Assembly (NCBI RefSeq): GCF_030369675.1
Contig: NZ_CP128477.1
Span: 4,234,501-4,298,500 of the forward strand
Direction: 5' to 3'
Length of the DNA stretch: 64,000 nucleotides
Origin: Peteryoungia algae
Lineage (GTDB): Bacteria > Pseudomonadota > Alphaproteobacteria > Rhizobiales > Rhizobiaceae
The translations under genes were made by a program, and so were the position numbers. Positions 1-64,000 of this stretch are shown here, piece after piece; the first letter of the stretch is position 1; every line of letters begins with the position of its first letter. The notes under the pieces are model-generated. The model was given only the letters and a program-made list of their open reading frames with translations. It was not told where the DNA came from and searched no databases.

Positions 1-1
1 T

Positions 2-379
2 CCCGGTGATCGAAGGACGCCGGATGTCCTGAAGGCCGAGGCCCATGCGATGACGGAGAACCTGTTCGAAAGCTGGATACGCACGGCGGCCGCAATTGCG
101 ATGTCCGGCGGCCAGCTTTCCCTGATCGCGCGGCCCCAGTCGATTGCCGAAATCATCGCCGCCTGCGGTCGTCGCTTCGGCGGCCTCGAGATCACGGCGA
201 TCCATCCACGCGAAGGGGAAAATGCCACCCGGATCCTCGTGACGGGTGTCAAGGGATCGCGCGCCCGTCTGCAGATGCGCGCGCCTCTCCTGATGCATGA
301 CCGACCTGACAGTCATGCCTTCGCGCCCCTTGTGGACAGCCTGAACAACGGTCGCGCCGGTTATTCGCGTTTGCGTTGA
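2..379 (+). CDS. TrmN6-like tRNA/rRNA adenine methyltransferase, 3' end only
   Basis: The reading frame is open from the first base of the window and ends at 379, giving about 125 C-terminal residues. The segment from residue 1 to about 60 (motifs LKAEAHAMTE, LFESWIRTAAA, GGQLSLIARP) and the later GLEITAIHPREGE followed by RILVTGVKGSRA match my memory of the C-terminal half of rhizobial proteins annotated tRNA1(Val) adenine-37 N6-methyltransferase, a class I SAM methyltransferase. The catalytic NPPF motif and SAM site would lie upstream, outside the window, so the specific substrate cannot be verified. It is followed after 93 bases by the S49 peptidase gene on the same strand, an order I associate with rhizobia. 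Confidence 0.6.
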   Translation, partial: PGDRRTPDVLKAEAHAMTENLFESWIRTAAAIAMSGGQLSLIARPQSIAEIIAACGRRFGGLEITAIHPREGENATRILVTGVKGSRARLQMRAPLLMHDRPDSHAFAPLVDSLNNGRAGYSRLR

Positions 380-472
380 GAGCTTTGATTTTTCGCCGGA
401 ACCATTGTGTTCGGCCCTTGGCTCCTTACATCTCGTCTCAGATTGAAGATCGTAAGGAGTTGAAACGCGACA

Positions 473-1336
473 ATGGCAGACTTTCTGAAACGGCTGGTTC
501 CCAAGCGCTTCCAGAGGAAGGGCGTCGTCATTCCGGTCGTCAGGCTGCACGGGCCGATCATGAGCGGCGGTTCGCGCTTTCGCCCCGCATTGAATCTCTC
601 CTCGATCGCCGGTCAGCTGGAAAAGGCCTTCTCCATGAAGGACAGCCCGGCCGTGGCACTCTCGATCAATTCGCCCGGCGGCTCTCCCGTCCAGTCGCGC
701 ATGATCTACGACCGTATCCGGGCGCTTGCCGAAGAGAAGAACAAGCACGTGCTCGTCTTCATCGAGGACGTCGCGGCCTCCGGCGGCTACATGATCGCCA
801 TCGCCGGCGACGAGATCATTGCTGACGCAACCTCCATCGTCGGCTCGATCGGCGTCGTTTCCGGTGGCTTCGGTTTTCCCGAACTCCTCAAGAAAATCGG
901 TGTTGAACGCCGCGTCTATACCGCAGGCGAAAACAAGGTGATTCTCGATCCCTTCCAGCCGGAGAAGGAAAGCGACATTGAATATCTGAAGACCCTCCAG
1001 CTGGAGATCCACGAGATCTTCATCGACATGGTCAAGGCGCGCCGTGGCGCGTTGCTCGCCGACGACCCGACCTTGTTCTCGGGCCTGTTCTGGACCGGTC
1101 GCAAGGGGCTGGATCTCGGGCTTGTCGATCGCCTCGGCGGCATGCGCGAGGAGATCAAGACACGCTATGGCAAGGATGCCCGGCTCGAACTCATCGGCGC
1201 GCAAAAAGGTCTCTTCGGCCGCCGCGCCCCCGGTATTGGTGCCTTCGGGTCGGTTGACCAGATCGCGGTTCAGGCCGTCGCCGGTCTTGCAGAGACGCTT
1301 GAGGAAAAGGCACTATGGGGCCGCTACGGTCTCTGA
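473..1336 (+). CDS. S49 family serine peptidase (SohB/SppA-like)
   Basis: 287-residue single-domain peptidase of the SppA/SohB clan, predicted to cleave leftover signal peptides or other membrane-associated peptides. The ClpP-like fold is visible in the SINSPGGSP loop (residues 64-72) and in VAASGGYMIA, where Ser103 is the expected nucleophile. Lys155 (GENKVILDPF) lies 52 residues later, the same spacing as the Ser147/Lys199 dyad of Bacillus SppA, so the Ser-Lys dyad appears intact. No N-terminal membrane segment is evident in this start; residues 1-20 are basic. A TAAGGAG ribosome-binding site lies 13 bases before the ATG, a rather long spacing. A 65-residue membrane protein follows 36 bases downstream and is probably co-transcribed. 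Confidence 0.88.
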   Translation: MADFLKRLVPKRFQRKGVVIPVVRLHGPIMSGGSRFRPALNLSSIAGQLEKAFSMKDSPAVALSINSPGGSPVQSRMIYDRIRALAEEKNKHVLVFIEDVAASGGYMIAIAGDEIIADATSIVGSIGVVSGGFGFPELLKKIGVERRVYTAGENKVILDPFQPEKESDIEYLKTLQLEIHEIFIDMVKARRGALLADDPTLFSGLFWTGRKGLDLGLVDRLGGMREEIKTRYGKDARLELIGAQKGLFGRRAPGIGAFGSVDQIAVQAVAGLAETLEEKALWGRYGL

Positions 1337-1372
1337 CCGAAGCGCGATTCGAAGGCGGATGGGCGAGGGGAC

Positions 1373-1570
1373 ATGGCGCAGCTGATATTTCTGACGATTC
1401 TGGTCGGTGGCGCCTGGTTGCTCTACCGCCGGTTTGTCGCTGATGCGGAAAAGCTGGCGGCGAAATCGCGCGCCGAAGAAAAGGAGCGTCAGAACGAGGC
1501 CATTGGCACGCTCATTCAGGACCCGGAAACGGGCGAGTATCGACCCCGCCGCGCGGACGATGAGATTTGA
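1373..1570 (+). CDS. Small single-pass membrane protein
   Basis: 65-residue protein with one hydrophobic helix at residues 3-18 (LIFLTILVGGAWLLYRR) followed by a charged, Lys/Glu/Arg-rich cytoplasmic tail ending in PETGEYRPRRADDEI. It lies just downstream of the S49 peptidase on the same strand and may be a partner or simply an operon member. I recognise no named domain. The tail phrase DPETGEY is reminiscent of other short rhizobial membrane proteins but I cannot assign a function. Confidence 0.6.
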   Translation: MAQLIFLTILVGGAWLLYRRFVADAEKLAAKSRAEEKERQNEAIGTLIQDPETGEYRPRRADDEI

Positions 1571-1707
1571 CCGCGACCTGCTTGTCGCACGGGATCCACT
1601 TGCCCGGGGTGTTCTGACGAAAAATTCGATCTCTCGATGTGTTGGAGGGAACAATTTTCGAGATGGTGCTTTTAAGTCGCTGTCATACAGTGTGACGCGG
1701 GAGTTTG

Positions 1708-2847
1708 ATGAGGTACGGCGAGGAATTCCTGGGCGTCGAATGCGGCGTCGCACGCCACTTGAACGAGGTGGACTGGGCGGCAACTTCCCTTGGTCCGGTC
1801 GATGGCTGGTCACTCTCCCTGAAGGCCGTCATACGCACGGCCCTGTCTTCCCGCCAGCCCATGTCCTTCTGGTGGGGCGAAGACCTGCTGCAATTTCACA
1901 ACGATTCCTATGCGCCCATGTTGGGCAATCGAGTCAATCACTCGATCGGCAGGCCTTTTCGCGAGGTCTGGCCCGATGTCTGGGATGCCGTCTATCCTTT
2001 TATCCAGATGGCACTTTCCGGTAAGGGAACCTGGCAGGAAAACATGCCGCTGGTCATGAGGCGCAACGGTTATGACGAACAGACCTACTGGACCTTTTCC
2101 TACAGCCCTCTCTACGACGATGATGGTCGCATCGCCGGACTTCTGAATACGGTGACCGAGACCACTCAGGCGGTGGCGGACCGCAAGGCGCTGGAAGAGG
2201 CCTATCGCGATGCCCAGAAGCATCTGGTCGAGCGTGCTGGATATGAAGACGAACTCAGGCTTCTCAACCGCGAGCTTGCCCACCGGATGAAGAACACGCT
2301 GTCCATGGTGCAGGCCATTGTCAGCCAGAGCCTCCGCAACGCAACGTCACTGACAGATGCCAGTGCCATCATCGCCGCCCGCATCCAGACCCTGGCGAAG
2401 GCGCAGGACGTGCTCACCGGCATGAGCGTCACAGCTGCCGAGATCTCCGCCATCACCAATGCGGCACTCGCCCCCCATCAGGATGGCGCTGACCGCATCC
2501 ACCTTGACGGCCCGCGCGTATACCTGTCCGCCCAGCAGGCCCTCGGCCTGTCGCTGGCCGTCCACGAACTGGCCACCAACGCGACGAAATACGGCGCCCT
2601 TTCGGTGCCGCAGGGACGTGTGGACATAACCTGGTCTCATCATCTCGGCGACGACTTCACTTTCGACTGGCGTGAAAGCCGAGGGCCGCATGTCTTACAA
2701 CCGACCCGCCGTGGCTTCGGCTCACGCCTGACGGAGCGCATCGTCTCCGATCTCTTCAAGGGCCAGGCGAAAATCGATTTCGCGCCTGATGGCGTCGTCT
2801 TCTCGCTGGTCGGCAAGCTGCACCAGGTGGCGGACCTCGACCATTGA
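1708..2847 (+). CDS. PAS-containing HWE-family sensor histidine kinase
   Basis: 379-residue soluble kinase without membrane segments. Residues about 30-155 form a PAS fold with PAC-like end (DGRIAGLLNTVTETT). The phosphoacceptor box is ELAHRMKNTLSMVQ with His192; the N box is LAVHELATNATKYGAL (Asn291), and the WxE signature that names the HWE family is FDWRESRGP (Trp321, Glu323), followed by a shortened ATP lid RRGFGSRL. HWE kinases are abundant in rhizobia and often feed general stress or light/redox responses through single-domain receivers, but no cognate regulator lies nearby. The in-frame TTG at 1705 is also possible; I chose ATG 1708 because GGGAG at 1699-1703 is well spaced from it. 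Confidence 0.88.
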   Translation: MRYGEEFLGVECGVARHLNEVDWAATSLGPVDGWSLSLKAVIRTALSSRQPMSFWWGEDLLQFHNDSYAPMLGNRVNHSIGRPFREVWPDVWDAVYPFIQMALSGKGTWQENMPLVMRRNGYDEQTYWTFSYSPLYDDDGRIAGLLNTVTETTQAVADRKALEEAYRDAQKHLVERAGYEDELRLLNRELAHRMKNTLSMVQAIVSQSLRNATSLTDASAIIAARIQTLAKAQDVLTGMSVTAAEISAITNAALAPHQDGADRIHLDGPRVYLSAQQALGLSLAVHELATNATKYGALSVPQGRVDITWSHHLGDDFTFDWRESRGPHVLQPTRRGFGSRLTERIVSDLFKGQAKIDFAPDGVVFSLVGKLHQVADLDH

Positions 2848-2895
2848 GGCGGCCGATACAGGTGCTGGCATTTCGGCCTGTTGAAGCGTCCCGGC

Positions 2896-2924
2896 AGCGG
2901 AGGTGCTTGACCCTTACCTCCGCT
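2896..2924 (+). terminator. Hairpin between the HWE kinase and glyQ
   Basis: Perfect 9-bp inverted repeat (AGCGGAGGT at 2896-2904, ACCTCCGCT at 2916-2924) with an 11-base loop. There is no T-run after it, so it may be a Rho-independent terminator of weak type or a leader structure of glyQ. Confidence 0.35.
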
Positions 2925-2960
2925 CATGGCACCAGACGGGCCGCAACATGAGCCAAGCCG

Positions 2961-3929
2961 ATGGATAGCCCGATGACCACGCCCCTTGCCCCGCACATGG
3001 ACCCCAAGCGTTCCTTTCAGGCGCTGATCCTGACGCTGCACGCCTATTGGGCCGACAAGGGCTGCGCCGTGCTTCAGCCCTACGACATGGAAGTCGGCGC
3101 CGGCACGTTCCATCCGGCGACCACGCTGCGTGCTTTGGGGCCCAGGCCCTGGCGTGCGGCTTATGTCCAGCCCTCGCGCCGTCCGTCCGATGGCCGCTAC
3201 GGCGAAAACCCGAACCGCTTGCAGCACTACTATCAGTATCAGGTCATCCTGAAGCCGAACCCGTCGAACCTGCAGGAACTCTATCTCGGTTCGCTGAAGG
3301 CAATCGGGCTGGACCCGCTGCTGCATGACATCCGTTTCGTGGAAGACGACTGGGAAAGCCCGACGCTCGGCGCCTGGGGCCTCGGCTGGGAATGCTGGTG
3401 TGACGGCATGGAAGTCTCGCAGTTCACCTACTTCCAGGCCGTCTGCGGCATCGACTGCTCGCCGGTCGCGGGCGAACTGACCTACGGCCTTGAGCGTCTT
3501 GCCATGTATGTCCAGGGCGTCGACAATGTCTACGACCTCAACTTCAACGGCCGCGAAGGCGAAGAAAAGATCTCCTATGGCGACGTCTTCCTGCAAGCCG
3601 AGCAGGAATATTCCCGCCACAACTTCGAATTCGCCAACACCGAGATGCTGCATCGCCATTTCATCGATGCCGAAAAGGAATGCCAGGCCCTGCTCGCCGC
3701 CGGCGCCCCCGCCGACCCGGAAAACCAGCGCCTGCACAAATGCGTCTTCCCGGCCTATGACCAGTGCATCAAGGCGTCCCACATCTTCAACCTGCTCGAC
3801 GCCCGTGGCGTAATCTCGGTGACAGAACGCCAGGCCTATATCGGCCGCGTCCGCGCGCTGGCGAAAAGCTGCGGCGAGGCATTCCTGCTGACCGATGCCG
3901 GTGGCGTGAATTTCGGCAAGGCGGCTTGA
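2961..3929 (+). CDS. glyQ: Glycyl-tRNA synthetase alpha subunit
   Basis: 322 residues, slightly longer than the usual ~300 of GlyQ. It is the catalytic class II subunit of the alpha2beta2 glycyl-tRNA synthetase, making glycyl-AMP and charging tRNA-Gly in the cytosol. Recognisable GlyQ blocks are [57 protein letters not shown] (motif 2 region) and [16 protein letters not shown] (motif 3). The start at 2961 gives a 4-residue extension over the alternative ATG at 2973; both lack a strong ribosome-binding site. The beta subunit gene glyS lies 4.6 kb downstream, unusually separated by four other genes. Confidence 0.97.
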
Positions 3930-4032
3930 CGGTTTTTCCCGTCGAAATGGTCTGAACCCGGTGCGAGATGGCCATGACTTTCTCGCGATGAACCGCTAAC
4001 GTGCGGCCATATCAGCTGGGAGCCCGCCATTC

Positions 4033-4584
4033 ATGTTCACGACACTGGCCATTATCGCCGCCATCGGTGCCTATCTCGTCTTCGTCTACAACGGCCTCGT
4101 CAAGGCCCGGCAGATGGCGGAAGAGGCCTGGTCCGGCATCGACGTGCAGCTCAAGCGCCGCGCCGATCTGATCCCCAACCTGATCGAGACGGTCAAGGGT
4201 TACGCCGGCCACGAAAAGGGCACGCTCGAAAGTGTCATCGAACTGCGCAACAAGGCTCAGGCCGTACCGTCAGGTGATGTGGCCGGCCGCGCTGCCGCCG
4301 AAGGTCTGCTGGGTGCTGCCCTCGGCAAGATTGTCGCCCTTGCCGAAGCCTATCCGGACCTGAAGGCCAATGAGAATTTCGTCGAGCTGCAGAAGTCGCT
4401 GGAAACCATTGAAGGCGAGATCCAGATGTCCCGCCGATATTACAATGGTGCCGCCCGTGATCTGAACGTCAAGGTCGAGAGCTTCCCTTCCAATCTCGTT
4501 GCCGGCCAGTTCGGCTTCTCGAAGAAACCCTATTTCGAGATTGCCAACGAGGCCGACCGTGCGGTACCGACGGTCAAGTTCTGA
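4033..4584 (+). CDS. lemA: LemA family membrane protein
   Basis: 183 residues, the usual length. One N-terminal membrane helix (residues 1-19) is followed by the long helical LemA domain with the family signatures GLVKARQMAEEAWSGIDVQL, KRRADLIPNLIETVKGYA and NENFVELQKSLETIEGEIQ, and the end block ARDLNVKVESFPSNLVAGQFG FSKKPYFEI. LemA proteins are of poorly known role and are commonly encoded next to DUF2207 (and TPM-domain) membrane proteins. Here the DUF2207 gene is the second gene downstream, with an EPSP synthase gene inserted between them. Confidence 0.92.
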   Translation: MFTTLAIIAAIGAYLVFVYNGLVKARQMAEEAWSGIDVQLKRRADLIPNLIETVKGYAGHEKGTLESVIELRNKAQAVPSGDVAGRAAAEGLLGAALGKIVALAEAYPDLKANENFVELQKSLETIEGEIQMSRRYYNGAARDLNVKVESFPSNLVAGQFGFSKKPYFEIANEADRAVPTVKF

Positions 4585-4621
4585 CGTCCTTTTGGCGGAC
4601 GCCACAGTAGAGACCGGGATC

Positions 4622-5887
4622 ATGACGACTGACAGTGTAACCATCCTTCCGCCCACCCATGCCTTGACCGGCAGGGTGAGCCCTCCAGGTTCGAAATCCA
4701 TCACCAATCGCGCCCTGCTGCTTGCCGGCCTTGCGAAAGGCACGAGCCGCCTGACCGGCGCCCTCAAAAGCGACGACACGCGCTATATGGCCGAAGCCCT
4801 TCGCCAGATGGGCGTGACCGTCGAGGAGCCGGATGCCACCACCTTCGTCGTCAGCAGCACCGGCGAGCTGAAGGCGCCTGCCGCCCCGCTTTTCCTCGGC
4901 AATGCCGGAACCGCCACCCGCTTCCTGACGGCAGCGCTGGCGCTGGGACACGGCCGCTACATCGTCGATGGTGACGAACACATGCGCAAGCGGCCGATCA
5001 AGCCGCTGGTCGAGGCGTTGCAGTCGCTCGGTGTCGCCATCGCCGCCCCCTCGGGATGCCCACCGGTCGCCATCGATGCCAAGGGTGCCTTCGGGAAGAA
5101 CCACGTCGTCATCGATGCCGGCCTCTCCAGTCAATATGTCTCGGCGCTGCTGATGGCCGCCGCCTGCGCCGCCGAGCCCTTCGAGATCGAACTTGCCGGT
5201 GCCGATATCGGCGCCCGCGGATACATTGACCTGACACTCTCCGCCATGCGCGCCTTTGGCGCACGGGTCGAGCAGCCGACGCCGGCCTCCTGGCGCATCG
5301 AGCCGACGGGTTATACCGCGACCGATTTCCACATCGAACCGGATGCCTCCGCCGCCACCTATCTCTGGGGCGCGGAAGTGCTGACCAGGGGCCAGATCGA
5401 CATCGGCACGCCCTCTGCCGATTTCACCCAGCCCGATGCCAAGGCCTATGACGTGATCGCGCAGTTCCCGAACATGCCCGCCGTCATCGACGGCAGCCAG
5501 ATGCAGGACGCGATCCCGACGATCGCCGTGCTCGCCGCCTTCAACGAGACGCCGGTGCGTTTCGTCGGTATCGAGAACCTGCGCGTCAAGGAATGCGACC
5601 GCATCCGCGCCGTCTCGACGGGCCTCAACGCCATCCGCCAGGGCCTGGCGAAGGAAGAGGGCGACGATCTTCTCGTTTTCGCCGATCCGTCGCTGGCCGG
5701 CCAGTCTTTGCCGGCTGATATCGACACCTTCGCCGATCATCGCATCGCCATGAGCTTTGCGCTGGCCGGCCTGAAGATCCGCGACATCACCATCCTCGAC
5801 TCCGGCTGCGTGGCCAAGACCTATCCCGGCTACTGGGATGCGCTGGCCTCGCTCGGCGTCGATCTCGTCAGGAACGCCCCCAAATGA
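4622..5887 (+). CDS. aroA: 3-phosphoshikimate 1-carboxyvinyltransferase (EPSP synthase), class I-like
   Basis: 421 residues. EPSP synthase joins phosphoenolpyruvate to shikimate-3-phosphate in aromatic amino acid synthesis. Seen: PGSKSITNR (Lys25, equivalent to Lys22 of E. coli), [10 protein letters not shown] (Gly96, Thr97, Arg100), [20 protein letters not shown], the catalytic Asp in [16 protein letters not shown] and DHRIAMSF. The motifs are of the E. coli-like class, not the CP4-like class II enzyme (GDKSISHR, GNAATGCR) that rhizobia normally carry beside cmk-rpsA, so this may be a second copy. Position 101, Pro in E. coli, is Phe here. The ATG at 4622 gives a normal N-terminus; the stop overlaps the next ATG by four bases (ATGA), indicating coupling to the DUF2207 gene. 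Confidence 0.92.
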
Positions 5888-7818
5888 CAATGCTCCTTCG
5901 CCTGTGCCCCGCTTTGCTTCTCGTTCTCTGGATGGCATGCGGCGCGCAGGCCGAGGAAGTCATCCGCGACTACCACGCCGACATCACCGTCCTTCCCGAT
6001 GCTACGATCGAGGTGACGGAAACGATCACCGTCAATGCCGAGGGCAATGACATCAAGCGCGGCATTTTTCGCGATTTCCCGCTCTATGCCGTCGATCAGA
6101 ATGGCTTTCGCCGGCAGGTCGATTTCGACCTGATCTCGGTCGAACGGGACGGCCAGCCGGAAGACCATCACACCGAAAGTGTAACCGGCGGTATCCGCAT
6201 CTATACCGGCTCGGCCGAGGTCTTCCTCGAGCCCGGCGAATTCACCTACGCGATCACCTATCGCACCGGTCGCCAGATCCGCTATTTCGACGACCACGAC
6301 GAACTCTACTGGAACGTCACCGGCAATGGCTGGATGTTCCCGATCGAGCAGGCAAGCGCCAGTGTAACGCTGCCGGACGGTGCGGTGCCGACGCGAACAG
6401 CCGTCTACACCGGCCCGATGGGATCCACGGCCCAGAATGCCCGCGAGATGCCCGGCTCGGACGGTCTGGAATTCCAGACAACACGGCCGCTTGGCCCCGG
6501 GGAGGGGCTGACCATCGTGCTCGGCTTCGACAAGGGCCTGGTCGCAGCGCCATCGGCTGAGGACGGCTTCTGGTGGTTCCTGCGCGACAATCTCAACTTG
6601 ATCATCGCTCTGGGTGGCCTGATCGTCGTTTCGCTCTACTATCTGCGCTCCTGGTTCGCCGTTGGCCGCGATCCCGCGAGGGGTGTCGTCGTGCCGCGCT
6701 GGGATGCCCCTGACGGTATCTCCCCGGCGCTGGTCAACTACATCGAGAACAAGGGCTTTTCTGGCGGTGGCTGGACGGCGCTCTCGGCCTCGGCGCTTGA
6801 TCTCGCCGTCAAGGGCTATGTCGAACTCGATGATCTCGACGCCGGCATCACCATCCGCCGCACCAAGAAGCCTGTCGACGGCAGGCTCGAATCCGGCCAG
6901 GCCCTGTTGATCAGGGAAATCCCGTCTGCGGGTGACGAACTCGTCATCGACAAGGAGAACGGCAAGCGTGTCCAGAGCGTGGGGTCCGCCTTCCGTCAGG
7001 CGATCGAGAAGGAGCACCGCGACAAGTACTACAAGGGCAATGCCGGCTATATCGGTTTCGGTATCGGCCTGTCCGTCGTCATCATTCTCGCACTCTTCAT
7101 CTTCGGTTCGCTGGACGAAGACGTCTATGCCATGATGCTGGTCCCCACCTTCTTCGCCATTTTCTTCGGAAGCTTCACCGTCGGGCTCGTCAAGATGTTC
7201 CAGCGCGGCCGCTCGCTCTTCACCAAGATCATCTCCATTCTGGCGCTTGCATTCATCGGTTTCGTCGCCCTGTCGACCATGGGGCTGATGCTGATCTCCA
7301 TGTGGATGGATCTCGAACAGACCCACCAGATCCCGGTATTGCTGGCGTTCGGCGGCATCCTGCTGGTCAATTTCCTGTTCCTCTTCCTGATGGGCGCGCC
7401 CACGCCACTCGGTCGCAAGCTGATGGACGGCATCGAGGGCCTGCGCATCTATCTGACGCTGGCCGAAAAGGACCGGATGAACATGGCCGGAGCCCCGACC
7501 ATGTCGCCCAGCCATTTCGAAAAACTTCTGCCCTACGCCGTGGCGCTCGGCGTTGAAAAGCCCTGGTCGCGAACCTTCGAAACCTGGCTTGCAACCGCTG
7601 CCGCCGGAGCCGCATCCGCGGCCTATGCTCCGGCTTGGTATCACGGCAACAATCCGGGCGGATTTGGCGGTCGCATCGGCGGGTTCTCGTCGTCAATGGC
7701 CTCCACCATTGCCTCCACCATTCCCGCTCCGCCGCCTTCCAGTTCGTCCTCCTCTTCAGGCTTCTCCGGCGGATCCTCGGGCGGCGGCGGTGGAGGTGGC
7801 GGCGGGGGAGGGTGGTAG
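5884..7818 (+). CDS. DUF2207 family membrane protein
   Basis: 644 residues. A cleavable signal peptide (residues 1-20, ending AQA) is followed by an extracytoplasmic beta-rich DUF2207 domain starting [21 protein letters not shown], with the family motif [10 protein letters not shown] near residue 60 and a YWNVTGNGW block. A membrane helix lies near residues 240-260, two or three more around 385-440 and another pair at 455-505, then a tail ending in a long Ser/Gly-rich run ([13 protein letters not shown] type) and Trp. This architecture (YciQ-like) is typical. The gene starts inside the stop codon of aroA, and its usual partner lemA lies immediately before aroA, which supports a functional unit of LemA plus DUF2207 at the envelope. 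Function unknown. Confidence 0.88.
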
Positions 7819-7827
7819 CACTGGATT

Positions 7828-8391
7828 ATGTCTGACCCGAGCAGCAAGACAGATCGGATACTGGCGTTTGTAGGCCTCGGCCTGACAGTCGCGCTGATCC
7901 TGCTCTTCTTTCGCAGCGATGCATTCTTTGACTGGGCCTTTGAACGCCACCAGAACACCGCGTCCTGGCTCGTGCGCCCGTTGCTTATTCTGCCGCTTTG
8001 CTATTCAGCCTGGCGCCGCACGGCCGCAGGTGTTTCCTTCAGCCTTCTGGCCATCCTGAGCTCAATGTTCTGGTTCCCGGCACCACCAGAGGCGCGCCCC
8101 GATGTCGTTGCCTTTCTGGAGATGGAGCGGGCGGTTTTGCGCGGTGGCTGGACAACTTCCAACATTCTCGGACTGATTGCGGTTCTGTCCTACGGGGTCG
8201 CCATCGTCACCGCTTTCTGGCTGCGCTCGTGGCGGGTCGGTTTCGCTGTCGCGCTGGCAGGCGCGGCCATAAAGATTGCCTGGAGCCTGGCTGCAAGCCC
8301 CGACGCCGGGCAGGCGGTGGTGCCCTATGGCGTTGGCGGGGCAATTGTGCTTGCGCTTGCCATTTTCCTGTTGCGCCGCCGGATGCGGTAA
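7828..8391 (+). CDS. Polytopic membrane protein of unknown function
   Basis: 187 residues with about six hydrophobic helices (approximately residues 13-31, 47-62, 69-86, 110-130, 137-156, 162-180). It begins nine bases after the DUF2207 stop, so it is probably in the lemA-aroA-DUF2207 transcript. No motif I recognise; the sequence is not a transporter family I can name. Confidence 0.7.
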   Translation: MSDPSSKTDRILAFVGLGLTVALILLFFRSDAFFDWAFERHQNTASWLVRPLLILPLCYSAWRRTAAGVSFSLLAILSSMFWFPAPPEARPDVVAFLEMERAVLRGGWTTSNILGLIAVLSYGVAIVTAFWLRSWRVGFAVALAGAAIKIAWSLAASPDAGQAVVPYGVGGAIVLALAIFLLRRRMR

Positions 8392-8412
8392 CGACCGCCG
8401 GGGGGCGGTCGC
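8391..8412 (+). terminator. Hairpin after the small membrane protein
   Basis: The 9-bp inverted repeat ACGACCGCC/GGCGGTCGC begins on the last base of the stop codon at 8391, with a GGGG loop. It has no T-run; possibly an inefficient terminator or mRNA end before glyS. Confidence 0.35.
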
Positions 8413-8515
8413 AAACCTCGCCCTTTGCGGTTTTTCCTGCAAATGGGATGACAACCGCTCTGGGCCTTGCTAAGCCGCGCCACGCGCTTTTTCCACTCAG
8501 CCAAGCAGAAGACCC

Positions 8516-10669
8516 ATGCCCGATTTACTGCTCGAACTCCGCTCCGAAGAAATCCCTGCCCGCATGCAGCGCAAGGCGGCCGGCGATCTGAAGAAGATGG
8601 TCACTGATGCGCTGGTCGACGCGGGTCTCACCTATGAAGGTGCGCGCGAATACTGGACGCCGCGCCGCCTGACGCTCGACATCCGCGGCCTCACCGCCCG
8701 GTCGGCCGACGTCAAGGAAGAGAAGAAGGGTCCGAGTGTTTCTGCGCCGCAAGGCGCGATCGACGGCTTCCTGCGTGGTGCCGGCCTCACCTCCATTGAC
8801 CAGGCCATCGTCAAGACCGATCCGAAGAAGGGCGATTTCTATGTCGCCTACATGGAAAAGCCCGGTCGGGCTGCCGAAGAGATCATCGCCGGTGTGATGC
8901 CGGGCATCATCAAGACCTTCCCCTGGCCCAAATCGATGCGCTCGGGCTTTGCCTCCATGCCCAAGGGCTCCGGCTATGGCGGCATCGAAGGCAAGGGTAT
9001 GGAAAGCCTGCGCTGGGTCCGCCCGCTGCAGTCGATCGTCTGCACCTTCGGTCCCGAGCATGACGAAGTCCAGATCATCCCCTTCGAGATCGATGGTATC
9101 GTGGCGGGGAACGTTACCTATGGCCACCGCTTCCATGCGCCGGAGGCCATCACCGTCAAGCGCTTCGACGACTACGTGACCAATCTGGAGCGTGCCAAGG
9201 TCATCCTCGATGCCGAGCGTCGCAAGGACATGATCCTGCACGATGCCCGCGACATCGCTTTTGCCAATGGGCTGGAACTGGTCGAGGACGAGGGCCTGCT
9301 GGAGGAAGTCTCCGGCCTCGTCGAATGGCCGCAGGTTCTGCTTGGCACCTTCGAAGAGGACTACCTCTCGATCCCGGCCGAGATCATCCGGCTGACCATC
9401 AAGACCAACCAGAAGTGTTTCGTCGTGCGCCCGCAAGGCGAGACTGACACGCTCTCCAACCATTTCATCCTGATCTCCAACATCCAGGCCACCGATGGCG
9501 GCCGCGAGATCATGCATGGCAATGGCAAGGTCGTGCGCGCCCGCCTGTCGGATGCCCTCCACTTCTGGAAGCGCGACCAGAGCGACCTGCCGGACCTCAA
9601 CACGCTGAAGGTCTCTGCCGCCAAGTTCGACCTCGACCTGAAGAAGCCGCTCGACCAGCGCATGGCCAAGCTTGATGCGTTGAACGTCACCTTCCATGCC
9701 AAGCTCGGCACACAGGGTGAGCGCGTCGCCCGCATCCGCGAACTCGCCAAGGTACTGGCTCCGATCGTTGGCGCAGACGTCGCCCTCATCGACCGCGCCG
9801 TGGTGCTGGCAAAAGCCGATCTGCGCACCGAAGCCGTCGGCGAATTCCCCGAACTCCAGGGCGCCATGGGCCGCAAATATGCAGCTCTGCAGGGTGAAGA
9901 TGCCTCCGTTGCTGCCGCGATCGAAGACCACTGGAAGCCGAACGGCCCCTCGGATCGCCTGCCCGAAGACAAGGTCGGCCTGACCGTGGCGCTCGCCGAC
10001 AAGCTGGATACGCTTACCGGTTTCTGGGCCATCGACGAAAAGCCGACCGGTTCCAAGGATCCTTACGCCCTGCGCCGTGCGGCACTCGGCGTTGTGCGCA
10101 TGATTTTGGAGAAAGGTATTCGTCTACCGCTGGCGTCCGTCGCCAAGGATGCCGACCTCCTCTCCTTCTTCCACGACCGCCTGAAGGTCTATCTGCGCGA
10201 CCAGGGCGCACGCCACGACATCATCGATGCCGTGCTGACGCCAGATGCCGACGACCTGCTGATGGTCGCCCGCAAGGCCGAAGCCCTGACCGCCTTCATC
10301 ACCTCGGAAGACGGGCTGAACCTTCTGGCCGGCACCAAGCGCGCCACCCAGCTGCTGGCTGCCGAAGAGAAGAAGGGCACTGTCGTCGCCGATGGCGTCT
10401 CGGAAGCGCTCTTGAGACTCGACGCCGAAAAGGCGCTCTTCGCCGCCATCCAGTCGGCGTCGAAATCGGCGGCTGACGCAGTCGCCGCAGAAGACTTCCG
10501 CTCCGCCATGCAGGCCCTCTCGACCCTGCGCAGCCCGGTCGACAAATTCTTCGAGGATGTCCTGGTCAACGATGAGGACGCCGCCATCCGCGCCAACCGT
10601 CTGGCGCTTTTGAAGGCGATCCGTGAGGCGACCGCGACGGTCGCAGACTTCTCCAAGATCACAGGCTGA
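8516..10669 (+). CDS. glyS: Glycyl-tRNA synthetase beta subunit
   Basis: 717 residues. Tetramer partner of GlyQ, needed for tRNA binding and charging. The family start [18 protein letters not shown] is intact; other blocks are [30 protein letters not shown] followed by [29 protein letters not shown] and [13 protein letters not shown]. The C-terminal DALR-like anticodon-binding region is at about residues 590-700 ([21 protein letters not shown]). It is separated from glyQ by lemA, aroA and two membrane protein genes, and ends at a strong terminator. Confidence 0.97.
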
Positions 10670-10677
10670 TGTTCTGA

Positions 10678-10704
10678 GACCCCGCTTTCGCGGGGTCTTT
10701 CGTT
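10678..10704 (+). terminator. Rho-independent terminator of glyS
   Basis: Perfect 8-bp stem GACCCCGC (10678-10685) and GCGGGGTC (10690-10697) with a TTTC loop, followed by TTTCGTTT. Confidence 0.85.
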
Positions 10705-10774
10705 TCCAGCGACCCGTTTTCCGAGCTTGGTGTCTTGTGTTATCCTGGGCACGAAGACAGCCGGAGCCACCCGA

Positions 10775-11026
10775 ATGAACAAGCCCGTTCAGGTCACCAT
10801 CGCCGAGCCCTATGACAGCTTTATCGACTCTCAGTTCGAAAGCGGAGCGTTCAAGTCGGCGCAAGAAGTGGTCGAGGGGGGCTTGCGGCTTCTCAAGGGA
10901 GAGCAGGCCAGGGCCGAATGGCTGCGCAAGGCGTTGATCGAGGGCGAGAACAGCGGGCCGTCCGTGCCGTTCGATCCAGAAGACCTCATGGCTTCCGTTG
11001 GTGAAAGATGGAAAAGCCGTGGCTGA
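10775..11026 (+). CDS. parD: ParD-family antitoxin
   Basis: 83-residue antitoxin of a type II toxin-antitoxin pair. N-terminal ribbon-helix-helix region PVQVTIAEPYDSFIDSQFESG, then KSAQEVVEGGLRLLKGEQAR, which is the CopG/ParD signature (SxSEVVREGLRLL type), and a flexible acidic C-terminus that would wrap the toxin. ATG 10775 is preceded by GGAG eight bases upstream. The last codons overlap the start of the parE-like gene. Confidence 0.85.
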   Translation: MNKPVQVTIAEPYDSFIDSQFESGAFKSAQEVVEGGLRLLKGEQARAEWLRKALIEGENSGPSVPFDPEDLMASVGERWKSRG

Positions 11027-11318
11027 GGTCAGGCTCAGTCCCGCCGCACGACGAGACTTTCTGGACATCGGTGACTACACGCGGGACCTATGGTTAGAAG
11101 CTCAGGCGGAGCGTTACCTCCGGCAAATCCTGGGCATCATTGCCGACATCGGAACGCATCCGTTTTCGGGTGGTGAGGTGGGAGCACTTCGACAAGGCTA
11201 TCGCCGCCGCCGGTCTGGTTCACATCTGAGTTTCTACATCATTCTTGAGGATGGCATGGTCGAAGTCATCCGCATCATCCACGAGCGGGCAGACGTCTCG
11301 CGCCGGCTGGACGAGTGA
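11019..11318 (+). CDS. parE: ParE/RelE-superfamily toxin
   Basis: 99-residue toxin; ParE proteins poison DNA gyrase. Visible family pattern: VRLSPAARRDFLDIGDYT at the N-terminus, then ERYLRQILGIIADIGTHP, LRQGYRRRRSGSHLSFYII, and VEVIRIIHERADVSRRL at the C-terminus. I chose GTG 11019, which begins with the standard MAEVRLSP and overlaps the antitoxin stop by eight bases; TTG 10998 and GTG 11001 are in frame but give an atypical extension. Chromosomal ParDE pairs are frequent in rhizobia. Confidence 0.85.
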   Translation: MAEVRLSPAARRDFLDIGDYTRDLWLEAQAERYLRQILGIIADIGTHPFSGGEVGALRQGYRRRRSGSHLSFYIILEDGMVEVIRIIHERADVSRRLDE

Positions 11319-11323
11319 GCCTC

Positions 11324-11833
11324 ATGCCCCCGAAAATCCTCATTAGCGCCTGCCTGCTCGGTCGCCCCGTCCGTTACGACGGCAAGGGCAAGCCCCTGCA
11401 TGATCCCATCCTTGAACGCTGGAAATCCGAAGACTGCCTCGTCGGCTATTGTCCGGAACAGGCCGGTGGTCTTCCGACGCCGCGTCCACCGGCGGAGATC
11501 GAGGGTGGCATGAATGGCGACGATGTGCTTGCCGGTCGGGCCCGCGTGCTGGAAGTGACGGGTGGCGACGTGACCGCAGAGTTCATCTCAGGCGGGAAGA
11601 GGGCGGTCGCATTTGCTGAGGAGCAGGGCTGTCGCTTCGCGCTCCTGATCGACGGCAGCCCCTCCTGCGGTTCGGGCTTCATCTATGACGGCTCCTTTTC
11701 CGGTACCCGCCATCCAGGCTTTGGCGTCACAGCGGCGCTGATGCGCCGGGCAGGCATCGAAGTCTTTTCCCCCCGGCAGATTGAAGACCTGGTGACCAGC
11801 CTGGCAGAGAACGCCGGCAAGAGTGGGTCATGA
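11324..11833 (+). CDS. DUF523 family protein
   Basis: 169 residues. DUF523 (YbbK-like) proteins carry conserved cysteines seen here in ILISACLLGRPVRYDG, in the CPEQAGGLPTPRPPAEI segment and in DGSPSCGSGFIYDG, suggesting a metal or Fe-S site; their biochemical role is not established. GTG 11315, overlapping the parE stop, is an alternative start, but ATG 11324 gives the usual short N-terminus before KILISACLLG. The near overlap with parE suggests co-transcription with the toxin-antitoxin pair. Confidence 0.82.
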   Translation: MPPKILISACLLGRPVRYDGKGKPLHDPILERWKSEDCLVGYCPEQAGGLPTPRPPAEIEGGMNGDDVLAGRARVLEVTGGDVTAEFISGGKRAVAFAEEQGCRFALLIDGSPSCGSGFIYDGSFSGTRHPGFGVTAALMRRAGIEVFSPRQIEDLVTSLAENAGKSGS

Positions 11834-11841
11834 GGAGGGTT

Positions 11842-11871
11842 TATTTTATAGACTGATTAGTCTATAAAATA
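11842..11871. promoter_or_regulatory. AcuR operator palindrome
   Basis: A perfect 12-bp inverted repeat (TATTTTATAGAC at 11842-11853, GTCTATAAAATA at 11860-11871) with a 6-base centre TGATTA. The right arm ends three bases before the ATG of the TetR-type regulator gene. The inner TAGAC-N6-GTCTA resembles sites of the NemR/AcuR subfamily as I remember them. It very probably carries the autoregulatory site for acuR-acuI. Confidence 0.85.
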
Positions 11872-11874
11872 GTC

Positions 11875-12531
11875 ATGAGCCAGCCAATTGACGCGCAGCA
11901 TGACAACGGACGCAATGTGACGGCCAGGCCGAGGGGCCGGCCGAAACGGGCGCCAGCCGATGCCGAGGCGCGCCAGCGTTTGCTCCGCACCGGCCTGAAG
12001 TTCCTGACCGAAAAAGGCTATTCCGCCGTTGGTCTCGACGAGATCCTGCGTGAAGCATCCGTTCCGAAAGGCGGTTTCTACCATTACTTTCAGAGCAAGG
12101 CCGATTTCGGCAGCGCCCTCATCGACGTCTATCACGCCTATTTCGCCGACAAGCTCGACCGCTGGCTTCTTGAGGAAAGCCAGTCGCCGCTGTCGCGGCT
12201 GCAGGCCTTTGTCGCGGATGCCCGAAACGGCATGGAGCGCCATGATTTCCGGCGCGGCTGTCTGGTGGGTAATCTCGGGCAGGAGATGGGGGCCCTGCCA
12301 CCGGAATACCGGGCAAAACTGATCCATGCGCTGGAGGATTGGCAGGGCCGGACAGCCCTCTGCCTGGCCGCCGCTCAGGCGGCCGGCGAGATCGCCGCTC
12401 ATCATGATCCGGCAAAACTGGCGGCGATCTTCTGGATCGGCTGGGAAGGGGCGGTCTTGCGCGCCAAGCTCGAACAGGGCCCCGATCCGCTCATCCTATT
12501 CGCCGACGGCTTCTTCGCCATGCTGAACTGA
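11875..12531 (+). CDS. acuR: TetR-family transcriptional regulator AcuR
   Basis: 218 residues. N-terminal TetR helix-turn-helix at about residues 36-82 (RLLRTGLKFLTEKGYSAVG, DEILREASVPKGGFYHYF, KADFG). The ligand domain carries HDFRRGCLVGNLGQEMGALP, which closely matches Rhodobacter AcuR, the acrylate-responsive repressor of acuI, and includes the conserved Cys of the AcuR/NemR type. The neighbouring acuI confirms the assignment. There is no ribosome-binding site in the bases before ATG 11875 because they are the operator itself, so the mRNA may be leaderless or start within the palindrome. Confidence 0.88.
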   Translation: MSQPIDAQHDNGRNVTARPRGRPKRAPADAEARQRLLRTGLKFLTEKGYSAVGLDEILREASVPKGGFYHYFQSKADFGSALIDVYHAYFADKLDRWLLEESQSPLSRLQAFVADARNGMERHDFRRGCLVGNLGQEMGALPPEYRAKLIHALEDWQGRTALCLAAAQAAGEIAAHHDPAKLAAIFWIGWEGAVLRAKLEQGPDPLILFADGFFAMLN

Positions 12532-12546
12532 GAAAGGGAGATAACC

Positions 12547-13539
12547 ATGTTTGATGCCATCGTGATTGAAAAGCCGGACGGTGAGCAGACCGTCAGGCTG
12601 ACCCAGCTGGGCACGCAGGATCTGCCGCAGGGTGACGTGCTGGTCGATGTCGCCTTTTCGACCCTGAACTACAAGGATGCGCTTGCCATCACCGGTGCCT
12701 CGCCGGTGGTCCGCAGCTTTCCGATGATCCCCGGCGTAGACTTTTCCGGCGTGGTCAGAGAGAGCGGCCATCCTGAGTTCAAACCTGGCGACCGCGTCAT
12801 TTTGAATGGCTGGGGTGTCGGTGAAAAGCACTGGGGCGGACTTGCCGGTCAGGCAAGAGTGAAGGGCGATTGGCTTGTGCCCGTGCCGGAGGCGTTCAGC
12901 CTGCGCCAGGCCATGGCCATCGGCACGGCGGGCTATACGGCCATGCTGTGCGTCATGGCATTGGAGCGTCATGGCGTCCGGCCGGAAGGTGGCGAGGTTG
13001 TCGTCACCGGCGCCGCAGGCGGCGTCGGCAGCGTGGCTGTCGCTCTCCTGGCCGCCAGGGGATACACGGTTGCCGCAGTCACCGGCAGGCCATCGGAATC
13101 CGAGTACCTCACCGGCCTTGGCGCCGCATCCATCATCGACCGGGCGGAACTGTCCGTGCCGGGCCGTCCATTGGCGAAAGAGCGCTGGGCAGGGGCCGTG
13201 GATGTGGCCGGCGGTGTGGTTCTTGCCAATGTCATCGCCGCCATGCGCTATCGTGGTGTCGTTGCTGCTTGCGGTTTGGCCGCCAGCATGGATCTGCCGA
13301 CAACTGTCGCTCCCTTCATCCTGCGCGGCGTCACGCTTGCCGGTATCGACAGCGTCATGTGCCCCAGGCCCGATCGAGTGGCGGCTTGGTCCAGACTGGC
13401 CGAGGAACTCGACATGACCAGCCTTGAAGCCATGACCACCGAAATCCCCCTGGCGGATGTCATCGAAAGGGCGCCGGCATTTCTCGATGGCAAGGTGCGC
13501 GGTCGCGTTATTGTTCCCATCAATCCCATGCTCGGCTGA
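12547..13539 (+). CDS. acuI: Acrylyl-CoA reductase (NADPH)
   Basis: 330-residue medium-chain reductase of the AcuI/YhdH family, which reduces acrylyl-CoA to propionyl-CoA and so protects against acrylate. Family blocks: [67 protein letters not shown], the NADP site [14 protein letters not shown], and [19 protein letters not shown] lies nine bases before the ATG. It is the second gene of acuR-acuI; no DMSP lyase gene (dddL or others) is adjacent, so the substrate source is probably other than local DMSP cleavage. Confidence 0.92.
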
Positions 13540-13871
13540 GCAGATCGAATGGAGGGGGCATGCCGCCGATATTCGGTTGGCACGGCCTCGGTCCGCCACC
13601 AAAAGCGATGCGCCGAACCGGCCCTGACCGCTGCAGGATATCGAGACGTTCTACGGCTTGGGGTCCGGTCGAAACTCGCGAGGTCATCCGCCGACATCAG
13701 CATCGGGGCGCTTCGCCTTTGCTGGAACCATGGCGGTAAATGGGCGCGTCAGACGACCCCAGAATAAAACAACGCCCGGGAATCCCGGGCGTTGTGTCGA
13801 TGTCTCCGGCTTGCGGCCTGACCATGTCTGAATTCGCAGAACGGCCCGACCGGATCTGATCCAGTCCCGGC
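13540..13871. other. Intergenic region between acuI and mcp1
   Basis: 332 bases without a supported gene. A weak 72-codon open frame (13549-13767) has no ribosome-binding site and no family resemblance. The only clear element is the terminator at 13764-13793. Confidence 0.6.
13764..13793 (-). terminator. Terminator of the first chemoreceptor gene
   Basis: Perfect 10-bp stem AACGCCCGGG (13771-13780) and CCCGGGCGTT (13784-13793), loop AAT. Read on the minus strand it is followed by GTTTTATT, the expected T-run, so it ends the chemoreceptor transcript; the hairpin could also act on acuI. Confidence 0.85.
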
Positions 13872-15689
13872 TCAGCTCGCCTTGCGATATTGCGGCTGAC
13901 CGGCGCCTGCCTGGCTGGTCTTGAAGCCGCGGATCAGGTTCAGCAGGTCTTCCGTGTCGTTGGCGAGAACCTCGGCCGATGCCGTGGTTTCCTCCGCCAT
14001 CGCTGCGTTCTGCTGCGTTGCCGTGTCAAGCTGGTTCATCGAGGATGCGATGGAGCGCAGCGTCGTGTCCTGCTCGGTTGCCGAATGCGCGATCTTGGTG
14101 ACGATATCGCTCGCCGCCTTGATCTGGTCGGAGATCCGCTTCAGCGCCTCGCCGGCCTGACCGACCAGCTGAACGCCGTTCCCGACCTGACCCGAGGACC
14201 GCGAGATCTGGTCCTTGATCTCCTTGGCAGCTGCCGCGGAGCGCTGGGCGAGTTCGCGGACTTCCTGGGCCACGACGGCAAAGCCCTTGCCGCTCTCACC
14301 GGCACGTGCCGCCTCGACGCCGGCATTGAGCGCCAGAAGATTGGTCTGGAAGGCGATGTCCTCGATCACGCCGATGATCTTGCCGATCTCTTCGGACGAC
14401 TGCTCGATGCCGCTCATCGCATCGATTGCCTGGCCGACGATCGTGTCCGACTTGGCGGCCTCGTTGGCGACGGTTCCGACGCGCTTGGCGGCTTCCTGGG
14501 CGCCATCTGCGGTCTGGCGGACGGCAACGGTCAGTTCATCAAGCGCTGCCGAAGTCTCTTCGAGGCTTGCGGCCTGACGTTCGGTACGCTGGGACAGTTC
14601 GTTGGAGGCGCGACGGATCTCTTCCTTCGAGCCGCCGATGTCGATGCCCTTGGCATTGACCTTGGCCATCGCCGCTTCGAGATGCTCGAGCGCTTCGTTG
14701 AAGTTGCTGCGCAGCGTTGCATACTTGGTGCCGAGATCGGCGCAGCGGACGGTCAGGTCGCCCTCGGCGAGTTGTTCGAGTGCCGAACCGATCGTGGTGA
14801 CGACGCGGCTTTGCTGTTCGGCTTCTGAACGCTGCATGTCGGCATTGGTCTGGCGTTCGGAGTCGAGCTGGCGCTGCTGTTCTTCCTCACGGGCGGCCAT
14901 TGCATGGCGCTCGCGGACCTTCTGCTGCAGTGTCTTGGTCGCCTTGGCCATCATGCCGACTTCATTGCCCATGTCGGTATGCGGGATTTCCAGGGCAACA
15001 TTCTCGTCTGCCACGGCTTCCAGCGCGCTGTGGATCGAGGCCAGCGGCCGCGTGATCCCGCGGATCACCAGCCAGGCAGAGGCGAGGCCGAAGGCAAAGA
15101 CCAGGGCGCTAAGGATGATGGTGCTGCGGGCGCCCTCCATGATCGTTGCGTCGAGGTCGTCCAGATAGGCACCCGTACCAAGCGTCATCTGCCATGGCTC
15201 GAACGCCAGGGAATAAGCCGCCTTCGGATAGAGATCTTCCTTGGGCTGGCCGGGCTTCGACCAGTCGTATTCCGTCCAGCCGCCGCCCTGTCGAGCCTTG
15301 GCAATGATGTTCATCAGGAAGCGGTTGCCGTCCTTGTCGACCAGATCGGCAAAATTCTTTCCGAGCGCTGCTTTGCCAGGATAGACCACGCGCGTGCCGG
15401 CATAGTCGTAACCGAAGAAGTAGCCGTCCGGTTCGAACCGGATCGCCTCGACGGCGTCATAGCCGGCCGCCTGGGCTTCCTCGCGGGTCATCTTCCCGTC
15501 GACTTCGAGCTGGTGGTAGTGCTTGAGGATGGAGATCGCACCTTCGGTATTCATGCGCAGCATGTCGTAACGCTCGGCATAGACCGCCTGTGCCGCAGAA
15601 CGGATCTGAAGATACGTGACGACGGAGAAGGCGATCATCAATCCGGCGATCAGCGTGATCAGTTGGGAGGAAATTTTGGCATTCTTCAT
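13872..15689 (-). CDS. Methyl-accepting chemotaxis protein with sCache_2 sensor
   Basis: 605 residues. Membrane helix at 8-28, a periplasmic single-Cache domain at about 35-180 with the typical DGYFFGYDYAGTRVVYPGK and LAFEPWQMTLGTGAYLDD segments, a second helix at about 185-208, HAMP at about 208-265, and the signalling domain (tip [21 protein letters not shown], then [18 protein letters not shown]). sCache_2 receptors bind small organic acids in characterised cases; the ligand here is unknown. No CheR-binding pentapeptide at the C-terminus (ends QYRKAS). ATG 15689 gives MKNAKISSQLI, matching the neighbouring paralogue's [11 protein letters not shown]; an upstream in-frame extension is not credible. 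Confidence 0.93.
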   Translation of the reverse strand: MKNAKISSQLITLIAGLMIAFSVVTYLQIRSAAQAVYAERYDMLRMNTEGAISILKHYHQLEVDGKMTREEAQAAGYDAVEAIRFEPDGYFFGYDYAGTRVVYPGKAALGKNFADLVDKDGNRFLMNIIAKARQGGGWTEYDWSKPGQPKEDLYPKAAYSLAFEPWQMTLGTGAYLDDLDATIMEGARSTIILSALVFAFGLASAWLVIRGITRPLASIHSALEAVADENVALEIPHTDMGNEVGMMAKATKTLQQKVRERHAMAAREEEQQRQLDSERQTNADMQRSEAEQQSRVVTTIGSALEQLAEGDLTVRCADLGTKYATLRSNFNEALEHLEAAMAKVNAKGIDIGGSKEEIRRASNELSQRTERQAASLEETSAALDELTVAVRQTADGAQEAAKRVGTVANEAAKSDTIVGQAIDAMSGIEQSSEEIGKIIGVIEDIAFQTNLLALNAGVEAARAGESGKGFAVVAQEVRELAQRSAAAAKEIKDQISRSSGQVGNGVQLVGQAGEALKRISDQIKAASDIVTKIAHSATEQDTTLRSIASSMNQLDTATQQNAAMAEETTASAEVLANDTEDLLNLIRGFKTSQAGAGQPQYRKAS

Positions 15690-15884
15690 CTGCGGAAACA
15701 TCCAGTTTACGGCCCGTGTCGCCGGCCTCTTGGCCGGGCGACGACATGGAGATTGTGAGGGGGTGCGCCTCATGCGCCAGCGGCAACCGAAATTCCGGGC
15801 CTGTGGGTCGACCATAGGTTCCAATGATAAAGAATTCCTAAAATGCTATACATCCGTAAACCATAATTGTCTGACCGAGCAGCC

Positions 15885-15918
15885 AAAAGGCCGCCGGGAT
15901 TTCTCCCGGCGGCCTTTT
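15885..15918. terminator. Bidirectional terminator between the two chemoreceptor genes
   Basis: Perfect 15-bp stem from AAAAGGCCGCCGGGA (15885-15899) and TCCCGGCGGCCTTTT (15904-15918), loop TTTC. The A-run on one side and T-run on the other let it work in both directions; it ends the second chemoreceptor gene on the minus strand. Confidence 0.9.
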
Positions 15919-15947
15919 GATGTCTGGCGGTGAAGCGACCGGCTGCC

Positions 15948-17783
15948 TCAGCCGGCGCGTCGCATCTGCTGGGCCATGTTGCCAAGGCCGGCGCCGGAAG
16001 AGCCCGAGACCTTGAAGCTGCGGATCAGGTCCAGCAGGTCGCCGGTATCGTTGGCAAGGACCTCGGCGGATGCCGTGGTTTCCTCGGCCATGGCCGCGTT
16101 CTGCTGGGTCGCCGTGTCGAGCTGGTTGACCGCAGACGAGATCGACCGCAGGGTCGTGTCCTGCTCCTGTGCGCTGTGCGAGATCTTCGAGACGATGTCA
16201 TTGGCACTTGCGATCTGGTCGGAAATGCGCTTCAGCGCTTCGCCGGTCTGGCCGACCAGTTGCACGCCCTGCTGGACCTGCGCAGACGAGCGGGCGATCT
16301 GGTCCTTGATCTCCTTGGCGGCAGCCGCCGAACGCTGGGCCAGTTCACGCACTTCCTGGGCGACGACGGCAAAGCCCTTGCCACTTTCGCCGGCACGCGC
16401 GGCCTCGACGCCGGCATTGAGTGCCAGAAGGTTGGTCTGGAAGGCAATCTCGTCGATCACGCCGATGATCTTGGTGATCTCGGCAGATGACTGTTCAATG
16501 CCGCTCATTGCGTTGATCGCCTTGCTGACGACCTCGTCGCTCTGGCGCGCTTCGGCGCTGACGGTGCCGACGCGATTGGCCGCTTCACGCGCACCGTCTG
16601 CCGTATGGCGAACAGCGACGGTGAGTTCATCGAGGGCTGCCGATGTCTCTTCGAGATTGGCGGCCTGGCGCTCGGTTCGGGCGGCGAGTTCGCCAGACGC
16701 GCGACGGATCTCTTCCTTGGAGACGGCGATGTCGTTGCCCTTGAGGTTGACGCGGGCCATGGCTTCTTCGAGGCGGGCGAGCGCTTCGTTGAAGTTGTCG
16801 CGCAGACCGGCATATTTCGGGCCGAGATCGGCGCAACGCACGGTCAGGTCGCCGTCGGCGAGGTTTTCCAGCGATTGGCCGATGGTGGAGACCACATGCG
16901 CCTGCTGGCGGGCTTCGGAAAGCTGCGCCTCGGCATTCTGGTTGCGCTCGCTATCGAGCTCGCGCTGCTGCTCCACCTCGCGCGCGGCCAGTGCATGGCG
17001 CTCGCGCACCTTGTCCTGCAGGCTCTTGGTCGCCTTCGCCATCATGCCGATCTCGTTGCCCAGGTCCGTATGCGGAATGGCGATCGAAACATTCTCGTCG
17101 GCGACCGCTTCGAGCGCATCATGAATGGCCTTGAGCGGCGTGGTGATGTTACGGATGACGATGAATGCGGCGATCAGGGCCAGCACGAAGATGCCGACCG
17201 ACAGGCTGACGGTCTTGATGATGCTGGAGCGGATTTCGGCCTTCAGGTCGTCGGTGTAGAGACCTGTCACGATGACCACGTTCCAGGGCTCGAAAGCCTT
17301 GCCGTAGGCGGCCTTGGGGAAGCTGTAGTCGTTCGGATCCTGACCCGGCTTCGGGCCGATGAACTCCACGAAACCACCGCCAGCCCGGCCGTGCTTGACC
17401 AGCTCGTCGCGGTAGAGGAAGCCGTTCGTGTCACCCTTGCCCTTGCTGGAATTGCCGACCAGCTTGGTGTTCGGATGGAAGACCATCACCACGTCGTAGT
17501 CATAGGCAAAGAAATAGCCATCCGGCTCGAAGCGCATCTTGCCGACCTGGGCATAGGCGAGCTTCTGGGCCTCCTCGACCGAAATCTCGCCGGCTGCTAC
17601 GCGCTCGTCATAGCCCTTCAAGATCGAGAGCGCCGACTCGACCTGCGTTCTCAGGAGTTCGTAGCGTTGTTCGTAAATGGTTTCAGTGGAGGAACGGACC
17701 TGGAGAAATGTGGCAGCTGCAAAGGCGGCCATCAGTCCACCGATCAGCATGATGAGCTGAAGTGAAATCCTGAGATTCTTCAT
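15948..17783 (-). CDS. Methyl-accepting chemotaxis protein with sCache_2 sensor (paralogue)
   Basis: 611 residues with the same architecture as its neighbour: helix 8-28, sCache_2 at about 35-185 ([36 protein letters not shown]), helix at about 192-212, HAMP, and a signalling domain whose last 250 residues are almost identical to the first copy ([21 protein letters not shown]). The sensor domains differ much more than the signalling domains, as expected for a tandem duplication followed by ligand divergence. No C-terminal CheR tether. ATG 17783 fits the conserved N-terminus. Confidence 0.93.
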
Positions 17784-17970
17784 GGCGAAGTGAGCTTTCG
17801 TCTGTCGAGCGGTTCGGGCGCCGGGGAGGGATCAAGCGAACGGGATCGGCACCTCATGTGTCGAATAGGTACGACAGACTCTGATGGTCAAAGGTTGAAA
17901 TGACTTTAAGCCGCCGAACAGACGGCGCGGTAAGAATGTACCGGTGAAATTTAGGGGGGGCTTACGGCAT

Positions 17971-17995
17971 AACGCCCGGGACTGGTCCGGGCGTT
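17971..17995 (-). terminator. Hairpin downstream of the HPE1-like gene
   Basis: 9-bp stem AACGCCCGG (17971-17979) and CCGGGCGTT (17987-17995) with a 7-base loop, located 65 bases after the stop of the minus-strand gene at 18060. There is no clear T-run on the minus side. It shares the AACGCCCGG arm with the terminator at 13771. Confidence 0.5.
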
Positions 17996-18059
17996 ATGTC
18001 CGTGTCGACCACGAGAGACCGCCGCGCCCGGATCGTTTGGCGGGCGGATGAGAAATGGA

Positions 18060-18509
18060 TCAGTTCAGGCGAAGGTCGAAACCGGCCAGCGCCGGAGCTG
18101 GCTTTTCGTCCTGGGGCACCTCGACCGCAGCGGTGGTTGCCGCATGGTCGATCTCGTTGATTGCAGGCGAAGCGCCCGCGACGATGGTCGCACCGTCGGT
18201 CGCCCAGCCGGCAGCGGAGGTGTAGACCACCACGGGTGAACCACCGAGCCAGCTTTCGACCCGCTTCAGCCTCTTCTCGCCATTGATATCGACCACTTCG
18301 GCCGTCTGGCTGCCGGAGGGAACGGTCGGCACCTGATAGTGCGACTTGGATGCCTTCGTGGCCGGTGCCGGGCAATGGGCACAGTCGATCGTGAGAACAC
18401 TCGGCTGGGTCGTCGCGATCCCGGTGACCGTCGAGATCGATCCTGCCATGGCCGGCATGGCGAACATGGAAGTGGCAATGATCATGGCTGTCGAAACGAT
18501 ACGGCGCAT
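18060..18509 (-). CDS. Secreted HPE1-like protein
   Basis: 149 residues: a signal peptide (about residues 1-22, ending AMA), then a short mature protein with DCAHCPAP (a C-x2-C pair), KSHYQVPTVPSGSQTAEV, and KRVESWLGGSPVVVYTS. From memory this matches the family named plant virulence effector HPE1-like, first noted in Candidatus Liberibacter but common in free-living rhizobia, where no effector role is shown. The ATG at 18509 is preceded by GGGGA; an upstream TTG/ATG extension (18545) would bury the signal peptide. Stands alone between a chemoreceptor and purD. Function unknown. Confidence 0.65.
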   Translation of the reverse strand: MRRIVSTAMIIATSMFAMPAMAGSISTVTGIATTQPSVLTIDCAHCPAPATKASKSHYQVPTVPSGSQTAEVVDINGEKRLKRVESWLGGSPVVVYTSAAGWATDGATIVAGASPAINEIDHAATTAAVEVPQDEKPAPALAGFDLRLN

Positions 18510-18633
18510 TACGTTTTCCCCGATTGTTGGGATGAACGTTAGCAAGCGTTTCTTTCGATCCGGTCAGGAGCTTTGGTAAAATTTGAACGAATGGACCGAT
18601 TTCCAGTCAAAAAGCGAGCCGCCGGTCGAGAAT

Positions 18634-19905
18634 TCAGGCCTTTTCGCGGGCAATTGCCTGCCAGCCGATGTCGCGGCGGCAAAAACCGTTGTCCCACTGG
18701 ACCGCATCGACGAGGCGGTAGGCGACAGCCTGAGCCTCCGCCACCGTCGCGCCACGCGCCGTCGCATTGAGGACACGGCCACCGGTCGCCACAAGCTGGC
18801 CGTCCTTCAGCGCCGTTCCCGCATGAAAAACCTTGGCGCCCTGGCCGGCTTCCGGCAGGGTTGCGATCGGCGTCGCCTTCTCATACGAAGCCGGATAGCC
18901 CTTGGAGGCCAGCACCACGGTCAGCGCCGGATCCTCGCTCCACTCGGCTGACACCTGCTCGAGCGTGCCGGTGGCAGAGGCGTAGAGGATCGGCAAAAGA
19001 TCGCTCTTCAGCCGCATCATCAGCACCTGGCACTCCGGATCGCCGAAGCGGACATTGTATTCGATCAGTTCCGGGCCCTTGGCCGTGATCATCAGCCCGG
19101 CAAAGAAGACGCCCTGGAAGGGATGTCCCATCTCCGCCATGCCACGCATCGTCGGCTCGATGATCTCCTTCATCGTCCGCTCGACCATGTCAGGCGTCAT
19201 GACCGGTGCTGGCGAATAGGCGCCCATGCCGCCGGTGTTTGGCCCGGTATCGCCGTCGCCCACACGCTTGTGGTCCTGCGCGGTCGCAAGAGCCAGAAGC
19301 GATTTGCCGTCGGACAGGCAAAAGAAGCTCGCCTCCTCGCCGTCGAGATAAGCCTCGACCACGACTTCCGCACCGGCAGCCCCAAAGGCGCCCTCGAAGC
19401 AGTCGTCGATGGCGGCAAGCGCCTCCTCCAGCGTCATGGCGACGGTCACACCCTTGCCGGCAGCAAGACCATCGGCCTTGATGACGATCGGGGCGCCCTG
19501 TTCGCGCACATAGGCCTTGGCCTTGGGCGCATTGTTGAAGCGCTGATAGGCGCCGGTCGGAATGTTGAAGCGGGCACAGACATCCTTGGTGAAGCCCTTG
19601 GAGCCCTCGAGCTGGGCTGCGGCCGCAGACGGTCCGAAGACGGCGATGCCCGCGTCCAGCAGACGGTCGGCAATGCCAGCCACAAGCGGTGCTTCAGGCC
19701 CGACGACAACGAAGTCGATGTCCTTGTCCTTGCAGAAGGCAACGACGGCTGCATTGTCATCCGTATCGAGAGCGACCAGCTCCGCCTCTTCGGCGATCCC
19801 CGGATTGCCGGGGGCAGCATAAAGCTTGGTGAGCGCCGGAGATTGCGCGATCTTCCAGGCCAGCGCATGTTCGCGTCCACCCGACCCGATCAACAAAACC
19901 TTCAT
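18634..19905 (-). CDS. purD: Phosphoribosylamine-glycine ligase (GARS)
   Basis: 423 residues, standard length. Second committed step of purine synthesis: ATP-dependent joining of glycine to 5-phosphoribosylamine. N-domain [18 protein letters not shown], then [21 protein letters not shown]-grasp residues about 105-310 with [14 protein letters not shown] and [28 protein letters not shown] and the metal-binding region [14 protein letters not shown]. The start at 19905 is the conserved one; an upstream in-frame ATG (19926) adds seven atypical residues. Divergent from tex. Confidence 0.96.
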
Positions 19906-20181
19906 CACCAGCCTCCAGTGCCACAAGGGAATGCCCGGCGGTTAAGGGGGAAGGGGGAAAAGGTCAAGCCGAATTGACCTCGGATGGCCCTGCTTTCCTG
20001 TGAAGTGGGCCGCAGGCCCGTTGCCTTGCCGCATTCCCCCGCTATGGTCCGCCTCCATCAGGCAGGTTCCGCAAAAGTCTCCCACGGTTTTGCGATGAGA
20101 ACCCGCGACAGAACAGAGATGCTAAGCGTATGAATCGTTGGCTTGCCAGCGAATGTCTGCTCAGCACAAGACGGATGACCC

Positions 20182-22500
20182 ATGGCCGACGACATCAGAT
20201 CCATTGCCGCCCTCATCGCCAACGAAATCAAAGCGAGGCCTGACCAGGTGATTTCAGCCGTCGGCCTGCTCGATGAAGGCGCAACTGTGCCCTTCATCGC
20301 CCGCTACCGCAAGGAAGTGACCGGCGGCCTCGATGATACCCAGCTGCGCAATCTGGCTGAACGGCTGATCTACCTGCGCGAGCTTGCCGCCCGCCGCAAG
20401 TCGATCTTCGAAAGCATCGACGGCCAGGGCAAGATGACCGACGATCTCGCCCGCAAGATCGCGGCCGTCACCACCAAGGCCGAACTCGAAGACCTCTATC
20501 TGCCCTACAAGCCCAAGCGCCGCACCCGCGCCGAAATCGCCCGCGAAAAGGGGCTTCAACCGCTCGCCGATGCGATCCTCGCCGACCGCACATGCGATCC
20601 GCACAAGCTGGCCGAGGCCTATATCACTGCCGAAGTCGCCGATGTGAAGGCAGCCCTTGAGGGCGCACGCGACATCGTCGCCGAACAGATCTCCGAAAAC
20701 GCCGATCTCATCGGCCGGCTGCGCAACGACATGAAGGATCGCGCGATCCTCTATTCCAAGCTCGTCGACGGCAAGGCCGAGGCCGGCGCCAAGTTCTCGG
20801 ACTATTTCGACCATTTCGAACGCTGGGCAACCGTACCTGGCCACCGGGCGCTCGCCATGCTGCGCGGCTGGAACGAGGAGTTTCTCTCGCTCTCGATCGA
20901 GGTCGATCGTGACGATACATCCCCGATCAAGACCAGCCAGCGCATGATCGCTGCCGCCTACCAGGTCGCGGGCAAGGGCCCCGCCGACCAATGGCTGCTG
21001 GACGTCGCCGGCTGGACCTGGCGGGTGAAGCTTTCCGTGTCGCTCTCGCTCGACCTGATGCGCGATTTGCGCGAGCGCGCCGAGGAAGAGGCGATCCACG
21101 TCTTTGCCCGCAATCTCAAGGACCTGTTGCTGGCGGCTCCCGCCGGCTCCCGTGCCACCATGGGCCTGGATCCGGGCATCCGCACGGGCGTCAAGGTCGC
21201 CATCGTCGATGGCACGGGCAAGGTGCTGGAAACGACGACAGTGTACCCTTTCCCGCCGAAGAACGACATCAGGGGCACCCAGGCCGAACTCGCCTCGCTG
21301 ATCCGCAAGCACAACATCGAACTGATCTCGATCGGCAACGGCACCGGCAGCCGCGAGACGGAAAAGCTGGTGGCTGACATGCTGGCGCAATTTCCGTCGA
21401 CCGCGCCGAAACCCACCAAGGTCATCGTCTCTGAAGCCGGCGCCTCGGTCTATTCGGCGTCGGAAACGGCCGCCAAGGAGTTCCCCAATCTCGACGTCTC
21501 GCTGCGCGGCGCGGTCTCCATTGCCCGCCGCCTGCAGGATCCGCTCGCCGAACTCGTCAAGATCGAGCCGAAGTCGATTGGCGTCGGCCAGTATCAGCAT
21601 GATGTCGATCAGGGCCGCCTCGGCCGCTCGCTCGATGCCGTCGTCGAAGATGCGGTGAATGCCGTTGGCGTTGACGTGAATACGGCCTCTGCCCCGCTTC
21701 TTGCTCGCGTCTCCGGTCTTGGCAAGACGACGGCCGAGGCCATCGTCGCCCATCGCGATGAGACGGGGCCTTTCGGCAGCCGCAAGGACCTCTTGAAAGT
21801 GCCGCGCCTCGGCGCCCGAACCTTCGAGCAATGCGCCGGCTTCCTGCGCATCCCCAATGGCAAGGAGCCGCTCGACGCCTCCTCGGTCCACCCGGAAGCC
21901 TACGGCGTGGCGAAGAAGATCGTCGCCGCCTGCGGCCGCGACCTGCGCTCGCTGATGGGCGACAGCGCGACGCTGAAAAGCCTCGACCCGAAGCGCTTCA
22001 TCGACGAGCAGTTCGGTCTCCCGACGGTGAAGGACATTCTCGCGGAACTGGAAAAGCCCGGCCGCGACCCGCGCCCGAGCTTCAAGACCGCGACCTTTGC
22101 CGAAGGTGTGGACGAGATCACCGACCTCAAGATCGGCATGACGCTCGAAGGCACCGTCACCAATGTCGCCGCCTTCGGCGCCTTCGTCGATATCGGCGTG
22201 CATCAGGATGGTCTTGTCCACGTCTCCCAGCTCGCCGATCGTTTCGTCAAGGATCCGCATGACGTGGTGAAGGCTGGCGATGTCGTGAAGGTCCGCGTCG
22301 TGGAAGTCGACGTGAAGCGCAAGCGCATCGCGCTCACCATGCGAAAAGATGGTGGCGAGGCTCAAGCGCCATCGATGCGCGGTGACGCGCGTGGAAACGC
22401 AAACGCCATGAAGCACGCGAACGCCCGCCCGACGAAGCCGGAGCAGCCCGCAATCGGCGGTCTGGGTGCTGCACTCGCGGAAGCGATGCGCAAGAAATAA
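20182..22500 (+). CDS. tex: Tex family RNA-binding transcription accessory protein
   Basis: 772 residues. Order: N-terminal helical Tex region with [17 protein letters not shown], YqgF-like RNase H fold at about 325-450 ([33 protein letters not shown]), tandem helix-hairpin-helix region about 490-560 ([39 protein letters not shown]), and an S1 RNA-binding domain about 645-715 ([29 protein letters not shown]). The C-terminal tail is basic and Asn/Ala-rich. Tex-type proteins act in transcription and RNA handling. ATG 20182 begins MADDIRSIA. Confidence 0.95.
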
Positions 22501-22515
22501 CGCCCAAATAGAAAC

Positions 22516-22540
22516 AGGCCGGAGCTCATCACTCCGGCCT
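22516..22540 (+). terminator. Hairpin after tex
   Basis: 9-bp stem AGGCCGGAG (22516-22524) and CTCCGGCCT (22532-22540), seven-base loop, without a T-run. It lies between convergent tex and dksA-like genes. Confidence 0.5.
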
Positions 22541-22565
22541 GCCCATCGCCCCCGAAAAGCGCCTC

Positions 22566-22907
22566 TCAATGGGAGGCTGCGCAGTCCTTGCAAAATGGCG
22601 TATGCGGGACCGCATTCAGTCTTTCGATCGAAATCGGCTCATCGCATGTGACGCACTGACCATAACGCCCCTTGGCGATCCGGTCCAGAGCGGCATCGAT
22701 CGCCCGCAATTCCTCCTCGCCCACCTGGCCGAATTCTTCCAGCACTTCGTCGTTCTCAGCCTCGGTCGCGCGCTCGGCGCTATCGGCACTTTTCAGCGTG
22801 CCAAGGTCCGTGTCGATCTTCTCCAGACGCCGCTCGATCTCGGCCTTGCGCGCGAGCAGGACGCGTTCGAAATGGGCGGTGTCCATGGGTTGTGTGGGGT
22901 TCTGCAT
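22566..22907 (-). CDS. DksA/TraR-family zinc-finger protein
   Basis: 113 residues. Coiled-coil N-terminal half (HFERVLLARKAEIERRLEK to EELRAIDAALDRIAKGRYG) followed by a C-terminal zinc finger with CVTCDEP and FCKDC, i.e. C-x2-C-x17-C-x2-C. Such proteins bind RNA polymerase in the secondary channel or resemble those that do; it is shorter than DksA itself (about 150). An AGGTGA ribosome-binding site overlaps the stop region of the preceding uspA gene, and only four bases separate the two, so they form an operon probably driven by the FNR/FixK site upstream of uspA. Confidence 0.88.
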   Translation of the reverse strand: MQNPTQPMDTAHFERVLLARKAEIERRLEKIDTDLGTLKSADSAERATEAENDEVLEEFGQVGEEELRAIDAALDRIAKGRYGQCVTCDEPISIERLNAVPHTPFCKDCAASH

Positions 22908-22911
22908 GATC

Positions 22912-23322
22912 TCACCTGTCGACCAGGACGGAAATCTTCGAATGGCGCACCACGCGGTCGGCCGTGGCGCCGATGAAGTAGTTGGAAAAATCGGGCACAT
23001 GCGAGCCAACGATGATCAGGTCCGCCTTGTGCTCCTCGGCTGTGGCCAGGATCTCGCGGGCCGGCGCACCGGAGCGGATCTCGATTTGTGCCGTCACTTC
23101 GGTCTTCTTCTTGAGTTCGACCAGCTTTGCTTTGGCATCATTGATCGCGCCTTCGATCAGATCGACGGGAACGTCGATGGCGAGATAGCCCGGAATGTCC
23201 TCGATGATGGTCAGCAGCACAATCTCACCGCCTGTATCCAGCAGGGACTTGGCCTTGGCCAGGATCCGCTCCCCGATGTCGATGGCAGCCGGATCGACCG
23301 GAACGATGATCTTTTTGTACAT
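22912..23322 (-). CDS. Universal stress protein UspA family
   Basis: 136 residues. Usp fold: KKIIVPVDPAAIDIGERIL at the N-terminus and ADLIIVGSHVPDFSNYF followed by IGATADRVVRHSKISVLVD at the C-terminus; the nucleotide-binding glycine loop is only partly kept. The start MYKK at 23322 is preceded by a strong AAAGGAGA site; upstream in-frame codons are not plausible. First gene of an operon with the DksA-like gene. A perfect TTGAT-N4-ATCAA site lies 73 bases upstream, pointing to induction under oxygen limitation. Confidence 0.93.
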   Translation of the reverse strand: MYKKIIVPVDPAAIDIGERILAKAKSLLDTGGEIVLLTIIEDIPGYLAIDVPVDLIEGAINDAKAKLVELKKKTEVTAQIEIRSGAPAREILATAEEHKADLIIVGSHVPDFSNYFIGATADRVVRHSKISVLVDR

Positions 23323-23394
23323 CTTGCTCTCCTTTGTCACCCAAGGGTGCTTCCTCTTGTGAGCAGAGAATGCGTCTCGGCGGCGGAATGCGCA

Positions 23395-23408
23395 TTGATC
23401 AAGATCAA
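23395..23408. promoter_or_regulatory. FNR/FixK-type binding site upstream of uspA
   Basis: TTGATCAAGATCAA is an exact match to the consensus TTGAT-N4-ATCAA used by FnrN, FixK and Anr in alphaproteobacteria. Its centre lies about 79 bases before the uspA start codon, a spacing that would fit activation from -41.5 with a leader of about 38 bases. The site is palindromic and could also serve the plus-strand VOC gene, whose start is 125 bases away. Confidence 0.85.
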
Positions 23409-23532
23409 CTTTGAGATGCGATCCATCGTCAAGCTTTATCGAACGATCCATCGCCTGAATGCTGTCTTTTGTGAACGACAAAGGTGCGCCATATCATGTG
23501 CATGCGCCACACAGGCAGAAGGAGAATATCCG

Positions 23533-24414
23533 TTGTCCGCAGGAACCAGTAAATCCGAATCTTTTGCCTTGAGCCGTCCCGTCCATGTCGGGCGCGCCCA
23601 TCTCGTCGTTCGCGATCTTGAAACCATGGCGCGTTTCTACAGTGAGGCGCTGGGCCTCAAGCCTCTTGAGCAGAGCGCCAGTGGTATCGAGCTCGGAGCA
23701 GGCGAGCGCCATCTGTTGACGCTCACGACACGCAGTGATGCAGCTCGCGCACCGCGGAATGCGGCGGGCCTCTTTCACAATGCCTTCCTCATGCCGGATC
23801 GAGCCGAACTCGCTCATTGGGTCGCCCATGCGGCGCATCTCGGCCTCCAATTCGATGGAGCGAGCGACCACCTGGTCAGTGAGGCGATCTACCTGTCCGA
23901 CCCTGAGGGCAACGGCATCGAGGTCTATCGCGACCGCAGCCCTGACGAATGGACCTACCACGCCGATGGTACCGTCGAGATGGACACGCGCCGCCTCGAC
24001 CTGCAGGCACTGTACGACAGCGCCACGAAGACGCCTTGGGCCGGCATGTCACCCGAGGCTGCCCTCGGCCATATCCACCTGCAGGTCGGTAATATGCCCG
24101 AGGCGGACCGTTTTTACGAGGGTGTGCTCGGCCTGAAAAAGATGGCGAGCTATCCGGGTGCCAGTTTCTTTTCCTCCGGAAGCTATCACCACCATGTCGC
24201 CGCCAACGTCTGGAACAGCCGCAATGCGCCGGCCCGCACTGGCGCTATGACGGGTCTGCAGGCCTATTCGCTCGCCTTCAACGATCGTGAGACCCTCGAC
24301 AAGGTCCTGACAACGCTCGAAGGTCTTGAGATCGTGGTCGAACGGAGCGCCGAAGGCTATCGCCTGACCGATCCCTGGGGCATCGGCATTACCCTGGTGG
24401 CCAGCGAGGTCTGA
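23533..24414 (+). CDS. Two-domain VOC (glyoxalase/extradiol dioxygenase) family protein
   Basis: 293 residues with two VOC modules: residues about 12-125 (VGRAHLVVRDLETMARFYSEALGLKPLE to EGNGIEVYRD) and about 165-290 (LGHIHLQVGNMPEADRFYEGVLGL to DPWGIGITL). This is the layout of CatE-like catechol 2,3-dioxygenases of Bacillus type. Metal ligands are plausible at His16 of the first and His167 and the late Glu/His positions of the second module, but the substrate is not predictable. The start is TTG 23533, set by a perfect AGAAGGAG ribosome-binding site nine bases upstream; the open frame continues far upstream only by chance. Confidence 0.82.
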   Translation: MSAGTSKSESFALSRPVHVGRAHLVVRDLETMARFYSEALGLKPLEQSASGIELGAGERHLLTLTTRSDAARAPRNAAGLFHNAFLMPDRAELAHWVAHAAHLGLQFDGASDHLVSEAIYLSDPEGNGIEVYRDRSPDEWTYHADGTVEMDTRRLDLQALYDSATKTPWAGMSPEAALGHIHLQVGNMPEADRFYEGVLGLKKMASYPGASFFSSGSYHHHVAANVWNSRNAPARTGAMTGLQAYSLAFNDRETLDKVLTTLEGLEIVVERSAEGYRLTDPWGIGITLVASEV

Positions 24415-24514
24415 TCCTGAGGGGGGGCGGCTGCACCCCCTTGTACGCTGTTTCCCCGGTGGAACGGAAACTGTTCCCGAGCGTTGAGAGGCATCTCGAA
24501 GGGGGAACAACGCC

Positions 24515-24565
24515 ATGATGAAGTCACACCGGCCCTGCAGGCCAGCATCGGAGAGATGCCGGTGA
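24515..24565 (+). CDS. Possible 16-codon leader peptide ahead of the AI-2E transporter
   Basis: ATG-ATG at 24515 is preceded by a strong purine-rich site (GAAGGGGGAA) and encodes MMKSHRPCRPASERCR. Its TGA stop overlaps the probable GTG start of the transporter (GTGA at 24562-24565), a classic layout for translational coupling. It could also be the original N-terminus of the transporter broken by a frameshift. Short and unproven. Confidence 0.35.
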   Translation: MMKSHRPCRPASERCR

Positions 24566-25638
24566 ACATCGAGATCGCTGATCGTCATAAGTCGCTTGGC
24601 AAGGTCCGTTTCCAGAAGACGGGCCTCGACTATGCCGTGTCCTGGAGCGTCATTGGCCTGTTTGGGATCTTCACGCTGGTCGCGCTGCATCTCGCCTCAT
24701 TCGTGCTCATTCCGCTGACAATGGCAATCGTTGTCGGTCTCATTCTCGGGCTCGCCGCCGACCGCCTCGGCAGACTTGGTTCGCCACCGATGCTGACCGC
24801 CATCATCCTCTCCAGTCTTTTCATGGTCATCCTCGGGTTTCTCGTCAGCATAATCTGGTCGCCGATCAGCATGCTCATCGAAACCGGCCCTGACATGGTC
24901 AATCGGGCCATCGAATACCTGCAGCAGGTCTCTTGGCTTAAGGAGCCCATGCGGGTGCTTTCGCGCGGCCCCGATTCGACGGAAGCCGTGCTGGAAAACT
25001 CCGGCGCCATTCTGTCCACCGTGGCGACGGGCGTGACGCCGGCGCTGATCCAGATCTTCATCTTCATCGCCAGCCTTCTCCTGTTTCTGTCCTCGCGCGT
25101 GGGGCTGCGCCGTGCGCTCATCCGCACGTTTTCCCACCGCGATCGCCGCCTGAAGGCCATCCGTATGCTGAACGAAGTCGAAGAAGCGCTGGGCTACTAC
25201 TTCGCAACTGCCGTCATCGTCTATGGCTTGTTCGGCGTGGTTGCCGGCCTCGTCGCCTGGGTCGGTGGTCTGGGTAATCCGGCGCTCTGGGGCGTGGCCG
25301 CCTTCCTCCTGAGCTTCATCCCCTTCCTCGGCATTGCCATGGTGACCGCCGCCATGGCCGTCAGTGGTCTCTTGGTGCACGATACGCTGCTGATGGGCCT
25401 GTTGCCCGCACTGGTTTTCTTCACGCTCAACGGGCTTATGGAAAACCTCCTCATACCGGCCGTGATGGGCAAGCGTCTGGAAATGAACGCTTTCATGCTC
25501 TTCATCGCGATTGTTTTCTGGACCTGGCTCTGGGGCGCCGTCGGCGCGATGCTCGCCGTTCCGCTCACCCTCATCTGTATGACGGTCTATGCCGGATTGA
25601 TGCCCCCGGCGAAGAGGCAGCCGAACCTGCCGGGCTGA
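24562..25638 (+). CDS. AI-2E family transporter (permease)
   Basis: 358 residues with about eight membrane helices: LFGIFTLVALHLASFVLIPLT, MAIVVGLILGLAA, AIILSSLFMVILGFLVSII early, then ALIQIFIFIASLLLFL, FATAVIVYGLFGVVAGLV, LWGVAAFLLSFIPFLG and the late FMLFIAIVFWTWLWGAVGA segment with the family feature GAMLAVPLTLI. Family members (PerM, TqsA, YdbI-like) move small molecules or ions, and the autoinducer link is not general. Start candidates are GTG 24562 (GGAGAG six bases upstream, chosen), ATG 24556 and TTG 24484. Confidence 0.85.
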   Translation: MNIEIADRHKSLGKVRFQKTGLDYAVSWSVIGLFGIFTLVALHLASFVLIPLTMAIVVGLILGLAADRLGRLGSPPMLTAIILSSLFMVILGFLVSIIWSPISMLIETGPDMVNRAIEYLQQVSWLKEPMRVLSRGPDSTEAVLENSGAILSTVATGVTPALIQIFIFIASLLLFLSSRVGLRRALIRTFSHRDRRLKAIRMLNEVEEALGYYFATAVIVYGLFGVVAGLVAWVGGLGNPALWGVAAFLLSFIPFLGIAMVTAAMAVSGLLVHDTLLMGLLPALVFFTLNGLMENLLIPAVMGKRLEMNAFMLFIAIVFWTWLWGAVGAMLAVPLTLICMTVYAGLMPPAKRQPNLPG

Positions 25639-25701
25639 GTGTCATCCGGTCGTCATGGGCCATCCGTATGGCTCCGCTCCAAACAATGAGCGGTGCAACC
25701 C

Positions 25702-26577
25702 ATGACGACTGACACTCCCCGCCTGAGGCTTGGCATCATTGCCGATCCCCAATATGCCGACCTCGATCCGAACAGCCGGTTGAACCGCCATTTTCGCCAC
25801 TCGCTGGCCAAGCTGCGCGAGGCGGTCACCCGTTTCAATGCACAGGACTTGGATGCCGTGGTGGTGCTGGGCGATCTCATCGATCGTGATTGGGAAAGCC
25901 TGGCGCCGGTCCTCGAAATCCTCGACACGCTCGACGCACCGCGCATCCTCTTGCCGGGCAATCACGATTTTCTGGTCGAGCCTGACCGCCTGGCCGAGGT
26001 CCATGCCGCGCTTGGCATGCCGGCGCCCTATCACGAGGTCAGGCTCAAAGGTCTGCGCCTGCTCGTCACCGACGGCAACGAGATCTCCTTGTTTGCGCCG
26101 CCCGTGGGGGACAGGAAACGTTTGGAGGCCGAGCAGCGTCTGGCGGCGATGAAGGCCAGGGACATGGCGAACGCCAACACCTGGAACGCCGGAATTTCCG
26201 ACCTGCAGGCAGGCTGGATCGCCGAGCGGCTTGCAGCGGCGGAGCAAGCCGGAGAAAGAGTGATCCTGCTCGGGCACTATCCGATCTACCCGCCGACAGA
26301 TCATGTCCTGTGGGGAGCCGAGGACCTGACGGATATGGTCACGGCGTCTCCTGCGGCGATCGCTTATCTGTGCGGTCACGATCACCGCGGCAATTGTGCC
26401 GAACGTGACGATGTCCACTTCATCAACTTCTGCGGCATGGTAGACACGGAACACGACAATGCCTTTGCGATCCTGTCACTTTTCGACGATCGCATCGAGA
26501 TTGAAGGCCATGGTCGGGAACCCAGCCGGCGCCTTCCTCTGGCACCAGCGAAGGCCTTGAAAAACCATCATTCCTGA
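25702..26577 (+). CDS. Calcineurin-like metallophosphoesterase (ADP-ribose/CDP-alcohol diphosphatase type)
   Basis: 291 residues. Two-metal phosphoesterase motifs in order: GIIADPQYAD (D-x-Q in place of D-x-H), VVLGDLIDRD, LLPGNHDF, ILLGHYPIYPP and YLCGHDHRG. The DPQYAD variant of motif I is the hallmark of the manganese-dependent ADP-ribose/CDP-alcohol diphosphatase group. No signal peptide, so cytosolic. ATG 25702 is chosen over GTG 25693; the next gene on the same strand is the cytochrome c' gene, 164 bases downstream and unlikely to be functionally linked. Confidence 0.85.
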   Translation: MTTDTPRLRLGIIADPQYADLDPNSRLNRHFRHSLAKLREAVTRFNAQDLDAVVVLGDLIDRDWESLAPVLEILDTLDAPRILLPGNHDFLVEPDRLAEVHAALGMPAPYHEVRLKGLRLLVTDGNEISLFAPPVGDRKRLEAEQRLAAMKARDMANANTWNAGISDLQAGWIAERLAAAEQAGERVILLGHYPIYPPTDHVLWGAEDLTDMVTASPAAIAYLCGHDHRGNCAERDDVHFINFCGMVDTEHDNAFAILSLFDDRIEIEGHGREPSRRLPLAPAKALKNHHS

Positions 26578-26741
26578 CAGGCTGACAGTGCCCTGTCCGA
26601 AATTCGTCATGAATATCCGAAAGTTGCTCCGAGCGCCCGACATCACTCCTTTGTGACTTCATTCATATGTTGCAAGACGGCAAACATGCCTTGCCCGCTA
26701 ACGATTGCCGGCTCGCCGGCTGAACTCTTGGAGAAAATCGG

Positions 26742-27185
26742 ATGAAGTTGAAAGTCGTTCTGTCCGCCGTGACGGCAATCTGTCTTGGCGTGTCCGCAGC
26801 GATTGCTGCGGGCGAACCGCAGGTCGTCCGTCAGGACGAGATGAAAAAGGTCGGCGGCGCCATGGGTGTCCTCGGCGCCATCACCAAGGGAGAGAAGCCC
26901 TATGATGCGGCAGCCGTGACGGCTGCGCTCACGACGCTGGTCGAGGTCAGCAAGACCTTCCCGGATCATTTCCCCGCCGGCAGCGAAACCGGGATGGATT
27001 CCGAGGCCGCACCGGCGATCTGGCAGAACATGGACGACTTCAAGGCCAAGTCCGCCAAGCTCACCGCCGCTGCAGAGGCGCAGCTCGCGAGCCTCCCGGC
27101 CGACCAGGCAGCCGTTGGCGCTGCCATGAAGGCCATCAGCGGAACCTGTGGCGATTGCCACCAGACCTATCGTCTGAAGAAGTAG
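26742..27185 (+). CDS. Cytochrome c'
   Basis: 147 residues: a signal peptide (about 1-22, ending AIAA), a four-helix-bundle domain and the C-terminal heme site CGDCH (residues near 137-141) followed by QTYRLKK. C'-type cytochromes are periplasmic high-spin heme proteins that bind NO and CO and have been tied to NO tolerance. The ribosome-binding site is GGAG with an ATG 10 bases later. A diheme cytochrome c gene follows on the same strand. Confidence 0.9.
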   Translation: MKLKVVLSAVTAICLGVSAAIAAGEPQVVRQDEMKKVGGAMGVLGAITKGEKPYDAAAVTAALTTLVEVSKTFPDHFPAGSETGMDSEAAPAIWQNMDDFKAKSAKLTAAAEAQLASLPADQAAVGAAMKAISGTCGDCHQTYRLKK

Positions 27186-27204
27186 GATCTTGACGGCAGG
27201 CGAT

Positions 27205-27221
27205 CTCCGGCCGAGCCGGAG
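27205..27221 (+). other. Hairpin between the two cytochrome genes
   Basis: 7-bp stem CTCCGGC/GCCGGAG with a CGA loop, 20 bases after the cytochrome c' stop and without a T-run. It may stabilise the upstream mRNA or partly terminate it. Confidence 0.35.
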
Positions 27222-27274
27222 CGCTTGCCGCTTTGCGCCTTGCCGTGCGCGGCAGTGAGACGATGGAGACTGAG

Positions 27275-28192
27275 ATGGTATCGACATGGATCAAGGGATT
27301 GGGCACGATCGCTGCGCTCGGCGCAGCCGGTCTTGGCGCCTTTCTGGTCGTCACGGCGCCCGATCGCCAGGCCCCGTCGGTGTGGACCAATCTCGGGGAA
27401 CCGGATCTCGCCCACGGCCGCGAGGTCTTCTTCGCCGGCGGCTGCACGAGCTGTCATGCCCCGGCAGGCGCCACAGGCGATGCACGACTGGTGCTGTCAG
27501 GCGGAGCGCCCCTGAAGAGCGATTTTGGCACCTTCCACGCCCCCAACATCTCCAGCCATCCGCAAGCCGGCATCGGCGCCTGGACGCTTGCCGAATTCGG
27601 CGATGCGATGACCCGCGGGGTCGGACGCGGGGGCGAACACCTCTATCCGTCCTTCCCCTATGGCTCCTACGCACGCATGACGCCCAAGGACATCAATGAC
27701 CTCTACGGCTTCATGAAGACGCTGCCGGCGAGTGACGCCGTTGCACCGGCTCATGAGCTGGGTTTCCCCTTCAACCAGCGTCTGGTTCTCGGCGGCTGGA
27801 AGTTCCTTTATCTCACCGATGCGCCCAGGCTCGAGCTGGCCGATGCCTCCGACATGGTGAAACGGGGCCAGTATCTCGTCGAAGGACCCGGCCATTGCGG
27901 CGAATGCCACACGCCGCGCAACGCGCTGGGTGGCTTCGAGAGCGGCCGCTGGCTGGCAGGTGGCCCGAATCCGGAAGGCGAGGGCAGCATTCCCAACATC
28001 ACGCCGGGCTCGAAGAGCATGGGTTCCTGGAGTGAAGGCGACATCGTTGCCTATCTCGAGTCCGGCTTCACCCCGGACTATGACAGTGTCGGCGGCTCCA
28101 TGGTCGAGGTGCAGAAGAACATGGCCGAACTGGCAGCGGCCGATCGCGAGGCAATTGCCGCCTATCTGAAGGCCGTGCCCGCCGTTGAGTGA
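27275..28192 (+). CDS. Membrane-anchored diheme cytochrome c
   Basis: 305 residues. N-terminal membrane anchor (about residues 7-27), then two cytochrome c domains with CTSCH (near residue 63) and CGECH (near residue 208). Each is followed by typical downstream motifs (PNISSHPQAGIGAWTLAEF with a distal Met, and PNITPGSKSMGSWSEGDIV). This matches diheme cytochromes that accept electrons from periplasmic dehydrogenases and pass them to oxidases or c-type partners. ATG 27275 was chosen because GGAG sits six bases before it; ATG 27263 is alternative. Adjacent to cytochrome c', suggesting a common redox role. Confidence 0.9.
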   Translation: MVSTWIKGLGTIAALGAAGLGAFLVVTAPDRQAPSVWTNLGEPDLAHGREVFFAGGCTSCHAPAGATGDARLVLSGGAPLKSDFGTFHAPNISSHPQAGIGAWTLAEFGDAMTRGVGRGGEHLYPSFPYGSYARMTPKDINDLYGFMKTLPASDAVAPAHELGFPFNQRLVLGGWKFLYLTDAPRLELADASDMVKRGQYLVEGPGHCGECHTPRNALGGFESGRWLAGGPNPEGEGSIPNITPGSKSMGSWSEGDIVAYLESGFTPDYDSVGGSMVEVQKNMAELAAADREAIAAYLKAVPAVE

Positions 28193-28267
28193 GAGTGCAG
28201 GTCCAGTTCAGCATCGCGCAAGCCTTGGCTGTCATCTTCCTGTCGTCCAGAGGACTTCGGAGGGGAC

Positions 28268-28492
28268 ATGAGCATAGAACGCCGGCGGATGGAGTATGCG
28301 CTCCAGTCCCTGCTCGACAATTATCCCGATCCGGCTTTGCACCACTGGGTGCACGAGACTGTCGGCGCCTTCGAGAAACGGCTTTCCGCCATCGTCGATC
28401 CGCGTGAGCGCGATCATGCGCAGCAGGCGGCCCTCATTTTGATCAAGACGACCCTGCAGAAATGGTCGGAAAATCCGCCCGTCAGGCACTGA
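28268..28492 (+). CDS. Small conserved-looking protein of unknown function
   Basis: 74 residues (MSIERRRMEYALQSLLDNY at the N-terminus, ending SENPPVRH), mostly helical and charged, with no membrane segment, cysteines or named domain. The start is convincing: CTTCGGAGGGGAC directly before ATG 28268. It follows the diheme cytochrome gene on the same strand and converges with the DJ-1/PfpI gene ten bases later. Confidence 0.6.
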   Translation: MSIERRRMEYALQSLLDNYPDPALHHWVHETVGAFEKRLSAIVDPRERDHAQQAALILIKTTLQKWSENPPVRH

Positions 28493-28502
28493 GGCGAAAA
28501 CG

Positions 28503-29078
28503 TCAGGCCGGCCGACGATGCTCGGCGGCAAATGCTGCCAGTTCTTCTTCGGCCTCCGGGCCATAGAGGCCGAGCGCTTTCAGCACTTCGATCGTGAACG
28601 TATCCGGTGCCGAACCCGCAGCCGTGACAATCTTGCCGTCGCCCACCGCTTGCGGCTGGTCCAGATAGCGAGCCTCGCCCCGATAGCCTGCATATTTCTT
28701 GTGGGAGGCGAGCGAATTTCCGGTATGGGCGACATCGTCCAGCACGCCCGTAGCCGCCAGCGCGCTCGCGGCCGCACAGATGCCGCCCAGCACCTTGCCG
28801 TGGTCGCGAAAATCCGTCGCCAGCGCGGTAAAGTCGAATGCCGTACCCTGTTCCCAAGCATAGCCACCGGGAATGATCAGCGCGTCGAAACTCTCGGCAT
28901 TGATCGCCTCGAAACCGATATCCGTCGCCACCTTCAGGCCGCCCATGGAAATCACCGGTTGTCCGTCCGGACTCGCGGTCACGACCTCGCAGTTAAGCCA
29001 GTAGCGCGTGGCCGCCATCAACAATGCGGGTTCCCAGTCGGCGTAGTCGTTCTGTAGGGCAATCACGATGCGGGACAT
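28503..29078 (-). CDS. DJ-1/PfpI family protein
   Basis: 191 residues. Class I glutamine-amidotransferase-like fold with LIIPGGYAWEQG and the nucleophile elbow LGGICAAASALAATG, nucleophile Cys101. The family includes deglycases/glyoxalases, chaperones and proteases; the specific activity is not predictable. ATG 29078 is preceded by GAGGAGAGC. A GNAT acetyltransferase gene lies 32 bases upstream on the same strand, so the two may be co-transcribed. Confidence 0.88.
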   Translation of the reverse strand: MSRIVIALQNDYADWEPALLMAATRYWLNCEVVTASPDGQPVISMGGLKVATDIGFEAINAESFDALIIPGGYAWEQGTAFDFTALATDFRDHGKVLGGICAAASALAATGVLDDVAHTGNSLASHKKYAGYRGEARYLDQPQAVGDGKIVTAAGSAPDTFTIEVLKALGLYGPEAEEELAAFAAEHRRPA

Positions 29079-29110
29079 GTCGCTCTCCTCGGGGTGCCAG
29101 ATCCGTGTGC

Positions 29111-29602
29111 TCAGCTCAGCGCCTGATGGTAGCGCATGCCAGTGACCGGTCGCGGAATGAAATCCATGTTTTCGTAGAAACGATGTGCGGCGAAATTGCC
29201 GGTAGCGGCGGACACCGAGAGGAAGTTGCAGCCCGAGGCGCGGGCGATCTGCTTGGCGCGATCGACGAGATGCTGCCCGATGCCGTTGCCACGTTGGCCG
29301 TCGCGCACGAAGAGATGGTGCAGTTCCATGCCGCGCTTGCCTTCCTGCGCCTTGTAGAGCGGCACCAGGATCGCGTAGCCGATCAGGCCTTCTTCGCCGC
29401 TGTCGGCAACCAGCGCCTGGATCCAGGGCATCGGGCCGAACAGGTCGCGTTCCAGCGCCTCCGGCGTCATCGCCGAAGCATCGCCGAGATGCGCGGAGAG
29501 GGCCGCGATCATCGTGTTGAGTTCGGGCAGGTCGCGCGGCTTGGCATGGCGGATGGCCACGATCGGCGGGCGGGGGAGCGTAAGGTCTGTATCTTCGGTC
29601 AT
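29111..29602 (-). CDS. GNAT family N-acetyltransferase
   Basis: 163 residues. GNAT core with MELHHLFVRDGQRGNGIGQHLV (acetyl-CoA loop Q-R-G-N-G-I-G) and ASGCNFLSVSAATGNFAAHRFYENMDF (motif B). Acetylates an unknown amine. ATG 29602 with AAGGGAAA upstream; a longer start at 29623 is less likely. Divergent in function from its neighbours. Confidence 0.85.
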   Translation of the reverse strand: MTEDTDLTLPRPPIVAIRHAKPRDLPELNTMIAALSAHLGDASAMTPEALERDLFGPMPWIQALVADSGEEGLIGYAILVPLYKAQEGKRGMELHHLFVRDGQRGNGIGQHLVDRAKQIARASGCNFLSVSAATGNFAAHRFYENMDFIPRPVTGMRYHQALS

Positions 29603-29662
29603 GTCACTTTCCCTTGGTCTCATTTCGTGCCGTCAGGGGGAAAGTCGTCCGGAAAACAACAA

Positions 29663-29690
29663 GGCCGCCTGACGGCGGCCTGTTGACAAT
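29663..29690 (-). terminator. Terminator downstream of the MerR gene
   Basis: On the minus strand, stem GGCCGCC/GGCGGCC (plus coordinates 29663-29669 and 29674-29680) with a 4-base loop, followed by TTGTTGTTTT. It lies after the MerR gene and a small coupled open frame. Confidence 0.7.
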
Positions 29691-29711
29691 GTGATCTTGT
29701 CAGGCCGCCGG

Positions 29712-29915
29712 TTACCGGTAGGCCCAAAAATACGTGCAGCAGATAGTTGCGCGGATGTCGATCATGGCGCGTTTGATGCGCCAGTTTGGATCTGTTGTCA
29801 ACGGGGTCCGTGAAGCAACGAACTGCATTCGGGAATTCGCGGGCAGGATCCTTTTAAGGCCTTGTCCCGAAGCATCAGCCGATACATCGAACCTGCCTGC
29901 AATGTCATGATCCAT
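29712..29915 (-). CDS. Small open frame coupled to the MerR gene
   Basis: 67 codons beginning MDHDIAGRFDVSAD and ending IRATICCTYFWAYR. The ATG overlaps the MerR stop (TGATG at 29917-29913 read on the minus strand), and a terminator follows its stop by 32 bases, so it sits inside the MerR transcript. Against it: mixed codon use unlike the neighbours and no recognised family. A real small protein or a 3' UTR; I give it low confidence. Confidence 0.3.
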   Translation of the reverse strand: MDHDIAGRFDVSADASGQGLKRILPANSRMQFVASRTPLTTDPNWRIKRAMIDIRATICCTYFWAYR

Positions 29916-30328
29916 CAATGTTCATGGTCGCACAGCCCGTGATCGGACAGGGCCCGGATTACATAGCAATCGCCGATCGTGTGGCAGCCGTCATGCGAGA
30001 CGATGCGGGCGAGCTCCGCCTCCAGCTTCTTCAGCCGTGCGATCTTCTCACGCACCTCGTCGAGCTGTTCCTGAGCGATGCGGTCCGCGCGGTCGCAAGG
30101 CTCTTCCGGATGTCGGCTGAGTGTCAGAAGCTCCTTGATCGCTTCGATGGGAAAACCGAGGTCGCGGGCATGGCGAATGAAGGTCAGCCGGTCGAGGTCG
30201 CCCTTCTCGTAGCGCCGCTGGTTCCCTTGTGTGCGGTCCGGAGCCGAGATCAGCCCCATCTGTTCGTAATAGCGAATGGTTGGTACCTTGACCCTGGCCC
30301 GCCGCGACAGGTCTCCGATCGAAAACAT
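29915..30328 (-). CDS. MerR-family metal-responsive regulator (Zn/Cd/Pb type)
   Basis: 137 residues. MerR winged helix: MFSIGDLSRRARVKVPTIRY and YEQMGLISAPDRTQGNQRRY, then a dimerisation helix and metal loop. Cys78 (EEPCDRAD) at the position that is Cys in divalent-metal sensors (ZntR, CadR, PbrR) and Ser in Cu(I) sensors, plus Cys115 and Cys121 (GCHTIGDC) and a terminal C-D-H-E-H. It is transcribed divergently from a CDF exporter and would distort the 19-bp-spacer promoter between them. ATG 30328 is chosen over an upstream extension (30355) that would cover the operator. Confidence 0.88.
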   Translation of the reverse strand: MFSIGDLSRRARVKVPTIRYYEQMGLISAPDRTQGNQRRYEKGDLDRLTFIRHARDLGFPIEAIKELLTLSRHPEEPCDRADRIAQEQLDEVREKIARLKKLEAELARIVSHDGCHTIGDCYVIRALSDHGLCDHEH

Positions 30329-30339
30329 GAAAAAACCTC

Positions 30340-30370
30340 TTGAACCTCTAGTCACTAGAGATCCTAAGGT
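30340..30370 (+). promoter_or_regulatory. MerR-type promoter of the CDF exporter
   Basis: TTGAAC (30340-30345), a 19-base spacer, and TAAGGT (30365-30370) are the -35 and -10 elements in the spacing that MerR regulators must correct. The spacer contains the perfect dyad CTCTAGT-C-ACTAGAG (30347-30361). The start codon of the exporter follows 39 bases after the -10 element. Confidence 0.9.
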
Positions 30371-30408
30371 CGATCCGTGACCACATCAAGACCTGAAGGA
30401 TGATAGAT

Positions 30409-31122
30409 ATGAGTGCTGCCTGCGGCCATGACCACGCCCCTTTCGACGGCATGTCCGAGACCTACAAACGCCGGCTCTGGATGGTGATCGCCATCAATGC
30501 CGCCATGTTCGCCGTCGAGATGACGGCGGGCCAGCTTGCCCGTTCCCAGGCGCTGCAAGCCGATGCGCTGGATTTCTTCGCCGACGCCGTGACCTACGGT
30601 ATATCGCTGGCCGTCATCGGGGCGTCGTTGAAGACCCGCAGCCTGGCCGCCGCGGGCAAGGGCCTCAGCCTGTTCCTCATGGGTCTCTGGGTCTTCGGCT
30701 CCACCGTCTGGCAGGTGTTTCAGGGGGGCGTTCCCGAGGCTCCGGTCATGGGCCTCATCGGCTTCCTGGCGCTCGCCGCCAATGTTGCGAGCGTCCTGCT
30801 TCTCATGTCCTACAAGGACGGTGACGCAAATGTCCGCTCCGTCTGGCTCTGCTCGCGCAATGATGCGATCGGCAATGTCATTGTCATGATCGCGGCCGTC
30901 GGCGTCTGGGGCACAGCCACTGCCTGGCCGGACCTGATCGTCGCCGGCATCATGGCTGGCCTCTTCCTCAACTCCGCGATCCAGATTCTTTCGCAGAGTT
31001 TTCGCGAGTGGCGGGCGGGCGAGCCGGTCACCCTGACCTCGTCTTGCTGCAGTTCGGGCGGAGCCGAACATCGGCACGACCATGATGGGCATGCCGACGC
31101 TCATGACCACCGGCACACGTGA
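30409..31122 (+). CDS. CDF-like cation transporter
   Basis: 237 residues with six predicted helices. The second carries ADALDFFADAVTYG (D-F-F-A-D in the metal site normally H/D-x3-D); the fifth carries SRNDAIGNVIVM, where the usual second H/D-x3-D site reads D-x3-N. The protein lacks a cytoplasmic CTD and ends in a Cys/His-rich tail (CCSSGG, then HRHDHDGHADAHDH), probably metal-binding. RBS AAGGA is eight bases before ATG 30409. The metal is likely Zn, Cd, Pb or Co by analogy with the divergent MerR regulator; exporter by family. Confidence 0.85.
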   Translation: MSAACGHDHAPFDGMSETYKRRLWMVIAINAAMFAVEMTAGQLARSQALQADALDFFADAVTYGISLAVIGASLKTRSLAAAGKGLSLFLMGLWVFGSTVWQVFQGGVPEAPVMGLIGFLALAANVASVLLLMSYKDGDANVRSVWLCSRNDAIGNVIVMIAAVGVWGTATAWPDLIVAGIMAGLFLNSAIQILSQSFREWRAGEPVTLTSSCCSSGGAEHRHDHDGHADAHDHRHT

Positions 31123-31140
31123 GAATAGCCCGACAAACGC

Positions 31141-31178
31141 AAGAAGGCCGGCCTGGCATCATGCCGGCCGGCCTTCTT
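31141..31178. terminator. Terminator between the CDF exporter and a convergent small gene
   Basis: 12-bp stem AAGAAGGCCGGC (31141-31152) with GCCGGCCTTCTT (31167-31178), and further pairing inside the loop. It lies 18 bases after the exporter stop and also downstream of the minus-strand gene at 31194. Confidence 0.8.
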
Positions 31179-31193
31179 GACCACATCGTCAGA

Positions 31194-31511
31194 TCAGAAT
31201 TCCTGATAGGCCGAAGGGGGTATCTCGTATTCCCGATACGCAGCCTCAACCGCCTGGACGCGGGAGGCCTCTTCGAAGCGGTTGCGGTTCTGGTTGGCGC
31301 CGACCTCGACGGCGGCCCTGCGTGCGCCTTCCACTGTCCAGAGCGCTGACGCAAGCTGGTTCGACAGGAGCGTGCTCGAAAATGTGCTCGCGCCACTGGC
31401 GCGTGGGGCAATCGTGCTTGCCGTTTCCGGTGCAGCATCCTGCGCGCCGGCTGTGCTTGGCACGTGGCGACTTTGATAGGAATAGCCACTCAGGCCGCTT
31501 TCGATCCTCAT
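31194..31511 (-). CDS. Protein of unknown function with a CtrA-like box upstream
   Basis: 105 residues: MRIESGLSGYSYQSRHVPS at the start, a Ser/Ala/Thr-rich linker (about 18-50), then a helical half with NQLASALWTVEGARRAAVEV, NQNRNRFEEASRVQAVEAAY and the end PPSAYQEF. No signal peptide, membrane segment or family I recognise. ATG 31511 has GAGGTG upstream. A TTAA-N7-TTAAC site lies 23-38 bases before the start. The end region is bounded by the terminator at 31141. Confidence 0.6.
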   Translation of the reverse strand: MRIESGLSGYSYQSRHVPSTAGAQDAAPETASTIAPRASGASTFSSTLLSNQLASALWTVEGARRAAVEVGANQNRNRFEEASRVQAVEAAYREYEIPPSAYQEF

Positions 31512-31533
31512 GGCGGACACCTCGGTTGAAGAA

Positions 31534-31549
31534 TTAACCTTTTGTTAAC
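31534..31549. promoter_or_regulatory. CtrA-type box (TTAA-N7-TTAAC)
   Basis: TTAACCTTTTGTTAAC at 31534-31549 matches the alphaproteobacterial CtrA consensus exactly on the plus strand. It lies upstream of the 105-residue minus-strand gene, with its near edge 10 bases from that gene's ribosome-binding site, so if functional it may act by repression rather than as a -35 activator site. Confidence 0.55.
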
Positions 31550-31732
31550 TTTTCAACCTTGCGCGAAGCTTGCGTCCCGCATCGCAGCATTGAGATTGGC
31601 CCTTGCGAAAGCCCGCAAGTGAAAGTACGCGCACCGAATCATGGCCTTCGGTTGTATCTGTTTCAGGCATTGCCGAAACAATGCCCAAAACACACCCGTT
31701 ATTGCTTGCAGAATGTGATGGACGTCACCGCC

Positions 31733-33841
31733 TCACATCTTTCCCGCCACCTTGATCGCATAGGCATATTCGAATGCGATCTCTTCGAGCCGCTGGAAGC
31801 GTCCCGATTTCCCGCCATGGCCGGCGGCCATGTTGGTCTTCAAAAGGAACGGGCCGGCGTCGGGGGCGCTATCGCGCAGTTTGGCGATCCACTTGGTCGG
31901 CTCCCAATAGGTCACGCGCGGGTCGGTGAGACCAGAAAGCGCGATGATCGGCGGATAGGCCTTCTTCTCCACATTGTCGTAGGGGCTATAGGCCGCGATC
32001 CAGCGATACTCCTCTTCCGACTCGATCGGATTGCCCCATTCCGGCCATTCCGGCGGGGTGAGCGGCAGGGTATCGTCGAGCATGGTGTTGAGCACGTCGA
32101 CAAAGGGAACGGCGGCGATGATGCCGGCGAATTTCTCCGGCGCCATATTGGCAACGGCCCCCATCAGCATGCCGCCCGCTGACCCGCCCTCGGCAATGAT
32201 CCGGTCGAACGAGGTGAAGTTCTCCTTCACCAGATGGTCGGCGGCCGCGATGAAGTCCCTGAAGGTATTGACCTTCTTTTCCATCTTGCCGTCTTCGTAC
32301 CAGGAAAAGCCCTTGTCCTTACCGCCGCGGATATGCGCGATCGCATAGACGAAGCCGCGATCGGCGAGCGACAGGCAGTTGGTGTTGAAGCCAGCGGGAA
32401 TGGCAATGCCATAGGCGCCATAGCCATAGAGCAGGCAGGGGGCGGAGCCGTCGAGCTTGGTGTCCTTCCGATAGAGCAGGGTAACCGGCACCATCTCGCC
32501 GTCATGCGCTTCGGCAAAGACCCGGCGCGTGACGTAATCTTCCGGCTTGTGGCCGGACGGCACTTCCTGCGTCTTCAGAAGCGTGCGTTCACGCGTCGCC
32601 ATATTGTAGTCGAAGAGCTGGGACGGCGTCGTCATCGACGAATAGGAAAAGCGGATGACATCGGTCTCGTATTCCGCAGCTCCCTGCAGCCCGAGCGAAT
32701 AGGCTTCTTCGGCAAAGGCGATCGAGTGCTCTTCGCCGGAGGTGCGGTCGCGGATCATGATGACGGGCAGGCCCTCGCGGCGTTCCAGCCAGACGAGATG
32801 GCGGGCAAAGGCCATGTGATTGAGGATCAGACGGCCCGGCTCATGCGGCACCACTTCCTTCCAGTTCGCCTTGCCCGGTGCCGACACCGGTGCCTCGACG
32901 ATCTTGAAGTCCTTGGCATCGTCGGCATTGGTCAGGATGTAGAAGACGTCGCCGCCTTCAGTCATCGAATACTCGACACCTTCCTCGCGTTCGGCGACCA
33001 GCACGGGCTCGGCCGTCAGGTTCTTGGTCGAGAGCAGGCGGTATTCCGAAGTCTCGTGATCATGGATGTCGATGAAGATGAAGTCGTCGAGCAGCGAGCC
33101 GCCGACCCCCATGAAGAAGCCGGGATCCTTCTCCTCGTAGACCAGGCGATCCTCCGACTGAGGCCGTCCTACAATATGGTGGAAGACCTTGGACGGCCGA
33201 TGGTTCTCGTCCTGCAGCGTGTAGAAGAAGCTCTGACCGTCCGGCGCCCAGACACCGCCGCCGGCGGTGTTCTCAAGCACGTCGTCGAGATCCTGCTTGG
33301 TCTTGAGATCACGGATGCGCAGCGTGTAATATTCCGAGCCCTTGTCGTCATAACCCCAGATGCCGAAGGCGTGGTCCGTCGTATGGTCGATGCCTGACAG
33401 GCGGAAATAATCCTTGCCGGCAGCTTCCTTGTCTCCATCGAGCAGCAGGTCGCGCAGGCTCTCATTTTTCGGGTCGCCGTCGCGGGGAATGCGGAAGTAG
33501 CGCGGCTGCTCGCCGCCGGTGACAAAGGCCGAACCATAGGCAAAAGGGCCGTCCTTCATCGGAATGGAAGAATCGTCTTCCTTGATGCGTCCCTTCATCT
33601 CGGCAAAGAGCACCTTTTGCAGCTCTTTCGTGTCCGACATCGCCGCTTCCATATAGGTGTTCTCGGCGTCCAGGTATGCGCGGATCTCCGGGTCGAGGAT
33701 CGAGGTATCCTTGAACATCTGCTGCCAGTTGTCGGCACGCAGCCAGGCATAATCGTCCGTTCTGGCGATCCCGTGGCGGGTATCGGAGACGGGCTTCTTG
33801 GCGACGGCGGGCGGGGAGGGCAGATTGTTGAAGACGGACAA
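31733..33841 (-). CDS. ptrB: Oligopeptidase B (S9A prolyl oligopeptidase family)
   Basis: 702 residues. Cytosolic serine peptidase that cuts short peptides after Arg/Lys in known members. N-terminal HGIARTDDYAWLRADNWQ, a beta-propeller domain, and a C-terminal hydrolase with EGGSAGGMLMGAV (nucleophile Ser), LTDPRVTYWEP (Asp) and AAGHGGKSGRF (His). I chose TTG 33841, which gives MSVFNNLPSP and is preceded by GGAAGGA at six bases; ATG 33868 is in frame but has no ribosome-binding site. Co-linear with the aminotransferase upstream. Confidence 0.92.
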   Translation of the reverse strand: MSVFNNLPSPPAVAKKPVSDTRHGIARTDDYAWLRADNWQQMFKDTSILDPEIRAYLDAENTYMEAAMSDTKELQKVLFAEMKGRIKEDDSSIPMKDGPFAYGSAFVTGGEQPRYFRIPRDGDPKNESLRDLLLDGDKEAAGKDYFRLSGIDHTTDHAFGIWGYDDKGSEYYTLRIRDLKTKQDLDDVLENTAGGGVWAPDGQSFFYTLQDENHRPSKVFHHIVGRPQSEDRLVYEEKDPGFFMGVGGSLLDDFIFIDIHDHETSEYRLLSTKNLTAEPVLVAEREEGVEYSMTEGGDVFYILTNADDAKDFKIVEAPVSAPGKANWKEVVPHEPGRLILNHMAFARHLVWLERREGLPVIMIRDRTSGEEHSIAFAEEAYSLGLQGAAEYETDVIRFSYSSMTTPSQLFDYNMATRERTLLKTQEVPSGHKPEDYVTRRVFAEAHDGEMVPVTLLYRKDTKLDGSAPCLLYGYGAYGIAIPAGFNTNCLSLADRGFVYAIAHIRGGKDKGFSWYEDGKMEKKVNTFRDFIAAADHLVKENFTSFDRIIAEGGSAGGMLMGAVANMAPEKFAGIIAAVPFVDVLNTMLDDTLPLTPPEWPEWGNPIESEEEYRWIAAYSPYDNVEKKAYPPIIALSGLTDPRVTYWEPTKWIAKLRDSAPDAGPFLLKTNMAAGHGGKSGRFQRLEEIAFEYAYAIKVAGKM

Positions 33842-33943
33842 GGGAGATCCTTCCGGGAATGGGAACATTCAGCTCAGCGAGAGATAGAGAGGCGAGGGGC
33901 CGCGATCAAGCGGCCCGGGACGGGAGGAAGATCGGCGTTGCCC

Positions 33944-34831
33944 TCAGCCGTCTGTGCCGGCCGTCGACTTTGCCCAGTCCATGTAAAGCTCCAGTGCCTT
34001 GCGCGTCACCGGCCCTTCCTGCAGCTGCACGTCGTCGAGGCGCGTCACCGGCACGACCTTGGAATAGTTGCCGGTCTGGAAGATCTCGTCGGCATTCATG
34101 AAGTCCTCGACCGACAGCGTCGCCTCGCGCACATCGAAGCCTGCCTGACGGAGCAGGCCCATGATGCGGGCGCGGGTGATGCCCGCGAGGAAGGTGCGGT
34201 TGGCAGCCGGCGTGTAGACCACGCCGTCCCTCACCATGAAGACGTTGGAAGACGCTGTCTCCACCACGTTGCCGTTCATGTCACGAACGAGCGCATTGTC
34301 GAAGCCGCGTTTGCGGGCGTCGATGATCATGCGGCCGGAATTCGGATAGAGGCTGCCGGTCTTCGCATCCGTCATCGCGCATTCGGGCGTCGGACGGCGG
34401 AAGGGTGAGAGCGTCAGAGACGAGGGTTTTGCCGTGTGCATCGGCGCCTCGAACAGGCAGAGCGCAAACCGGGTCGACTCCGGATCGGCCGCCACGACCG
34501 AGCCCATCTGCCCGTGTTCGGCCCAATACATCGGCTTGATGTAGATCGCCGTCCGCCCGTCGAACTTGGCGATTCCCTCCCAGGCGAGCCTTTCGATCTC
34601 TTCCGCAGCGACTGTCGCCTTCATGCCCATGTTCTCGGCCGAGCGGTTGACGCGCTGGCAGTGCAGGTCGAGATCCGGCGCAATGCCGTCGAACCAGCGC
34701 GCGCCATCGAACACCGTCGATCCCAGCCACATCGCATGCGAGACCGGTCCGATCAGTGGCGGATTGCCGGTAAACCAGTCTCCGTCAACATAGGTGAAGG
34801 TGGGAGTGCGCGCGGATGTGTCGACGGCCAT
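33944..34831 (-). CDS. Branched-chain amino acid aminotransferase-like (PLP fold type IV)
   Basis: 295 residues. PLP fold type IV signatures: HAMWLGSTVFDGARWFDG, IYIKPMYWAEHG, DAKTGSLYPNSGRMII (PLP lysine in AKTGSLY), NGNVVETASSNVFMVRDGVV, and TFLAGITRARIM. Rhizobial proteins of this type are usually annotated as branched-chain aminotransferase; D-amino-acid or 4-amino-4-deoxychorismate-like activities belong to the same fold and cannot be excluded. AGGAGA before ATG 34831 fixes the start; the open frame upstream has no counterpart. Confidence 0.85.
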   Translation of the reverse strand: MAVDTSARTPTFTYVDGDWFTGNPPLIGPVSHAMWLGSTVFDGARWFDGIAPDLDLHCQRVNRSAENMGMKATVAAEEIERLAWEGIAKFDGRTAIYIKPMYWAEHGQMGSVVAADPESTRFALCLFEAPMHTAKPSSLTLSPFRRPTPECAMTDAKTGSLYPNSGRMIIDARKRGFDNALVRDMNGNVVETASSNVFMVRDGVVYTPAANRTFLAGITRARIMGLLRQAGFDVREATLSVEDFMNADEIFQTGNYSKVVPVTRLDDVQLQEGPVTRKALELYMDWAKSTAGTDG

Positions 34832-35131
34832 GATGGTCTCCTGTTCTCGTTGCCTTGCAGCAAAGTCGCAGCCGGCAGCAAGGTCAAGGCGAAACACGTC
34901 ACGGAGACGGGAATCCTCAGGCAACATGCCGTCAATGCGAAGAAAAGGCAGATTTCGTCGCGGATTCAGAAACTTGAATGATGGACCGATCAACGAAGCT
35001 GATGCGCGTGGGAGGTTCAGACCTGGGCGGTCGCACGTGGTTAAAGATCCCGTAACGGATTCCTGAAATATTGAAGGAAGTTGAGATCGCGGCCTGCGGG
35101 TCAAGTGTTCTGCGTTTTCTTGGGGGTCATT
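34832..35131. other. Intergenic region between the aminotransferase and MipA genes
   Basis: 300 bases between divergently transcribed genes; it must contain both promoters, but I see no convincing operator, riboswitch or small gene in it. Confidence 0.5.
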
Positions 35132-35929
35132 ATGAACAAGGTGCGTCTCGTCGCTCTTCTCGCCGCGTCCGTTGCGGTCACGTCTTCGCCGGCATGCGCT
35201 GAAGGCTTCTTCTCCGGCAACTGGTATGTGACGCTCGGCGGCGCCGGCATATCGGCCCCGACTTTCGAAGGCGCCAAGGACAACGAGTACTTCTTTTCGC
35301 CGATCATTTCGGTTGGCCGTGGCGGGGCTCCGCGCTTTTCCTCGCGCAACGACAATCCGAGCTTTGCGATCTATGACACCGACGTGCTGCGCGCCGGCAT
35401 CGTCGGCAAGTTCGTGAGGGGCCGCGATGCCGGTGACGACGCCGCCCTGCGCGGACTGTCCGACGTTGATTGGGGCGGCGAACTCGGTGGTTTCGCCGAT
35501 GTCTATGTCACGGATTGGATGCGCGCTCGCGCCGAGGTTCGCCAGGGTATCCGCGCTCATGACGGACTTGTTGCCGATATCGCGGTTGATGCCTTCACCG
35601 ATATCGCTCCGGGCCTGCGTGTTTCGGCCGGCCCGCGCATGACCCTGGCCACGAGCGGCTACACGCAGACCTATTATGGCGTGAACGCAGCCGAGTCCGC
35701 AGCGTCTGGCCTTGCCCAGTATGATCCGGATGGCGGCCTCACCTCCTATGGTGCCGGCGGCGCGATCACCTGGGAGGCCACAGACAAGATCTCGATGAGC
35801 GCTTTCACCGAATACAAGCGCCTTGCGGGCCCCGTCGCCGATTCGAGCCTCGTCGAAGAACGAGGTTCGAAGAACCAGCTGATGTTCGGCGTATCTGCCA
35901 GCTACAAGTTCGGCGTCAGCTTCGACTGA
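35132..35929 (+). CDS. MipA/OmpV family outer membrane protein
   Basis: 265 residues: a signal peptide (about 1-24, ending ACA), then a beta-barrel with alternating aromatic/small residues, starting FFSGNWYVTLGGAG and ending VSASYKFGVSFD, with the family's FSPIISVGRGGAPRFSSRND near residues 60-80 and GPRMTLATSGYTQTYYGV mid-protein. MipA/OmpV proteins are outer membrane scaffolds or porin-like proteins. ATG 35132 has TGGGGGT before it; an earlier in-frame ATG would mask the signal peptide. Followed by ubiA in the same direction. Confidence 0.9.
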   Translation: MNKVRLVALLAASVAVTSSPACAEGFFSGNWYVTLGGAGISAPTFEGAKDNEYFFSPIISVGRGGAPRFSSRNDNPSFAIYDTDVLRAGIVGKFVRGRDAGDDAALRGLSDVDWGGELGGFADVYVTDWMRARAEVRQGIRAHDGLVADIAVDAFTDIAPGLRVSAGPRMTLATSGYTQTYYGVNAAESAASGLAQYDPDGGLTSYGAGGAITWEATDKISMSAFTEYKRLAGPVADSSLVEERGSKNQLMFGVSASYKFGVSFD

Positions 35930-36010
35930 CGAAAGGCCGCAGCCGATTTTCATGGCCCCGTTAGGGCTGGGCGGTTTTCTTGAGGCCGGCCATGCTCTAT
36001 CAAACAGGGC

Positions 36011-36964
36011 ATGAACACAGCCGATCCGAACATCGATCGCGTCGTCGACGCGCCCTCCGACAACTTCGTCTATCGCGTCCTGCCGCGATGGCTCTGGCCG
36101 CATGCACAGCTCGCCCGCTGGGACCGCCCGATCGGCTGGCAGCTCCTGATGTGGCCCTGCTTCTGGTCCTCGGCGCTCGCCGCAAACGCGCTCGCCGCCG
36201 AAGGCCGGCTGAATGTCCCGCTCTTCATTTTCCACCTCGTGCTTTTCTTTGTCGGCTCTGTCGCCATGCGCGGCGCCGGCTGCACCTATAACGACCTCGT
36301 CGACCACGACATCGACAACTTGGTCGCCCGCACCCGATCGCGGCCGCTGCCGTCAGGCCGCATCTCGCGCCGCAACGCCAAGATTTTCATGGTGGTGCAG
36401 TCGCTGGTCGGGCTTGGCGTGCTGCTCTGCTTCAACGGCTTCTCGATCCTGCTCGGCATCCTGTCGCTTGCCGTCGTTGCCATCTATCCCTTCGCCAAGC
36501 GCTTCACCGACTGGCCGCAACTTTTCCTCGGGCTCGCCTTTTCCTGGGGCGGCTTGATGGGGTGGGCCGGCCTGCAGGGCAGTCTCTCCCTGGCGGCGAT
36601 CCTTGTCTATGTCGGCGCGGTCGCCTGGACCATCGGTTACGACACGATCTACGCCCATCAGGACCGGGAGGATGATGCGCTTGTCGGCGTTCGCTCGACG
36701 GCACGGCTGTTCGACCGCGACACCAAGATCTGGCTGATGGGCCTTTATGGCCTGACCCTTGTTCTGCTTCTCTCCGCATTCCTGTCCGCCGGCGCAGCCT
36801 TCCCGGCGATCATTGGCCTCTTCGTCGCAGCGGGCCTCTTCGCCTGGCAGATCAAGGTGCTCGACATCGACGACGGCGCCCAGTGCCTGGCGCTGTTCAA
36901 GTCGAACAGCCGCGTCGGCCTCATCATTTTTCTGGGATTGGTTGCGGCCATTCCCTTCGCCTGA
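36011..36964 (+). CDS. ubiA: 4-hydroxybenzoate polyprenyltransferase
   Basis: 317 residues with eight to nine helices. Ubiquinone pathway enzyme that prenylates 4-hydroxybenzoate in the inner membrane. Both Asp-rich motifs are clear: CTYNDLVDHDIDNLVARTRSRP (first) and YDTIYAHQDREDD (second). Other UbiA features are WDRPIGWQLLMWP and KIWLMGLY. Ends at a strong shared terminator. UbiA from rhizobia typically has this length and order of motifs. Confidence 0.96.
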   Translation: MNTADPNIDRVVDAPSDNFVYRVLPRWLWPHAQLARWDRPIGWQLLMWPCFWSSALAANALAAEGRLNVPLFIFHLVLFFVGSVAMRGAGCTYNDLVDHDIDNLVARTRSRPLPSGRISRRNAKIFMVVQSLVGLGVLLCFNGFSILLGILSLAVVAIYPFAKRFTDWPQLFLGLAFSWGGLMGWAGLQGSLSLAAILVYVGAVAWTIGYDTIYAHQDREDDALVGVRSTARLFDRDTKIWLMGLYGLTLVLLLSAFLSAGAAFPAIIGLFVAAGLFAWQIKVLDIDDGAQCLALFKSNSRVGLIIFLGLVAAIPFA

Positions 36965-37040
36965 ACCATTTCGGACCGGCTCCGGTGCGGGTGAAAGCTT
37001 GCACCGTTTCGGAACGATCGCGATGGATGAAGCTGCAACG

Positions 37041-37074
37041 CAAGAGGCCCGGAAGTTGCCTTCCGGGCCTCTTG
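37041..37074. terminator. Bidirectional terminator between ubiA and DUF6101
   Basis: Perfect 14-bp stem CAAGAGGCCCGGAA (37041-37054) and TTCCGGGCCTCTTG (37061-37074), six-base loop. It lies between convergent genes. Confidence 0.88.
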
Positions 37075-37096
37075 TCTGTCCAGTCCTGGGACGAAA

Positions 37097-37669
37097 TCAG
37101 CTTCTTGCGATGATTTCCTTTCCGGAAATCTTCATGCTTACACCCAGCTTGCCGGTGGTGCGGCGCACGAGGAATCGCGGGCGACGCTCGGCGAAATAGG
37201 AATGGCGGCGACGCGGCTGCGTTTCCCTGGTGCGCACATCGCCGAGATGGTCCTCGAGCGGACGGGCAATGCCGTCGGCTTCCACCATCAGCATGGGAAT
37301 GCGGAAGGCCTCTGCCCAGCCGCGCCAGTCGGCGGCGATATCGCAGAGATCATGGGCGACGAGCAGCGGGATGCAGAGTTCCGGATCGTCGTGATGCAGT
37401 TCCAGCGTCACGGTGACTTCGCCATCGCCGTGGTCGATGGCACGCGCTGCGACGCCCTTGAAGGCGCGGGCAGGAAGGGCGAAGGAGAGCGGAAGTCCGC
37501 TGCCGGGGAGGATCTTGCGCAGGACGGCGCCGCGTTCGTCGATGGTGATCGTGACGTCGCCGAGGGCGCCGCGCAGAGCATAGGTCACTTGCTGGGGGAA
37601 CCGCGAAGGATCCAGTCGCAGAGTGGCGCCGGCCCATGCTGGCTTCAAAACCGTGTTCGTCATCTTCAT
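37097..37669 (-). CDS. DUF6101 family protein
   Basis: 190 residues, cytosolic, no membrane segment. Blocks ATLRLDPSRFPQQVTYALRG, ELHHDDPELCIPLLVAHDLCDIAADW, AFRIPMLMVEADGIARPLED, and a basic C-terminus with RRHSYFAERRPRFLVRRTTG match a rhizobial family I know only as DUF6101. Function unknown. Starts at ATG 37669 or 37663; both have AAGGGT nearby. Confidence 0.75.
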   Translation of the reverse strand: MKMTNTVLKPAWAGATLRLDPSRFPQQVTYALRGALGDVTITIDERGAVLRKILPGSGLPLSFALPARAFKGVAARAIDHGDGEVTVTLELHHDDPELCIPLLVAHDLCDIAADWRGWAEAFRIPMLMVEADGIARPLEDHLGDVRTRETQPRRRHSYFAERRPRFLVRRTTGKLGVSMKISGKEIIARS

Positions 37670-38013
37670 GCTACCCTTGTTTTACCCGAGAGCGCGTCAT
37701 GTGCTCGTCTGTTGGGACTTTTCGTCCTCTGTGGGGTGAACATAGCCAGCCGCTGTTGGAGACAGCTTAAAAATCGCGGTAAAAAAAACCTTGCGGTGTC
37801 AGATGGTTAGTTTTGTCGTACCGGCTAAGGTTTCAGAATGGTGAAACTCGCCTCGGTGTGTTGCAGGGCGAAACGCTTCGGCAATGGTCCTGTCGCCAGC
37901 GCCGGCATGCCCGTTTGCCAAATCATCGCTTCTTCATGGTTTCGTAAAGCTTGAGGCAAGGATTTTGCGTCATGCTGTGATTCGCGCGCCTTCCGTTCTG
38001 TATGGGAATCCCG
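37670..38013. other. Intergenic region ahead of the DUF1217 gene
   Basis: 344 bases between divergent genes with a run of eight A residues near 37780 but no clear regulatory motif, RNA or small gene. Confidence 0.5.
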
Positions 38014-40197
38014 ATGGTTTCGACCTATCTGAGCTACAATCTCGTCAATCGCGACATCAAGGCGAGCCTTGAACGCACGGTGTCCGACCCGCTCGTGGCG
38101 CGCCAGACGGAGTATTTCAAGGAGAACATCGGCAAGGTCTCTTCGGTCGAGGAGTTCCTCGACGACTACCAGCTCTATTCCTATGCAATGAAGGCCCATG
38201 GTCTGGAAGAAATGACCTATGCGAAGGCCTTCATGAAGAAGGTGCTGGACAGTGACCTTTCGGACGAGGATAGCTTCGCCAACCAGCTGACGGATGAGCG
38301 CTACCGCAATTTCGCCGCGTCCTTCCAGTTCTCGACGGAAGCGACAGATCTGCAGACGGACTCCCAGCAGGCGATTCTTCTCGAGAGATACGAGGCCTCG
38401 CTGACGGCTCAGAGCGACACGCTGGAAGCGGACGCCTACTATTATGAGACGATGATCGACAAGATCACCAATGTCAGCGGGCTGGTCAACAACAGCCGCC
38501 TGATGACTTTCGCGCTCGATGCCTACGGCATCGATGGCACCTATTACACCAAGGATCATCTCACCCAGATCCTCACCAGCGACACGTCCGACCCGGGCAG
38601 CTACGTCAACCAGATGGTCGCCAATGGTACGGCCAATGCGGCGAGCTTCCTCAAGCTGGCCCAAGCCTTCGACTTCAATACCGATGGCACACTCTCGGGC
38701 GCGACGGCCCAGACGGCAGCCCAGAAGGAGGCCACCGTCTCGCTCTATGTCGACGAAGAGCAGATCTATGTCACCGACTACTATCGCCAGCGCGAGCGTG
38801 CCTATTACGAGCAGAAGATCTCGACCATCACCACGGTCGATGAGCTGACCGCCGACACCCGCCTGTTCACCTATGTCAGGACCGCTTTCGAGCTGGGCTC
38901 CATGAGCGCCTCGACCTTCAAGCAGATCGTGACGAGCGACACCTCCGATCCGGGCAGCTACGCTGCCACCAATGGCGGCGATGCCTGGGTTGCCATTGCC
39001 GGCAAGTTCAACTTCGCCAGCGATGGCACGGTGGACGCGGGCATGAGCGCCCAGGGATCGACGCAGCTCGCATCGACCCATTCGGGCTTTTCGACCTTCT
39101 ACGACGATGCCGATGCGGAGCGTAAGGAGGCGCTGACCGAACTGTTCAAGACCAACATGGCCAAGGTCGAAAACGTCGATGACCTGCTTTCTGACACGGC
39201 CGCACGCCTCATCCTGCAGCGCACATTCGGCTTCGAGAGCAATGAATTCTCGGTGCGCGAGCTGAGACAGGCTCTGACAAGCGATTTCACCGATCCGAAC
39301 AGCTATGCCAACAAGTCGAAGGATAGCCGCCTGATCGAAATGTCGAAGCTCTTCAACTTCGACAGCGAAGGCAACGCCGCCGTGCCCCTGCAGGCACATA
39401 ATTCGCTGACAGCGACGATGATAGCCAAGCAGTATGTGATCAACGAGGTGCGTTTCCTGGAGGAGCCGGAAAAGACCGAGGTCCGCAAGACGGCGACCGA
39501 GAAGGCGGAAAACTACCAGGAGAAGATCCAGTCGATCGACACCGTGAGCGAATTGCTGGCGGATCGCGACGTTATCGACGTGGTCATTGGCGCCTTCGGG
39601 CTCGACCCGGCAGAGGTGACCGACGACTTCCTCAAGCAGATCTTCGCATCCGACCTGTCCAGTTCGAAGAGCTTCGTCAACCTGCAGTCCGACAGCCGCT
39701 GGGCTGAGCTCGTTGCCTCCTTCAATTTCGATGCGAGTGGCAATCTCACCCGCGAAACGATCGGCACTGTCCAGCAGCGCGGCGAGACCCTGGAAACGGT
39801 CAACAAGTACCTGCGCCAGACACTGGAAGAAACGGAAGGCGAGAGCAACGAAGCCGTGCGCCTCGCTCTTTATTTCCAGCGCACCGCACCGACCATCACC
39901 GATGCCTATGGCCTTATCGCCGACGACGCGCTCATGGCGGTCTTCCGCACCACCTTTGGCTATACGGACGACTTCTCCAATATGGATGTCGACCAGCAGG
40001 CGCGCATCATCGAGGAGGACATGGAACTGGCGGATCTGCAGGATCCGGCCAAGCTGGAACGTTTCCTCCAGCGCTATGCGGCCATGTATGACACCGAATA
40101 CGCCACCTATGACAGCCCGGCCCTGTCCATCCTGAGCGGAGGCACCGCCGGGATCTCGGCGGATCTCCTCTTGAGCCTGGCGCAGCTCAAGGCCTGA
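38014..40197 (+). CDS. Large protein of tandem DUF1217 repeats
   Basis: 727 residues built of five to six DUF1217 units, roughly residues 30-107, 140-225, 262-340, 376-450, 498-576 and a divergent last unit to about 690. Each has a helical part followed by a signature S-D-x-S/T-D-P-x-S-Y/F (for example SDTSDPGSY twice, SDFTDPNSY) and ends in x-F-N/D-F-x-x-D/S-G. The N-terminus MVSTYLSYNLVNRDIKASLERT is highly characteristic. DUF1217 proteins are encoded near flagellar genes in rhizobia, but no flagellar genes lie here. GGGAA before ATG 38014 supports that start over ATG 38002. No signal peptide. Confidence 0.88.
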   Translation: MVSTYLSYNLVNRDIKASLERTVSDPLVARQTEYFKENIGKVSSVEEFLDDYQLYSYAMKAHGLEEMTYAKAFMKKVLDSDLSDEDSFANQLTDERYRNFAASFQFSTEATDLQTDSQQAILLERYEASLTAQSDTLEADAYYYETMIDKITNVSGLVNNSRLMTFALDAYGIDGTYYTKDHLTQILTSDTSDPGSYVNQMVANGTANAASFLKLAQAFDFNTDGTLSGATAQTAAQKEATVSLYVDEEQIYVTDYYRQRERAYYEQKISTITTVDELTADTRLFTYVRTAFELGSMSASTFKQIVTSDTSDPGSYAATNGGDAWVAIAGKFNFASDGTVDAGMSAQGSTQLASTHSGFSTFYDDADAERKEALTELFKTNMAKVENVDDLLSDTAARLILQRTFGFESNEFSVRELRQALTSDFTDPNSYANKSKDSRLIEMSKLFNFDSEGNAAVPLQAHNSLTATMIAKQYVINEVRFLEEPEKTEVRKTATEKAENYQEKIQSIDTVSELLADRDVIDVVIGAFGLDPAEVTDDFLKQIFASDLSSSKSFVNLQSDSRWAELVASFNFDASGNLTRETIGTVQQRGETLETVNKYLRQTLEETEGESNEAVRLALYFQRTAPTITDAYGLIADDALMAVFRTTFGYTDDFSNMDVDQQARIIEEDMELADLQDPAKLERFLQRYAAMYDTEYATYDSPALSILSGGTAGISADLLLSLAQLKA

Positions 40198-40214
40198 TCC
40201 CATGTCTTTCGGAA

Positions 40215-40242
40215 GCCCGCTGCTTGGCGGCGGGTTTCTTTT
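40215..40242 (+). terminator. Terminator after the DUF1217 gene
   Basis: Stem with CCCGC (40216-40220) and GCGGG (40230-40234) and a run TTTCTTTTT, placed 18 bases after the stop. Confidence 0.7.
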
Positions 40243-40249
40243 TCGCTAT

Positions 40250-40273
40250 CGATATATCTCAATGGATACATCG
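40250..40273 (+). promoter_or_regulatory. Mo-box (ModE operator) upstream of modA
   Basis: CGATATATC (40250-40258), spacer TCAATG, GATACATCG (40265-40273): a 9-6-9 inverted repeat with one mismatch, of the CG-x-TATAT type seen in Mo-boxes of alphaproteobacteria. It ends 14 bases before the modA ATG and would let molybdate-bound ModE block transcription when molybdate is plentiful. Confidence 0.8.
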
Positions 40274-40286
40274 CTCGGAGCATGGC

Positions 40287-41081
40287 ATGACCCGCCCCCT
40301 CAAGACTTCGATACTCGCGCTGATGATGTTGACGCTTTGCCTGTCGGGGGCAATCGTGAGCGGCGCACGGGCGGAGGAGCCAGTGACCGTCTTCGCCGCC
40401 GCGAGTCTGAAGGAAAGCCTCGAAGAGATCTCGGAAGCCTGGAGGTCCGACACTGGTGAAGACATACGGTTTTCGTTTGCCGCCAGTTCGGCGCTGGCCC
40501 GCCAGATCGAGCAAGGGGCACCGGCGGACATCTTCCTCTCCGCAGACCTGAGGTGGATGGATTATCTGGACGAGGCGGGCATGATCCGGACGGATACGAG
40601 AATGGATCTGCTTGGCAATCAGATTGTGCTTGTTGCGCCACGGGATGCCACCATCACCACGAAGATCGCCCCGGATTTCCCGCTCGCTGCGCTGCTCGGA
40701 GGTGGGCGCCTCGCCATGGCCAATGTCGCTGCCGTCCCCGCCGGAACCTATGGCAAGGCGGCCCTCGAAAGCCTCGGCCTATGGGATAGCCTCAAGGACA
40801 GGATTGCCCAGGCCGAAAACGTCCGCGCCGCCTTGCTGCTCGTCTCGCGCGGCGAGGCGCCTCTCGGTATCGTTTACGAGACCGATGCGAAGGTCGATCC
40901 GGGCGTCAGGATACTCGACCGCTTCCCGGAGGAGAGCCATCCCGCAATCGTCTATCCGGCCGCCCTGACGACCGATGGGCAAAACCCGCGAGCGGCCGAC
41001 TTCCTGGCTTACTTGCAGGGCTCGGACGCCCGTGCCATTTTCACCGCAGCCGGTTTCACCGTGCTCGCCAAGACCAATTGA
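40287..41081 (+). CDS. modA: Molybdate ABC transporter substrate-binding protein
   Basis: 264 residues. Signal peptide (about residues 1-30, with LALMMLTLCLSGAIVSGARA), then the periplasmic molybdate/tungstate binding fold with VTVFAAASLKESLEEI, FAASSALARQIEQGAPADIFLSA, AAVPAGTYGKAALESLGL and GIVYETDAKVDPGVRIL. The oxyanion is held by Ser/Tyr backbone and side-chain hydrogen bonds in known ModA. GGAG lies before ATG 40287. First gene of modABC. Confidence 0.95.
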   Translation: MTRPLKTSILALMMLTLCLSGAIVSGARAEEPVTVFAAASLKESLEEISEAWRSDTGEDIRFSFAASSALARQIEQGAPADIFLSADLRWMDYLDEAGMIRTDTRMDLLGNQIVLVAPRDATITTKIAPDFPLAALLGGGRLAMANVAAVPAGTYGKAALESLGLWDSLKDRIAQAENVRAALLLVSRGEAPLGIVYETDAKVDPGVRILDRFPEESHPAIVYPAALTTDGQNPRAADFLAYLQGSDARAIFTAAGFTVLAKTN

Positions 41082-41106
41082 GCGCGCCTCTATCCAAGTA
41101 TCCGGG

Positions 41107-41808
41107 ATGCCCCTGTTGACCCTGACGTCCGAAGAATGGACCGCGATGCTCCTCAGTCTGAAGGTCGCGGCCGTCGCCGTGGTCTTCTCCCTGCCTCTGG
41201 GCCTGCTGGTCGCCTGGCTGCTGTCGCGCCGGGAGTTCTGGGGCAAGGCCTTGCTGAACGGCCTCGTCCACCTGCCGCTGATCCTGCCGCCCGTCGTCAC
41301 CGGTTACCTGCTGCTGATCACCTTCGGCCGTCGCGGCACGGTTGGCGCCTTCCTCGACCAGGCTTTCGGCCTCGTCTTCTCCTTCCGCTGGACGGGTGCC
41401 GCGCTGGCTGCGGCCGTCATGGGGTTTCCGCTCCTCGTCCGCTCGATCCGTCTCTCGCTCGATGCTGTCGATCAACGCCTTGAAGCCGCCGCCGCCACGC
41501 TCGGCGCGCCCCCGGCCTACGTGTTCTTCACCGTCACCCTGCCGCTCATCCTGCCCGGCATCGCCGCCGGCGCCATCCTGGCCTTCGCCAAGTCCATGGG
41601 CGAATTCGGCGCGACCATCACCTTCGTCTCCAACATTCCCGGCGAAACGCAGACGCTTGCCTCGGCGATCTACGCCTATACACAAGTCCCCGGCGGCGAC
41701 CTCGCCGCCATGCGTCTGACGGTGATCTCGATTGTCCTCTCCCTTGGCGCCCTGATGGCCTCCGAATTCCTCTCCAGGCGCATCGCCGCGCGCGTCGGGG
41801 CTGTCTGA
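41107..41808 (+). CDS. modB: Molybdate ABC transporter permease
   Basis: 233 residues with five to six helices. The EAA loop that contacts ModC reads LEAAAATLGAPPAYVFFTVTLP. Typical ModB length. ATG 41107 gives MPLLTLTSEEWTAMLLSLKVA. Its stop overlaps the modC start (TGATG). Confidence 0.95.
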   Translation: MPLLTLTSEEWTAMLLSLKVAAVAVVFSLPLGLLVAWLLSRREFWGKALLNGLVHLPLILPPVVTGYLLLITFGRRGTVGAFLDQAFGLVFSFRWTGAALAAAVMGFPLLVRSIRLSLDAVDQRLEAAAATLGAPPAYVFFTVTLPLILPGIAAGAILAFAKSMGEFGATITFVSNIPGETQTLASAIYAYTQVPGGDLAAMRLTVISIVLSLGALMASEFLSRRIAARVGAV

Positions 41809-42893
41809 TGCTGGACCTCGCGATCCATCATCGTCAGGGCGATTTCAGCCTTCAAGCCGACCTGACCGTTGGGGAAGGCCTGACCGCACTCTTCGGCCCC
41901 TCCGGTTCGGGCAAAACGACGTTGATCAACATCGTCGCCGGCCTCGTTCGTCCCACGCAAGGTCGCCTCCACTTCAACGGCACGACCTGGGGCGACGGCA
42001 CCACGTTCGTGCCGCCGCATCGCCGCCGCATCGGCTATGTCTTCCAGGAGGGACGCCTCTTTCCGCATCAGACCGTGCTGCAGAACCTGCGCTACGGAGA
42101 GCGCCTCCTGCCGCGCGCCGAGCGGCGCGAAGATCTCGACCGCATCGCGTCCCTGCTCGGCATCACCGACCTGCTCGCCCGTCGTCCGGTCCATCTCTCG
42201 GGCGGCGAAAAACAGCGTGTGGCTCTCGGCCGCGCCCTGATGACGAGCCCGAAACTGCTTCTGATGGACGAGCCGCTGTCAGCCCTGGATGGCGCCCTGA
42301 AGGCACAGATCCTGCCCTATATCGAGCGCATCCGCGACGATTTCGGCGTGCCCATCCTCTATGTCAGCCACTCGGTCGAAGAAGTCGCAAGGCTTGCGAC
42401 GGCGGTCGTCACTTTCGACCGGGGGAGGGCGAGCGCTGTTGGTCGCCCCGACGAAGCGCTGGCCACCGTCCTGCACGCGTCCGGCGGCCTTCCGGCCGGC
42501 AACTTCATCGAGGCGGCAATCGTCGCCCATCATCCGGAGGACGGCCTGACCGAGGCGAGATCCGCCGTCGGGCCGCTTCTCCTGCGCCGGACAAGCCTCG
42601 CTCTCGGCACGCGGGTCCGCGTCTTCGTGCCGGTATCGGATATTGTCGTCGCGACGGAGCAGGTCGAGGGTCTTTCGGCGCTCAACCGACTGTCCGGGGA
42701 CCTGGTCGCGATCGAAGAAAGAGCGGGCGCTGCTGTCACGCTCACCGTCGATTGTCACGGCCAGATGATTGTCGCCGAAGTCACGCGCCGGTCCCTGCGC
42801 CAGCTGGCACTGGCGCCCGGCAAGCCGGTCCATCTTCTGTTCAAGACCGTGTCCATCGCCTCGGACGCCCTCTACCGGGAAGCCCGGGATTGA
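41808..42893 (+). CDS. modC: Molybdate ABC transporter ATP-binding protein
   Basis: 361 residues. ABC domain: Walker A GPSGSGKTTLIN (residues about 31-42), Q-loop YVFQEG, signature LSGGEKQRVALGRAL, Walker B LLLMDEPLSALD, H-loop YVSHSVEEV. The C-terminal about 90 residues form a Mop/TOBE molybdate-binding regulatory domain. Stops 16 bases from the end of the convergent modE-like gene. Confidence 0.96.
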   Translation: MLDLAIHHRQGDFSLQADLTVGEGLTALFGPSGSGKTTLINIVAGLVRPTQGRLHFNGTTWGDGTTFVPPHRRRIGYVFQEGRLFPHQTVLQNLRYGERLLPRAERREDLDRIASLLGITDLLARRPVHLSGGEKQRVALGRALMTSPKLLLMDEPLSALDGALKAQILPYIERIRDDFGVPILYVSHSVEEVARLATAVVTFDRGRASAVGRPDEALATVLHASGGLPAGNFIEAAIVAHHPEDGLTEARSAVGPLLLRRTSLALGTRVRVFVPVSDIVVATEQVEGLSALNRLSGDLVAIEERAGAAVTLTVDCHGQMIVAEVTRRSLRQLALAPGKPVHLLFKTVSIASDALYREARD

Positions 42894-42909
42894 GCCTTCC
42901 GCACCGTCC

Positions 42910-43296
42910 TCAGCCTTCGTCGTCGCCCTTGCGACCCGCAGGGACGAAATCCGCGGCCTCGACGCTGGCCAGCCAATCCAGATCGCCTGCCAGCGCCTTT
43001 CGGCTTTCCGCATCCATCCGCCGGCAGGCGGCAAGCAGCGTTTCGCCGAACGAGGTCAGCCCCGCCCCGCCGCCGCTCTTGCCCCCGTGACGGGTGAAGA
43101 TCGACGGCTCCCGGAACATCCGGTTGATCTCGTCGGCGAGCAGCCAGGCGCGCCGATAGGACATGCCGAGCGCGGCGCCCGCTGCCCGGATCGATCCATG
43201 GTGCTCGATCATCCCCAGAAGCTGAGCCTTGCCCGGCCCGAGCCGGGCGCCGTTGGCAAGGTCGATGCGCAGTGAAAGGCGAGGGGAGCCGGTCAT
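42910..43296 (-). CDS. ModE-like regulator, DNA-binding domain only
   Basis: 128 residues. It matches the N-terminal winged-helix domain of ModE: LRIDLANGARLGPGKAQLLGMIEHHGSI, RAAGAALGMSYRRAWLLADEIN, and RHGGKSGGGAGLTSFGETLL. The usual C-terminal molybdate-binding Mop domains are missing. Such stand-alone LysR-like/ModE-N proteins are common in alphaproteobacteria. It converges with modC, and the Mo-box lies in front of modA. Four bases downstream of the FAD oxidase gene, so it belongs to a minus-strand operon with tsaC and that oxidase. A stand-alone ModE-N protein may use another molybdate sensor. Confidence 0.85.
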   Translation of the reverse strand: MTGSPRLSLRIDLANGARLGPGKAQLLGMIEHHGSIRAAGAALGMSYRRAWLLADEINRMFREPSIFTRHGGKSGGGAGLTSFGETLLAACRRMDAESRKALAGDLDWLASVEAADFVPAGRKGDDEG

Positions 43297-43300
43297 GGTC

Positions 43301-44737
43301 TCAGCTGATCACTTTGCCGGGGTTCATGATGCCCGCCGGATCGAAGGCCTGCTTGATCCGCCGCATCAGCTCCGTTTCGATCGCCGGCCGGCTCGCGGCA
43401 AGCTCGTCGCGCTTCAGCTGGCCGACGCCGTGTTCGGCCGAAATCGAGCCGGTATGCCGATGCACGACCGCATGCACCACGCCATTCACCTCGCGCCAGC
43501 GGCCAATGAATTCGGCCTTGTCGGCGCCGACAGGCTGGCTGATGTTGTAGTGAATATTGCCGTCGCCGAGATGCCCGAAGGCGCAGATCCGTGCATCCGG
43601 CATCAGCGCATGCACGGCGGCATCCGCCTCGGCCAGGAAGTCCGGGATGCGCGAGACGGGTACGGAGACGTCATGCTTGATCGATCCGCCCTCGGGGCGC
43701 TGCGCCTCAGACATGCTCTCGCGCAGGTGCCAGAAGGCGTCCTGCTGCGCGATCGAACTCGCGATCGCCGCATCCGAGACCAGGCCGGCCTCATGCGCCT
43801 CTGCGAGCAGCTCTTGCATCATCGCCTCGGCTGTTTCCGAGGAGTCTGAGGTCGATATGTCGATAAGCGCATACCAGGGATGGATGGAGGTAAGCGGATC
43901 GCGTACGCCTGCAATATGCTTGGTGGTGAATTCCACGCCGATGCGTGGCATCAGCTCGAAGCCTGTCAGCGCCGAGCCGCAGCGCTGCGAGGCCTTCTCA
44001 AAAAGGGCAAGGGCTGCCTCCGGTGAAGCGAGGCCCGCATAGGCTACCTGCCGCCCGCGCGGACGCGGCACCATCTTCAAAACGGCGCCGGTGATCACGC
44101 CAAGCGTGCCCTCCGCACCGATGAAGAGATCGCGCAGGTCGTATCCGCTATTGTCTTTCTTCAGCCGCCTGAGGCCGTCCCAGATTTCGCCGGTCGGCAG
44201 CACCACTTCGAGGCCGAGGCAAAGCTGGCGCATATTGCCATAGGCGAGCACGGCCGTGCCTCCGGCATTGGTCGCGAGATTGCCGCCGATCCGGCAGGAG
44301 CCCTCCGAACCCAGCGACAGCGGAAACAGCCGCCCATGCGCCTCCGCCGCCTTCTGCACGTCGGCAAGGATAGCGCCACCGTCGGCGACGATCACGTCGG
44401 CGATCGGATCAACTTCACGAATGCGGTTCATCCGCTCGAGCGAGAGGAGCACATCTGCGCCGTCGTCGCGCGGAACCTGCCCGCCGACGAGCCCGGTGCG
44501 GCCACTGACGGGCACAATCGCCGTGTCCGTCTCGGAGGCGAGTTTGAGGATTGCCGAAACCTCGGCAGTCGTGCCCGGCTTCAGCACAAGCGGCGAGGCG
44601 CCGTGATAGAGGCCGCGGTTCTCGGTGAGATAGGGTCTGATGTCCTCGGCCGAGGTCAGCGCATTGGCCTCGCCGACGATGTCGACGAAGGCACGCAAAC
44701 GTTCGGCAAGGCTCATTTTCACGGTCATGTCAGTCAT
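43301..44737 (-). CDS. FAD-binding oxidase (GlcD / D-2-hydroxyacid dehydrogenase type)
   Basis: 478 residues. FAD-binding type 4 fold: ALTSAEDIRPYLTENRGLYHG, VSGRTGLVGGQVPRDDG, GNLATNAGGTAVLAYGNMRQ (flavin loop) and FGHLGDGNIHYNISQP late in the C-terminal domain, ending AFDPAGIMNPGKVI. Related enzymes oxidise glycolate, D-lactate or D-2-hydroxyglutarate; the acid used here is not determined. ATG 44737 overlaps the stop of the Sua5 gene by four bases, so it is the second gene of that operon. Confidence 0.9.
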   Translation of the reverse strand: MTDMTVKMSLAERLRAFVDIVGEANALTSAEDIRPYLTENRGLYHGASPLVLKPGTTAEVSAILKLASETDTAIVPVSGRTGLVGGQVPRDDGADVLLSLERMNRIREVDPIADVIVADGGAILADVQKAAEAHGRLFPLSLGSEGSCRIGGNLATNAGGTAVLAYGNMRQLCLGLEVVLPTGEIWDGLRRLKKDNSGYDLRDLFIGAEGTLGVITGAVLKMVPRPRGRQVAYAGLASPEAALALFEKASQRCGSALTGFELMPRIGVEFTTKHIAGVRDPLTSIHPWYALIDISTSDSSETAEAMMQELLAEAHEAGLVSDAAIASSIAQQDAFWHLRESMSEAQRPEGGSIKHDVSVPVSRIPDFLAEADAAVHALMPDARICAFGHLGDGNIHYNISQPVGADKAEFIGRWREVNGVVHAVVHRHTGSISAEHGVGQLKRDELAASRPAIETELMRRIKQAFDPAGIMNPGKVIS

Positions 44738-45732
44738 CCTTCCGTACCGCGAGGGGCCGCCGCCCGCATCAGCCGGTCATTGATCGCCTCGCCCAGACCC
44801 TCGTACGGGATCGTCGCAACGGCGATGCCCGTCGCGCCGCTGGCATCCGCACGCTTCAGAAAATCGAAGAGATTGCTCGCAGCCTCGGCCAGATCGCCGC
44901 CGGGGCTGAGGTTGAGCACGGCCCTTGCTGCCGAAGAACCGGATATCTCCCCTGGCCCGAAAGCGATCAGGGCCTCGCCCGGCGTCACCTCGGTCGCATT
45001 CAGCCTCACGGAAGCATTGGGCGCGTAATGCGAGGCGAGCATGCCCGGCGCTTCGATCGCCGCCGTGCCGGAGGCCTTCAGGCGGATGACCGTCTTGCCG
45101 GTGACGGCCTCGATCGCCTCGGCCTCGATCCCGCCGGGGCGCAGCAAATGGATCTCGCCGTTTTCCACCTTGACGATGGTCGATTCCACGCCGACGGGGC
45201 AGGGGCCGCCATCGATGATGACCTCGATCTTTTGCCCGAGATCGGCTTCGACATGCTGAGCCGTCGTCGGGCTGATGCGCCCGGAGGAATTGGCGCTCGG
45301 CGCCGCGAGCGGCCGGCCCAGGCTCCGGATCAGCTCTGCGGTGAAGCCGACCGGCACCCGAATGCCCACCGTATCAAGCCCCGCCGTCGCAAGCGGATGA
45401 ATGCCGGCATCCGCCTTGAGTGGCAGCACGAGCGTCAGCGGACCGGGCCAGAAGGCACTGGCCAGTGTCCGTGAGACAGGGTCGAAGACGGCATAGCGCT
45501 CCGCCATGTCGAGATCAGACATATGGCAGATCAGCGGGTTGAAGCGCGGCCGTCCCTTGGTCTCGTAGATGGAGGTGATTGCCGCCGCAGACGTGGCGTC
45601 GGCAGCGAGCCCATAGACGGTCTCCGTCGGGATGGCGACGGGCCTGTGGCGCAGAAGCACGTCCGTTGCGGCCGCAATGGCCTGCGCCTTCTCCTCGTCC
45701 GTTCCGCTTTCTATCGGGATGATCCGCGCCAT
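44734..45732 (-). CDS. tsaC: L-threonylcarbamoyladenylate synthase (Sua5/TsaC)
   Basis: 332 residues, the long Sua5 form. It makes threonylcarbamoyl-AMP, the first step of t6A37 tRNA modification. N-terminal YrdC domain (about 20-205): AIPTETVYGLAADA, TKGRPRFNPLICH, FWPGPLTLVLPL, APSANSSGRISPT, DGGPCPVGVESTIVK; C-terminal Sua5 domain (about 215-332): GMLASHYAPNASVRL. ATG 45732 begins MARIIPIESG. First gene of an operon with the FAD oxidase and the ModE-like protein. Confidence 0.95.
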   Translation of the reverse strand: MARIIPIESGTDEEKAQAIAAATDVLLRHRPVAIPTETVYGLAADATSAAAITSIYETKGRPRFNPLICHMSDLDMAERYAVFDPVSRTLASAFWPGPLTLVLPLKADAGIHPLATAGLDTVGIRVPVGFTAELIRSLGRPLAAPSANSSGRISPTTAQHVEADLGQKIEVIIDGGPCPVGVESTIVKVENGEIHLLRPGGIEAEAIEAVTGKTVIRLKASGTAAIEAPGMLASHYAPNASVRLNATEVTPGEALIAFGPGEISGSSAARAVLNLSPGGDLAEAASNLFDFLKRADASGATGIAVATIPYEGLGEAINDRLMRAAAPRGTEG

Positions 45733-45949
45733 TTGTCCGAGCCTTCCAGTCTGCTTTTGCCCGTGCATATCCCGTGTGAAGCGAGGCGGCAAACCTCTTT
45801 TCGACGCAGCTGGCCCACCGGTTTCACCCTGATTTTTTATGGGATGGCGAAACCGTTCAATTTTTAACCACCGATGTAACCGAAAGAAAGAGAACTTCGC
45901 CTATGGTTCGCTCAAGAGACGAAAAAGCCTCACTCGGGGAAGTGGACAG

Positions 45950-47029
45950 ATGCAGCAAGTCAAGAATCCGGCCGCCAGCATTGCGCTCCGCGTTGCAACC
46001 GCCATGCATCAGATGGGCATCGACGGTCTGCCGCGCAATTACGAGCTGGTCTACGAGGCCTATTCTGGCAGCAATCCGGAACTGGTGCGCGAATTCATCG
46101 CGCTCGGCAAGGTCAAGACCCAGGAATCCCTCGACGAACTCGGCCGCAAATATCTGCCGCACCAGCATGAAGATGGGCTGCTGAGCCGTCAGAACGGCCA
46201 GGTTCGCGCCGAGATGAGCAACTTCATCAGCCTGCTCAACGAGGAGAAGATCTCCCTGACCGATTACGGCCGCGTGATCGGCCATGCGTCGAAGAGCATC
46301 CTCACCGAGGCCGACCTCGAAGGCACGCCGCTCGGCCAGTCGATCAAGATGCTGAAGGCGGCGACCGAGAAGCGCGCCCACCAGAACAGCAATGTCGTCC
46401 GCGCCGTCGTCGACAAGACCGCATCGCTCGCTGACCTCCAGCGCGAAGCCGAAGAGGCGGAAGCCGCGAAATTTGTCGATCCGGTTACCCGCCTCGCGTC
46501 CCGTCGCGCCTTCAACAAGGCCGTCGCCAAGATCTATGCCAACCCCGAAATGCCCGTTCTCTGCGGCGTCGCGATCGGCGAGATCGACGACTATGCGCGT
46601 ATCCAGGAACAGATGGGTCCGGCGGTCGCCGAGCGCTTCCTGATGCAGGTCGCCAAGGTGCTTGAGGCCGTGTCTGGCGGTGGCGATCTCGCCTGCCGCT
46701 TCGATGCCGGCCGCTTCGGCCTGCTGCTCTATACGTCGGATCAGGAGGAGATCAGCCGCGTGGTCGATCTCGTCCGGGCCAAGCTGAAGGCCACGAATTT
46801 CGTCGGTTCTTCGAGTGGCGCCCGCGTCGGCCAGCTCAGCATGTCCTTTGGAATCTGCTATTCCGAGCAGGCTCCGAATGCCTTCGACTTCACCAATTTC
46901 GCCGAAAAGGCGCTGGCCACCTCCAAGACGGCCGGCGGCGACACAGTGACGATCTACGGGGCGAGCGACTATGTCTCGAAGGATTGGCTGCTCTACAAGA
47001 AAAAGCCGGTCGGCGGTTTCGGCACCTGA
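45950..47029 (+). CDS. Degenerate GGDEF-domain protein
   Basis: 359 residues, no membrane segment. N-terminal helical domain (about 1-165) of no named family that I know, then a diguanylate-cyclase-like domain (about 176-340) starting normally with DPVTRLASRRAFNK. The active-site GGDEF pentapeptide is replaced by D-A-G-R-F (residues 252-256, context LACRFDAGRFGLLL) and there is no RxxD inhibitory site, so catalysis is not expected; a c-di-GMP/GTP-binding or structural role is more likely. ATG 45950 has GGGGAAGTGGA upstream. Confidence 0.85.
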   Translation: MQQVKNPAASIALRVATAMHQMGIDGLPRNYELVYEAYSGSNPELVREFIALGKVKTQESLDELGRKYLPHQHEDGLLSRQNGQVRAEMSNFISLLNEEKISLTDYGRVIGHASKSILTEADLEGTPLGQSIKMLKAATEKRAHQNSNVVRAVVDKTASLADLQREAEEAEAAKFVDPVTRLASRRAFNKAVAKIYANPEMPVLCGVAIGEIDDYARIQEQMGPAVAERFLMQVAKVLEAVSGGGDLACRFDAGRFGLLLYTSDQEEISRVVDLVRAKLKATNFVGSSSGARVGQLSMSFGICYSEQAPNAFDFTNFAEKALATSKTAGGDTVTIYGASDYVSKDWLLYKKKPVGGFGT

Positions 47030-47046
47030 GGTCCAGGCCTCGTCTT

Positions 47047-47652
47047 TCAGAGCGTCGTGATGATCTTTCGAAGCTCGGCGTTTCTTGCGCCGAGCATCAG
47101 CACATTGCGCAGCGCCTCTTTCGGATCGATGGTCTGGAAGAGCAGGCCATTGTCGCGGAATGAGCGGTCGATGGTCATCGACTTGTTTTCTGCTTCCGGC
47201 TTGATCGCCACAGCGAAATACATCCGTCCGTAGTTCTGCTTGATCTGCTCGAAGAAGACGTCTTCGCCGCCGAGTTCTGCAAAGAAGTTGGCGATATAGA
47301 AGGCCCATTTCACATCGGCATATTGCGCAAAGTTGGTGCGCGCCGCCGTCACGTGACAATAGCCCAGATGCGGGCTGTCGTTCAGCGTGCGATGAAAGAT
47401 GATCTTGGGAAACTTCACCGAGTGGTGAAAGGCATTGATCCGCTCATGGGTGGTCTCGGCGGCCCGTTCCAGCCGGCGTCCGGTGCGGGCTGCGACTTCC
47501 TCATAGGAAAGATAGCGCCGCTCGTCCGGCAGCCAATCCTCGCGGCTGCGCGAGATCCGACCGGTCCTCAGGAACTCGGTATGGACTGCCCTGGTGGGCG
47601 GCGCCGCTTTTGTTTCTGCTTTGGGAGCCGCGTAGTATCTGAGTTTCTGCAT
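47047..47652 (-). CDS. Conserved-looking protein of unknown function
   Basis: 201 residues, soluble. N-terminal basic/Pro-Ala stretch, then TGRISRSREDWLPDERRYLSYEEVAARTGRR in the middle of the first half, later KWAFYIANFFAELGGEDVF and MYFAVAIKPEAENKSMTID. I recognise no family. The start is uncertain: ATG 47652 (MQKLRYY) or ATG 47712; ribosome-binding sites are weak for both. A TTAACCAT half-site (minus strand, 47701-47708) lies near the upstream edge. Converges with the GGDEF-like gene. Confidence 0.55.
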   Translation of the reverse strand: MQKLRYYAAPKAETKAAPPTRAVHTEFLRTGRISRSREDWLPDERRYLSYEEVAARTGRRLERAAETTHERINAFHHSVKFPKIIFHRTLNDSPHLGYCHVTAARTNFAQYADVKWAFYIANFFAELGGEDVFFEQIKQNYGRMYFAVAIKPEAENKSMTIDRSFRDNGLLFQTIDPKEALRNVLMLGARNAELRKIITTL

Positions 47653-47964
47653 CTTGACGCTCTGACTGTACCCGGACTGATTGCTTGAGCTTAACGCAGC
47701 ATGGTTAATCATGATTTGACGGTATTCTATCGGGTCGAGATTTCGCGAGGCTTGCCGCAGCGCAAATATTGTAAATCGATCTCAGTCGCCCGTTTGCGCC
47801 ATGCTTTCAGAGGCGAAATATAGTGCGTTGCTGCAGGCCTTGGAAAACAATGGAAAATTCCCCGGATCTTCGTTTCCACACCGACTTCGCTCCATGTCGC
47901 AAACGATTTGGGCCGTGTCGTTTCGCAGTGCAGCGCGCGTCTGCGCCGTGTGATTAGATGCAAG
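47653..47964. other. Intergenic region upstream of the B12 riboswitch
   Basis: About 310 bases between a minus-strand gene of unknown function and the riboswitch. It must hold the promoter for the riboswitch transcript. A short minus-strand frame (47727-48293) runs through the riboswitch and is rejected as coding. Confidence 0.5.
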
Positions 47965-48150
47965 TCAAGCTCGAGGTGCTGCCCTGCTAGGGAGGGTGGG
48001 AAATCGGGAAGCCGGTCGAAATCCGGCGCTGCCCCCGCAACGGTGGTGGAGAATGCGTTATGGCAAAAGGCCACTGGGGGCGACCCTGGGAAGGCGCCGA
48101 CGCGGTCCGCGAATGGACCACTCCTGAGCCCGGAAACCAGCCTTGGCAGA
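47965..48150 (+). ncRNA. Cobalamin (AdoCbl-type) riboswitch
   Basis: The conserved core of the B12 element can be read in order: CTCGAGGTGCTG near the 5' end; GGGAAATCGGGAAGCCGG followed by AAATCCGGCGCTGCCCCC GCAACGGT (the GGGAA ... GCTGCCCCCGCAAC block, about 47999-48043); CCACTGGGGG and CCCTGGGAAGGCGCC (about 48070-48098); and the B12 box GAGCCCGGAAACCAGCC at 48126-48142. The next gene, a Rieske oxygenase, starts at 48259 with its own ribosome-binding site about 100 bases after the B12 box; I cannot see whether control is by termination or by blocking translation. Confidence 0.9.
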
Positions 48151-48258
48151 TGGACATTTGAGGTTGCGGAGGGCGACCGGAGATAGCCATGCAGCGTCTT
48201 TTCAAGGCGGTGACGGGCTGTGCTCTCTTCTCCCCCGGGTTTTGCAAACGAGGACGAC

Positions 48259-49503
48259 ATGGACCTGCAGGCCAACATGCTGCGCCAGCTCAAGAATCGC
48301 CGCGAAGGCTTCTCGCTCGAGCAGCCCTTTTACATCGACCAGGACTACTTCAAGCTCGACATGGAGCAGATCTGGTATCGCGACTGGCTGTTCATTGGCC
48401 ACGACTGCGAGATTCCCCGCGCCGGCAATTATTTCACCGCCCAGATCGGCGATTATCCTGTGGTCCTGGTCCGTGGCAAGGATCAGGTCATCCGCGCCTT
48501 CCACAACACCTGCCGCCATCGCGGCCACCGCGTCTGCACCTCCGATCGCGGTGCCTCTGCCAAGCTCGTCTGTCCCTATCACAACTGGACCTATGACCTC
48601 GACGGCTCGCTCGTCTTTGCCCGTCAGATGGGCGAAACCTTCGACAAGAGCGAATTTGGCCTCAAGCCGGTGCATTGCGAAAGTGTCGGGGGCTATATCT
48701 TCATTTGCCTCGCCAATGAGCCTGCCGATTTCGCGCCAGTCCGGGCCTCGATCGAGCCCTACATGAAGCCGCACCGGCTTTCCGAGGCCAAGGTCGCCCA
48801 TCGCAGCACGATCATCGAAAAGGGCAACTGGAAGCTCGTCTGGGAAAACAACCGCGAATGCTACCATTGCGCCGGCAATCATCCGGAACTCTGCCGCACC
48901 TATCCGGAAGCCCCGACGGCGACCGGCGTGCAGGGCGCCGGTGACGATCCCGTGATCGCCGAGCACTGGCAGCGCTGCGAGGCTGCCGGGCTTCCGAGCG
49001 CCTTCAATATGGATCCGTCGGGCCAGTTCCGAACGGCCCGCATGCCCTTGATCCAGGATGCCGAGAGCTACACTCTGTCCGGCAAGCGCGCTGTCCGTCG
49101 GCCGCTGTCTGACGACGTTTCCACCTCGCATATCGGCACACTGCTGCTGTTCCACTATCCCTCGACCTGGAACCACATCCTCGTCGACCATGCGATCTCT
49201 TTCCGGGTGACGCCCCTGTCTGCCGAAGAAACTGCCGTCACCACCACATGGCTCGTGCACAAGGATGCGGTCGAAGGTGTGGACTACGACCTCAAGGAAC
49301 TTACTCATGTCTGGGAAATGACGAACGATCAGGACCGGTCGATCGTCGAGGAAAATGCCTTTGGCATTCGCTCGCCCGCCTATGAACCTGGTCCCTATTC
49401 CGTCGAGCACGAGGGTGGCGTCATGCAATTCGTCGAGTGGTACACGACCTTCATGATCAACCGGCTCCAGGGCGACAAGGCCCGCCTGTCTGTGGTGGCA
49501 TGA
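48259..49503 (+). CDS. Rieske non-heme iron oxygenase, alpha subunit (GbcA-like)
   Basis: 414 residues. Rieske cluster C85-R-H87 x17 C105-x2-H108 (NTCRHRGHRVC, CPYHNW). The mononuclear iron ligands are in NNRECYHCAGNHPEL (His203, His208, with Glu200 in the position of the bridging acid); the third carboxylate ligand lies in the C-terminal part. Closest in memory to GbcA (glycine betaine demethylase oxygenase) and related quaternary-amine demethylases; generic pipelines call it an aromatic ring-hydroxylating dioxygenase. ATG 48259 is preceded by GAGGA and follows a cobalamin riboswitch. The reductase follows after one base. Confidence 0.85.
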   Translation: MDLQANMLRQLKNRREGFSLEQPFYIDQDYFKLDMEQIWYRDWLFIGHDCEIPRAGNYFTAQIGDYPVVLVRGKDQVIRAFHNTCRHRGHRVCTSDRGASAKLVCPYHNWTYDLDGSLVFARQMGETFDKSEFGLKPVHCESVGGYIFICLANEPADFAPVRASIEPYMKPHRLSEAKVAHRSTIIEKGNWKLVWENNRECYHCAGNHPELCRTYPEAPTATGVQGAGDDPVIAEHWQRCEAAGLPSAFNMDPSGQFRTARMPLIQDAESYTLSGKRAVRRPLSDDVSTSHIGTLLLFHYPSTWNHILVDHAISFRVTPLSAEETAVTTTWLVHKDAVEGVDYDLKELTHVWEMTNDQDRSIVEENAFGIRSPAYEPGPYSVEHEGGVMQFVEWYTTFMINRLQGDKARLSVVA

Positions 49504-49504
49504 G

Positions 49505-50590
49505 ATGAACATCGCCATCACCCAGTACCGCCACGTCGATGAGATGCGCCCCTGGTCCGACCGGGAGCATCTGCTGGAATGCGTCGCCGTCACACCTGAG
49601 GCCGCCGACGTGATGACCTTCACCTTCAGGCCCAGCAAGCCGGGCCTGTGGTTTCGCTATTTGCCCGGCCAGTTCGTCACACTCGAAATTCCGGTCGGCC
49701 CCGAGCCGGTCATGCGCACCTATACCCTCTCGTCCAGCCCGTCGCGACCCTATACGGTTGCCGTGACGGTCAAGGCGCAGAAGGAGAGTATCGGCACGCG
49801 CTGGATGTTCGACAATCTGCGGCCTGGCATGGCGCTGAAGGCATTCGGCCCGCTTGGCGACTTCTCCTACGCCAAGCACCCTGGCAAGAAATACCTCTTC
49901 GTTTCCGCCGGCTCCGGCGTGACGCCGATGATGTCGATGACGCGCGATCTGAGCGACCGGGCCCCCGACAGCGACATCACGTTCCTGAACTGCGCGCGTT
50001 CGCCCGACGACATCATCTTCCGCTGGGAGCTGGAAGCCAAGGCGCGCGACATGCCGAACTTCCAGCTCGGCTTCATCATCGAGCAGCTCGGCCGGGGTCA
50101 GCTCTGGTCGGGTCTGAAGGGTCGCATCGACAAGGCGAAGATCGCACTTCTCGCACCTGATTTCCTTGAGCGGACAGTCTTTTGCTGCGGCCCGGCACCC
50201 TTCATGGCGACCGTGCGCGAAGCGCTCGAAGGTGCTGGCTTCGACATGGAGCAATATCACGAGGAGGCTTTCCAGCCGGTCAAGGCGGAGCCTCTGGTTG
50301 TTGTCGCCGATTACACCGATGGAGAACAGGCGACGAAGGTCACCTTCGCCATGTCGGGCAGGGACGGTCTCTGCGCGCCCGGCCACACGGTTCTTCAGGC
50401 AGCCCGTGCCGCTGGCGTGCGCATCGGGGCGGCCTGCGAGTCCGGGCTGTGCGGCACCTGCAAGGTGATGAAGCTCTCGGGCGAGGTCGAAATGGACCAT
50501 AATGGCGGCATCCTCGACGACGAGATTGACGAAGGCTACATTCTCGCCTGCTGTTCGCGACCGAAGAGCGACATCGAGATCGAGGCCTGA
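49505..50590 (+). CDS. Ferredoxin reductase for the Rieske oxygenase (GbcB-like)
   Basis: 361 residues. Order: FAD domain with MRTYTLSSSPSR (flavin-binding RxYS/T type), NAD domain with FVSAGSGVTPMMSM and FCCGPAPFMATVREAL, then a C-terminal plant-type [2Fe-2S] ferredoxin with CESGLCGTCKVMKLSG and a last Cys in ILACCSRP. This is the FAD-NAD-[2Fe-2S] layout of GbcB, the electron donor of GbcA. Its start is one base after the oxygenase stop. Both genes would be controlled by the B12 riboswitch. Terminated by the hairpin at 50622. Confidence 0.88.
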   Translation: MNIAITQYRHVDEMRPWSDREHLLECVAVTPEAADVMTFTFRPSKPGLWFRYLPGQFVTLEIPVGPEPVMRTYTLSSSPSRPYTVAVTVKAQKESIGTRWMFDNLRPGMALKAFGPLGDFSYAKHPGKKYLFVSAGSGVTPMMSMTRDLSDRAPDSDITFLNCARSPDDIIFRWELEAKARDMPNFQLGFIIEQLGRGQLWSGLKGRIDKAKIALLAPDFLERTVFCCGPAPFMATVREALEGAGFDMEQYHEEAFQPVKAEPLVVVADYTDGEQATKVTFAMSGRDGLCAPGHTVLQAARAAGVRIGAACESGLCGTCKVMKLSGEVEMDHNGGILDDEIDEGYILACCSRPKSDIEIEA

Positions 50591-50621
50591 GCCGAAGGCG
50601 TGACTGCCTTGCAGCCATCGA

Positions 50622-50653
50622 GAAAGGGCGGTCGCCATTGGCACCGCCCTTTC
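50622..50653 (+). terminator. Terminator of the gbcAB-like operon
   Basis: 11-bp stem GAAAGGGCGGT (50622-50632) and ACCGCCCTTTC (50643-50653), ten-base loop, followed by GGCGTTTT. Confidence 0.75.
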
Positions 50654-50866
50654 GGCGTTTTGCCATTGGATGGAACAATATCCCGCTTGTGCCGTTGACG
50701 GAAACTTGCGCGCGAGAGTGGTCACGAAACCGTTACGCGCAGAGCGCGAGCATGAACGGCATGTTAATTTTGAGTTCAGGCTGGCTTTACTAACTTACGC
50801 TTCAAGGTCGAGGCTCGGGTGTCGCCCGCTCCTGACGACTGTGAGAAACATGCAGGGAGAACCACC

Positions 50867-51325
50867 ATGATGACTGCATTGAAGACAACCGCCGTCGCCG
50901 CGCTCGCGTCAATCCTGGCCGTTACAAGCATGGTCCCGGCTCAGGCCCAGATCATCCGCCCGGTCGCGCCGATCGCAGCCGCAACCGATGCCACCAACGT
51001 GCAGTACCGCGAGCGCCGCTATGACCGCTATGATCGCTACGAGCGCGCCCGCTACTGGAACGGCCATCGCGGTTATCGCGAGCGCCGTGCAGGCTACCGC
51101 TACCGCAATGGCTATTGGTATCCACTCGCAGCATTTGCGGCCGGCGCCATCATCGGCGGTGCGATCGCCCAGCCGCGGGCGGTTCCGGTAGCGCCGCGCG
51201 CAGCCGGCTTGAATCCGCGCCACTACAGCTGGTGCCAGGCCCGCTATCGTTCCTACGACAGCCGTTCGAACACCTTCCAGCCGTATAACGGCCCCCGCCG
51301 CCAGTGCCTGTCGCCCTATTATTAA
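50867..51325 (+). CDS. BA14K family protein
   Basis: 152 residues. Signal peptide (about 1-27, ending AQA), an Arg/Tyr-rich middle ([14 protein letters not shown]), a short hydrophobic helix ([16 protein letters not shown]) and the C-terminal BA14K domain [20 protein letters not shown] through [11 protein letters not shown]. Named after an immunoreactive 14-kDa protein of Brucella; found throughout the order as a small envelope protein of unknown role. RBS AGGGAG before ATG 50867. Confidence 0.9.
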
Positions 51326-51380
51326 GCGGCAGAACTGACAGCGCCCGCTCTAGGCAGGACGCTGGAATGTGTTGATATCG

Positions 51381-51414
51381 AGCCGCCCCGGCCTTGGCTG
51401 CGGGCGGCTTTTTC
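51381..51414 (+). terminator. Terminator of the BA14K gene
   Basis: 8-bp stem AGCCGCCC (51381-51388) and GGGCGGCT (51402-51409) with a 13-base loop, followed by TTTTTC. Confidence 0.85.
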
Positions 51415-51456
51415 ATGTCTCCGATCCGCCTGTTTCCTAACGGCAAAATCCGCGCG

Positions 51457-51472
51457 TTAACCATTTGTTAAC
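51457..51472. promoter_or_regulatory. CtrA box upstream of minCDE
   Basis: TTAACCATTTGTTAAC at 51457-51472 is an exact TTAA-N7-TTAAC CtrA consensus including the TTAACCAT half-site. Its centre lies about 50 bases before the minC ATG. CtrA control of min genes has been reported in Sinorhizobium meliloti, to my knowledge. Confidence 0.8.
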
Positions 51473-51514
51473 CAAATCGGCGGTACTTCTGTCATCAACG
51501 ATTTGTTTACATAG

Positions 51515-52285
51515 ATGACCAAAGTGCTAACCGAACCCCGCTCCATCCGCATCAAGGGAAGATCTTTCCTGGCCGTCGTCCTGACGCCGGATCCGCCGTT
51601 CGACGACTGGCTTGTCCGGCTCGACGATCTCGCGGCCCGGTCGGCCGGTTTCTTCCTCGGCCGTCCCGTGGTCCTCGATGTTTCCGACATCGAGATCGAC
51701 CGCCCGCAGCTAAAGGCGCTGATCGCCGAACTTGGCGCCCGCAACGTCTCGATCATGGGCATCGAGGGTGGTCGCCCCTCGCTGGTCGAACCGGGTATGC
51801 CGCCGCAGTTGAAAGGCGGCAAACCAGCCGCGGATTACGAAGTGCCACGCGAGGAGGCGCCGCAAATTTCGGATGCGAAGCCTTCTCGTAAGGCGGAGAA
51901 GAAAACCGCCGAGCAGGCGCCGCCACAGGTGACGGTACAGCAGAGCCCGGTTTCGGCGCCGTCCATGATCGTGCGCGAAACCATCCGCTCCGGTCAGTCG
52001 GTGATCTACACCCAGGGCGATGTCACGGTGATCGGATCGGTCCAGTCGGGCGCCGAGGTGATTGCGGGCGGTTCCGTCCATATTTACGGCGCGTTGCGCG
52101 GCAGAGCGCTCGCCGGATGCGTTGGCAATGCCGACGCAAGGATCTTCTGTCGTAAGTTCGAATCCGAGCTGGTGGCGATCGATGGCGTCTACGCGATGAC
52201 CGACGATATGAATCCAGAACTGAAGGGGCATCCAGTTCAGCTTTGGCTGGAAGGGGATGCCATCATGACAGAGAGAATGACGTGA
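51515..52285 (+). CDS. minC: Septum site-determining protein MinC
   Basis: 256 residues. N-domain (about 10-85) SIRIKGRSFLAVVLTPD, then a Pro/Ala/Lys linker, and the C-terminal beta-helix (about 150-250) with RSGQSVIYTQGDVTVIGSVQSGAEVIAGG, GSVHIYGALRGRALAG and ARIFCRKFESELVAIDG. MinC inhibits FtsZ polymerisation. First gene of minCDE. The CtrA box lies just upstream. The start ATG 51515 lacks a strong ribosome-binding site. Confidence 0.95.
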   Translation: MTKVLTEPRSIRIKGRSFLAVVLTPDPPFDDWLVRLDDLAARSAGFFLGRPVVLDVSDIEIDRPQLKALIAELGARNVSIMGIEGGRPSLVEPGMPPQLKGGKPAADYEVPREEAPQISDAKPSRKAEKKTAEQAPPQVTVQQSPVSAPSMIVRETIRSGQSVIYTQGDVTVIGSVQSGAEVIAGGSVHIYGALRGRALAGCVGNADARIFCRKFESELVAIDGVYAMTDDMNPELKGHPVQLWLEGDAIMTERMT

Positions 52286-52314
52286 ACTTGAGCGGGGATA
52301 GACAGGAGAACCAA

Positions 52315-53130
52315 ATGGGCAAGGTTATAGTCGTGACATCCGGCAAGGGCGGGGTTGGCAAGACCACCTCGACGGCCGCTCTCGGTGCAGCGCTCGCGCA
52401 GCGCAATGAAAAGGTTGTCGTCGTCGATTTTGACGTCGGTCTCCGCAATCTTGATCTGGTGATGGGCGCCGAACGTCGCGTCGTCTATGATCTGGTCAAT
52501 GTCATCCAGGGCGACGCCAAGCTGCCCCAGGCGCTGATCCGCGACAAGCGGCTGGAAACGCTCTTCCTGTTGCCCGCCTCGCAGACCCGCGACAAGGATA
52601 ACCTGACCGCCGAAGGCGTCGAGCAGGTCATCAACGAGCTCAAGAAATACTTCGACTGGATCATCTGCGACAGCCCAGCCGGCATCGAACGGGGTGCAAC
52701 GCTTGCCATGCGCCACGCCGACATGGCCGTCGTCGTCACCAACCCCGAAGTCTCTTCGGTGCGTGATAGCGATCGCATCATCGGTCTGCTCGATTCCAAG
52801 ACGCTGAAGGCCGAACGTGGCGAGCGCATGGAAAAGTTCCTCTTGCTCACACGCTACGATGCCGCCCGCGCCCAGCGCGGCGACATGCTGAAGGTCGACG
52901 ACGTTCTGGAGATCCTGTCGATCCCGCTGCTCGGTATCATCCCGGAAAGCATGGACGTGCTTCGCGCCTCCAACATCGGCGCCCCGGTCACCCTGGCCGA
53001 TGTCCGCAGCGCCCCGGCACTTGCCTATTTCGACGCCGCCCGCCGTCTGGCTGGCGAGACCGTTCCGATCACCATTCCTGGCGAGAAGCGTGGCCTCTTC
53101 GACAAGATCTTCGCGCGGAGGGCCGCATGA
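52315..53130 (+). CDS. minD: Septum site-determining protein MinD
   Basis: 271 residues. Deviant Walker [12 protein letters not shown] with two lysines (about residues 11 and 16), [24 protein letters not shown] and the C-terminal amphipathic helix region GLFDKIF. MinD is a membrane-bound ATPase that carries MinC and oscillates with MinE. ATG 52315 has CAGGAGA before it. Its stop overlaps the minE start (ATGA). Confidence 0.97.
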
Positions 53131-53387
53131 GCATTTTCTCCCTGTTCCGCAAGCAGCGTTCCGCCCCGATGGCGCGCGAGCGACTGCAGGTCCTCTTGGC
53201 CCATGAACGGGCCTCGCTCGAAAGCGATCTGGTCGCCATCCTGCGTGAGGAAATCCTGGCTGTGATCGCCAAGCATGTCGAATTCGACCGCGACAAGGTC
53301 CAGATCAAGATGGACCGCGACGAGGACGTCTCGATCCTCGAGATCGACGTCGAGATCCCGCGCAACGCCCAGCGCCTCGCCGCCTGA
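53127..53387 (+). CDS. minE: Cell division topological specificity factor MinE
   Basis: 86 residues. N-terminal membrane-targeting/MinD-binding helix ([22 protein letters not shown]) and C-terminal topological specificity domain ([16 protein letters not shown]). Overlaps the minD stop by four bases; last gene of the operon. Confidence 0.95.
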
Positions 53388-53404
53388 TCCAAAACCACAA
53401 CTGT

Positions 53405-53449
53405 CATGAGAAGGCCGCCGTCGGAGTTCCGATCGGCGGCCTTCTCATG
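53405..53449. terminator. Long hairpin between minE and phoX
   Basis: 16-bp stem CATGAGAAGGCCGCCG (53405-53420) with CGGCGGCCTTCTCATG (53434-53449), further paired in the loop (TCGGA/TCCGA). No T-run on either side; between convergent genes. Confidence 0.75.
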
Positions 53450-53497
53450 TGGGCAAGACGGCAGGGCGGTCGTCCCGCCCTGCCTGGTCGTCCGACA

Positions 53498-55408
53498 TCA
53501 GCCGATCAGCGCATTGCCGTCATGTTTGACCGCGACGATCGTCGAACGCGGCAGCTTGCCTTCGCCATCCGGGAACGGCGCGGAGGGGTGCTGGATGCCG
53601 ACGAACATGGTGCGCTTGTCGGCAGACCAGGTCATGCCGGTCACTTCGCCGCCCTTCGGACCGGTGAGGAAGCGCTCGATGCGGCCCGTTGCCGGGTCGC
53701 CTGCCAGCATCTGGTTGTTGCCCTGGCCGACGAAGTCACCCTCGTTCGAATCTTCACCGTCCGTCTGGATCCAGAGCAGGCCGGTGCTGTCGAACATCAT
53801 GCCGTCGGGCGAGTTGAACATGTTGCCGGAATTGATGTTGGACGAGCCGGCATAGGGGCCTTCCTTGTGCACGTCGGGATTGCCAGCCATGACGAACAGG
53901 TCCCACTTGAACTTGCCATCGGCGTGATCGTCGTTCTCGGGATACCAGCGCACGATCTGGCCGAACTCATTGCCTTCCCGCGGGTTGACGGCATTCAGCT
54001 CCATCACGTCGCCACCCGCATTCGTCCGCATCTTGCCGTCGTTGAGAACGGCGCGGTTCGAATTGTTGGTCAGCGCGCAATAGGCTTCGATGGCGACCGG
54101 GTTGACCGCGACCCATTCCGGACGGTCCATGGTCGTGGCACCGACCTTGGATGCGGCCTGGCGTGTGAAGACGCAGATCTCGTCCATCTTCATGCCGGTC
54201 GTCTCTTCCGTCAGCGCCAGCCATTCGCCGGTGCCTTCGTCGGAGAATTTGGCGACATGGAGCGTGCCCTCGTCGAGCAGCTTGGATGTGTCTCCGCCGG
54301 GCACGTAGATGCCATTGGAGACATATTTGTAGAGGAACTCACCCCGCTCGTCGTCGCCCATATAGACGACCACGCGACCGTCACGGGCAACAACCACGGC
54401 GGCGTTCTCATGCTTGATGCGGCCAAGTGCTGTGCGCTTGATTGGCGTCGAGGACGCATCCGACGGATCGATTTCGACGACGTAACCGGCGCGGCGTGGC
54501 TCGGCCGGGTTCTTCGAAACGTCGAAGCGCTCATCGAACTTCTCGTAACCGTAGCGGGTTTCCGCGACAATGCCGTACCGCTTGTAGTCATCCGGCATTG
54601 CGAAATCGGCATTGGTCGAGCCGAAGTAGCCGTTGAAGTTTTCTTCGCAGGTGAGATAGGTGCCCCAGGGCGTGCGGCCGGCGCCGCAATTGTTGAAGGT
54701 CCCGAGACAGTCGACACCGGCAGGATCGGCAGCCGTCTTGACCAGTTCCGAGCCGGCGGCCGGACCGGAGAGCTTCATCGGCGTGTTGTGGTGGATGCGG
54801 CGGTTGAACGGGCTGTCGACAACGATCTGCCAGCCGTCTGCAGCTTCGGTCACTTCCATGACGGTCACGCCCTGCAGGTTCTGCAGGATCTTCACGTCGT
54901 CCATCGACTGCGGCATGCCTTCCGGGGCGTGCGGCAGGTTGGTTTCGTTGTTGACATATTCATGGTTGACCGCGATCACCTGATGATTGCCGATCGCGAA
55001 GGCTTCCATGCCATCGGTGTTTTCACCGAAGACCTTGTCCGAATTTTCGAGCGAAACACCCTTCAACGGATCGATGTCGGAGGCGGTGGAAAACAGCGGC
55101 TGGCCCCACTTGGCCAGCGGCTTCCAGCTATAGCCCTCCGGAACATGCACGGTTGCGTCGGTCTGGGCGGCGATCGGCTTGAACGGGAAGCGGGAAGCGG
55201 CGTCCTGCGCGACGGCCGAGGTTGACGACATCAGATTGCCCACAGAGCCCATGGCGGCAGCGGCGGAGCCCATGGCGAGAATGCCGAGGAAGCCTCGGCG
55301 CGATACGGCACGCTCGACCACACGGTCGAAATCCGTCACGGCCGGCGGCGGGTTGTGAAGTTCGTCCCATTCGTCCCAGGATAGATGATTGGTGTTGGTC
55401 TCGGTCAT
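53498..55408 (-). CDS. phoX: PhoX family alkaline phosphatase (DUF839)
   Basis: 636 residues. Twin-arginine signal with SRRGFLG near residues 37-43, so the folded protein is exported by Tat. The mature part has PhoX blocks FNNCGAGRTPWGTYLTCEENFNGYF, RRAGYVVEIDPSD, GGDTSKLLDEGTLHVAKF and DGLLW-like metal/phosphate site patterns such as SPDGMMFDSTGLLWIQTDGE. PhoX enzymes are calcium/iron-dependent phosphatases induced by phosphate limitation. A Pho-box-like site lies about 50 bases upstream of ATG 55408. Ends at the hairpin shared with minE. Confidence 0.92.
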   Translation of the reverse strand: MTETNTNHLSWDEWDELHNPPPAVTDFDRVVERAVSRRGFLGILAMGSAAAAMGSVGNLMSSTSAVAQDAASRFPFKPIAAQTDATVHVPEGYSWKPLAKWGQPLFSTASDIDPLKGVSLENSDKVFGENTDGMEAFAIGNHQVIAVNHEYVNNETNLPHAPEGMPQSMDDVKILQNLQGVTVMEVTEAADGWQIVVDSPFNRRIHHNTPMKLSGPAAGSELVKTAADPAGVDCLGTFNNCGAGRTPWGTYLTCEENFNGYFGSTNADFAMPDDYKRYGIVAETRYGYEKFDERFDVSKNPAEPRRAGYVVEIDPSDASSTPIKRTALGRIKHENAAVVVARDGRVVVYMGDDERGEFLYKYVSNGIYVPGGDTSKLLDEGTLHVAKFSDEGTGEWLALTEETTGMKMDEICVFTRQAASKVGATTMDRPEWVAVNPVAIEAYCALTNNSNRAVLNDGKMRTNAGGDVMELNAVNPREGNEFGQIVRWYPENDDHADGKFKWDLFVMAGNPDVHKEGPYAGSSNINSGNMFNSPDGMMFDSTGLLWIQTDGEDSNEGDFVGQGNNQMLAGDPATGRIERFLTGPKGGEVTGMTWSADKRTMFVGIQHPSAPFPDGEGKLPRSTIVAVKHDGNALIG

Positions 55409-55457
55409 CGCGAAGCCTCCTTTGGGTTGAAGTCGACCTTCGGACTAGCCAGCAGGG

Positions 55458-55475
55458 GTAACAGTGATGTGACGA
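55458..55475 (-). promoter_or_regulatory. Pho-box-like site upstream of phoX
   Basis: Read on the minus strand: TCGTCAC-ATCA-CTGTTAC, 5/7 and 6/7 matches to the CTGTCAC half-site with the standard 4-base spacer. It ends 50 bases before the phoX start, an appropriate place for PhoB activation. Confidence 0.5.
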
Positions 55476-55703
55476 TGTCGGGGACAGGCAGCGGTTCGGG
55501 GAACCTGCATCTTCGCTGTCGCTGGAAAATGTCGGGTCTCGGGTGATGTAAGTCCTTGTTCCCGCTCAGCTTGCTCCGCCCGCGATGGACGTGTCAGCCG
55601 GCGCCGCTTTGTCGCGCTCGAACACGTTTGTTCAGACCGTCGCCGGTGCCTTCGCTTCCCTGCTTCGAACCGTGGACGAGACCTCCTGCCGCATGCAAAA
55701 GAT

Positions 55704-55719
55704 TTGACGTTTACGTAAA
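55704..55719. promoter_or_regulatory. Inverted repeat TTGACGT-TT-ACGTAAA
   Basis: 7-bp arms with one mismatch around a TT centre, containing the palindrome TTTACGTAAA. It lies 90 bases before the acyl-CoA dehydrogenase start and resembles sites I associate with MerR-type regulators of acyl-CoA catabolism (LiuR-like); no such regulator is encoded nearby. Confidence 0.4.
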
Positions 55720-55808
55720 AATCAATTAGCCAGAATGGAGAATGTGCCGCGCTTCCTGGGTGGAGACTGGGCGTGGCCGAGAGCATACGCCAGTTGGAGG
55801 AGAACGTC

Positions 55809-57587
55809 ATGTACCAGGCGCCCGTAGAAGAAATCGCCTTCACCCTGAAGCACGTCGCCGGTCTGACCAAGGCCATCGAAGATGGCAAGCTGGGGGAATT
55901 GAGCGACGACCTCGTTGATGCCATCCTCTCCGAAGCCGGCCGTTTTGCCAGTGATGAAGTCGCGCCGCTCGCTGAGATCGGTGACAGGCAGGGCGCGCGC
56001 ATGGTCGACGGCAAGGTCATCGTGCCCGATGGTTGGGACAACCTCTACCGCGCCTGGGCCGAAGGCGGCTGGAACTCTCTGACGGCCTCGGAAGATTTCG
56101 GCGGGCAGGGGCTTCCGCATATGCTGAACGTCGCCGCGCTCGAAATGTGGAATTCCGGCTCCATGGGCTTTGCGCTCGGACCGACGCTGACCATGGGTGC
56201 CGTCGATGCTGTCACAGCCCACGGCTCCGAGGACTTGAAGGCGAAGTACCTGCCGAAGATGGTTTCCGGCGAATGGACGGGCACGATGAATCTTACCGAG
56301 CCCCATGCAGGCTCGGACCTCGGCGTCATGAAGTCGCGCGCCGAGCGCCGCGATGATGGCACCTACCGCATCTTCGGCCAGAAGATCTTCATCACCTGGG
56401 GCGAGCACGAGATCACCGAGAACATCATCCATTTGGTTCTCGCCCGCCTTCCCGACGCGCCATCAGGCACCCGCGGTATCTCGCTCTTCCTCGTGCCAAA
56501 ATATCTCGTCAACGACGACGGCTCGATCGGTGCCCGCAACGACCTGCATTGTCATTCGCTGGAGCACAAGCTTGGCATCCACGGCTCGCCGACCTGCACC
56601 ATGATCTATGGTGACGGGAAGTTCGGTGACGAGCCGGGCGCCATCGGTTACCTCATCGGTGAGGAGAACAAGGGCCTCGCCTGCATGTTCACCATGATGA
56701 ACAATGCCCGCCTCGCCGTCGGCATGCAGGGCGTCGCCATCTGCGAAGCCGCCACCCAGAAGGCCGTGCAATACGCGAGGGACCGCACGCAGGGGAAAGC
56801 CCCGGGTTGGACCGGATCAGGCATGTCGCCGATCATTGATCACCCGGATGTCGCCCGCATGCTGGTGACCATGAAGGCGCTGACGCAGGGCTCGCGCGCC
56901 ATCTGCTACGTTTGCGCCCATGCCACCGACATGAGCCACCACGCGGAAGGCGATGAGGCCCGCCATTGGGCCGAGCGCGCTGCCTTGCTGACCCCGATCG
57001 CCAAGAGCTTTGCCACCGACGCCGGCGTCGATGTCGCCTCGCTCGGCATCCAGACTCATGGCGGCATGGGCTTCATCGAAGAAACGGGCGCTGCCCGCTT
57101 CTGGCGCGACAGCCGCATCGCCCCGATCTACGAAGGCACCAACGGCATCCAGGCCGCCGACCTCGTCACGCGCAAGCTGCCGCTTTCGAACGGCAACCAT
57201 GTTCGCGGTTTCGTCACCGAACTGAAGCAGGTGGTGAATGCAGTGCGTGCCTCCAATCTCGAAGGCTTCGGCGAAACCGCCACCCGCCTTGACGCGAGCC
57301 TCGCCGATCTCGAGGACACCACCGAGTGGCTGCTCTCGCAGCTGGCCAGCGGCAACACTTCGGCGGTGCTCGCCGGTGCCACACCCTACCAGCGCCTCTT
57401 CGGCCTGGCGCTTACCGGCATCTATCTCGCCAAGGGCGCTCTCGCAGACGAAGACCATGGCCGCGACAACCGCCTGGCCCTCTGCCGCTTCGCCGCCGAG
57501 AACCTGATCGCCGAGACGGCTGCACTCAAGGACCGTGTCGTCAATGGTGCGGCAAGCCTGGAAGCGGCTCGACTGATGTTTGCATAA
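55809..57587 (+). CDS. Acyl-CoA dehydrogenase (long FadE/DmdC-like form)
   Basis: 592 residues, the long class. Motifs: AWAEGGWNSLTASEDFGGQGLPH, MNLTEPHAGSDLGVMKSRA (FAD/substrate region), GQKIFITWGEHE, HKLGIHGSPTCTMIYGD, and the C-terminal RDSRIAPIYEGTNGIQAADLV with the catalytic base glutamate of this class in IYEGT. FAD-dependent alpha,beta-dehydrogenation of an acyl-CoA. RBS AGGAGA before ATG 55809 is strong. An enoyl-CoA hydratase gene follows, so they form two successive beta-oxidation steps. Confidence 0.93.
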   Translation: MYQAPVEEIAFTLKHVAGLTKAIEDGKLGELSDDLVDAILSEAGRFASDEVAPLAEIGDRQGARMVDGKVIVPDGWDNLYRAWAEGGWNSLTASEDFGGQGLPHMLNVAALEMWNSGSMGFALGPTLTMGAVDAVTAHGSEDLKAKYLPKMVSGEWTGTMNLTEPHAGSDLGVMKSRAERRDDGTYRIFGQKIFITWGEHEITENIIHLVLARLPDAPSGTRGISLFLVPKYLVNDDGSIGARNDLHCHSLEHKLGIHGSPTCTMIYGDGKFGDEPGAIGYLIGEENKGLACMFTMMNNARLAVGMQGVAICEAATQKAVQYARDRTQGKAPGWTGSGMSPIIDHPDVARMLVTMKALTQGSRAICYVCAHATDMSHHAEGDEARHWAERAALLTPIAKSFATDAGVDVASLGIQTHGGMGFIEETGAARFWRDSRIAPIYEGTNGIQAADLVTRKLPLSNGNHVRGFVTELKQVVNAVRASNLEGFGETATRLDASLADLEDTTEWLLSQLASGNTSAVLAGATPYQRLFGLALTGIYLAKGALADEDHGRDNRLALCRFAAENLIAETAALKDRVVNGAASLEAARLMFA

Positions 57588-57607
57588 GATGCGGGCCGCG
57601 CGTCCTC

Positions 57608-57718
57608 TTCTCCCCAGCGGGGAATAGGTGGCCGAAGACCGGATGAGGGGATGGCAAATCCTTGCGAGAACCCCTCATCGCCTCGCAATCGCTCGGCATG
57701 TCTCTCCGCTGGGGAGAA
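57608..57718. repeat. Palindromic intergenic repeat element
   Basis: Outer arms TTCTCCCCAGCGG (57608-57620) and CCGCTGGGGAGAA (57706-57718) and inner arms GATGAGGGG (57642-57650) and CCCCTCATC (57671-57679) are all perfect complements, giving a 111-bp two-armed palindrome. Arms rich in TTCTCCCC and CCCTCATC are typical of dispersed intergenic palindromes of rhizobia. Confidence 0.75.
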
Positions 57719-57733
57719 AAGAAGGAGAACCCC

Positions 57734-58492
57734 TTGACCGATCACATCCAGATTTCCCGCCCGGAAGCCCATCCCGGCGTCCTCGTCCTGCGCTTCAACC
57801 GTCCGGACAAGAAGAATGCCATCACGCAAGCCATGTATCAGAAGCTGACGGCAGGCCTGCTGGAAGGCGAAGAGGATGACACCATCCGCGCCATGGTTTT
57901 CCTCGGCACCGAAGGCTGCTTCTCCGCCGGCAACGACATGGCCGATTTCCTGGGCTTCGCCATGGCCGGTGCCGTCGGCGAACCGGCCGCTTTCGGCCTT
58001 CTCAAGGCTCTGACCGAGGTCACCAAACCGCTGGTCTCGGGTGTGGATGGCCTGGCGATCGGCATCGGCACGACGCTCAACATGCATTGCGATCTGACTG
58101 TGGCCTCTGACCGCAGCCTGTTCAAGACGCCCTTTGTCGACCTTGCCTTGGTCCCCGAAGCCGCCTCCAGTCTCATCGCACCGCGCGTCATGGGCCACCA
58201 GCGTGCCTTCGCAATGCTCGCCGCCAGCGAAGGCTTCTCCGCCGAACAGGCTCGTGAGGCCGGTCTCATCTGGAAGGTGGTTGCTCCCGATCAGGTCGAG
58301 ACCGAAACATTGAAGCTCGCATCCTCGCTTGCCTCCAAGCCGCCGGCCGCGATGAAGATCGCCCGCGCCCTGGTCAAGGGGAGCCCGGACGAGGTGCGAA
58401 CCCGCATGCAGGAAGAGCTCGTCCACTTCGTCGCCCAGCTGAAAAGCACGGAAGCCCGCGCCGCCTTCGAAGCGTTCATGAAGGGGCGATGA
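57734..58492 (+). CDS. Enoyl-CoA hydratase/isomerase family protein
   Basis: 252 residues. Crotonase fold: LRFNRPDKKNAITQAMY, oxyanion-hole segments CFSAGNDMADFLGF and GLAIGIGTTLNM, and the second glutamate in ALVPEAASS. Hydrates or isomerises enoyl-CoA. The start is TTG 57734, preceded by AAGGAG at six bases; a longer frame upstream runs into the palindromic repeat. Follows the acyl-CoA dehydrogenase gene by 146 bases occupied by that repeat, so they may be partly uncoupled. Confidence 0.88.
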   Translation: MTDHIQISRPEAHPGVLVLRFNRPDKKNAITQAMYQKLTAGLLEGEEDDTIRAMVFLGTEGCFSAGNDMADFLGFAMAGAVGEPAAFGLLKALTEVTKPLVSGVDGLAIGIGTTLNMHCDLTVASDRSLFKTPFVDLALVPEAASSLIAPRVMGHQRAFAMLAASEGFSAEQAREAGLIWKVVAPDQVETETLKLASSLASKPPAAMKIARALVKGSPDEVRTRMQEELVHFVAQLKSTEARAAFEAFMKGR

Positions 58493-58536
58493 GGCAACGC
58501 CGACGCCGGAGGGGATATCTGCTTTTCGGCGTTCGC

Positions 58537-58551
58537 TTAAGTACCCATTAA
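58537..58551. promoter_or_regulatory. Weak CtrA-like site upstream of mcp3
   Basis: TTAAGTACCCATTAA is TTAA-N7-TTAA but lacks the final C of the consensus; about 130 bases before the chemoreceptor start. Weak candidate. Confidence 0.3.
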
Positions 58552-58677
58552 ATCCTGCTTGTTACATTCGAGGAAGCGGCACATCCACCGCTTCCTCACC
58601 ATGACGGTGCCGTGATCCCCAAATGCCGTTGACGTTGCCGCGCTGAACCGACGCGCGGTGCTTTGCAGGACCTTATC

Positions 58678-60768
58678 GTGAAGACCAGCTCCAACCTGAT
58701 GACCACGATCCTGGTGGTTGCCTCCCTCGTGGTGGTTGCCGCCCTTTCCGGTTTCTCATTCTACATCGACAGTCTCCAGCGCGACGCAACGAGTGCTGCC
58801 GTCAAGAGCGAGATCGACAGCTCCGGTCTCCAGGCCTCGCAGAGCATCGCCAATTGGCTCGGCGCACGCGTGATGCTGACCGAGCTTGCCGGCAATGCCG
58901 CCGCCAAGGCGCCCGATGCGTCGGGCATCATTGCAGCCTTTGACAATCCCGTTCTGATCCGCGAATTCATGACGACCTATGTCGGCGACGAGCAGGGCGT
59001 CTTCACCAGCGTGCCGAACCAGTCGCTGCCGGACGGTTACGATCCGCGCAAGCGCCCCTGGTACCAGGACGCCGTCAAGGCCGACAAGATGGTCCTGACC
59101 GACCCCTATGCCGATGCCTCGACCGGCAATCTGATCATCAGTGCGGCCATTCCGGTCAAGAAGGACGGCAAGCTCTTCGGTGTCGCCGCATCCGATTTCT
59201 CGCTGACCTCGCTCGTCTCCATGGTCAATTCCATCGACATGGGTGGCATGGGCTCGGCCTTCCTCGTCAAGCAGGATGGCACGATCCTCGTTCACCGCGA
59301 CGGCAACCTCGTCACCAAGACGCTGAAGGATGCCTTCCCGACAAACACGCCGGCTATAGGTTCCGGCATCACTGAGACGGCTGTCGCTGACGCGAATGTT
59401 CTCGTCTCCTTCCTGCCGATCAAGGGCCTGCCGCGCGACGATTGGTATCTTGGCGTCCAGATCGACCGCGATCTGGCCTTCGCCGCGGTCGGCGAGTTCC
59501 GCACGGCCGCTGCAGTGGCCACGTTCATCGGCGTCGTCGCCATGATCGGCGTGCTGGCCATGCTGCTGTCGCGCCTCGTCGTCCGTCCGGTGGTCGACAT
59601 GACCGGCGTCATGGGCAAGCTCGCCGGTGGTGACGTCTCGGCCGAGATCCCCGGCACGGCGCGCCGGGACGAGATCGGACAGATGGCCGCCGCCGTCGCC
59701 GTCTTCCGTGACAACATCATCGAGCGTGGCCGTCTGGCGCGTGAGGCGGATGAAAACCGCACCATGACCGAACAGGAGCGCCGCGAGCGCGAAGCCGCCA
59801 AGATGCGTGAGGCCGAGCAGGTTTCCTTTGCCGTGCATTCGCTGGCCGAGGGACTGGGCGGTCTTGCCAATGGTGACCTCGTTTCGCGTATCGAAACGCC
59901 CTTCGCCGGAGACCTCGATCGTCTGCGCGTCGACTTCAATGCCTCCGTCGAAAAGCTGCATGATGCACTCGCGACCGTCGGCCGCAACGCACGCGCCATC
60001 GACAGCGGCGCCACCGAGATCCGCTCTTCCGCCGACAATCTCGCCCGCCGCACTGAACAGCAGGCAGCCTCGGTCGAAGAAACGGCGGCGGCCCTCGAGG
60101 AAATCACCACCACCGTCAAGGACAGCGCACGCCGCGCCGAAGAAGTCGGCCAACTGGTGAGCCGCGCCCGTGCGGGTGCGGAAAAGTCCGGCGAGATCGT
60201 CGACAAGGCCGTCGATGCCATGCAGGGCATCGAGAAGTCCTCGGGCGAGATCTCCAACATCATCGGTGTGATCGACGAAATCGCCTTCCAGACCAACCTG
60301 CTCGCCCTCAACGCCGGTGTCGAAGCCGCGCGTGCCGGTGACGCCGGCAAGGGTTTTGCGGTCGTCGCCCAGGAAGTCCGCGAACTTGCCCAGCGTTCGG
60401 CGACTGCCGCCAAGGAGATCAAGGCCCTGATCAGCGCCTCGGGCGATCAGGTCAAGCACGGCGTCGACCTCGTCAACGAAACCGGCAAGGCGCTCGACGT
60501 CATCGTCCGCGAAGTCCAGGAGATCAACGGCCACGTGAATGCCATCGTGACGGCCTCGCGTGAACAGTCGACCGGTCTTCAGGAGATCAACACCGCGGTC
60601 AACACAATGGACCAGGGCACGCAGCAGAACGCCGCCATGGTCGAGGAGCAGACGGCGGCAAGCCACGGCCTGGCCCAGGAAGCAGCAGCCCTCACGGCAC
60701 TGCTCAACCAGTTCCGCATCGACGACCGCGCTTCGGGCATAGCCTCCGGCCATCGCCGCGCGGCCTGA
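58678..60768 (+). CDS. Methyl-accepting chemotaxis protein with dCache_1 sensor
   Basis: 696 residues. Membrane helix (about 7-27), periplasmic double-Cache domain (about 35-285) with [36 protein letters not shown] and GVAASDFSL, second helix (about 288-312), HAMP (312-365), and a signalling domain with [20 protein letters not shown]. The R-x-W-Y, Y and D residues fit the dCache motif used by amino-acid receptors as I remember it. No CheR-binding tether. GTG 58678 is chosen because AGGA lies seven bases upstream; TTG 58663 is alternative. Confidence 0.9.
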
Positions 60769-60793
60769 TCGAAGCACCTGTCGTGACAGCATC

Positions 60794-60826
60794 GAAACGG
60801 CGCCCCTGTGGCGCCGTTTCCCTTTT
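60794..60826 (+). terminator. Terminator of the dCache chemoreceptor
   Basis: 10-bp stem GAAACGGCGC (60794-60803) and GCGCCGTTTC (60811-60820), loop of seven, then CCTTTTCC. Confidence 0.75.
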
Positions 60827-60966
60827 CCGGGTTCAGGATTGGTTCAGCCTGCATTCAGTCTTTGCCGCTAAAGTCTGCAACCATGCGCCGACTGCGGCGT
60901 TCCGGTTATATCCACGCGACCGTGGCGAGCGCGGTCGGAATTTTCGAAAACTCATCAGAGGTCGTC

Positions 60967-61272
60967 ATGTTGCGCTTGTTTTGTGTCGCACTCAGCCTTT
61001 TCCTCAGCATCTCCGTCTCGGCCGCCGATACCATGTCAATCGGCGGCACATCCGATGTCCAGATCAACGAACCCAATGATGTGATCAGTGAGACCCAGAA
61101 TACGCCGAAGCAGTCGACGCGCCCGCGCCCGCAGCGCTACGTGTGTGTTGTCGATCAGTCCGGCAGTGTCGGCGGTGGCGGTCAGGTGTCTTGCCCGGCC
61201 AAGGCCGGCCGTGTCGGTGGCCGTTGCCGCTGTGCCAATGTCACGGGATCCGGCACGCTGCTCACCTATTGA
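60967..61272 (+). CDS. Small secreted cysteine-containing protein
   Basis: 101 residues. Signal peptide (about 1-22: LFCVALSLFLSISVSA). The mature part has a Thr/Pro/Arg linker and four Cys in RYVCVVDQSGSVGGGG, VSCPAKAGRVGG and RCRCANVTGSG, so two disulphides are likely. The AGG six bases before ATG 60967 is modest. I recognise no family. Alone between the chemoreceptor and an rRNA methyltransferase gene of opposite strand. Confidence 0.6.
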   Translation: MLRLFCVALSLFLSISVSAADTMSIGGTSDVQINEPNDVISETQNTPKQSTRPRPQRYVCVVDQSGSVGGGGQVSCPAKAGRVGGRCRCANVTGSGTLLTY

Positions 61273-61421
61273 GCCCGCCCGTTCAGCCGGTCGGCTGATC
61301 TTTCCGGCGAAGCGCACGAGGCCGGCCCTTGCGGGATTGCGCTTCAACCAGATGCAAGCGGGCCGGCAAACCCCGATCAACCATCCTCCACGACATCAGC
61401 GCGGAGGATGGATCGTCCCTG

Positions 61422-62672
61422 TTATCCCTTGCTCAGCGTCGCAACTGCCTCGACATGCGGCGACCAGAGGAACTGGTCGATCGGTGTGACATGGTCGACC
61501 CGATAGCCGCCGGCGATCAGAATGGAGAGGTCGCGGGCAAGCGTCAGGGGATTGCAACTGATCGCAACGATTTTCTTCACTTGCGATTTGGCCAGTTCCG
61601 CACATTGCACCTCCGCACCTGCGCGTGGCGGGTCGAAGAGCACGGCGTCGTACCCCTTGAACTCGGAGGTCATCAGCGGACGGCGGAAGAGATCGCGCCG
61701 CTCTACGGTCACCGGCTTCAGACCTTGCGTGTTGCGCGCGGCGAAATCGAGCGACTTCACTGCCCTCTCGTCGGATTCGACGGCAAGCACGGAGGATGCG
61801 CGGGCGAGCCTGAGCGCGAAGGTACCGACACCCGCAAAGAGGTCCACGACCTTCTTCGCCTTGCCGATATGGGCCCGCGCGAGTGCCGCCATGTGTTCTT
61901 CGGCCTCATGGGTCGCCTGGGTGAAACCACCGGGCGGCAGCATGACCCGGGCGCCGGCAAAATCGAGCAGCGGCTTGTGGGGCTCGATGACGATTTCGCC
62001 ATTGGCCGAAACGCGGGCGATGTCCTTGAGCCTGATGACCGCATTGGTGACAGCGCGCCGCTCCTGGTCACCGAGCCCGCCGCGCAAACCGTCGAGCGAG
62101 ATGTCGAGACCGGTGGTCGTCTCGGTCACCGTGATGCGGAAGTGCTCGGCACCGCAGGCATTGGCGATGATCTTGATCGCGTCCAGCCGGGAGATCAGCC
62201 CGTCCGACGCGATCGGACATTCCTCCACCGGCACGACATGGTGGGTTTCCGCCTGCATGAAGCCCATGACGAGGCCCTGTTCCCGCCGACGGGCGGTGAA
62301 GACGAGGCGGCGCCGCTGATGCGGATGAGCTTCGAAGATTTCGCCGACCGGCGCCGCGATTCCCTTCGACTTCAGGGCATCGATCAGCACCTGCCGCTTG
62401 AAACCATTATAGGCGGGTTTGGCCATATGCTGCAGCGAACAGCCACCGCATACGCCACCCACTCCATCAGGGCCGAAATGCTTGCACAGGGGCTGGACGC
62501 GATCGGGCGAGGTCGTGCCAAACGACATGATCGTGCCCTCGTTCTTCACCCGCGCAATGGAAACGGTCTCGCCGGGCAAGGCGAAGGGCACGAAGACCGG
62601 ACCATCGGCACCATGCGCGACCCCGTCTCCTTTGGCGCCGAGGCTCGCAATCGTAACAGTCTGAGCGCTCAT
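61422..62672 (-). CDS. rlmD: RlmD/TrmA-type 23S rRNA (uracil-5-)methyltransferase
   Basis: 416 residues. N-terminal TRAM domain (SAQTVTIASLGAKGDGVAH), Fe-S cysteines (PLCKHFG, GVCGGCSLQHM, EECPI), the SAM site VVDLFAGVGTFALRLAR, catalytic Cys in AISCNPLTLARD and the terminal base Glu in HVEAVATL. Methylates uracil C5 in 23S rRNA, or tRNA in TrmA-type relatives; the exact position is not determined. Start overlaps the tlyA stop by four bases. Confidence 0.9.
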   Translation of the reverse strand: MSAQTVTIASLGAKGDGVAHGADGPVFVPFALPGETVSIARVKNEGTIMSFGTTSPDRVQPLCKHFGPDGVGGVCGGCSLQHMAKPAYNGFKRQVLIDALKSKGIAAPVGEIFEAHPHQRRRLVFTARRREQGLVMGFMQAETHHVVPVEECPIASDGLISRLDAIKIIANACGAEHFRITVTETTTGLDISLDGLRGGLGDQERRAVTNAVIRLKDIARVSANGEIVIEPHKPLLDFAGARVMLPPGGFTQATHEAEEHMAALARAHIGKAKKVVDLFAGVGTFALRLARASSVLAVESDERAVKSLDFAARNTQGLKPVTVERRDLFRRPLMTSEFKGYDAVLFDPPRAGAEVQCAELAKSQVKKIVAISCNPLTLARDLSILIAGGYRVDHVTPIDQFLWSPHVEAVATLSKG

Positions 62673-63493
62673 TCGGCGTCTCCTTCGGCGTCGAGATCGT
62701 CTTCAAGATCACCATCGTCATCCTCGCCCTTCTCGGCGTCGAGAGGCTTCACGCCGGCGAGCAGGAATTCCTCGTTGCCGTCACCGCCTGCGATCGGGGA
62801 GGGGATAAGGCCGAGGCTCGTCCAGCCCATGTCTTCCGTCAGCCAGCGTTCGAGTTCGGCGGCAACCAGCGGTGCCGTTTCCGGTTCCTTGAGCAGGCCT
62901 GCCTTGCTGATCGCGTCACGGCCCGCCTCGAACTGCGGCTTGACGAGCAGCAGGCAATGCGCCCCTGGCTCGGCCTGCTCGAGTGCTGGCGCCAGCGCCA
63001 GCTTCAGCGAGATGAAGGAAACGTCGGAAACGAGAAAGTCGAAGGGCTGGTCGTCGTAATCGTCAGGTTCCAGATAACGCGCATTCAAACCTTCGAGATT
63101 GGTGACGCGCGGATCGCTGAGCAGTCGCGGATGCATCTGGTCGTGGCCGACATCGATTGCTGTCACATGGGCAGCCCCGCGCTTCAACAGCACCTCGGTG
63201 AAGCCGCCGGTGGAGGCGCCGACATCCAGGCAGTGACAGCCCTCGGGCGAGAGGTTGAAATGGTCGAGGGCGGCGTCGAGTTTCAATGCCGCGCGCGAGA
63301 CATAGTCCTGTGCCGGATCGTCGATATCGAACTGGTGCGTGGCAGCAAAGACGAGGCTGGGTTTGGCCACCACCTTGCCGTCCACTTTCACCGTGCCGCG
63401 CTGGATGGCGTCACGAGAGCGGGACCGGCTGGCGAAAAGGCCGAGGGCGACCAGGAGCTGGTCGAGGCGCTGGGGTTCTGGGAGCTTCTTCAT
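62669..63493 (-). CDS. tlyA: TlyA family rRNA cytidine-2'-O-methyltransferase
   Basis: 274 residues. N-terminal S4 RNA-binding domain (RLDQLLVALGLFASRSRSRDA to VKVDGKVVAKPS), then an FtsJ-like SAM methyltransferase (ASTGGFTEVLLKRGAAHVTAID, DFLVSDVSFISL, KPQFEAG). The last about 25 residues after residue 250 form an acidic Asp/Glu tail unusual for TlyA. Followed with overlap by rlmD. The usual partner dxs is not adjacent. Confidence 0.9.
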   Translation of the reverse strand: MKKLPEPQRLDQLLVALGLFASRSRSRDAIQRGTVKVDGKVVAKPSLVFAATHQFDIDDPAQDYVSRAALKLDAALDHFNLSPEGCHCLDVGASTGGFTEVLLKRGAAHVTAIDVGHDQMHPRLLSDPRVTNLEGLNARYLEPDDYDDQPFDFLVSDVSFISLKLALAPALEQAEPGAHCLLLVKPQFEAGRDAISKAGLLKEPETAPLVAAELERWLTEDMGWTSLGLIPSPIAGGDGNEEFLLAGVKPLDAEKGEDDDGDLEDDLDAEGDAE

Positions 63494-63838
63494 GCCCCGT
63501 CAATGATGCTTGTGGCCGCAGCGCGCAAGTGTTTTTCGCGTCTGGCAGGCCCGGAGCAGGGGAAGGGCTGCCGGCTCGGCCTGGAAGCTCCGTCTCGAGA
63601 CTTGTCCGCACAAGTCAATGTTTCATCCATTCAGAGTTTTATTAGTGATACATTAAGCAATCTATTCTAATGTTCACTGGCCGGCGCGATGCGGTCCTCC
63701 CTCCCAAGCAGCGCGCTCCGACACGAGACTGCAGGCCGTCCTCCTCCTCGAGGCCTGTAGGGAATGGAAGCCCCCCGGTTTCGGGCCCGGGGGGCTTCAT
63801 TCGTTTGGCGTATCGCCTGCTCTCGGCCGACCGAAGCG
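63494..63838. other. Intergenic region upstream of tlyA
   Basis: About 345 bases: an AT-rich stretch (63620-63670) that may hold the tlyA promoter, a weak hairpin CAGGCC/GGCCTG (63732-63757), and the terminator at 63767. No gene supported. Confidence 0.55.
63767..63798. terminator. Terminator upstream of tlyA, downstream of the last gene
   Basis: 12-bp stem GAAGCCCCCCGG (63767-63778) and CCGGGGGGCTTC (63787-63798). It ends the minus-strand gene whose 3' part is at 63839-64000. Confidence 0.75.
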
Positions 63839-64000
63839 CTACCTCACATACCTGTAGAGCCAGTCCCGGATGTCCTCCGGCAGGGCAACCGGGTCGCCAC
63901 CCTCGCCATTCCGTGCGGTCCAGGTGAGATCGACCTCGGCCATCGTCTGTCCGTCCTTTTCCATCGCGACCTCGAAGCCGACCGATTTGCCGCCGATCTT
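63839..64000 (-). CDS. Probable thioesterase (HotDog), C-terminal part only
   Basis: The minus-strand frame is open from the window edge to a TAG at 63841-63839, giving 53 residues. KIGGKSVGFEVAMEKDGQ near the edge, AEVDLTWTARNGEG, and the end PVALPEDIRDWLYRYVR resemble the C-terminal strand and tail of acyl-CoA thioesterases of the 4-hydroxybenzoyl-CoA/YbgC type. The rest lies outside. Confidence 0.5.
   Translation of the reverse strand, partial: KIGGKSVGFEVAMEKDGQTMAEVDLTWTARNGEGGDPVALPEDIRDWLYRYVR

Follow-up and report, generated by a model that had tools for sequence, protein, structure and literature searches.

The window, a 64,000-nucleotide stretch of the Peteryoungia algae genome, carries on its forward strand a two-gene operon preceded by a cobalamin riboswitch. 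The features of the locus were as follows:

47957–48159, + strand, aptamer of a cobalamin (B12) riboswitch, matched to RF00174 by Rfam cmscan at 97.3 bits (E 4.8e-23)
48028–48041, + strand, conserved core GCTGCCCCCGCAAC, read from the sequence, which we take to be L5
48126–48142, + strand, B12 box GAGCCCGGAAACCAGCC, read from the sequence
48162–48178, + strand, hairpin GGTTGC-GGAGG-GCGACC directly 3' of the aptamer, with a loop that could pair with the L5 sequence CCCCC
48250–48254, + strand, GAGGA, the likely ribosome-binding site of the oxygenase gene, 4 nt before the ATG
48259–49503, + strand, GbcA-like Rieske oxygenase of 414 aa, starting with ATG at 48259, with PF00355 and PF00848 (Rieske and Ring_hydroxyl_A)
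49505–50590, + strand, GbcB-like FAD/NAD/[2Fe-2S] reductase of 361 aa, with PF00970, PF00175, and PF00111 (FAD_binding_6, NAD_binding_1, and Fer2)

The covariance model of RF00174 was covered over its full length (1–189) with a score three times the gathering threshold of 31.5 bits, confirming the well-formed B12 element, with its core and box, that an earlier note on this DNA had described from the sequence. It was the sole Rfam match at or above the gathering threshold within the window. RF00174 matched at only four places in the whole 4.4 Mb genome; thus, the match in the window is far above chance. The aptamer ends 99 nt before the oxygenase gene. The hairpin behind it, which contains GCGGAGGGC (48166–48174), is presumably the P13/L13 kissing partner of L5. 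Among the 123 orthologous loci with a riboswitch, the motif GCGGnGGGC, located 20–28 nt 3' of the B12 box, was exact in 113, had one mismatch in 7, and was absent from 3; a flanking stem was present in 111 of the 113 loci with the exact motif. The putative kissing-loop partner is therefore in place as for a cobalamin riboswitch, and cobalamin binding and gene control are predicted for the leader. Neither a terminator nor a helix blocking the ribosome-binding site was evident in single-sequence and alignment folds, and no clear expression platform was found.

The two proteins have the composition of a two-component Rieske-type oxygenase, all Pfam domains scoring above their own cut-offs. The best NCBIfam families were GbcA for the oxygenase (NF058607, 512 bits, below the cut-off of 670) and GbcB for the reductase (NF058606, 376 bits, below the cut-off of 500). 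The designation "GbcAB-like" given in the earlier note thus holds as to family, but both proteins remain under the equivalog cut-offs, and the name "GbcAB" itself is not supported by these scores. The nearest solved structures of the oxygenase were 3n0q, followed at a lower score by 3vca/4qup (391 residues aligned, E ~1e-156), which we take to be the stachydrine demethylase Stc2. The annotation in use is the generic "aromatic ring-hydroxylating oxygenase"; of the 120 homologues listed, 3 are called "glycine betaine catabolism A" by JGI. The genome contained one full-length GbcA-like oxygenase, the other match being a 23-bit fragment. Four distant Rieske paralogues, scanned over their aligned stretches, were also under the GbcA cut-off, and none of the 15 fetched loci of such paralogues (44–56% identical) had a riboswitch-like core and box.

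No conserved third gene, sought as a clue to the substrate, followed the reductase in the loci surveyed. A formaldehyde dehydrogenase gene (fdhA) was located directly behind the reductase in one locus (L245). In 14 genomes without an adjacent reductase, no reductase orthologue was found elsewhere (six of them had just paralogues of 37–42% identity), and the riboswitch was retained in 6 of the 14.

MtgB/MttB corrinoid methyltransferases, which the earlier note had suggested as counterparts of the oxygenase, were found in the genome. Three MttB-family genes were present, one of them inside an mtgB-mtgC-DUF1638-MetV/MetF-mtgD cluster at ~988–996 kb. The corrinoid protein of this cluster had MtgC (NF047996) as its best match at 212 bits, below the cut-off of 370, and was placed as MtgC-type because it is clustered with mtgB, metF, and mtgD. 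A second MttB gene adjoins a gene for an Oxidored_FMN/Pyr_redox protein, presumably resembling N-methylproline demethylase. The three further cobalamin riboswitches of the genome stood before a corrinoid/haem-type ABC transporter, bluB, and cobU-cobW-cobN, and metE was not found.

Orthologous loci were taken from a named set (the best 80 of 582 relatives listed, together with the window) and a family set of 297 genomes. A match was present in 146 of the latter: our own genome, 120 with loci fetched, and 25 whose matches were all more distant. These 25 were excluded from the association analysis; 11 of them supplied some of the 15 distant-paralogue loci. After six duplicates were dropped and two loci at contig ends (L036 and L220) were set aside, 193 of 201 loci were evaluable. 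Loci were scored for the riboswitch with a pattern of core plus box. Rfam scans were added for 10 of 39 named negatives and the set-aside L036, for 30 of 37 MttB-less family loci, and for the MttB-positive negatives L185 and L187, the remaining negatives being called from the pattern; where the two methods disagreed, at L109 and L126, the Rfam result was used. For the family set, the presence or absence of MttB, MtgC, and metE was entered by hand, and the entry totals were checked (216 for MttB and 215 for MtgC).

Among rhizobia and their relatives, the riboswitch before the Rieske pair was largely confined to species that encode an MttB-type B12-dependent enzyme as well. Riboswitch and MttB were both present at 119 of the 193 loci and both absent at 64; 4 loci had only the riboswitch and 6 only MttB. 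In other words, 119 of the 123 riboswitch-bearing loci belonged to MttB-containing genomes. All four riboswitch-bearing loci of MttB-less genomes had damaged elements: the GCTGCCCCCGCAAC core was exact at 117 of the 119 loci with both and at none of these four. A riboswitch remnant was found in R. lusitanum, and one locus in an MttB-containing genome (L109) also had a damaged riboswitch. The six loci with MttB and without the riboswitch (L022, L024, L027, L030, L185, and L187) mean that MttB does not force the presence of the element. In each of the 120 family genomes compared, MtgC and MttB were either both present or both absent. The earlier note had regarded a lack of the element in close relatives with the same genes as counting against its proposal. 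Such a lack was indeed found in 70 of 193 orthologues; however, 64 of the 70 reside in MttB-less genomes, so the absence becomes support for the replacement of one enzyme by the other.

This association survives phylogenetic correction. Nine independent pairs on supported branches gave on average 6.6 differences in the same direction, 0.0 in the opposite direction, and 2.4 without a difference (sign test, median p = 0.0156, range 0.0156–0.0625). Dependent evolution was preferred over independent evolution with a likelihood ratio of 47.5 (p = 1.2e-9), and the fitted rate of riboswitch loss was 7.3 without MttB vs. 0.8 with it. About ten separate clades lacking both characters were readable from the tree, and a single block lacking both comprised 41 tips.

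The gene metE was considered as the partner and rejected: it was not associated with the riboswitch (15/84 vs. 8/35, p = 0.61), which tracks MttB/MtgC. In nine MttB-less genomes possessing metE, this gene had its own cobalamin riboswitch in eight and the Rieske orthologue in none; the loss is therefore gene-specific. In the exception, G279, no metE riboswitch reached the Rfam threshold; in two others of the nine, the score of the metE element was just 81–84 bits. All 17 MttB-less genomes of a 50-genome set had one to seven other cobalamin riboswitches elsewhere. Among 120 loci, the Rieske gene neighboured nrdA/B in seven and metE in three; where metE and/or nrd genes are close to the pair, metE had its own cobalamin riboswitch in all four loci scanned, and in some relatives the pair is situated among riboswitch-controlled metE and nrdA.

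Taken together, the co-occurrence counts, the tree-based tests, the metE control, and the clustering with B12-independent isozymes support the proposal, made in the earlier note, that an O2-dependent demethylase may replace an MtgB/MttB-type enzyme. We consider it probable that the pair, repressed by B12 and dependent on O2, substitutes for the betaine methyltransferase MtgBCD, with glycine betaine as its likely substrate; the enzyme activity, the substrate, and the repression by B12 are predictions. The leader RNA would sense cobalamin, probably adenosylcobalamin. With plentiful B12, the bound fold, including the kissing of L5 with the hairpin at 48162–48178, would hold the oxygenase–reductase operon down, and MtgB, MtgC, and MtgD would demethylate a methylated betaine, most likely glycine betaine, passing the methyl group to tetrahydrofolate. 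At low B12, MtgBC would fail, the switch would open, and the Rieske pair would be made; the oxygenase would then use O2 and NAD(P)H to take off the methyl group, yielding dimethylglycine and formaldehyde.

Since MttB genes occur in several paralogues, co-occurrence alone does not fix the replaced substrate. It is possible, though unlikely, that the pair stands in for an MttB-family enzyme acting on another quaternary amine, e.g., proline betaine, as could be suggested by the structural relatives 3vca/4qup (presumably Stc2), by the second MttB with its presumed N-methylproline demethylase-like neighbour, and by the oxygenase score under the GbcA cut-off. On the other hand, in the riboswitch-bearing genomes G005, G008, and G009 (loci L091, L094, and L086), the lone MttB is an mtgB adjoining mtgC and is 91–92% identical to our own MtgB in these three single-MttB loci fetched; GbcA being the best family and the three homologues named for glycine betaine catabolism also argue for glycine betaine. 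A supply of one-carbon units or methionine under B12 shortage, with formaldehyde as the C1 source instead of betaine catabolism, seems improbable. The idea in the earlier note that the enzyme supplies one-carbon metabolism with methyl groups or formaldehyde found little specific support beyond fdhA in L245 and the proximity of metE in a few relatives; against it, the riboswitch does not follow metE, our own genome shows no metE, and the metE switch persisted in eight of nine MttB-less genomes where the Rieske orthologues had none.

It is very improbable that the association arose, with no functional link, from common descent or from a loss of B12 regulation in general. Large clades are in one state, including the 41-tip block, and the sign test taken by itself is modest; nevertheless, some ten separate clades lacking both characters, the absence of discordant independent pairs, the likelihood ratio, and the persistence of other cobalamin riboswitches in MttB-less genomes speak against it. 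Least probable of all, to the point of being nearly negligible, is a role of the oxygenase as an O2-dependent step of cobalamin biosynthesis: two of the three other riboswitches of the genome precede B12-synthesis genes and one the transporter, but the gene is retained without a switch at 64 MttB-less loci, its family consists of N-demethylases, and in some relatives it has B12-independent isozymes nearby.

The predicted stand-in for MtgBCD resembles metE and nrdAB under cobalamin riboswitches, as RF00174 precedes a B12-free enzyme whose B12-dependent counterpart is encoded in the same genome; it differs in having a corrinoid methyltransferase system as that counterpart. The enzymes of the two routes are unrelated and, judging from their families, would yield formaldehyde in one case and keep the methyl group on folate in the other. 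The oxygenase belongs to the same subfamily as the presumed Stc2, and any equivalence of substrate is putative. The architecture of a Rieske oxygenase with an FAD/[2Fe-2S] reductase, as well as the best NCBIfam match of both subunits, is shared with the glycine betaine monooxygenase GbcAB of Pseudomonas and Chromohalobacter. Unlike GbcAB, the pair scores under the curated cut-offs (512/670 and 376/500) and is preceded by a riboswitch, whereas a transcriptional regulator is named for P. aeruginosa in a title cited by PMC12478193. According to the same source, MtgBCD(E) is a corrinoid glycine betaine methyltransferase for aerobic demethylation in Proteobacteria, with a cluster in S. meliloti, and the ability of a bhmt mutant of S. 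meliloti to still use glycine betaine for growth if methionine is supplied is attributed to MtgBCD (PMC12478193). A cluster of the same type in our own genome is the proposed B12-dependent partner of the Rieske pair; some 240 kb separate it from the cob genes that follow a riboswitch, whereas the two are described as colocalised in S. meliloti (PMC12478193).

Among the papers listed in the literature searched, none was seen to describe a Rieske demethylase under a cobalamin riboswitch; the gene pair may have been listed earlier in supplementary tables such as those behind RegPrecise. The Rieske pair is a new sort of target in a known class, the B12-independent alternatives under B12 riboswitches. 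If the stand-in function is true, betaine demethylation joins the short list of such alternatives, and B12 supply is linked to the turnover of betaines released by plants and algae. The pair is a concrete candidate for B12-free glycine betaine demethylation in rhizobia, and the generic oxygenase label gives way to a testable function. Co-loss of a riboswitch and a partner enzyme can also give a pointer to the enzyme that gets replaced. For the Rhizobiaceae, we regard it as fairly likely that B12 decides between two demethylations of glycine betaine with opposite chemistry, the methyl-saving MtgBCD route when B12 is present and the O2-burning Rieske route when it is absent; retention or loss of the riboswitch, some ten times in parallel, would have followed whether the corrinoid route is still encoded, and in some lineages the pair would belong to an island of B12 independence together with nrdAB and metE under riboswitch control.

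A cobalamin riboswitch of Rfam family RF00174, the sole Rfam match in the whole window at the gathering threshold, stands before genes for a Rieske oxygenase and a reductase; the earlier note had placed such an element, B12 box included, at the same site.

47957–48159, forward strand: cobalamin riboswitch aptamer (Rfam, RF00174 Cobalamin, 97.3 bits; gathering threshold, 31.5 bits)
48028–48041, forward strand: L5 core of the riboswitch (from the sequence)
48126–48142, forward strand: B12 box of the riboswitch (from the sequence)
48162–48178, forward strand: hairpin directly 3' of the aptamer, its loop GGAGG able to pair with CCCCC of L5
48259–49503, forward strand: Rieske oxygenase, 414 aa, starting 99 nt 3' of the aptamer
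49505–50590, forward strand: FAD/NAD/[2Fe-2S] reductase, 361 aa, beginning one base after the oxygenase

The hairpin is presumably the P13/L13 kissing partner. The L5/L13 pair is conserved across the riboswitch elements: the L13 motif GCGGnGGGC, 20–28 nt 3' of the B12 box, was exact in 113 of 123 elements, had one mismatch in 7 and was missing in 3, and the stem around it was kept in 111 of the 113 elements with the exact motif. Folding revealed no clear terminator or RBS-masking helix in the leader. At 48168–48189 of the window, the GGAGG of the L13 loop is joined by another GGAG, which stands before an ATG (48189) in a different frame from the oxygenase. A leader ORF or a hidden ribosome site is conceivable here, although inspection of the alignment by eye showed no conservation.

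The proposed resemblance of the pair to GbcAB was borne out by the best NCBIfam families, GbcA for the oxygenase (512 bits) and GbcB for the reductase (376 bits), yet both scores were below the equivalog cut-offs (670 and 500, respectively). The solved structures nearest to the oxygenase were 3n0q and 3vca/4qup, the latter of which we take to be the stachydrine demethylase Stc2. One full-length GbcA-like oxygenase was encoded in the own genome. Most of the 80 best loci from named genomes shared the neighbourhood glcD-tsaC-DUF6656-Rieske. The reductase did not adjoin the oxygenase in the riboswitch-bearing loci L034, L044, L045, L047, L064, and L066, nor in R. leguminosarum-like loci such as L072; in 14 genomes without an adjacent reductase, no orthologue of it was found, and 6 of the 14 had 37–42% paralogues. 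Locus L010, on a metagenome-assembled contig labelled Arenimonas sp., was a typical Rhizobiaceae locus (oxygenase 90% identical, same neighbours), and its label or bin looks wrong.

The own genome (a single contig of 4.4 Mb) contained four cobalamin riboswitches including the Rieske one. The others preceded an ABC transporter, whose ATPase was of corrinoid/haem type and reached no family cut-off; bluB (280 bits against a cut-off of 150); and the series cobU, cobW, cobN, each of which exceeded its cut-off. MetE was not found in the own genome. The suggested search for MtgB/MttB methyltransferases returned three MttB-family proteins, one of them in an MtgBCD-type cluster: its gene was divergent to that of a corrinoid protein with MtgC as best match (212 bits, below the cut-off of 370), and within 7 kb beyond lay genes for DUF1638, a MetV-like protein, MetF, and methyltetrahydrofolate methyltransferase (395 bits, above the cut-off of 259). 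This is the gene set of MtgBCD, the cobalamin-dependent system by which aerobic Proteobacteria demethylate glycine betaine, as described in PMC12478193; there the mtg genes of S. meliloti are colocalised with the cob operon, whereas here ~240 kb separate the cluster from the cob genes that follow a riboswitch. The second MttB gene (L096:9011-12618, ~23 kb before the window start) had as neighbours genes for an Oxidored_FMN/Pyr_redox protein and a LysR regulator of the GcvA/choline-sulfate type, and may belong to a further corrinoid route of demethylation. The third (L097:9213-10799), ~41% identical to MtgB, was ~5 kb from a ThiO/MnmC-like FAD oxidase.

As a B12-free substitute for MtgBCD, the oxygenase would be expected to keep its switch only in genomes with MtgBCD. 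Among the best 80 orthologue loci of the named genomes, 79 could be evaluated, and 40 of these had core and box ahead of the gene; with the window's genome added, MttB was present in 41/41 riboswitch-bearing genomes and absent from 35/39 of those lacking the element. Of 297 genomes drawn from the GTDB family, the own one included, 146 had a match, and the best 120 loci, own aside, were fetched: both riboswitch and MttB were present in 80, the riboswitch only in 4, MttB only in 2, neither in 33, and one was undetermined. MtgC, searched separately, followed MttB presence in 120/120 family genomes. After six duplicates and two undetermined loci were dropped, the pooled 193 loci comprised 119 with both, 4 with the riboswitch only, 6 with MttB only, and 64 with neither, a distribution that argues for the suggested replacement of a corrinoid MtgB/MttB by an O2-dependent demethylase. 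The expectation that orthologues carry the same riboswitch was thus correct in part, for 119 + 4 loci; the element was absent from the 64 MttB-less and 6 MttB-containing ones.

The four riboswitch-only elements, all from one genus, look like decaying ones because their scores are low (56–61 bits), L5 is changed, and no exact L13 motif is present. In the MttB-less R. lusitanum (L043), an altered B12 box and flanks were left, the core was gone, and no match reached the Rfam threshold. MttB occurred without the riboswitch at L022, L024, L027, L030, L185, and L187, and with a damaged element (68.8 bits) at L109. Thus, the element with the exact L5 core was confined to MttB-containing genomes (117/117 in this sample), but MttB does not always bring it along.

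The gene tree built from the 193 oxygenases implies at least 12 changes of riboswitch state and 11 of MttB state; by eye, ~10 separate clades on the compact tree had lost both. In nine phylogenetically independent pairs differing in the riboswitch, MttB differed the same way in 6.6 (mean), the opposite way in 0, and not at all in 2.4 (sign test, median p 0.0156, range up to 0.0625). A likelihood test (gene tree, midpoint root, own script) favoured dependent over independent evolution (LR 47.5, p 1.2e-9); the fitted rate of riboswitch loss was 7.3 in the absence of MttB and 0.8 in its presence.

Cobalamin riboswitches as such were present in 50/50 genomes of the first set, the 17 MttB-less ones keeping 1 to 7. 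The Rieske riboswitch had no relation to metE presence (15/84 vs 8/35, p 0.61). Among nine MttB-less genomes with metE, the metE riboswitch was found in 8, two of them weak (81–84 bits), and no cobalamin riboswitch was found at metE of the remaining genome, G279; all 11 MttB-containing genomes examined alongside had it. Eight of the nine, from three genera, had a Rieske orthologue, which carried the switch in 0/8, whereas metE kept its own in 7/8; therefore, riboswitch loss is specific to the gene missing its B12-dependent partner. More distant Rieske paralogues (44–56% identical) lacked a switch in 15/15 loci.

In the 6-kb loci, nrdA and/or nrdB lay near the Rieske gene in 7/120 and metE in 3/120; one further genome had metE ~6 kb away, then nrdF and a NrdE-like ORF. 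Four of these loci (L242–L245) were scanned with Rfam over 14–18 kb. In L244, the series riboswitch-nrdA-nrdB-riboswitch-Rieske-reductase was followed by metE in the opposing orientation, which had a riboswitch to itself; L243 had one riboswitch each at metE, the Rieske pair, and nrdA (the last cut by the locus end), and L242 and L245 one each at metE and the Rieske pair. Families were confirmed for L243 and L244 and, in L245, for metE; L242 metE was assigned by similarity. NrdAB and MetE are B12-independent counterparts of NrdJ and MetH, according to PMC8123684. In L245, glutathione-independent formaldehyde dehydrogenase (718 bits, cut-off 637) followed the reductase in the same direction, which at this one locus fits formaldehyde as product. 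A further cobalamin riboswitch (L245:16820-17019, reverse strand, 105.5 bits) near these Rieske-fdhA genes had no clear target gene, and a fluoride riboswitch (L244:10585-10643, 36.9 bits) was found beside metE.

The riboswitch would turn the pair off with B12, the usual direction of its class. Judging from gene content, glycine betaine is most likely the substrate, since in the three riboswitch-bearing genomes with a single MttB whose locus was fetched, that MttB was mtgB adjoining mtgC; proline betaine is a possible alternative. Control of B12-independent isozymes by an upstream B12 riboswitch is a category already described (PMC3766115). No report of a betaine demethylase as a B12-riboswitch target with an MtgBCD partner was found in the literature searched.
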